In this document: positions 1-21,670 of the stretch, piece after piece
Position numbering within the stretch: the first letter of the stretch is position 1
Layout of the letters: the number at the start of each line of letters is the position of its first letter
From: a virus
DNA length: 21,670 bases
Virus record (IMG/VR): IMGVR_UViG_3300017769_000155
Location: 1-21,670 of that record
Strand: one strand, 5' to 3'
Translations under genes and position numbers: made by a program
Notes under the pieces: model-generated
What the model saw: the letters and a program-made list of their open reading frames with translations, nothing else
Database searches by the model: none
Told to the model about the DNA's origin: nothing

Positions 1-2
1 CG

Positions 3-707
3 TTTGCCCAGCCATTCTTGGAATACGGGATGCAAGAGGCGAAGGACTTATATCAGTCAGCGCGTCCTCAGTATTACCCAAAAAGCACGGTTGTTGGTTT
101 CAGCCCTGAGACACAGATGGCACTGTCTGGCTACCGTTCAGCCGCCGCCGCTGGCTCACCCATGATACCAGCAGTACAGCAGGCGGTTCAGCAGAACCTG
201 ACAGGCACTAACCCGCTTTTTCAGCAGGCTTTACAGCCAACGATTGCGGCGGCTCTAAACCCAGCTCAGATGTCCGGCAGATACGGCTCAGGATACGCAC
301 AGAGAGCCGTGGCAGAAGCTGTAGCACCTCTGGTATATCAGGCACAGCAGGCGGCTATCCAGCAAGCCCCAGCGGCAAGAGATTTCGGCTTTGCTGACTT
401 GCAGACAATGGCTCAGGTTGGTGCGGCTCGTGAGGCTCAGGAACAGGCAGAACTGGCGGCAGATATCGAGCGCTTCCAGTTTCAAGAGGCACGGCCTGCA
501 CAGAAGCTGGCTGATTACCTTACTATGGTTCAGGGCGGTTCTGGTGCATTGGGCGGCAGAACGATTACCCCGCAGTTCCGTAATCCGGCTCTCGGCTTCC
601 TCTCCGGCGGTCTAGCAGGCGCACAGGGCGCTAGCCTGATGGGGTTAAAAGGCGCAGATGCCTCCCCATACGCACTTGGCGGCGCGTTACTAGGAGGGTT
701 GGCTTAA
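3..707 (+). CDS. Probable internal virion/structural protein, 5' partial
   Basis: The reading frame is open from base 3 and has no start in the window that must be used, so the gene begins upstream; TTG 18 and ATG 30 are only internal candidates. About 234 residues are visible. The product is rich in Ala, Gln and Gly, with a PQYYP...GFSPETQMAL motif near the N-terminus, Ala/Gln-rich helical stretches at about 40-160 and a Gly/Ala-rich, weakly hydrophobic C-terminus. From memory, proteins with YYP.STVV.FSP.T precede ejection-type proteins in many marine phage genomes, and no catalytic motif is seen. The stop overlaps the next ATG by one base (TAATG), so the two are translationally coupled and probably act in the same virion complex. 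Function is inferred from composition and place. Confidence 0.75.
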   Translation, partial: FAQPFLEYGMQEAKDLYQSARPQYYPKSTVVGFSPETQMALSGYRSAAAAGSPMIPAVQQAVQQNLTGTNPLFQQALQPTIAAALNPAQMSGRYGSGYAQRAVAEAVAPLVYQAQQAAIQQAPAARDFGFADLQTMAQVGAAREAQEQAELAADIERFQFQEARPAQKLADYLTMVQGGSGALGGRTITPQFRNPALGFLSGGLAGAQGASLMGLKGADASPYALGGALLGGLA

Positions 708-1819
708 TGGCAATACCTACACGGTTTAATTTAGGGCAAACTCCAGCGGGGCGGTTCTTAGAGCTTATACAGCCGCCAATGGGTGTAGGCGCAAGGCCAG
801 CCGCCAGAATCACAGAAACAGGTGGCATGGGTCGTATGCGCGGTGATATTCCAATGAGGCTACCGCAACAGCGTCAGCAACCTCGGATGCCTCTTGAGGC
901 GGCTATACTGTCCGGCACAGGGGCAAGACCCTCCGCTGGTTTTGTTAGTGCGCCACCACAAACGCAAACAACGCCCCCAAAAGCACCGCCAAGCCTGATG
1001 GATAGACTAACTCCGGCAGTTGGTACACCCGCATTTGCTGGGTTGTCAGAAGCCGCCGCAACTGGCCTGCAACTGTCAGGCTATCAGGACAAGCCGATTA
1101 CAACAGGGCAGGGCTTGGGTGCTATGTTCGGTGCTGGCATGAAGGCTTACACAGCGGAGAAGAAGGCTCAGGCCGCCGCAGAACTAGCCAAGCAACAGCG
1201 CGAGACTGACCTTGCTATGAAGATGATGGAAATTCGTGCAACTCAGGCGGCAACTGACAGAGAGTCGTCAAAGATAGTTACTGACAGAGAGATGAAGCGT
1301 TCTGAGCAATTTAGGACGGCCTCAAAGCCTTTTGGTGAGGCAAGGCTAAACTATGAAAGAGTTGTGGCTAACGCGACAACAAAGAACCCCACAGGTGCTA
1401 CAGACATTGCATTGATTTTTAACTTTATGAAGATGCTTGACCCGACATCCGTTGTTCGTGAATCTGAGTTTCAAGCCGCCGCTGGCGCAAGTCCATTGTT
1501 ACTACGTTTGGGTGCTGAGTATAACAAGCTGTTCAGAAAAGAAGCCGAGAAACTTCCTGAAGCAACAAGAAGGCAATTCTTTCAAGCGGCTACAGAAACC
1601 TATGTTCCTTATGTTGAGGGGCAACAAAGACTTGAGCAAGATTTCATATCAGAGGCCGAAAGTTTTAACCTTAATCCTGAAAATGTCGTTAGAACAAAAG
1701 TCCCTAGAAAGGGCATAAAGGAATATCCTTATGTTGTTTACAGCCAGAATGAGGCTGAAAACTTACCTGATGGAACTTGGGTAATGCTAAATGGTGAATT
1801 ATTACAGGTGTCAAAATGA
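707..1819 (+). CDS. Probable internal virion / DNA-ejection protein, 370 aa
   Basis: ATG 707 overlaps the previous stop and follows a purine-rich TAGGAGGG site about 8 bases upstream. Residues 1-110 are Pro/Gln/Arg-rich and look disordered. Residues about 135-210 are a highly charged Ala/Gln/Lys helix, likely coiled coil. The C-terminal half carries IFNFMKMLDPTSVVRESEFQ, a motif I recognise from internal or lysozyme-associated virion proteins of marine podophage-like genomes. The extreme C-terminus (VVYSQNEAENLPDGTWVMLN) is a small beta-rich module. No signal peptide or membrane segment is visible. It lies between two other Ala-rich virion candidates and shares a 4-base overlap (ATGA) with the next gene. 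A role in forming the ejection channel or core is an inference; virion placement is likely. Confidence 0.72.
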   Translation: MAIPTRFNLGQTPAGRFLELIQPPMGVGARPAARITETGGMGRMRGDIPMRLPQQRQQPRMPLEAAILSGTGARPSAGFVSAPPQTQTTPPKAPPSLMDRLTPAVGTPAFAGLSEAAATGLQLSGYQDKPITTGQGLGAMFGAGMKAYTAEKKAQAAAELAKQQRETDLAMKMMEIRATQAATDRESSKIVTDREMKRSEQFRTASKPFGEARLNYERVVANATTKNPTGATDIALIFNFMKMLDPTSVVRESEFQAAAGASPLLLRLGAEYNKLFRKEAEKLPEATRRQFFQAATETYVPYVEGQQRLEQDFISEAESFNLNPENVVRTKVPRKGIKEYPYVVYSQNEAENLPDGTWVMLNGELLQVSK

Positions 1820-3432
1820 GCAATGGCGTTACGTTAAAAAGAGCTGACGGCTCTGTATATGACCCAAGCAAGTCATCTGGAATGATGTCCTTACAAGCTC
1901 CAGAAATGTCAACGACAGACCTAGCTATCAACCTTGCCAGAGCAATCGGGCAGGGTCTTACCTTTGGCTTTGCTGATGAGGCAGAAGGGTTTGCCCGTAG
2001 TGTTCTTGGTGACGAAACCTACAAGCAAGCGAGGGATTCTGCACGGGCTGGTCTTGAGCAGTTCCGCGAGGAGATGCCCATTACAGCATACGGCTCAGAA
2101 ATAGCCGCTTCTATACCATCCGCAGTTGTTGGCGGGGCTGGTTTAACCGCCGCCCGTCTTGCTGGTAAGATACCTCAAGCCGCCGCTATGGGTGCGGCAT
2201 ACGGAGCTGGAACTGCTAAGGAAGTTTCTGATATCCCCATTTCTGCTGGGCTTGGTGCGGCTACAGGTGCTGGCTTGCAGAAACTTGCGCCATCAATTAC
2301 AGCGGGTGCAAAGGAGCTGATTAGGCGCGGTGTGCCAGTAACTATCGGGCAGGCCATTGGCGGTGGAGCAAAGCGGTTAGAAGAGGCCGCGACTTCTGTG
2401 CCATTCTTAGGTGATGCGATTAAGAGCGCCCAACGCAGAGCTATGGAGCGTTTTGGTGCGGCGGCGTTCAATGAGGCGCTTGAGCCTATTGGCAAGAAGA
2501 TACCGAGCAACCTTACAGGCCGCGAGGCTTATGCGGCGACTGAGGCACAGATATCCAAAGCCTATGATGATGTGATTAAAGATATTGACCTGCCTGCCGG
2601 ACAAGCCTTTGTGCAGAATGTTTCTGGAGTTGTTGCAAAGTTTGCTGATGACCTACCGAAGAAAGAGGCTGACCAGCTAACAAAAACAATCAATAGAGAA
2701 ATAACCAGACGAATCAAGAACGGCAGGCTTTCCAAGCAAGACTTCAAGGATGCTCAGTCTGCTATCAGGGGTGAGGCTTACACATTCAGCACCAGCACGG
2801 ACGCTTATCAGAAACAGCTTGGCGATGCCTTAAATGATGTTGCTGGCGAATTGTTTGATGTTCTGGCGAAGGAAGCCCCAGACTTGGCAACCCAGCTAAA
2901 GAAGGTGGACACCGCATATAGCCGCTTTGTGCCTCTGCAAAAGGCTACAGCAAAGGCTGATGAGGGCATCTTTACTCCGGCTAAGTTGCGTCAGGAAATA
3001 AGGTCAGGTGGGCGCAGAACTCCAGCGGCTATGGCTAAGGGCGAACTGCAAATGCAAGAACTTGCAGATATAGGTCAGGATGTATTGGGCGCTAAGTTGC
3101 CGGAAACTGGTTCTGCTGTCAGGGGTATGGTTGGCTTAGGAGCGCTTGGCGGCATGGGTGCTGGAGCTGGTATGCCGCTGGAGGCTATGGCTCTGGGTGG
3201 GGCGGCTGGGGGTCTGTACACCCGTCTGCCTCAATATCTTTTGAGGTCAGGTTATCCATACGCCGCAGGTTTAGCGAGAACCCCCGCCGCCGCAGGTTTA
3301 TTATCGCAGGCACTGCCCTCACCGATATCACCAGCCGAGGCAGGCACAGTCCCCGTTCAGGAGATATACACTAACCCACAGGGGCTAAAATATGCTATAA
3401 CAGAGCAGGGCGCGACCCTGCTAGGAGAATAA
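1816..3432 (+). CDS. Probable internal virion / DNA-ejection protein, 538 aa
   Basis: Starts at ATG 1816, overlapping the previous stop (ATGA). Residues 34-45 hold ARAIGQGLTFGFADEAEGF, a motif frequent in large internal proteins of marine phages. Two Gly/Ala-rich hydrophobic blocks (about 95-160 and 435-470) could be membrane-interacting helices, as expected for a protein that helps DNA cross the cell envelope. Between them lies a charged helical region (about 185-400). The last 40 residues are Pro-rich and end in a short beta-like tail. No enzymatic motif is visible. Its place after the 370-aa protein and before the tail fibre N-terminal protein fits a virion core or ejection role. Alternative: a scaffold-like or tail-interior protein. 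Membership of the virion set is fairly sure, precise role is not. Confidence 0.72.
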   Translation: MSNGVTLKRADGSVYDPSKSSGMMSLQAPEMSTTDLAINLARAIGQGLTFGFADEAEGFARSVLGDETYKQARDSARAGLEQFREEMPITAYGSEIAASIPSAVVGGAGLTAARLAGKIPQAAAMGAAYGAGTAKEVSDIPISAGLGAATGAGLQKLAPSITAGAKELIRRGVPVTIGQAIGGGAKRLEEAATSVPFLGDAIKSAQRRAMERFGAAAFNEALEPIGKKIPSNLTGREAYAATEAQISKAYDDVIKDIDLPAGQAFVQNVSGVVAKFADDLPKKEADQLTKTINREITRRIKNGRLSKQDFKDAQSAIRGEAYTFSTSTDAYQKQLGDALNDVAGELFDVLAKEAPDLATQLKKVDTAYSRFVPLQKATAKADEGIFTPAKLRQEIRSGGRRTPAAMAKGELQMQELADIGQDVLGAKLPETGSAVRGMVGLGALGGMGAGAGMPLEAMALGGAAGGLYTRLPQYLLRSGYPYAAGLARTPAAAGLLSQALPSPISPAEAGTVPVQEIYTNPQGLKYAITEQGATLLGE

Positions 3433-3433
3433 A

Positions 3434-4072
3434 ATGGCAAAGACAAAAATATCCGAATACGATAGCACCGCTAGCAATAATACGGATTTGGACAACATAA
3501 ACCTGCAAGAAAATGTCATGGTGCCAAGTGACCTGAACAACTTTTGTCGGGAAATCATGGCGCATCTAGCAGACATGAATGACGGCACATCTGCCATTCA
3601 GGACACCTTTACCCTGTCCGACCCGACAGACGATACCAAGCAGGTTCGCTTTGACGCTGAGGACATTACCACTGGCACAACTCGCGTACTTACAGCCCCT
3701 GACGCTGATGTGACCATTGCTGGGCTTGAGAAGGCTCAGGAGTTCACAAAGACGCAGAACTTTAACGCCACTACCCTAGTGGACGGTGCGAGCATCTCAT
3801 GGGACGCTAGCGCCAATCAGGTGACATCTGTTACATTGGCAGGCAACCGCACTATGGCAGCTCCTACCAATCTGGTGGACGGCGGTATGTACTTGCTGAT
3901 GGTAATACAGGATGGCACTGGTAGCCGCACACTGTCATTCAATGCGGTGTTTAAGTTTACAGGCGGCACAGCCCCTACACTGACCACCACTGCCTCGGCT
4001 AAGGACATTCTGATATTCCACAGCGATGGCACAAATCTGTATGAAGTCGGACGCTCACTGAACGTATCATAA
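3434..4072 (+). CDS. Tail-fibre/appendage N-terminal adaptor-like protein, 212 aa
   Basis: ATG 3434 follows GGAG of the previous gene's end (ctaggagaataaaATG), one base after its stop. The N-terminus MAKTKISEYDSTASNNTDLD and the following PSDLNNFCREIMAHLADMND match the opening of many phage tail-appendage proteins that begin with a virion-attachment helix. The rest is Thr/Asp/Gly-rich beta structure (residues about 60-212), with an ANQVTSVTLAGNRTM...DGGMYLLMVIQDGTGSRTL segment typical of beta-sandwich fibre modules. It probably links the 783-aa fibre encoded next to the tail, or is a short fibre by itself. Start, family resemblance and position agree; receptor specificity cannot be read. Confidence 0.8.
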   Translation: MAKTKISEYDSTASNNTDLDNINLQENVMVPSDLNNFCREIMAHLADMNDGTSAIQDTFTLSDPTDDTKQVRFDAEDITTGTTRVLTAPDADVTIAGLEKAQEFTKTQNFNATTLVDGASISWDASANQVTSVTLAGNRTMAAPTNLVDGGMYLLMVIQDGTGSRTLSFNAVFKFTGGTAPTLTTTASAKDILIFHSDGTNLYEVGRSLNVS

Positions 4073-4081
4073 GGGTATAGC

Positions 4082-6433
4082 ATGACCAGCTTACTGAACA
4101 TTGCGGGTAATGTACCCACAGACGCATTCGCCGAAGGCTCATCTTTGCGCTTTGAGGATGGTGACAGCGCCTATCTGTCATGGACACCAGCATCGGCTGG
4201 CAACCGCAAGACATGGACATGGAGTGGCTGGGTTAAAATTGGTAATGGTGGTGCATATAGGCAGTTGATGAGAGCCAGCGCAACTATGATGCGCTTTACA
4301 AATTCTGACACATTGCAATTTGAAAGAAGCGGTGGCGCAGTTTCTACATCAGCCTTGTACCGTGACCCTTCTGCTTGGTATCACGTTTGTTTTTCGGTTG
4401 ACACCACACAAAGCACTGCAAGCGACAGGGTTAAGCTGTATGTAAATGGTGTTCTGGAAACCTTGTCCGGCACATTTCCTGTTCAAAATACTGATTATGA
4501 TATAAATAATACCACTGCTCATTATATAGGCCAGAACGGAAGCGGCTCTGAGTTTTATGACGGCTACCTAGCCAACGTCACCTTCATAGACGGCACTGCC
4601 CTGACCCCAACCAGCTTAGGCGAGTACGAGGACACACTGTGGAAGCCTAAGTCTGACACAGACATACAGTCACTGACCTTCGGGACAAACGGGTTCTACC
4701 TTAATTTTGAAGATAGCTCTGCCATTGGCGATGATACAAGCGGCAATGCAAACGATTGGACTGCCAACAATCTAGTGGCTACAGATGTAGTGCCTGACAG
4801 CCCTGTGACTAACTTTGCTACGTTTAACTCTTTGGTAAATGTTACTGGCGGCAGTTTCTCTGAAGGCAACCTAAAAGTAACCACAGGCTCTTCGGCATAC
4901 GGTCCGGCTATATCTAGCTTTGCTGTATCTTCTGGTAAATGGTATTCCGAATTTCTTACTACCGCATCTTCTGGCGACCAAAGAATTGGCGGTGTAAGAG
5001 TATCAACAAACCTTACAACAACCTACGATTTGGGTAATTCTGGCAGTTTTGCTTACAGGCAAAATGATGGTCAAAAGAAGATAGACGGCACACAGTCAGC
5101 TTACGGGGCGACATGGGCGGCTAACGATATTATCGGGATGGCGTTAAACCTTGATGACGATGAGGTTACGTTCTACAAAAACGGGTCATCACAAGGTACA
5201 TTTAGCATAACAGCAGGTGAGTATTTTCTGGCAACAAGCGATGGTGACAGCGGTGCTGGGATGGGGGCTTTTGTCAACTTCGGTCAGGATAGCTCCTTCG
5301 CTGGCAACGAGACACCGCAGGGCAACACTGATGACAACGGGCAGGGTGACTTCTACTATGCGCCACCTTCGGGCTTCTTGGCTCTCTGCCGCAACAATCT
5401 GCCTGCGCCTAGCATCACTGCGCCAGACGAGTATTTCAATACGGTGCTTTATACTGGCAACAGTTCAACGCAAAGCATTACTGGTGTAAATTTTCAGCCC
5501 TCATGGCTGTGGATTAAAAACCGCTCAACAAGCAACAGTCACGCTTTGTTTGATTCTGTTCGTGGAAGCGGCACGAATGGTCTTTATGGCCTACAATCAA
5601 ATACGACTAACGCAGAGATAGACGGAACAAATGTTGCTTCGTTAGATTCTGATGGATTTACGCTAGGCTCAAACGGTGGAACAAACGGGAGTGGAAATGC
5701 TCTTGTAGCATGGAACTGGCTGGCTGGCGGTACTGCGGTCAGCAATACAGACGGGTCTATCACTAGCTCTGTCAGCGCAAATACAGATGCAGGGTTTAGC
5801 ATAGTCAGCTATACTGGCAACGCCACCTCTGGGGCTACAGTTGGGCATGGCCTGTCACAAAAGCCTGAAATACTGTTTTTCAAAAACAGGGATGACGGAA
5901 CTAGAAGCTGGGTAGTGTACTCTGACATTACTGGCACAAACGGCTTTTTGATACTGAACAGCACAGCGGCTTTTGCGGATGCTTCTTCGGTTGTTCCTTC
6001 ACCAACTAGCTCCGTGTTTTATCTGCACACTTTTGATACAAACAACGGAAACGGTGATAATCATATCTGTTATTCGTTCCATTCGGTTGAAGGCTACAGC
6101 AAGATAGGCTCATACACGGGCAATGGCTCGGCAGACGGGGTCTATATACACCTAGGTTTCCGTCCTGCCATGATTATGCTGAAAGCATCTTCTCGCACAG
6201 GCAGGTGGATTGTTATGGATAACAAACGTGACACTGATAATGTGGCTTACAAGGTTTTAGCTCCGAACTACAACTACGCAGAGGATGCCAGCACAACTTA
6301 CTGGCTAGCAGATTTTCTTTCAAACGGGGTTAAGTTGCGCTACGGGGCAGATACAGAATTTAACCAATCAGGCCAAACCTACATTTTTTACGCAGTAGCA
6401 GAAGCCCCATTCAAAAACGCCAACGCCCGATAG
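4082..6433 (+). CDS. Tail fibre / receptor-binding protein with LamG-like, SPRY-like and repeat modules, 783 aa
   Basis: Large beta-rich protein, Ser/Thr/Asn/Gly-rich with few Lys. Residues about 20-175 look like a LamG/concanavalin A-like sandwich (SLRFEDGDSAYLSW, W.HVCFSVD, KLYVNGVLE, YIGQNGSGSEFYDGYLANV). Residues about 280-405 look like a SPRY domain (GKWYSEF, IIGMALNLDDDEVTFYKNGS, FVNFGQD). After a linker ending YYAPPSGFLALC, three copies of a YTGN...F.P...W.KN module follow (from about 455, 572 and 686), the type annotated DUF7483 in marine phage fibres. The modules point to glycan or surface-protein binding outside the cell. The gene starts at ATG 4082 nine bases after the previous stop. 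I see no peptidase or depolymerase catalytic motif. Function as a fibre is well supported; the receptor is unknown. Confidence 0.85.
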   Translation: MTSLLNIAGNVPTDAFAEGSSLRFEDGDSAYLSWTPASAGNRKTWTWSGWVKIGNGGAYRQLMRASATMMRFTNSDTLQFERSGGAVSTSALYRDPSAWYHVCFSVDTTQSTASDRVKLYVNGVLETLSGTFPVQNTDYDINNTTAHYIGQNGSGSEFYDGYLANVTFIDGTALTPTSLGEYEDTLWKPKSDTDIQSLTFGTNGFYLNFEDSSAIGDDTSGNANDWTANNLVATDVVPDSPVTNFATFNSLVNVTGGSFSEGNLKVTTGSSAYGPAISSFAVSSGKWYSEFLTTASSGDQRIGGVRVSTNLTTTYDLGNSGSFAYRQNDGQKKIDGTQSAYGATWAANDIIGMALNLDDDEVTFYKNGSSQGTFSITAGEYFLATSDGDSGAGMGAFVNFGQDSSFAGNETPQGNTDDNGQGDFYYAPPSGFLALCRNNLPAPSITAPDEYFNTVLYTGNSSTQSITGVNFQPSWLWIKNRSTSNSHALFDSVRGSGTNGLYGLQSNTTNAEIDGTNVASLDSDGFTLGSNGGTNGSGNALVAWNWLAGGTAVSNTDGSITSSVSANTDAGFSIVSYTGNATSGATVGHGLSQKPEILFFKNRDDGTRSWVVYSDITGTNGFLILNSTAAFADASSVVPSPTSSVFYLHTFDTNNGNGDNHICYSFHSVEGYSKIGSYTGNGSADGVYIHLGFRPAMIMLKASSRTGRWIVMDNKRDTDNVAYKVLAPNYNYAEDASTTYWLADFLSNGVKLRYGADTEFNQSGQTYIFYAVAEAPFKNANAR

Positions 6434-6442
6434 GAGATAGAC

Positions 6443-6991
6443 ATGGCATACAAGTACGGACATAAAACTATCCGCCTCGGTAGGGGTTGGACAGACAACA
6501 ACGGAGTGCAACACAGCGCACAATGGGGTAGCTGGTCAGACGCAGAAAAGACTGCCGCAGGGCTAGTCTGGGAAGCTGACCCAGCGCCATACGATAACCG
6601 CTTCTGGTGGGACGCTAACACCGCCAAAGCTCTCGATGACGTTAACGAAGTCGATAGCGATAATAATCCTATTCTGGACGAGAACGGCGACCAGCTAGTA
6701 ACGCTGGGGCTGAAGAGCGTCTGGAAGAACCTGACCAAAGAACGTGCTGGCAATCTACTAGCACCGACTGACTGGCACGTTGTTAAGGCCGCAGAGGTTG
6801 CAGATTACAGCGTACCGACAGAAATTGCTCAGTGGCGTCAAAGTGTACGCACCGCATCCAACACCATCGAAGCGGCTATTGATGGGGCGGCTGACCATGC
6901 GGCGTTCCTAGCCCTGCATGATACGCCAGTGGATGCTGATGGCGCTCCTACTGGCAACCCGCCTATCAACGACTGGCCTGACGAGCTGTAA
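6443..6991 (+). CDS. Tail-fibre-associated protein (assembly chaperone-like), 182 aa
   Basis: ATG 6443 lies 7 bases after a TAGGAGATAG ribosome site at the end of the fibre gene. The N-terminus is Trp/Gly/Tyr-rich (KYGHKTIRLGRGWTD, RFWWDANTA). The C-terminal third has LLAPTDWHVVKAAEVADYSVPTEIAQWRQSVRTA in pieces, a pattern seen in fibre-assembly and DUF4376-like proteins next to phage fibre genes (L.PTDW.V.R..E, VP.E...YR.A.R). No membrane segment. Its place directly after the fibre suggests that it helps fold or attach the fibre, or is a distal fibre component. The family call rests on the TDW...VP.E...R motif and the context. Confidence 0.65.
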   Translation: MAYKYGHKTIRLGRGWTDNNGVQHSAQWGSWSDAEKTAAGLVWEADPAPYDNRFWWDANTAKALDDVNEVDSDNNPILDENGDQLVTLGLKSVWKNLTKERAGNLLAPTDWHVVKAAEVADYSVPTEIAQWRQSVRTASNTIEAAIDGAADHAAFLALHDTPVDADGAPTGNPPINDWPDEL

Positions 6992-6992
6992 G

Positions 6993-7214
6993 ATGGAGAT
7001 GGGCAGTCTGATAGATAGCCTCATCGGCCTGATAGTGATTGCTGGCGGGTGGTTCTTAAAAGAGAGCCACACCGAGCAGAAGCGCATCCAGATACTGCTG
7101 AACAAGACCCGTGAGGACTATGCTACCAAGATGGAACTGCGGGATGATATGAACCGCATGATGGAGCATCTGCACCGCATAGAGGATAAGATAGACAAGC
7201 TGATGAGCAAGTAA
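6993..7214 (+). CDS. Small membrane-anchored coiled-coil protein, 73 aa
   Basis: I take ATG 6993, one base after the previous stop; an in-frame ATG at 6918 would bury the start inside the preceding gene without need. Residues 4-20 (GSLIDSLIGLIVIAGGWF) form a single hydrophobic segment, followed by a charged helix with heptad character (HRIEDKIDKLM at the C-terminus). The layout, N-terminal anchor plus cytoplasmic or periplasmic coiled coil, resembles small phage inner-membrane proteins of unknown job. It is first of three consecutive one-TM genes and overlaps the next by one base. Possible roles: holin-like, spanin-like or superinfection exclusion. None can be chosen from sequence. Confidence 0.65.
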   Translation: MEMGSLIDSLIGLIVIAGGWFLKESHTEQKRIQILLNKTREDYATKMELRDDMNRMMEHLHRIEDKIDKLMSK

Positions 7215-7411
7215 TGGAAAAGCAGATTATCACTGGCCTTATGGCTCTCATTATTGCTCTGGCTGGTTGGAATCTGAAAACCACCTACGACCTGTCGCTA
7301 GCCGTCAATGGTATGCAAGTCAGCCACGCTGATAAGGATGCCATACAGGACATGAAGATGGCCATACAGCGACTGGAGATAATTCTGCTGAATGACGCAT
7401 CTGAGAAGTAG
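7214..7411 (+). CDS. Small single-TM protein, 65 aa
   Basis: ATG 7214 overlaps the previous stop (TAATG). Residues 5-20 (IITGLMALIIALAGWNL) form one membrane segment near the N-terminus. The remaining 45 residues are a polar amphipathic helix (DMKMAIQRLEIILL). Its size and topology mirror the gene before it, which suggests that the two pair in the membrane. No homology that I recognise, no Cys and no lipobox. Co-transcribed with the fibre genes, therefore late. Confidence 0.62.
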   Translation: MEKQIITGLMALIIALAGWNLKTTYDLSLAVNGMQVSHADKDAIQDMKMAIQRLEIILLNDASEK

Positions 7412-7416
7412 CCGCT

Positions 7417-7860
7417 ATGATAGACCCCGCAACCATAGCCCTAGCCACCAGCGCCTTTGGGCTTATCAAGAAGGGGTTTGCGGCAGGCAGAGACATCGAG
7501 ACAATGGCTCAGGACGTATCCAGATGGATGGGTGCTTGCCACGATATCGAGAAGGCTCACGGCAAGGCTAAGGGCAGGCGGTTCGGCAGGTCTGTAGAGG
7601 AAGAGGCGCTGGAGACTTGGGCGGCTCTTAAGAAGGTAAAGCAACAGCGCGAAGAGCTACGGCTCTATATGCTGTCCATCAACCCGCAGGCTTGGAACGA
7701 GCTAGTCCGGCTGGAAGGGCAGATACGCAAACAGCGCATAGCCGAAGAGGCTGAGAGGCGCAGGCGGCGTGAGGAAATCTTTACATGGGCGGCTATCGTG
7801 ACTGGCATATCTGTGTTTATGATTGTCGTGGTTCTAATACTGTCCAGAATATTCCCATAA
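7417..7860 (+). CDS. C-terminally membrane-anchored charged helical protein, 147 aa
   Basis: ATG 7417 comes 5 bases after the previous stop. The N-terminus (MIDPATIALATSAFGLIKKG) is weakly hydrophobic. Residues about 25-118 are a long, strongly charged helix (EEEALETWAALKKVKQQREE; AEEAERRRRREEIF). Residues 120-145 (TWAAIVTGISVFMIVVVLIL) are one clear membrane segment, and the protein ends just after it. This tail-anchored topology with a basic patch before the segment predicts a cytoplasmic N-terminal domain. I recall similar proteins next to fibre genes in marine phages without a known role. It closes the late plus-strand transcript; the terminator starts right after the stop. Confidence 0.68.
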   Translation: MIDPATIALATSAFGLIKKGFAAGRDIETMAQDVSRWMGACHDIEKAHGKAKGRRFGRSVEEEALETWAALKKVKQQREELRLYMLSINPQAWNELVRLEGQIRKQRIAEEAERRRRREEIFTWAAIVTGISVFMIVVVLILSRIFP

Positions 7861-7863
7861 AAA

Positions 7864-7888
7864 AAGGAGGCCGAAGCCTCCTTCCTTT
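7864..7888. terminator. Bidirectional hairpin terminator between convergent genes
   Basis: An 8-bp perfect stem (AAGGAGGC / GCCTCCTT) with a CGAA loop lies between the plus gene ending at 7860 and the minus gene ending at 7897. Read on the minus strand, the loop is the very stable TTCG and the stem is followed by a run of T, a textbook rho-independent signal for the minus gene. On the plus strand it is followed by TTCCTTT, so it can stop the late transcript too. It shares the 14-base core GAGGCCGAAGCCTC with the hairpin at 17486. Confidence 0.88.
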
Positions 7889-7896
7889 GAGCGGCA

Positions 7897-8202
7897 TTAT
7901 GCCACCCTCTGATATTTTTTAAGGAAGCGCCGAAGCTGTCCAGCTTCTTTCTTCCAGACAGCCATTCCCTGTTTATCGTAAACAGAGCCGTCCCAGCTTG
8001 TGAGGTCACGGATATTGTGGTCACAAATATCCAGACGATTTTCAGCCTCGCCGATAATATACTCATCAGAGTATTTTTCGTTGACATCGGCTTGAGTGTT
8101 GTCGGCTGAAAGTAAGCCGTCCTCGACATCAATGCGGTCGAACTGGTAAACCAGCTCGTCACATTTAAAAGCATCACGAACGATTTGGCGAATTTTTGTC
8201 AT
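7897..8202 (-). CDS. Unknown 101-aa protein, single-gene minus-strand cassette
   Basis: Start ATG at 8202 with AGGGAG 7 bases upstream. The product is soluble and acidic in its centre (DRIDVEDGLLSADN, EKYSDEYIIGEAENRL), with two Cys and a basic C-terminus (KKEAGQLRRFLKKYQRVA). I recognise no domain. It is the only gene on its strand between two plus-strand transcripts, with its own sigma70-like promoter (8266-8294) and terminator (7864-7888). That is the usual setting of a separately expressed accessory gene, for example one that acts early on the host or excludes other phages. The promoter architecture is repeated at the other minus-strand island near 18.1 kb. Function unknown; coding status well supported by ribosome site, promoter and terminator. 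Confidence 0.78.
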   Translation of the reverse strand: MTKIRQIVRDAFKCDELVYQFDRIDVEDGLLSADNTQADVNEKYSDEYIIGEAENRLDICDHNIRDLTSWDGSVYDKQGMAVWKKEAGQLRRFLKKYQRVA

Positions 8203-8229
8203 TTGTCACTCCCTGACGTTTGACGTTGC

Positions 8230-8243
8230 CCCTCCGAAGAGGG
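8230..8243 (-). other. Leader hairpin upstream of the 8202 gene
   Basis: A 5-bp stem with the same loop type as the terminators (CCCTC-CGAA-GAGGG; TTCG on the minus strand) sits in the 5' leader of the minus gene, between its promoter and its ribosome site. There is no T-run on either side, so it is probably an RNA stability or folding element. A competing stem (TGTGG 8246-8250 with CCACA 8257-8261, extended by GGG/CCC) shares the GGG arm, so the two structures exclude each other. Confidence 0.4.
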
Positions 8244-8265
8244 TTTGTGGAACAGCCCACACCCT

Positions 8266-8294
8266 ATTATAACACAACCTTAGCTAATAGTAAA
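8266..8294 (-). promoter_or_regulatory. Sigma70-like promoter of the 8202 gene
   Basis: On the minus strand, TTTACT (8294-8289) and a perfect TATAAT (8271-8266) are 17 bases apart, about 65 bases upstream of the start codon. A TTAGCTAA motif (8280-8287) sits in the spacer and a TTTAGCTATTA motif (8303-8313) just upstream of the -35. Their AGCT cores are 24 bases apart, a spacing nearly repeated at the 18.1-kb promoter. These may be operator half-sites. Confidence 0.65.
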
Positions 8295-8328
8295 GGAAAT
8301 AATTTAGCTATTATTTTCATTTAGGGGG

Positions 8329-8357
8329 TTTACATACCTATTGTCTTAGCGTACAGT
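8329..8357 (+). promoter_or_regulatory. Rightward promoter for the 8400 gene set
   Basis: TTTACA (8329-8334) and TACAGT (8352-8357) are 17 bases apart and precede the gene at 8400 by about 40 bases. The GGTTTACAT context and a following AATAAAATAGG are also found in the 14.7-kb control region upstream of the Cro-like gene, so both may answer to the same regulator. The -10 matches the consensus at 4 of 6. Confidence 0.5.
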
Positions 8358-8399
8358 AATAAAATAGGGGGACTAACCCCACAGTCAGAGGAGAGAAAA

Positions 8400-8648
8400 A
8401 TGACAGTTTCAGTAATCAAAGATGACCGCAACGTAAAGTTTTTTAGCTTTGATGCTTGCGATGTTTGTGAGTTCGTTGCTGACGATAACAAGTATCGCGT
8501 TGCTAAAATTCCAAGCATAGGCGTTGCGGTTCAGGTTGAGCGCAAGTGCAAGGATGGCTCACTGGTTTGGGCGCACGTTGATAGCCGCCATCATCGCCGC
8601 CGTTATAACGAAGCACGTTCATTCGTAGAAGGAAGGGTGTGGGCTTAA
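8400..8648 (+). CDS. Unknown small protein, 82 aa
   Basis: ATG 8400 follows CAGAGGAGAG, a strong ribosome site. The product is mixed alpha/beta in appearance (VKFFSFDACDVCEFVADDNK; IGVAVQVERKCKDGSLVWAH) with three Cys near the centre (two as CDVC) and a His/Arg-rich patch (DSRHHRRRYNEA). The CxxC and single later Cys are not enough to call a zinc site. It heads a four-gene plus-strand transcript with its own promoter, followed by another small gene and a homing endonuclease. No family recognised. A small early host-takeover or accessory role is possible but not shown. Confidence 0.7.
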   Translation: MTVSVIKDDRNVKFFSFDACDVCEFVADDNKYRVAKIPSIGVAVQVERKCKDGSLVWAHVDSRHHRRRYNEARSFVEGRVWA

Positions 8649-8674
8649 CAGCCCCGCCCAGAAGGGAGATTGAT

Positions 8675-8866
8675 ATGAAGCCTATCTGCTGGAAACGATT
8701 TGATGTACGCTTTTCGGTGGGGGAGATTGATTCCCTCATCGAACAGCTTAACGAGCAGTTCCAATATGCTGACCATGCGGGTCAACCCATCAGCAGGGAA
8801 GCGCTCAGAGCCTATGATAAGCTCGTATGGCGCAGGAAGTATGAGACACGGAGGAAGGTCAAATGA
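8675..8866 (+). CDS. Unknown small basic protein, 63 aa
   Basis: I choose ATG 8675 because GAAGGGAG lies 6 bases upstream; the longer in-frame option at 8639 has no ribosome site. The protein is helical and Arg/Lys-rich at its end (LVWRRKYETRRKVK). Its centre reads VGEIDSLIEQLNEQFQYADH, a likely amphipathic helix. The stop overlaps the start of the homing endonuclease (ATGA), so the two are translated together. No recognised domain. Confidence 0.65.
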   Translation: MKPICWKRFDVRFSVGEIDSLIEQLNEQFQYADHAGQPISREALRAYDKLVWRRKYETRRKVK

Positions 8867-9855
8867 TTATATACTGCATCACCAATTCCGTTAATGGTAT
8901 GCGCTATATAGGAGCGGCAAAGTCCTTTAAGGAGAGAAAGCAAAAGCATTTAAGTGATGCCCGCAGAGGTAAGGGACGCGAAGGCTCTATACAGGACGCT
9001 ATGCGCTCATTCGGAGAGGAGAATTTCCGCTTTGAAGTTATTGATGAAGCCGAGGATTATGCAAGCCTGTCTGAGCGTGAGCATTATTGGATTCAGAGGT
9101 TCAACAGTTTATCGCCGAATGGGTATAATCTTCTGCTTGGCAACTATGCCACAAAAGTAAAAAACAACTTTCGCCATGTGTCTGTCGAAATAAACGGCAA
9201 GAAATTTAAGACTATAAAGTCTGCGGCGCAGTTTTACGGGGTAACTGAGAGTTGTTTTCGCTACAGGCTTGATAAGGGCTGGACAACAGAAGAAGCGGCG
9301 GGTATGGCGGATTTGCCAGATGACTATTACGTTCAAGAAACCTTTGTTCCAATTACCATTGACGGAATAAAATTCAGATGTATGTCTGATGGGGCAAGAC
9401 ACTTTGGAGTTGTTCTATGTACTTTGCGCCAAAGATTAGACAAAGGGTACAGTCCAGAGCAAGCTGTAGGGCTAGAGCCGCCTCCAGCGAAAGAGCCTTT
9501 TTGCCATCCAAACATGAAAAAAATAACTATCAACGGCATTTCTTTTGACAGTCAGCGACAGGCCTGTCTGTATTTTAGTAAAAAAACTGGTTTGAAGCCC
9601 CGCACACTGAAGGCTCGATTGAACAAAGGTTGGAGCTGGGAAGATATACTTTCGCCAGAAGTGTCCAACAGACACAGAGTGCCAAGAAAATCCAAAAAAG
9701 AATATACAGCCTTCGGAAAGACATACAGGACATCAGCAGAGCTAGGGGATGCGTTCGGGGTGTCTGCAAGTTACATCAGGGTTCTGATGTGCAAGAATAA
9801 AGGCAAGTCGCTGGAGTGGCTGATTAGTGAGAAGTTAAACAAGATGGAGGCATAA
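8863..9855 (+). CDS. GIY-YIG homing endonuclease with four C-terminal DNA-binding repeats, 330 aa
   Basis: Residues 1-94 are a GIY-YIG nuclease domain: IIY (Y4) and YIG (Y15-G17), R25 and H29 in FKERKQKH, a Glu in SEREHYWI (E73) and GYN (N89), which match the catalytic positions of I-TevI-type enzymes. Residues 108-321 hold four diverged copies of an about 40-residue module (about 108-148, 164-204, 221-263, 281-321), each a short beta hairpin ('ING..F.' type) then a helix-turn-helix ending RLDKGW. This is the NUMOD/intron-encoded-nuclease repeat type. The enzyme cuts one DNA strand or both at a long site so that its own gene is copied into it. It is free-standing, with no flanking intron signal that I can find. 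Ribosome site GGAGG lies 8 bases upstream. Confidence 0.9.
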   Translation: MIIYCITNSVNGMRYIGAAKSFKERKQKHLSDARRGKGREGSIQDAMRSFGEENFRFEVIDEAEDYASLSEREHYWIQRFNSLSPNGYNLLLGNYATKVKNNFRHVSVEINGKKFKTIKSAAQFYGVTESCFRYRLDKGWTTEEAAGMADLPDDYYVQETFVPITIDGIKFRCMSDGARHFGVVLCTLRQRLDKGYSPEQAVGLEPPPAKEPFCHPNMKKITINGISFDSQRQACLYFSKKTGLKPRTLKARLNKGWSWEDILSPEVSNRHRVPRKSKKEYTAFGKTYRTSAELGDAFGVSASYIRVLMCKNKGKSLEWLISEKLNKMEA

Positions 9856-10032
9856 ATGTGGCTAACAACTTACAAGCACAAAATAAAGCAACGCCCCAAG
9901 CGGGGTGACTGGCTGGTGCAGATATTTGACGGCAGAAAATTGGTGCAGGTGATGCGCTTCGCTTCTTGCAATGCGGCGCTATCTTTTGTACAAAGGAGAG
10001 AGGACTGTCAGGGTTTCACTCCTTTCTGCTGA
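9856..10032 (+). CDS. Small basic protein, 58 aa
   Basis: ATG 9856 follows the endonuclease stop immediately, with GGAGG ten bases upstream inside the previous gene. The visible pattern is RGDWLVQIFDGRKLVQVMRF followed by an Ala-rich helix and FVQRRED. This looks like a small beta-hairpin fold of the kind seen in short phage proteins, with aromatic/hydrophobic alternation. No recognised family. It ends 22 bases before a strong terminator, which closes the 8400-10032 transcript. Support: position, ribosome site, and a protein-like sequence for most of the frame; the last residues overlap a hairpin. Confidence 0.55.
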   Translation: MWLTTYKHKIKQRPKRGDWLVQIFDGRKLVQVMRFASCNAALSFVQRREDCQGFTPFC

Positions 10033-10053
10033 TAGTCCTTTCCTCCCTGACTG

Positions 10054-10082
10054 CCCCCTGAGCTTCGGCTTGGGGGGTTTTC
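10054..10082 (+). terminator. Rho-independent terminator of the 8400-10032 transcript
   Basis: A 10-bp stem (CCCCCTGAGC with GCTTGGGGGG, two G-T pairs) is closed by a TTCG loop and followed by TTTTCTGTT. On the other strand the T-run is absent, so it acts on the plus transcript. A second hairpin (stem 10001-10011 with 10029-10039, one G-U pair) lies just upstream. Confidence 0.88.
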
Positions 10083-10084
10083 TG

Positions 10085-10183
10085 TTACGGCTTAAACTTT
10101 CTGCCGACAAAAAACACAATCAGGTTTACGGTGGTGTTTATCGTAACCATAGCCACTAGCCAGTATTGCATCCACTCCGGCAT
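10085..10183 (-). CDS. 32-aa single-membrane-segment peptide at the end of the lysis operon
   Basis: The ATG at 10183 overlaps the stop of the holin gene (TGATG), a strong sign of coupled translation. The frame is open for 32 codons and encodes MPEWMQYWLVAMVTINTTVN, then LIVFFVGRKFKP. This is almost entirely one membrane helix with a basic C-terminal tail. Single-segment peptides next to holins can be antiholins, pinholin-like proteins or lysis helpers; which, if any, cannot be decided. It is too short to be judged by coding statistics, but the overlap and the clean topology argue that it is real. Confidence 0.55.
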   Translation of the reverse strand: MPEWMQYWLVAMVTINTTVNLIVFFVGRKFKP

Positions 10184-10557
10184 CACTTGGTATCCGTCTT
10201 TGCTTTCTTGTCATAGCTCCGCATCCCAGCTATGCCCAGCATCCCGAACAGTAGCGGCATCATCACAGACATATCTGCCTGCGGTATCATTATCCCGAAG
10301 CCTGCGGCAATCGGTGCGACCATGTAATTGATGCCTAGAGACAACCCGCATATCCAGCCGATTAGAGGCCGCCAGCTTGCCTGAAACCAGTTTCCCTTAG
10401 CATCTGCCCTGAGAACCTCTAACTGCGCCAGAGCAAGCTCCTGAGCGTGTTTATCAGCCATTGTGGCTAGGTCATGCGCCAGCTTGTTCTTGGTATCCTT
10501 GTCTGCGATAAACTTATCTAATATATCAGCCGCCGCTGGTATCAGTGCCTGTATCAT
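10183..10557 (-). CDS. Holin, 3-TM (GTA-type) family, 124 aa
   Basis: The protein starts with an amphipathic region (MIQALIPAAADILDKFIADK) and a charged Ala/Lys/Glu helix up to residue 50. It then has NWFQASWRPLIGWICGLSLG, the signature of the three-TM holin family (PF11351-like, GTA_holin_3TM), with two to three membrane segments in residues 62-112 and a basic tail. It would form the inner-membrane hole through which the lysozyme encoded upstream reaches the cell wall. AGAGGAAAAGC gives the ribosome site for ATG 10557. It shares 32 bases with the 52-aa gene before it and a one-base overlap with the peptide after it. The family call is confident on the WFQ.SWRP.IGW motif. Confidence 0.85.
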   Translation of the reverse strand: MIQALIPAAADILDKFIADKDTKNKLAHDLATMADKHAQELALAQLEVLRADAKGNWFQASWRPLIGWICGLSLGINYMVAPIAAGFGIMIPQADMSVMMPLLFGMLGIAGMRSYDKKAKTDTK

Positions 10558-10684
10558 GCTTTTCCTCTTTCCTTACTGGCTCAGTCAGCATCACGCCGTT
10601 CTCATCCACCAGAAAATAAACCTTCTTACCTCTGAGCTGGTTATCGGTATATGTGACCAGCCTTACTTCTCTTTGCCTATCCAT
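10526..10684 (-). CDS. Unknown 52-aa protein in the lysis operon
   Basis: ATG at 10684, inside the end of the two-TM gene, with GGAG about 11 bases upstream. The frame runs 52 codons and its end overlaps the holin start by 32 bases. The sequence (DRQREVRLVTYTDNQLRGKK; VYFLVDENGVMLTEP) reads like a small beta-strand domain and keeps a protein-like composition to residue 40. No membrane segment. Position within a fully overlapping lysis operon supports it. No family recognised. Confidence 0.5.
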   Translation of the reverse strand: MDRQREVRLVTYTDNQLRGKKVYFLVDENGVMLTEPVRKEEKHDTGTDTSGG

Positions 10685-10860
10685 ACTGCGAAAGCTCCAG
10701 TTAGCGCCCCAACCACCACAGAAACGAAGCCAGAGCGCTCCACAGTGGCCTCAGCGGCTGGCAGGGTCATATACCACTCGACAACCCTGAAGGCCATCAC
10801 AATCATCGCTAGGAACGCTAGGCGGGGTAATACGCGCCACTCATCCATCAGTGTTGCCAT
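10663..10860 (-). CDS. Two-TM membrane protein of the lysis operon, 65 aa
   Basis: Two hydrophobic segments, LAFLAMIVMAFRVVEWYM (about 15-32) and SGFVSVVVGALTGAFAVWIG (about 43-62), separated by a short acidic loop. WRVLPRL at the start and EW(Y/F)M.LP in the middle match a small protein commonly seen next to lysozyme and holin genes in marine phages. ATG 10860 overlaps the lysozyme stop by 13 bases and has GGAGA about 8 bases upstream. It may be a second holin, an antiholin or a spanin-like partner. Topology is clear, role is inferred from the neighbours. Confidence 0.7.
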   Translation of the reverse strand: MATLMDEWRVLPRLAFLAMIVMAFRVVEWYMTLPAAEATVERSGFVSVVVGALTGAFAVWIGKEK

Positions 10861-11300
10861 TTGCCAGTCTCCATCTGCTTTGCCAGTTCAGCGCTCCGGC
10901 CTTTGACTTGCTTTGCCCATCGGCTATCCAACATCTGCTTCGCGGCTTCGGGATAGTCACCCACATCGAGCGCTTGCTTCATCTTCAAAAATTTATTGAA
11001 GTTGGTCTGCCCCATGTTGAACAGCATATTCACGATAACCGCCTTCCGAGCATCGTTCAGGCCATTGTACCATCCATAGCTCTTGGCGGCAGTCATATAG
11101 GTATCCAAGTCATTCATCAGCAGATATTCGGCCTCATGGTCTGCCAACCCGCCGCCTATCTTCGGGTCAATCAACCTGCCATAGCCAATGGTCAGATAGC
11201 CGAGGTGGTCTTTATAAGGCGTATGCTTGCCCTTCTCTTTGACGCTACCCTCATGGCGCTTCAGTTGCTTTATCAGCTTGTCCACGCTGTCGTCCATCAT
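10848..11300 (-). CDS. Endolysin, T4-type lysozyme (glycoside hydrolase family 24), 150 aa
   Basis: Cuts the glycan strands of peptidoglycan (N-acetylmuramidase) at the end of infection. The catalytic triad of T4 lysozyme is in place: Glu17 in KRHEG, Asp31 in PYKDHLGYLTIGYG and Thr37. Other family marks are YLLMNDLD, RKAVIVNMLFNMG and the C-terminal SRWAKQVKGRS...KQMETGKW. Length is close to T4 lysozyme (164 aa). There is no signal peptide or signal-anchor segment, so export needs the holin encoded 291 bases downstream. ATG 11300 overlaps the preceding stop (ATGA). Catalytic residues, length and operon agree; this is one of the surest calls. Confidence 0.93.
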   Translation of the reverse strand: MMDDSVDKLIKQLKRHEGSVKEKGKHTPYKDHLGYLTIGYGRLIDPKIGGGLADHEAEYLLMNDLDTYMTAAKSYGWYNGLNDARKAVIVNMLFNMGQTNFNKFLKMKQALDVGDYPEAAKQMLDSRWAKQVKGRSAELAKQMETGKWQH

Positions 11301-11512
11301 ACCGCCTCGTCAAACTCGCCCTGCATCAGCTTGGAAGCAGTAACGCCCAGATTGTACATAGCGTCCGTCATTTCGTTATCGCTGGCCTTGCCCCGCGCAC
11401 TCATAAACACTTCGATAGCATCCCCTGTCTGAGGGCAAAAGCTAACGGTCACTGCCATGCCTGCGCCTACGTTTGTTGTGATGCACGGTCTGCGATTTGG
11501 GATTTGTCTCAT
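11297..11512 (-). CDS. TSCPD-domain-like small protein, 71 aa
   Basis: Resembles the TSCPD domain normally found at the C-terminus of vitamin-B12-dependent ribonucleotide reductases or as stand-alone phage proteins. Visible: IPNRRPC at the N-terminus, AVTVSFCPQTGDAIEVFMSA, then a helix with NEMTDAMYNLGVTASKLMQG. The order (N-terminal Arg/Pro/Cys, beta strands, EVF, helix with L...S..L) fits the family. No reductase catalytic subunit is in the window. GGAG lies 7 bases upstream of ATG 11512. The first 71 bases are shared with the nuclease gene in another frame, an unusually long overlap. A B12 or redox role is not shown. Confidence 0.65.
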   Translation of the reverse strand: MRQIPNRRPCITTNVGAGMAVTVSFCPQTGDAIEVFMSARGKASDNEMTDAMYNLGVTASKLMQGEFDEAV

Positions 11513-11954
11513 TGATTAGCTCCACTGCTGATGCCCAGCTATCTGATTCGAGATTGGGCGTTTCAAAGAATGATATGGGTTTTTGATACTTCTTTATGTT
11601 TATAGAAGTCACAGGCAAATACCATACCACACGCTGTTCTGTGCTGACCATAGCCAGAATGTCATAGTCGGCTATTGTCGGCAGTCTTTTCTTGCCGCCC
11701 AGCCCAGTCTGAAAATTAACACGGCGGCGGTGACCATCCCCTTGCCGAGAAGCCTGACAAGCCTTTACCTGTATCCTTAGCATCTGGCCTGTATCTGGAT
11801 GCCATGCTATCAGGTCAACAGCATCCTGTTGTGCCATAGCAACACGCCACCCCCGTGCTATAACAGAGGCGGCGGCTATATGTTCTCCGGCTAGGCCGGA
11901 TGTGGTTTGTGATAGAACTGTGTCTGCTACAAATTTACTGCTCAGGGTCATCAT
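11442..11954 (-). CDS. PD-(D/E)XK nuclease-like protein, 170 aa
   Basis: N-terminal core GLAGEHIAAASVIARGWRVA followed by QQDAVDLIAWH and LRIQVKA gives the order E24...D47...QVK64 of PD-(D/E)XK nucleases (archaeal Holliday-junction-resolvase or DUF4365-like group). Gln replaces the usual Glu in the (D/E)XK motif, a change known in active members. The C-terminal 25 residues are basic (NKRRRRHGSDR) and lie in the overlap with the TSCPD gene, so they may be a non-structured tail. ATG 11954 (or 11951) overlaps the DUF3310 stop. Likely acts on branched or broken DNA together with the recombination genes at the head of the operon; substrate inferred. Confidence 0.72.
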   Translation of the reverse strand: MMTLSSKFVADTVLSQTTSGLAGEHIAAASVIARGWRVAMAQQDAVDLIAWHPDTGQMLRIQVKACQASRQGDGHRRRVNFQTGLGGKKRLPTIADYDILAMVSTEQRVVWYLPVTSINIKKYQKPISFFETPNLESDSWASAVELINETNPKSQTVHHNKRRRRHGSDR

Positions 11955-12153
11955 GCTTAATCAGGTCATCCAGATAAAACCGAGCTTTCTTCAAATCTTC
12001 CAGCCCGTTTTTGTGGTTAAATCTCCAGATATATTTTAGCACATTGCCCTGAACATAATACTTGTAATTTTCACCGAGCGCCGCCTTTATGGCGTCTAGG
12101 CACTCGATGTTTCCGCTGGTGTAATGCTCAGGATGGTTCACTGGGTCTTTCAT
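11935..12153 (-). CDS. DUF3310 protein (T7 gp1.7-like), 72 aa
   Basis: The sequence VNHPEHYTSGNIECLDAIKA followed by YYVQGNVLKYIWRFNHKNGL and DLKKARFYLDDLI covers the whole DUF3310 domain. In T7 the gp1.7 protein of this family is a nucleotide kinase, but stand-alone short versions like this one are mostly unstudied, so kinase activity should not be assumed. I choose ATG 12153 (AGAAGG six bases upstream) over the TTG two codons earlier at 12159. It overlaps the 48-aa gene before it by 26 bases and the nuclease after it by 20. Family call is confident. Confidence 0.88.
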   Translation of the reverse strand: MKDPVNHPEHYTSGNIECLDAIKAALGENYKYYVQGNVLKYIWRFNHKNGLEDLKKARFYLDDLIKHDDPEQ

Positions 12154-12274
12154 CTTCAACCTTCTTCATTAGCACTGCGTGTTGGCTGTGAGGGTAGGAC
12201 AGGTAGGAGACAATCTCCCACCCATTCTCCTCGCGTTCTTTGATGTGACCATGCACAACATATCTAAGGGTCAT
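12128..12274 (-). CDS. Unknown 48-aa protein
   Basis: ATG 12274 overlaps the stop of the DnaA-like gene (ATGA), and its stop lies inside DUF3310. The sequence (RYVVHGHIKEREENGWEIVS followed by SQHAVLMKKVE) has the W.IV...... S.Y/H..VLM.K ending typical of small phage proteins in such operons. No ribosome site of its own is visible, so coupling would be needed. It fills what would otherwise be a gap in a fully packed operon, which supports it. Function unknown. Confidence 0.6.
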   Translation of the reverse strand: MTLRYVVHGHIKEREENGWEIVSYLSYPHSQHAVLMKKVEDERPSEPS

Positions 12275-12621
12275 GCGCTCAGACACCGTTCAATTTCCTT
12301 TATAATTCGGGTGGTTTTTGACCGCCCACGGCCTCTTTTATCGAGCTTCTTGACGGCGTAGTAGACTGAGGTATGGTCACGCCCAAATGCCCTGCCCACT
12401 TCTGGATAGCTACAACCCAGCAGTTTGACTGACAGATACATAGCAATGTGTCGCTCATTTGCGTTGAGCCTTCTCTTAGACAGCAATTCCAAGACTGGCA
12501 CTCCTGTGACTTCGCTGGTTGCTTGGACAACGTGTTCAATGCGCTGGTCATAGTGCATCGAACGGGATGGTCTCTCCGTTTTCCCTAAGAACTTTAAGAT
12601 AATTTTCTCTAGCACAGACAT
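12271..12621 (-). CDS. DnaA domain-IV-like DNA-binding protein, 116 aa
   Basis: Residues about 28-95 match the C-terminal DNA-binding domain of DnaA: GVPVLELLSKRRLNANERHI followed by AMYLSVKLL and the signature GRDHTSVYYAVKKL (80-93). In DnaA this domain binds 9-base DnaA boxes. Here the AAA+ ATPase domain is absent and the whole protein is little more than domain IV, so it can bind but not melt DNA. It may bring the phage origin to the host replisome, compete with host DnaA, or repress a promoter. Start: 12621 has GGAG ten bases upstream; ATG 12558, overlapping the previous stop, would give 95 aa and keep the domain. Domain call is strong. Confidence 0.88.
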   Translation of the reverse strand: MSVLEKIILKFLGKTERPSRSMHYDQRIEHVVQATSEVTGVPVLELLSKRRLNANERHIAMYLSVKLLGCSYPEVGRAFGRDHTSVYYAVKKLDKRGRGRSKTTRIIKEIERCLSA

Positions 12622-12766
12622 CGTTACAAAACTCCTTTCCCGCTAGTGTTATTGTTCCCTGATAGCGATAGTTGAAGCGGTTTCCGCAATGGTAGCAGTC
12701 GGCGTAGTTATCGACTGTTGGATACCTCGATTGCTTTGTTTGCCGCTTCTTATCACGCTTAAACAT
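12548..12766 (-). CDS. Small zinc-binding protein, 72 aa
   Basis: Two Cys pairs, C24-x2-C27 (CYHCG) and C47-x3-C51 (FCNDVCA), about 20 residues apart, with a basic N-terminus (MFKRDKKRQTKQSR) and a beta-like stretch between the pairs. This is the layout of a small treble-clef or zinc-ribbon domain. DNA or RNA binding is plausible from the basic tail but not shown. ATG 12766 overlaps the previous stop (TAATG). The end overlaps the DnaA-like gene by 74 bases if that one starts at 12621. Confidence 0.68.
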   Translation of the reverse strand: MFKRDKKRQTKQSRYPTVDNYADCYHCGNRFNYRYQGTITLAGKEFCNDVCARENYLKVLRENGETIPFDAL

Positions 12767-13008
12767 TAAAATGGAATCTCATCATCCATAGCCTGAGTAG
12801 CGCCATTAGCGGCTGGCCTTTCTTGCCACTCAGAAACCTTGATGCTCAGATATTGCTTGCCAGCCTTTGATTCGTTCTTCCACGCTGACAGGCTGTACTT
12901 TGTCCCGTCCATTGTCATAGAACCAGTCATATCAGGACGCTTCTCGTTATCGCCCTTATCGTTAGGAAATAACGAAGCCGTCATATCCTTCTGTTCATAT
13001 TCAGCCAT
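12766..13008 (-). CDS. Putative ssDNA-binding-type protein with SSB-like acidic tip, 80 aa
   Basis: The core NEKRPDMTGSMTMDGTKYSL, SAWKNESKAGKQYLSIKVSE alternates like a small beta barrel. The C-terminus is Ala/Gly/Gln-rich and ends exactly in DDEIPF, nearly the conserved DDDIPF tip by which bacterial SSB recruits partner proteins. Directly after the Rad52-like annealase and two genes after the exonuclease, this suggests a protein that coats ssDNA or docks the SSB partner set. It is shorter than a normal SSB (about 110 residues for the OB fold), so it may be a compact variant or a DUF736-like protein with a borrowed tip. GGAG 8 bases upstream of ATG 13008. Tip is seen, function is inferred. 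Confidence 0.62.
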   Translation of the reverse strand: MAEYEQKDMTASLFPNDKGDNEKRPDMTGSMTMDGTKYSLSAWKNESKAGKQYLSIKVSEWQERPAANGATQAMDDEIPF

Positions 13009-13684
13009 TTAATAACTCCTGTTTTCTGTTTCTGAATATTTCCATTTCATCCGCAGACCACTTTGGTTTGCGGCTATACAGCGCCTTTAAAGCGTCCATA
13101 TCTGGGCATAGTCTAGCCTCATCCTTTAAGGATAGGGGTGACTTTATCTTCTGTGGGGTGTTTGCGACATCCGAACGCTCAGTATTATTAAAGACATTAC
13201 GGTTTTCTACGGTTTGCTCAGATGTCGCGCCCCTCTCTGCCTTCTGCTCGGAGTTGTCCGAGCCAGCAGAAACTGGTGATGGTGCTGGCATATCTTCGCC
13301 AGCATATAAATGCAGACCCAAGCCTGTCGCCATGCTGATAGCCTTCGCCATACAGCGCTGGATAGAGGCGTTAACCTCGAAGCTGTTGGGCTTTTGAATA
13401 GGCCGATTGGCATGGTTCAGGATTGGCATAATCTCTGTGGTGGCTGGTTCATCCTTGCCCAGCGTGATAGTGACCTGCACATAGGCATAGCCCTGTGCGT
13501 CCACCATATAAGGCAGATAGGTATCACCCGCCTGCTTAAAAATGTGCTTAGTCACCATCGCATCTGGGACGTGCTGTTTTAACAGCCGCAGAGCGTGCGC
13601 CCAGCTTAGGTATGTAAACCCGTTCTTTTTCTCGACAATCTTTCGGGTGTCGATTTGTGACATGGTTGCGAATATATTGCTCAT
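13001..13684 (-). CDS. Single-strand annealing protein, Rad52-like DUF1071 (Sak) family, 227 aa
   Basis: Residues 1-131 match the DUF1071 annealing core: IFATMSQIDTRKIVEKKNGF, TYLSWAHAL, a YVQVTITLG strand, IMPILNHANRPIQKPNSFEV, then NASIQRCMAKAI and GLGLHLYAGED. Proteins of this group are Rad52/Redbeta-like: they bind ssDNA as rings or filaments and anneal complementary strands. Residues 135-190 are a polar, probably disordered linker and 190-227 a short helical tail (PKWSADEMEIFRNRKQEL). With the exonuclease encoded just upstream it makes a two-part recombination system like lambda Exo/Bet. Starts at ATG 13684, two bases after the previous stop. Confidence 0.87.
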   Translation of the reverse strand: MSNIFATMSQIDTRKIVEKKNGFTYLSWAHALRLLKQHVPDAMVTKHIFKQAGDTYLPYMVDAQGYAYVQVTITLGKDEPATTEIMPILNHANRPIQKPNSFEVNASIQRCMAKAISMATGLGLHLYAGEDMPAPSPVSAGSDNSEQKAERGATSEQTVENRNVFNNTERSDVANTPQKIKSPLSLKDEARLCPDMDALKALYSRKPKWSADEMEIFRNRKQELLNG

Positions 13685-13685
13685 C

Positions 13686-13877
13686 CTAATTTGTCTCCAT
13701 ATCCATCACGATTTTAGAGACATGGCTTATTGCTTCCGGCGCATCCATTTTCATGTGTGACGATAAAGCACTTTGCAGTCCGACCATTGCATTGATTGGC
13801 GCATTGTTTCGGTGGTTATACTCGAATGTCTGCCCATCCTTAAAATGCACAGTGATTTTGCTCTTTACAGTTTCCAT
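13686..13877 (-). CDS. Unknown small protein between exonuclease and annealase, 63 aa
   Basis: Short beta-hairpin-like start (KITVHFKDGQTFEYNHRN) and a helical second half rich in Met and Ser (INAMVGLQSALSSHMKMDAP). ATG 13877 overlaps the exonuclease stop by 13 bases; its stop is 1 base before the annealase start. It is thus locked between the two recombination genes and probably expressed in step with them. No recognised family, and no Cys or membrane segment. Confidence 0.65.
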   Translation of the reverse strand: METVKSKITVHFKDGQTFEYNHRNNAPINAMVGLQSALSSHMKMDAPEAISHVSKIVMDMETN

Positions 13878-14677
13878 AGCTCTTTGGCCTCCTCTTTGTG
13901 TTCTTCATCCCAATAGAACGGATGCTGAAAGTCTGGGTCTAACAGCCCAGCTAGCACCTTGGGGTCATCCGATACCTTCATTAAGTTTTGCCGCCGGATA
14001 GCCCTGCCGCGCATTTCTTCTAAGCAATAGGCTAGGTACTCCGGCTGTAGCTCCTCGCAGTTGTCAGGCGTAAACAGCGTTGCGCCTGTTGCAGATACAT
14101 AAGCCAAGTTAGGCTCTAGCCCTGTAGCTTTCTGATAGATGGATACTTGGCACAGATGCTCGAACTGTGGCTTGGCTGGTAATGCCGCCTTAGTCCAGCC
14201 CCGTGTGCCGTCCTTCTTTACAGCGCCCATGCGGGGTGCTTTTGTCTTTACCTCACAGAAAGCATCAGAGGCGCACAGGTCTATGAATCCCATTACTGGT
14301 AGGTCTACACCTTCCAAGGACACCTCGACCCTGCGCTCCTCTTCTGCACCCCCGAAACGCTCCGCCAATAAATCAATGCCCTGCTCAACAGCATCGGGTA
14401 TCAACTCGCGGTACTTGTCACGCTTTTCTTGCGGCTCAGTAGCTGGCGCATCGTGAAAATCAAATGACAAATATGCCTGCTCAACTGCCGCGTCAAAGTC
14501 CAAGCCCAGCGTCAGCATGGCCTGCATTGAGCCATGAACCGCCGTGCCGAAAGCGGCGTTATACCCAACCTTTATTTCCCTGCGCTGGTCTTTGGTCATG
14601 TACAGATATTGAAACATCCACACCGCCATAGGGCGCAGTAACTGGCTTGGGCTGTAGTGGTCTAATTTATTCATCAT
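13865..14677 (-). CDS. RecB/Cas4-like exonuclease (PD-(D/E)XK), 270 aa
   Basis: Family marks in order: SPSQLLRP at 9-16, GTAVHGSMQAML (44-55, His48), GFIDL (130-134, Asp133), CEVKTKA (141-147, Glu142 and Lys144), and QVSIYQKATG (Gln177...Tyr181), which is the QxxxY motif of RecB-family nucleases. Together these make a metal-dependent exonuclease that chews DNA ends to leave 3' single strands. No Fe-S cysteine cluster of Cas4 type is visible, so it is closer to phage RecB-like exonucleases. It is the first gene of the leftward operon. The second ATG (14674) has AGGG six bases upstream and may be the real start. Confidence 0.85.
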   Translation of the reverse strand: MMNKLDHYSPSQLLRPMAVWMFQYLYMTKDQRREIKVGYNAAFGTAVHGSMQAMLTLGLDFDAAVEQAYLSFDFHDAPATEPQEKRDKYRELIPDAVEQGIDLLAERFGGAEEERRVEVSLEGVDLPVMGFIDLCASDAFCEVKTKAPRMGAVKKDGTRGWTKAALPAKPQFEHLCQVSIYQKATGLEPNLAYVSATGATLFTPDNCEELQPEYLAYCLEEMRGRAIRRQNLMKVSDDPKVLAGLLDPDFQHPFYWDEEHKEEAKELWKL

Positions 14678-14769
14678 AATCCCTGACTAAGTTTTCGGTT
14701 TACATCACCGTCTTTATACTTTACTAACGGTTATAGGTAATGCTGTCAACTAATAAAATAGGAGCTAAA
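14678..14769. promoter_or_regulatory. Divergent control region between leftward and rightward early operons
   Basis: 92 bases separate the exonuclease (left) from the Cro-like gene (right). Leftward: TTGACA (14749-14744, perfect) and TAGTAA (14726-14721), 17 bases apart. Rightward: TTTACA at 14699-14704 with a weak TACTAA 17 bases on; no better rightward -10 was found. Operator candidates are CGGT-7-ACCG (14696-14710), three ACTAA words (14686, 14723, 14749) and TTAC...GTAA (14721-14740). Layout and size are like lambda PL/PR fused into one intergenic region. The binding site of the Cro-like protein is not proven. Confidence 0.6.
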
Positions 14770-14967
14770 ATGAAACTGGCAGAATGGTTAGTAAACAAAG
14801 GGATGCGGCAGGCTGAGTTCGCTCGGCAGATGGAAGTAACGCAACCCACCGTGCATAATTGGATATATGGAAAGCGCCCACCAAGCGGCCTGCACATGAT
14901 GGACATTTACAAGATGTCAAAGGGTCAGGTGGGGCTGAAGGACTGGTGCGAGGCATTTGACAGATGA
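14770..14967 (+). CDS. Cro-like helix-turn-helix regulator, 65 aa
   Basis: ATG 14770 has TAGGAG six bases upstream; the in-frame ATG 14740 lacks one. Residues 13-32 (RQAEFARQMEVTQPTVHNWI) are a helix-turn-helix of the Cro/YdaS type, followed by a PP turn and a helix (GLHMMDIYKMS) that probably forms the dimer interface. As first gene of the rightward operon it most likely binds the 14.7-kb control region and adjusts both divergent promoters, as Cro does. No CI-type repressor or S24 peptidase is encoded next to it, so lysogeny is not shown. The HTH call is firm, the operator assignment is an inference. Confidence 0.82.
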   Translation: MKLAEWLVNKGMRQAEFARQMEVTQPTVHNWIYGKRPPSGLHMMDIYKMSKGQVGLKDWCEAFDR

Positions 14968-14992
14968 GCCGTCAGAAGGAGGTAGACTGGAT

Positions 14993-15175
14993 ATGAGTAC
15001 CAAGAGCAAGGAATTTTGTAATGAGCCTGAGCATCTTGCCAAGCAGATGGAACTGCTGGACGAGCTTATCCCAGATGATGCGTTTCAGGATGCTGAGATA
15101 ACCGAAAACCTGACGGGTAAAGCTCCGAAACCGCCAACAATAATGCCGCCAAGAGGGAGAAGTTCCATTGACTAA
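14993..15175 (+). CDS. Unknown small acidic protein, 60 aa
   Basis: ATG 14993 follows AAGGAGG by nine bases; an upstream in-frame start at 14957 would overlap the HTH gene and has no such site. The protein is acidic with many Glu/Asp (AKQMELLDELIPDDAFQDAE) and ends in a Pro/Arg tail (PPTIMPPRGRSS). No domain recognised. The stop overlaps the TTG start of the nuclease gene that follows. Confidence 0.6.
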   Translation: MSTKSKEFCNEPEHLAKQMELLDELIPDDAFQDAEITENLTGKAPKPPTIMPPRGRSSID

Positions 15176-15560
15176 CGGTAGAGTGAAGGGCGCTAATTTC
15201 GAGCGTGAGTTGTGTCGGGCTATCATGGATGGGCTTGGTATTGAGGATGTGAAGAGAGACATCGAGCAATATAGAGCCAGCTTGCACGGCGACATTATCG
15301 GGGTGGATGGTTGGAGCATAGAGGCAAAGCGATATGCGTCCGGCACTACATACAAGCCCCAATGGTGGGAGCAATGCACAGCGGCGGCAGATGCCACTGG
15401 ATGCCAGCCTGTACTGATATGGAAGTATGACCGCCAACCGATACATTGCCTTGTCAGGATGTCCAGCATTAGTGCGGATTATGCTGGGATGGATTACGTA
15501 GCGCAGGTGGATTTTGAAACGTGGTTAATGCTAGTGAGGGAGAGTTGGTCAGATGTTTGA
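15168..15560 (+). CDS. PD-(D/E)XK endonuclease, Holliday-junction-resolvase-like, 130 aa
   Basis: The core KGANFERELC (Glu12/Glu14), HGDIIGVDGW (Asp42) and SIEAKRY (Glu52, Lys54) is the E...D...E-x-K order of small resolvase-type nucleases. It is followed by WWEQCTAAAD and PVLIWKYDR, common in phage PDDEXK proteins. Start is TTG 15168, overlapping the previous stop, with GGGAGAAG 8 bases upstream; no ATG fits. Probably resolves branched DNA made during replication and recombination, complementing the exonuclease/annealase pair. Substrate is inferred. Confidence 0.78.
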   Translation: MTNGRVKGANFERELCRAIMDGLGIEDVKRDIEQYRASLHGDIIGVDGWSIEAKRYASGTTYKPQWWEQCTAAADATGCQPVLIWKYDRQPIHCLVRMSSISADYAGMDYVAQVDFETWLMLVRESWSDV

Positions 15561-15780
15561 AATTGTGATGATTATGTGCCTGATTAATGACTTTGGGGCG
15601 GACAGCCGAAACGAGTGCTTTATACGCAATGGTGGTACGTTCCAGACAAAGGCGGCTTGCTACAGGCAGGTCAAGCGGGACAAGATAGAGCTTTTGGAGA
15701 AGTTTCGCGCAGAGTTCGGCGATGATTATGTTTATCTAATTGACGGCGTTTGCTCTAAGAGAAACGGCAGGGGGAGCTAA
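15553..15780 (+). CDS. Unknown Cys-containing protein, 75 aa
   Basis: ATG 15553 overlaps the nuclease stop. Residues 1-12 are hydrophobic (MFEIVMIMCLIN) but too short and without a basic start to be a clear signal peptide. Four Cys at 9, 22, 36 and 67. The middle reads NECFIRNGGTFQTKAACYRQ, the F.sK.aC pattern seen in many small phage proteins, so a disulfide or metal site is possible. No recognised family. Ends one base into the next start (TAATG). Confidence 0.62.
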   Translation: MFEIVMIMCLINDFGADSRNECFIRNGGTFQTKAACYRQVKRDKIELLEKFRAEFGDDYVYLIDGVCSKRNGRGS

Positions 15781-15965
15781 TGAAAACTGCGGCAGAAATG
15801 ACAGTCGAGGAGTTTACGGCGTGGCTGAAGATGAGACGGGCGCAGACACTGGCTGTTGAGGATAGATTGCCAATGGGCAGGGATAGAAACCAGAGACTGC
15901 CGAAGATGACACCGCTGATAGCCATGCAAACCCGCAGAGCTATGCAGAGAAGGCAGTCAAAGTGA
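15780..15965 (+). CDS. Unknown small basic protein, 61 aa
   Basis: ATG 15780 overlaps the previous stop. One predicted helix (AAEMTVEEFTAWLKMRRAQT) then an Arg/Met/Gln-rich tail (RRAMQRRQSK). It looks like a small helical nucleic-acid- or protein-binding peptide. The stop overlaps the GTG start of the next gene (GTGA). No domain recognised. Confidence 0.58.
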   Translation: MKTAAEMTVEEFTAWLKMRRAQTLAVEDRLPMGRDRNQRLPKMTPLIAMQTRRAMQRRQSK

Positions 15966-16312
15966 AGTTTAACAGCGACTTTGCCTTTGATTTAAAGATG
16001 GGTCAGGATGAGGAAATCTGGCTTGCAGACTTGCTACGGGGCAAGACGGTTGAGGTGAAGCGCGATTACATTGCCAGCAGAACGGGCAATGTGTTTGTGG
16101 AGTTCTCCAGCCGAGGTAAACCGTCAGGGCTTGCCACTACAAGGGCAGACTTCTGGGCGTTTATTCTGGATGGGGAGAGAGTGGTTATAGTGCCGACAGA
16201 ATACTTGCAACAGGTGGCAAGGAAGGCATATAGCGAAGGCCGCACAGTCAGGGGCGGTGATAACAATACCAGCGAGGGAGTGCTGGTAAAGATAGAGGAG
16301 TTAGTTAGATGA
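15962..16312 (+). CDS. PD-(D/E)XK nuclease-like protein, 116 aa
   Basis: GTG start at 15962, overlapping the previous stop (GTGA). Visible core: GQDEEIWLADLLRG (Glu17/18), TVEVKRDY (Glu31, Lys33), TGNVFVEFSSRGKPSGLATT, then FWAFIL. The E...EVK...TGN.FVE..SRGKPSG pattern is a phage family I recall as PD-(D/E)XK-like; the middle Asp is less clear (D35 in KRD may serve). It is the second nuclease fold in this operon and the fourth in the window. Job unknown; possibly a companion of the resolvase or a host-DNA nuclease. Confidence 0.66.
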   Translation: MKFNSDFAFDLKMGQDEEIWLADLLRGKTVEVKRDYIASRTGNVFVEFSSRGKPSGLATTRADFWAFILDGERVVIVPTEYLQQVARKAYSEGRTVRGGDNNTSEGVLVKIEELVR

Positions 16313-16650
16313 GTATGAGGTTTAAGCTAAAATATAGGCAGGTGGACAGGGATTTTCCGCACAAATATGAGGAGCTTATGGGTCGGGCAAAGGAGTGCAT
16401 GGACAAAGGCGCTTACAACGAGTTTGTGTTTTACCAGCTATGGCGGGACATGGGCGACTTGGTAAAATATGTCAGTGATGTGCAGGCAGAAGTTGCGGAT
16501 GATTACAGGCATTATCAGGAAAACTTGGCACTACAAGGGGAGCGAATGGACGAGCTTTTCAAGCAGTATCAAGAGGCTGTTGTGGACAAGCGGAACTATC
16601 GGAAGGCTCTGCAAATATTAAGCGAAAAGGTTGAGGGGGAAAGAAAATGA
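16309..16650 (+). CDS. Unknown coiled-coil protein, 113 aa
   Basis: ATG 16309 overlaps the previous stop; a second ATG two codons on is possible. Mostly one long charged helix with aromatic residues (YEELMGRAKECMDKGAYNEF; YRHYQENLALQGERMDELFK; YRKALQILSEKVEGERK), likely coiled coil. No membrane segment. It directly precedes the replication initiator and overlaps it by four bases (ATGA), so a helper role in replication is possible. No family recognised. Confidence 0.6.
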   Translation: MSMRFKLKYRQVDRDFPHKYEELMGRAKECMDKGAYNEFVFYQLWRDMGDLVKYVSDVQAEVADDYRHYQENLALQGERMDELFKQYQEAVVDKRNYRKALQILSEKVEGERK

Positions 16651-17483
16651 GCATCAAAGCAGTATCATGGGCGCTGGAGTACGAACTCAGCGACCCTATC
16701 GCAAAGCTGGTTCTTATTGGCATTGCGGACAAGTATAATGATGAGCGCGGTTTTGCTTGGCCTAGCGTTAAGTGGCTTGCAACTGCGGCTAGTTGCAGTG
16801 AGAGAACAGTCAGGAGAAAGCTGACGTTTTTGCAAGAGCGCGGCCTGATAGATATTGACCGCAGATTTAACGACACAAGCTGTTACAGAATTATCAGCAA
16901 TGGGTACTGTAATGACACGGGTGACACTGTGACAGGGGGTGACACAGTTCTGTCAGGGGGTACTGACACAGCTGTGACAGGGGGTACTGACACTAGGTGT
17001 CCGCCTAACTATAATAACAATATTAACAATAATACCAATAAAGGGAGTAAAAAGCAGAAACTTGCTGATTGGATGCCTTCTGAGAAGGACAAGGAATATG
17101 CTGAGAGCCTTGAGCTGGACTGGGAGGAAGTGCTGACAGATATCCGGCTCTGGGATGAAAAGAACGGAAATAAGGCCGCTTACGCTTCATGCAAGGCTTT
17201 CTGGCAGGGTTGGTGCAGAAAAGAGGATAAGCGCACTCAGCGGCGCTCAAATCGCCAGCAATCGGTATCTAAGCCGAAGGGGAAGGGTGAGTTGTCCGAT
17301 AGGCAGAAGCAGTATGCGGAGACAGTGGCTGAGAAGATGTGGAACGTCTACAAGGCGGAGGGGTTCTATTACAAGATGATACTGCCGGACATTATCGCAT
17401 TTATGCAGACTGACCAGACGGACGCAGACTGGGCGGCGCTGGGCAATGGCATGGATAATCCGGTAGAGAGGGGCTGGATGTGA
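16647..17483 (+). CDS. Replication initiator, lambda O/DnaT-like, 278 aa
   Basis: Residues 15-85 are a winged helix-turn-helix of the HTH_36 type (GFAWPSVKWLATAASCSERT, VRRKLTFLQERGLID). Residues 90-116 are a Gly/Thr/Asp linker encoded by the iteron-like repeats, 119-131 an Asn-rich run encoded by the AT-rich stretch. Residues 141-192 (WMPSEKDKEYAESLELDWEE, then FWQGWCRKE) match the DnaT-like ssDNA-binding domain that loads host helicase. Residues 192-220 are basic and disordered, and the last 50 are helical. The order DNA-binding wing, origin-bearing linker, helicase-loader contact is that of lambda O. It closes the rightward operon and a terminator follows 3 bases later. No polymerase or helicase gene is visible, so host replication proteins are probably used. 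Confidence 0.84.
   Translation: MSIKAVSWALEYELSDPIAKLVLIGIADKYNDERGFAWPSVKWLATAASCSERTVRRKLTFLQERGLIDIDRRFNDTSCYRIISNGYCNDTGDTVTGGDTVLSGGTDTAVTGGTDTRCPPNYNNNINNNTNKGSKKQKLADWMPSEKDKEYAESLELDWEEVLTDIRLWDEKNGNKAAYASCKAFWQGWCRKEDKRTQRRSNRQQSVSKPKGKGELSDRQKQYAETVAEKMWNVYKAEGFYYKMILPDIIAFMQTDQTDADWAALGNGMDNPVERGWM
16902..17002. repeat. Iteron-like array inside the initiator gene (candidate origin)
   Basis: Five related units start GGGT or GGGGGT and continue (ACT)GACAC or an inverted form: at about 16902, 16919, 16935, 16956 and 16980. The T that ends each GGGT is spaced 17, 18, 21 and 24 bases from the next. CAGGGGGT is exact three times (16933, 16954, 16978). Units 3 and 4 are near-palindromes around TGACACAG...CTGT(G)ACA, with CACAGCTGTG perfect at 16967-16976. 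This encodes only a Gly/Thr/Asp linker, so the repetition is not forced by the protein fold. Confidence 0.72.
17003..17056. other. AT-rich stretch beside the iterons (candidate unwinding element)
   Basis: From 17008 to 17040 there are only a handful of G or C bases; the run is built from ATAAC/ATTAAC words and codes for an Asn-rich linker. Directly 3' of the iterons, it is where a lambda-type origin would melt. Confidence 0.58.
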
Positions 17484-17485
17484 AA

Positions 17486-17505
17486 AGAGAGGCCGAAGCC
17501 TCTCT
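17486..17505 (-). terminator. Hairpin terminator of the minus cassette (also stops the plus transcript)
   Basis: 8-bp perfect stem (AGAGAGGC / GCCTCTCT) with CGAA loop, read as TTCG on the minus strand and followed there by TTTTCACA. It sits between the plus initiator gene (ends 17483) and the minus 67-aa gene (ends 17513). The core GAGGCCGAAGCCTC is identical to the terminator at 7864. Confidence 0.85.
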
Positions 17506-17512
17506 GTTCTGG

Positions 17513-17716
17513 TTAGTCGCAGGTTAGCGAGTGAGTGATTCGGGCAGTCCATTTGCCCGTGTCGCTGTTCCAACGAGTGCCGCTGGAGTGAGTGCCGTAG
17601 CCCATGTAGGGATACTCCATTGAGATGCGGTTGATGAACAGTTCCAGTGGTTCGCGTTCATCGCCTGAAATGCGGTACTCTCTGTAGCCGCCGAGTGTTT
17701 TCTGTTCGATTTTCAT
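17513..17716 (-). CDS. Unknown small protein, 67 aa
   Basis: ATG 17716 has GAGGAG 6 bases upstream, a strong ribosome site. The product is polar with many Tyr/Gly/Arg (KTLGGYREYRISGDEREPLE; YPYMGYGTHSSGTRWN; GKWTARITHSLTCD), probably a small beta-rich fold. No recognised domain. Second gene of the minus-strand cassette whose promoter lies at 18119-18147; 22 bases separate it from the 115-aa gene. Confidence 0.68.
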   Translation of the reverse strand: MKIEQKTLGGYREYRISGDEREPLELFINRISMEYPYMGYGTHSSGTRWNSDTGKWTARITHSLTCD

Positions 17717-17738
17717 TGTTTGCTCCTCTCTGGCGGCA

Positions 17739-18086
17739 CTAGGCCGCCTTCCCTTCTACGAATCTGTCTAAGAAATACACAAGCTGGTCAGCGTAAACAT
17801 CTTCAGCCGCATCCTTAAACACAGCCTTGCCAGCGTTTTTGCCTGTCATGGTAATCTTGCAGGTGCGGATGGTGTAAGTATCGTTGCCCATCAGGTTGAT
17901 GATAACGTGGCCTTTATGCTTCAGGCCTTTGACTTTGAATGACAGGCCGCCAAGAGACACTAAGTTGCCAGCGGTCTTTTCAGACAGCGCAACGAACTGT
18001 GAAGCGCCGTAAGCGTCCAATGCCCACGGGTCTAAAGTCTTAATTTGACTGCGGATTGTTTCAGCAATTTGCATATGGTTTGTCAT
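17739..18086 (-). CDS. Conserved-looking phage protein of unknown function, 115 aa
   Basis: ATG 18086 with AAGGAGT five bases upstream. The sequence (ETIRSQIKTLDPWALDAYGA; FVALSEKTAGNLVSLGGLSF; KVKGLKHKGHVIINLMGNDTYT) and the ending DVYADQLVYFLDRFVEG resemble a small protein family often found on phages and plasmids (L.FK.........V.I.LN..D.Y......, then E.VYAD.L...FE). No catalytic motif is known for it. It is first in a two-gene cassette with its own promoter and terminator, opposite to its neighbours, as is common for constitutively or early expressed accessory genes. Real gene with good confidence; function unknown. Confidence 0.76.
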   Translation of the reverse strand: MTNHMQIAETIRSQIKTLDPWALDAYGASQFVALSEKTAGNLVSLGGLSFKVKGLKHKGHVIINLMGNDTYTIRTCKITMTGKNAGKAVFKDAAEDVYADQLVYFLDRFVEGKAA

Positions 18087-18118
18087 GGGTTACTCCTTTG
18101 TTTCCTGACTATATATAA

Positions 18119-18147
18119 GTAATAGCTAAGTATAATGATAGTGTCAA
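18119..18147 (-). promoter_or_regulatory. Sigma70-like promoter of the 18086-17513 cassette
   Basis: On the minus strand a perfect TTGACA (18147-18142) is followed after 17 bases by TATTAC (18124-18119), 33 bases before the start codon. AGCT-centred motifs TAATAGCTAA (18120-18129) and CAGCTAATTT (18148-18157) overlap the -10 and lie just upstream of the -35; the cores are 25 bases apart, close to the 24 at the 8.3-kb cassette. Confidence 0.66.
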
Positions 18148-18155
18148 CAGCTAAT

Positions 18156-18184
18156 TTGCATTGCTTAACTTGTTTAGGTATATA
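18156..18184 (+). promoter_or_regulatory. Possible promoter of the terminase genes
   Basis: TTGCAT (18156-18161) and TATATA (18179-18184) with 17 bases between them, 18 bases before the small-terminase start. The -35 matches only 3 of 6, so this is a weak call. It is back-to-back with the minus promoter at 18119-18147, and one AGCT motif lies between them. Confidence 0.35.
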
Positions 18185-18202
18185 AGGATTAGGAGGCTAT
18201 AT

Positions 18203-18703
18203 ATGTCCAAGAAAAAGTTTACCGAGCCAGTGCTGGCTGAATACCTTAGACGGATTGCTATAGACGGGCGCAGTGCGCGGTCTGTGGGCAAGGATAAGGA
18301 TATGCCGTCCTATGAGGCGTTCTATCAGATGAAGAACAGGCACCAGGACGTGCAGAGCCGCTACAATGCGGCGATTGAGGCAAGGGCTACTGCCATTGAC
18401 GATAGGATAGACGAGGTGCTGGAAGGCGTCAGGAACGGGGATATAGACTATCAGGCTGGCAGGCTGGAGATAGATACGCAGAAATGGCGGATGGCGAAGT
18501 TCTTCCCAAGGCTGTACGGCGACAATCAGAAGCTGGAGGTAGAGCATAAGACCAGCTTCGTGGATGAGCTGAAGCGAGTTGCGGCTAGGGTTGAGCAGGC
18601 TAGGCTGGAGGGGGCTGAGGTAGTGGAGATGGTAGAGGATAAGGGTGATGGGGGAGAAAAGACATACACCGCCACACACGCGCCCGAGGTGTCAAAAGAT
18701 TGA
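18203..18703 (+). CDS. Terminase small subunit, 166 aa
   Basis: Recognises the phage packaging site and starts DNA packaging. I choose ATG 18203, with TAGGAGG 6 bases upstream, over an in-frame upstream start at 18161. The N-terminal part (FTEPVLAEYLRRIAIDGRSA, then MPSYEAFYQMKNRHQDVQSR) looks like an HTH of the terminase_5/Nu1-like type, and AAIEARATAIDDRIDEVLEG followed by AGRLEIDTQKWRMAKFFPRLYGD is typical of phage small-terminase C-terminal regions. An acidic/charged tail ends it. Position next to the large subunit supports the call. Confidence 0.82.
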   Translation: MSKKKFTEPVLAEYLRRIAIDGRSARSVGKDKDMPSYEAFYQMKNRHQDVQSRYNAAIEARATAIDDRIDEVLEGVRNGDIDYQAGRLEIDTQKWRMAKFFPRLYGDNQKLEVEHKTSFVDELKRVAARVEQARLEGAEVVEMVEDKGDGGEKTYTATHAPEVSKD

Positions 18704-18969
18704 CGAATGGTGCATCACGGTGAGAGATATACAACCATCAGTACGCACAACCATTGCGTTCTCAATAATATCAATGACTTACAGATTTGCAGTGTCAATA
18801 ATCGCGTCCATAATACACATTATGCGACAAATGTTTACCATAGGTAGGTATTTTTGCCAGGTAGCCCCCCTTCGAGCAGGCGCGGGGGCGGCAAGAGAAA
18901 GAACATACCCAGCATAACCAAAGCATAACCAAACCCCCACCCCCTTTAACCACATAGGCCATACCACCC
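18704..18969. other. 266-base non-coding gap between terminase genes (candidate packaging site)
   Basis: No convincing gene. It holds an inverted repeat CATAAT-acac-ATTATG (18809-18824), ACAACCAT twice (18731, 18747), a nested G/C hairpin (TTGCC 18854 with GGCAA 18890; CCCCC 18865 with GGGGG 18884) and a perfect 11-base tandem repeat GCATAACCAAA (18912-18933). The last 70 bases are C/A-rich on this strand. Unlike the rest of the window, it is long, uncoded and structured. Confidence 0.5.
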
Positions 18970-20370
18970 ATGCCCCCCGAAAATTTCACCACAGATTTGC
19001 TACACCGCATCCATGACGACCCCGTTTTCTTTGTCGAGGCTATACTCAGTGCCAAGCCTCAGAAGTGGCAGGCTGATGCTCTCATGGCTGTGGCAAGAAA
19101 TGACCGCGTTAGCATCAAGTCTGGTCACGGTGTGGGCAAGACGGCGTTCCAGAGCTGGCTAGTGCTGTGGTGGCTTATGAGCCATTATCCGTGCAAGGTT
19201 GCCATTACGGCTAACACAGCGCACCAGTTGAGCGATGTTCTGTGGACAGAGATAGACAAGTGGGCGCGTAGACTGCCAGAGGGCTTTAAGAGCCTGCTGG
19301 AGTTCAAGTCTGACAAGATATCGCTGAAGGGTGCTAGCGACAGTTTCGCAGTGGCAAGAACCAGCCGTAAAGAGAACCCAGAGGCGCTTCAGGGCTTCCA
19401 CTCCGAGAATATGCTGTTTCTGGTGGAAGAGGCATCTGGTGTGCCTGATGTCGTGTTTCAGGTGGCTGAGGGTGCTTTGTCTACTGAGGGCGCTAAGACG
19501 GTCATGTGCGGGAACCCTACGCGCTCTGACGGCTTCTTTTATGAGAGCTTTCACGGTATGCGGCACATGTGGCACAACATCACGGTAAGCTGTGAGGACG
19601 GCGAATATGTCTCCGAGGACTTTTTAGCCAATATGGCTGAGAAGTACGGCATCGACAGCAATGTGTACCGTGTCAGGGTTCTGGGCGAGTTCCCCACCCA
19701 GTCTGATGATGTGCTGGTGCCGCTGTATATTGTCGAGGAGGCTACCAAGCGGGATATTGAGCCTAGCCCTACCACGCCCGTTGTCTGGGGTTTGGACGTT
19801 GCAAGATTCGGCGGGGATAGAAGTGCGCTGGCTAAGAGGCAGGGGCAAGCCCTTTTAGAGCCGATTAAGACTTGGCAGAACAAGGATTTGATGGAACTGG
19901 CGGGGATTGTCCTAACCGAGTATGAGGCTTGCAACTATCAGAGCAGGCCGCAGGCGATTTACATTGACGCTATTGGCCTCGGTGCAGGGCTAGCTGACAG
20001 GCTGAGGGAGTTAGACCTTCCAGCAGTGGCTATATCGGTGTCAGAGACTGCCAGCCTCAAAGAGCGCTTTGGCAGGTTGCGCGATGAGCTGTTCTGGAAC
20101 GCTAGGGAGTGGTTTGAGGGCAGGGACGTGCAGATACCTGATGATGACACGCTGATACAGGAGATAACGGCTATCCGGTACAAGTATCTCAGCACGGGCA
20201 AGCTGAAGGTGGAGAGCAAGGACGAGATGAAGCGCAGGGGACAGAGAAGCCCTGATGTGGCGGATGCGTTTGTGCTGACCTTTTCCGAGCAGGGTGCGTC
20301 TGCTATGGGCTACACAAAGAGATGGGGCGGAAACAGCAGTCCCCGCCCCAGCACCAAGTGGATTGTTTAG
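18970..20370 (+). CDS. Terminase large subunit, 466 aa
   Basis: The packaging motor: an ATPase and a nuclease in one protein. Walker A is GHGVGKT (52-58), Walker B MLFLVEEA (148-155) with the catalytic Glu154, coupling motif VMCGNPT (178-184). The RNase-H-like nuclease half has acidic residues at Asp276 (GLDVARFGGD), Asp333 (IYIDAIGLGAG) and Asp429/Asp432 (SPDVADAF). Length is in the normal range. ATG 18970 is the first start after an in-frame stop at 18955; there is no clear ribosome site before it, so translation may be weak. One of the surest calls in the window. Confidence 0.95.
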   Translation: MPPENFTTDLLHRIHDDPVFFVEAILSAKPQKWQADALMAVARNDRVSIKSGHGVGKTAFQSWLVLWWLMSHYPCKVAITANTAHQLSDVLWTEIDKWARRLPEGFKSLLEFKSDKISLKGASDSFAVARTSRKENPEALQGFHSENMLFLVEEASGVPDVVFQVAEGALSTEGAKTVMCGNPTRSDGFFYESFHGMRHMWHNITVSCEDGEYVSEDFLANMAEKYGIDSNVYRVRVLGEFPTQSDDVLVPLYIVEEATKRDIEPSPTTPVVWGLDVARFGGDRSALAKRQGQALLEPIKTWQNKDLMELAGIVLTEYEACNYQSRPQAIYIDAIGLGAGLADRLRELDLPAVAISVSETASLKERFGRLRDELFWNAREWFEGRDVQIPDDDTLIQEITAIRYKYLSTGKLKVESKDEMKRRGQRSPDVADAFVLTFSEQGASAMGYTKRWGGNSSPRPSTKWIV

Positions 20371-20391
20371 TGGTTAACAACTAGCTATAAT
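20363..20391 (+). promoter_or_regulatory. Possible promoter downstream of the large terminase
   Basis: TTGTTT (20363-20368) and a perfect TATAAT (20386-20391) with 17 bases between them, overlapping the end of the terminase gene and 26 bases before the next start. An AGCT-centred TAGCTA lies directly before the -10, as in the two minus cassettes. Confidence 0.5.
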
Positions 20392-20416
20392 GAGCATACG
20401 CAGAAAGGCGGTTTTT

Positions 20417-20704
20417 ATGGCAAAAGTGATAGATTTCCCCAAGAGAGAGCTGGACATAAAGGTTACTCTGGAAGATGACGAGGAACGGCTGGACAGCCTT
20501 GAGGACAGAGTGAACGCCCTAGCCGAGATTATGGACTTGAACATCCAGGGTCTGTTCCACGTTGTTGATGCGGATGCTGAAGAGGTGATGATGACCTTGT
20601 TGCAATTATCCGCTATTTGGGCTGTGAGAGCCGGATTACCGCCGGAGGAATACGAGGAACTGGTCAAAAGCACTAGACTAGAGGTGATATACGATGCCCC
20701 CTAA
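20417..20704 (+). CDS. Unknown acidic helical protein, 95 aa
   Basis: ATG 20417 with AAAGG about 8 bases upstream; an earlier ATG at 20390 overlaps the promoter. The first residues VIDFPKRELDIKVTLEDDEE and the long Leu/Ala helices (LDSLEDRVNALAEIMDLNIQ; MTLLQLSAIWAVRAGL) give a soluble acidic protein, no membrane segment. It is between the large terminase and other small genes. Similar small acidic proteins with IDFPK start occur in phages with unknown role. Ends overlapping the next start. Confidence 0.68.
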   Translation: MAKVIDFPKRELDIKVTLEDDEERLDSLEDRVNALAEIMDLNIQGLFHVVDADAEEVMMTLLQLSAIWAVRAGLPPEEYEELVKSTRLEVIYDAP

Positions 20705-20984
20705 AGCTCCCAAAGACCCCCGCCTAGCCAGAGCAGGGGTGTCCGGCTATAACAAGCCTAGGCGCACTCCCAGCCATCCCACCAAGAGCCATGTCGTTGT
20801 GGCAAAAGAGGGTGACAAGATTAAGACCATCCGCTTTGGTCAGCAGGGTGTATCCGGCGCTGGCAACAGCCCTAAGACCGCATCGGAAAAAGCCAGGCGC
20901 AAATCTTTTAAGGCTAGACACGCATCAAACATTGCTAAGGGCAAAATGTCGGCGGCCTATTGGGCTAACAAGGAAAAGTGGTAG
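20694..20984 (+). CDS. Conserved small basic phage protein, 96 aa
   Basis: ATG 20694 follows GAGGTG by eight bases. The core RAGVSGYNKPRRTPSHPTKS followed by HVVVAKEGDKIKTIRFGQQG and KARHASNIAKGKMSAAYWAN is a family that I recall near the terminase in marine phages (GVSG.NKP..TP.HP.KSH, IRFGQQGV, R...NI.KGKMSAA(Y/F)W). Strongly basic, so it may bind DNA or a virion protein; function unknown. The family recall is moderate, coding status firm. Confidence 0.8.
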   Translation: MPPKAPKDPRLARAGVSGYNKPRRTPSHPTKSHVVVAKEGDKIKTIRFGQQGVSGAGNSPKTASEKARRKSFKARHASNIAKGKMSAAYWANKEKW

Positions 20985-21036
20985 CCCTTTATAGCAAAAC
21001 GTAAATCTGGTATTATCATCGAAACAGGAGGCTTTT
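20985..21036. promoter_or_regulatory. Short spacer with strong ribosome site
   Basis: 52 bases between the 96-aa gene and ATG 21037. Apart from ACAGGAGG at its end I see only a weak TATTAT-like -10 (21011-21016); no hairpin. Confidence 0.3.
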
Positions 21037-21096
21037 ATGGCTAACAAGAAATCAAGCGGCAAAACCAAAACAGGCAAATACTGTGGCGGCAAGTAA
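21037..21096 (+). CDS. Tiny 19-aa peptide or frameshift leader
   Basis: ATG 21037 has a near-perfect ACAGGAGG 5 bases upstream and codes for MANKKSSGKTKTGKYCGGK before TAA. It overlaps the following gene's GTG start by 14 bases in the +1 frame. It may be a real peptide, a leader that couples translation of the next gene, or the N-terminus of that gene joined by a +1 frameshift at the stop. The strength of the ribosome site argues that translation begins here. Confidence 0.5.
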   Translation: MANKKSSGKTKTGKYCGGK

Positions 21097-21253
21097 GCCA
21101 AAAGACCCAGCCCTTTGGTCTAAGGCTAAAGCGGCGGCAAAGCGTAAGTACAAGGTTTACCCCTCGGCTTACGCTAATGCTTATGCGGCGAAGTGGTACA
21201 AGGACAAGGGCGGCAAATGGGGCGGCTCAGATAATCGCGTAAGGAAAGCGTAA
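21083..21253 (+). CDS. Small basic protein of DUF5872-like family, 56 aa
   Basis: GTG at 21083 with no clear ribosome site. The sequence KPKDPALWSKAKAAAKRKYK then VYPSAYANAYAAKWYKDKGG is a known kind of small Lys/Ala/Tyr-rich protein found in phages and large viruses (.LW.KAK..AK.K(F/Y).VYPSAYAN.(W/Y)A.K(W/Y)YK.KGG.W). The next gene has the second half of that family's pattern, so the pair may be a split form. Its stop overlaps the next ATG (TAATG). Function unknown. May be reached by +1 frameshift from the 19-aa peptide. Confidence 0.72.
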   Translation: MAASKPKDPALWSKAKAAAKRKYKVYPSAYANAYAAKWYKDKGGKWGGSDNRVRKA

Positions 21254-21477
21254 TGCCTGCACAAGCTGGTCTAGGCAAATGGTTTGGCGAGAAGTGGGTT
21301 GACGTTAAGACGGGCGAGCCATGTGGGCGCAGTAAGGGCGAGAAGCGGAAATACCCAGCTTGTCGGCCTCAAGCTGTTGCAAGCAAGATTAGCAAAAAAG
21401 AAGCGTCCAAGAAAACAGGGCGCAAACGTGTGAGTTGGTCAACAACAGCCAGTGGCAAGAAACGGAAGAAAGCATAA
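21253..21477 (+). CDS. Small basic protein with WVD...PCGR...YPACRP pattern, 74 aa
   Basis: ATG 21253 overlaps the previous stop. The visible core GKWFGEKWVDVKTGEPCGRS followed by KYPACRPQAVASKISKKE is the downstream part of DUF5872-type proteins (WVDI...PCGR.....YPKCRP...A). Very Lys-rich tail (ASKKTGRKRVSWS; GKKRKKA). Two Cys (PCGR, PACRP) may bind metal. Likely a partner of the 56-aa protein; DNA or virion binding is suggested only by charge. Confidence 0.72.
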   Translation: MPAQAGLGKWFGEKWVDVKTGEPCGRSKGEKRKYPACRPQAVASKISKKEASKKTGRKRVSWSTTASGKKRKKA

Positions 21478-21670
21478 TGGCGCAGGGTTTGTTAGGTGAT
21501 TTCCAGCCGCAAGGTGTGGGATATGGCAATTCTTTGCTAGAAGAGCCAGTGCAGTATGATACCGCTACAGGTCTTGGTGGGGTTTCTCAGTCCGTTTACA
21601 ACACTTTGATAGACCCCGCATACCGCGCCCTGATTGACGCTGGTAATGTGATGGGTGATATTCGCGCAAA
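21477..21670 (+). CDS. Probable virion protein, 3' partial
   Basis: ATG 21477 overlaps the previous stop (TAATG). 64 residues are visible (MAQGLLGDFQPQGVGYGNSL ... TGLGGVSQSVYNTLIDPAYR ... ALIDAGNVMGDIRA), Gly/Gln/Ala-rich like the virion proteins at the left end of the window. The gene continues beyond the window. No domain can be called from this part. Confidence 0.6.
   Translation, partial: MAQGLLGDFQPQGVGYGNSLLEEPVQYDTATGLGGVSQSVYNTLIDPAYRALIDAGNVMGDIRA

Follow-up and report, generated by a model that had tools for sequence, protein, structure and literature searches.

A probable replication origin of the oriLambda kind inside the initiator gene of an uncultured phage

The replication origin of phage lambda, oriLambda, lies within gene O, and the Stx phages P27 and 933W share this arrangement; dyad iterons spaced about 17-24 bp apart are found in the linker of the initiator, a placement and spacing seen also for the repeats of the DNA described here (PMC7466680, PMC3349717). 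The N-terminal domain of lambda O binds DNA with one dimer per iteron, while the C-terminal domain binds the P helicase loader (PMC6022878). Two iterons and the AT-rich tract are enough for unwinding (PMC7466680). The lactococcal P335 replisome organisers ORF13 of TP901-1 and Rep2009 of Tuc2009 bind direct repeats in their own genes, and these repeats constitute the origin (PMC8965321). In the viral DNA analysed here, a stretch of 21,670 nucleotides referred to as the window, a repeat array followed by an AT-rich tract lies inside an initiator gene, and it is very probably the replication origin of the phage, of the same kind as oriLambda. The arrangement is thus already known, and the phage appears to be a well-supported new example of it, because its relatives swap the head of the protein and the start site as one unit.

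The gene is found at 16647-17483 on the plus strand and encodes a protein of 278 amino acids that matches Pfam HTH_36 (1.8e-9) and a PHROG replication initiation protein profile (3.9e-19). An AlphaFold2 model displays a confident winged helix in residues 1-85 (16647-16901, plus strand), a linker in residues 86-133 with pLDDT below 50, predicted to be disordered, and a helical C-terminal part (17058-17480, plus strand). The sequence-only reading had confined the repeats to the linker, and the model agrees with this. The N-terminal domain is predicted from Pfam, the model, fold comparison and the swap pairs described below to be the origin-binding part. Its modelled fold resembles the DNA-binding domains of LexA, CAP, and RbkR (VIA Z about 9), and a search of its sequence against the PDB gave no match. 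When it comes to the C-terminal domain, a fold search using its medium-confidence model gave weak matches only. Several PHROG families of O-like proteins match the initiator; phrog_345 and phrog_678 give 1.4e-10 and 4.8e-9 for the window protein and 5e-17 and 2e-35 for lambda O. Pfam Phage_rep_O (PF04492), which recognises lambda O at 5.7e-36, does not match the window protein at E-values up to 0.1, and hhalign found no direct similarity between the initiator profile and lambda O. The initiator most likely acts like lambda O even though it falls outside Phage_rep_O and is O-like at the level of PHROG profiles only. The earlier label of an O/DnaT-like protein can be kept in its first half to that extent, while the second half finds no support, the C-terminal domain having no Pfam family and no match to a solved fold. 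No helicase loader is recognisable near the gene, and a search of bacterial genomes with the N-terminal domain, made to find the host, found none.

Relatives were collected from viral contigs, and among them one family of C-terminal domains is found behind three unrelated types of N-terminal domain and iteron, designated A (the type of the window), B, and C. Viral contigs also encode proteins of 114-122 amino acids (L212-L225) with a related winged helix and without the C-terminal domain; these may be initiators or regulators of which just the DNA-binding part is left.

The DNA encoding the linker contains four to five repeat units (16902-17001) built as TGACA-centre-TGTCA/TGACA-GGGGG. All of the elements first read from the letters are present, namely five units starting with GGGT or GGGGGT and containing TGACAC or TGACAG, a spacing of 17-24 bases, a palindrome and an AT-rich run directly after them. 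The GGGT/GGGGGT words end at 16905, 16922, 16940, 16961, and 16985, giving spacings of 17, 18, 21, and 24. All units are given on the plus strand. The outermost, GGGTACTGTAATGACACGGG (16902-16921), is degenerate. Iteron 1 (16922-16939) is TGACA-CTG-TGACA-GGGGG with a short centre of 3 bp, iteron 2 (16940-16960) is the exact dyad TGACA-CAGTTC-TGTCA-GGGGG, and iteron 3 (16964-16984), TGACA-CAGCTG-TGACA-GGGGG, contains the palindrome CACAGCTGTG at 16967-16976. Iteron 4 (16988-17002) reads T-GACA-CTAGG-TGTC-C, with the exact dyad GACAC-TAG-GTGTC. The AT-rich tract (17006-17042, plus strand), where 32 of 37 bases (86%) are A or T, is the predicted unwinding element. The unit is better written as GACA-N3/N5/N6-TGTC, which is a hyphenated palindrome, with GGGGG after it. 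The centres of the four main iterons measure 3, 6, 6, and 5 bp, a variation that is odd for a rigid dimer. In the window the dyad is exact in two units (16941 and 16989) and the right arm is degenerate in two, while the units of the relatives are mostly exact. Counted in the window linker alone, inverted arms of 6 bp are not unusually many, as 364 of 1000 shuffles reach the count, and the dyad claim thus rests on the relatives.

A promoter-like sequence, CTGACA-17-TATAAT, with 11 of 12 consensus bases overlaps iteron 4 and the AT-rich tract (16987-17015, plus strand). The repeats might therefore be part of an internal promoter, or an operator for an initiator that regulates its own gene, since a winged-helix protein could act as a repressor, and not be an origin at all. 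The near-consensus elements are also present in the relatives L005 and L007, but by eye they are lost in L009 and L045. The sites moreover lie some 250 bp into the coding sequence. A second copy of the array was seen neither in the window nor, for its counterpart, in the complete genome of the related C72C1, and the sites are absent from the other promoters of both. The iterons and the AT-rich tract do fit known in-gene origins, and a purely regulatory role is considered very unlikely.

The repeats exceed what is expected by chance. With up to three mismatches allowed, there are two copies of the 22-mer TGACACAGCTGTGACAGGGGGT in the window and none in 100 shuffles of it. The direct-repeat score of the gene is 15, while synonymous-codon shuffles have a mean of 2.4 and came up to this score in 2 of 5000 cases; lambda O, used as a positive control with the same shuffling, gave 0 of 5000. 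Identical codons were then counted at residues conserved between two genes, in the repeats and elsewhere. Between the window and C72C1 the codons are identical at 21/22 such residues in the repeats, 42/72 in the N-terminal domain, and 67/93 in the C-terminal domain (elsewhere in total 109/165, p=0.002). The corresponding numbers for the window and L007 are 21/22, 31/63, and 21/52 (elsewhere 52/115, p=5e-6). Codon identity is thus 95% in the repeats of these two pairs compared to 40-72% elsewhere. The more distant L009 displays no such excess (9/18 versus 49/110), so the proposed conservation of repeat bases at synonymous sites holds for C72C1 and L007, but not for L009.

If only the peptide were repeated, the DNA repeats would be confined to one reading frame. 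This is what is seen in the window, where all strong repeats share one frame, the off-frame repeat score is 0, and the 18- and 24-bp periods encode GGDT/GGTDT peptide repeats; the frame argument consequently rests on the relatives. In L009 copies of the motif GGGGGGACACAGCTATGTC encode the peptide GDTAMS or GTQLCP, depending on their frame. In L009, L091, L204, L145, the actinophages RedFox (L029) and DatBoi (L032), and Pseudomonas phage CF183a (L031), off-frame repeats score higher than in any of 500 synonymous shuffles, and the same is true of several genes of type B and of every type-C gene other than L027. The iterons of lambda occupy three frames, and are in this respect like those of the relatives. 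Subclades of type A have altered both arms of the unit in concert, and in that of L122 GGTGAA is found with its TTCA partner in all copies. That the repeats are a feature of the protein, or arose recently by tandem duplication within a flexible linker, and have no function as DNA is hence scarcely credible; the motif encodes different peptides in different frames in L009, type C, RedFox, and DatBoi, and the synonymous sites of the repeat codons are more conserved than those elsewhere.

In the linkers of the initiator-like genes L029, L031, and L032, from Arthrobacter, Pseudomonas, and Gordonia phages, related GGGGTGNCA/GGGGTGCAA units are spread over several frames. In-gene origins of the winged-helix class therefore look widespread.

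The iteron type follows the type of N-terminal domain. GACA-N3-7-TGTC is found in 29 of 29 type-A genes with this C-terminal domain, CCGN4CGG with a period of 15 bp is found in 34 type-B genes, the two that lack the motif being incomplete at the 5' side, and GTGTCN5GACA is found in 20 of 21 type-C genes. Only four genes have one cross hit between the iteron types. On a tree of the C-terminal domain core, made by a quick method from 150 columns, parsimony gives 12 changes of N-type, and well-supported branches require at least five for type B. Relatives thus keep their repeats along with the N-terminal domain and change repeat type when it is exchanged; loss of the repeats from an otherwise retained protein, which would have spoken against the sequence-only reading, is not the pattern.

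Aligned pairs display the extent of the exchanged segment. L063 (type C) and L070 (type B) share 99.6% identity along 2543 bp of upstream DNA and 98.3% in the C-terminal domain, and do not align in between. Positions 1-2543 and 3213-3619 of L063 correspond to 1480-4021 and 5001-5407 of L070, while the N-terminal domain, the iterons and the segment just upstream differ. Judged from the alignment, this difference is a recent natural swap. Between C72C1 (type A) and L014 (type B) the identity is 96% as far as the start codon and 92% in the C-terminal domain. In the five aligned swap pairs homology restarts at the beginning of the C-terminal domain (17058), past the iterons and the AT-rich tract. 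A restart inside the tract (17013), as given by BLAST, was discarded, as a stricter local alignment gives 17058 and the boundary in the tract is taken to reflect chance similarity of A-rich sequence. Since homology resumes only at the C-terminal domain, the N-terminal domain, the iterons and the AT-rich tract behave as a single unit, a specificity cassette that can be swapped. In L006 of type B the half-sites have changed from CCGT..ACGG to CCGG..CCGG alongside changes in the recognition helix, but as a link between the two this single case is anecdotal.

It can tentatively be proposed, though the odds are somewhat against it, that the origin-binding domain, the iterons and the AT-rich tract make up a mobile cassette of at least three types that has been exchanged repeatedly while the helicase-side domain and the surrounding genome stayed fixed, maybe as a result of selected diversification. 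If this is true, diversification might avoid cross-reacting origins during coinfection, or provide resistance to origin decoys as for TP901-1 and Tuc2009. Natural swaps such as the L063/L070 pair reveal the segment that moves as specificity module, and the census of the three N-terminal types supplies matched recognition helices and half-sites for studies of initiator and origin co-evolution.

The four lines of evidence, that is shuffles, codon identity, motifs in several frames and joint exchange of N-terminal domain and repeats, point to selection on the DNA. A stand-alone gene for a DnaA domain IV protein is found at 12271-12621 on the minus strand of the window and at 26306-26656 on the plus strand of C72C1 (L028). 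The protein matches Bac_DnaA_C (1e-16), has no AAA+ domain, and may target the host origin. The array can hardly be a DnaA-type origin bound by this protein or by host DnaA, for although most of these phages have kept the gene regardless of initiator type, the repeats follow the N-type of the initiator while the DnaA-like gene occurs with all three, and the canonical box TTATCCACA is absent from the window and C72C1, as is TTWTNCACA from the window. A search of Rfam gave nothing. The cumulative GC skew had been expected to switch near 16.9-17.0 kb; it turns instead at about 14.6 kb in the window and 24.4 kb in C72C1, at the junction of divergent genes and about 2-3.5 kb off the array. It tracks gene direction in both, and is uninformative, speaking neither for nor against an origin.

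The proposal of a lambda-type origin within the gene is accordingly the reading that synonymous conservation, the frames of the relatives and the joint exchange favour. The anatomy, the conservation at the DNA level, the multi-frame motifs of the relatives and the common exchange of N-terminal domain, iterons and AT-rich tract are directly seen. In the mechanism envisaged for such an origin, the winged helix would bind the four main iterons, where it would probably form dimers on the TGACA/TGTCA dyads. Strain from this nucleoprotein complex would open the neighbouring AT-rich tract of 37 bp. The C-terminal domain would then recruit the host helicase or primosome. The linker would serve as an unstructured tether with residues largely dictated by the DNA that encodes it. 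In that case sequence alone would have sufficed to locate an origin in this group of uncultured phages, which are presumably marine, given the kind of metagenomes in which the relatives are found.

Among the closest known counterparts is the replication initiation protein of C72C1 (OQ984150.1, 20557-21384), which is 75% identical over its full length and is encoded by a gene with the same iterons in a similar gene order. The C72C1 genome is complete (34,944 bp) and its record carries no origin description; its AT-rich tract differs from that of the window, and its C-terminal domain is nearer to that of the type-B L014. TP901-1 and Tuc2009 share the in-gene repeats with the window, while the hosts differ, and they are likened to it by description and not by sequence. 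Compared to oriLambda, the iterons of the window are unrelated in sequence, being units with GGGGG at the flank and dyad centres of varying length, and the initiator has no recognised P-like loader as neighbour. The order of the elements is the same: oriLambda has an AT-rich tract of 38 bp beyond its iterons, and the 37-bp tract of the window likewise follows the array.
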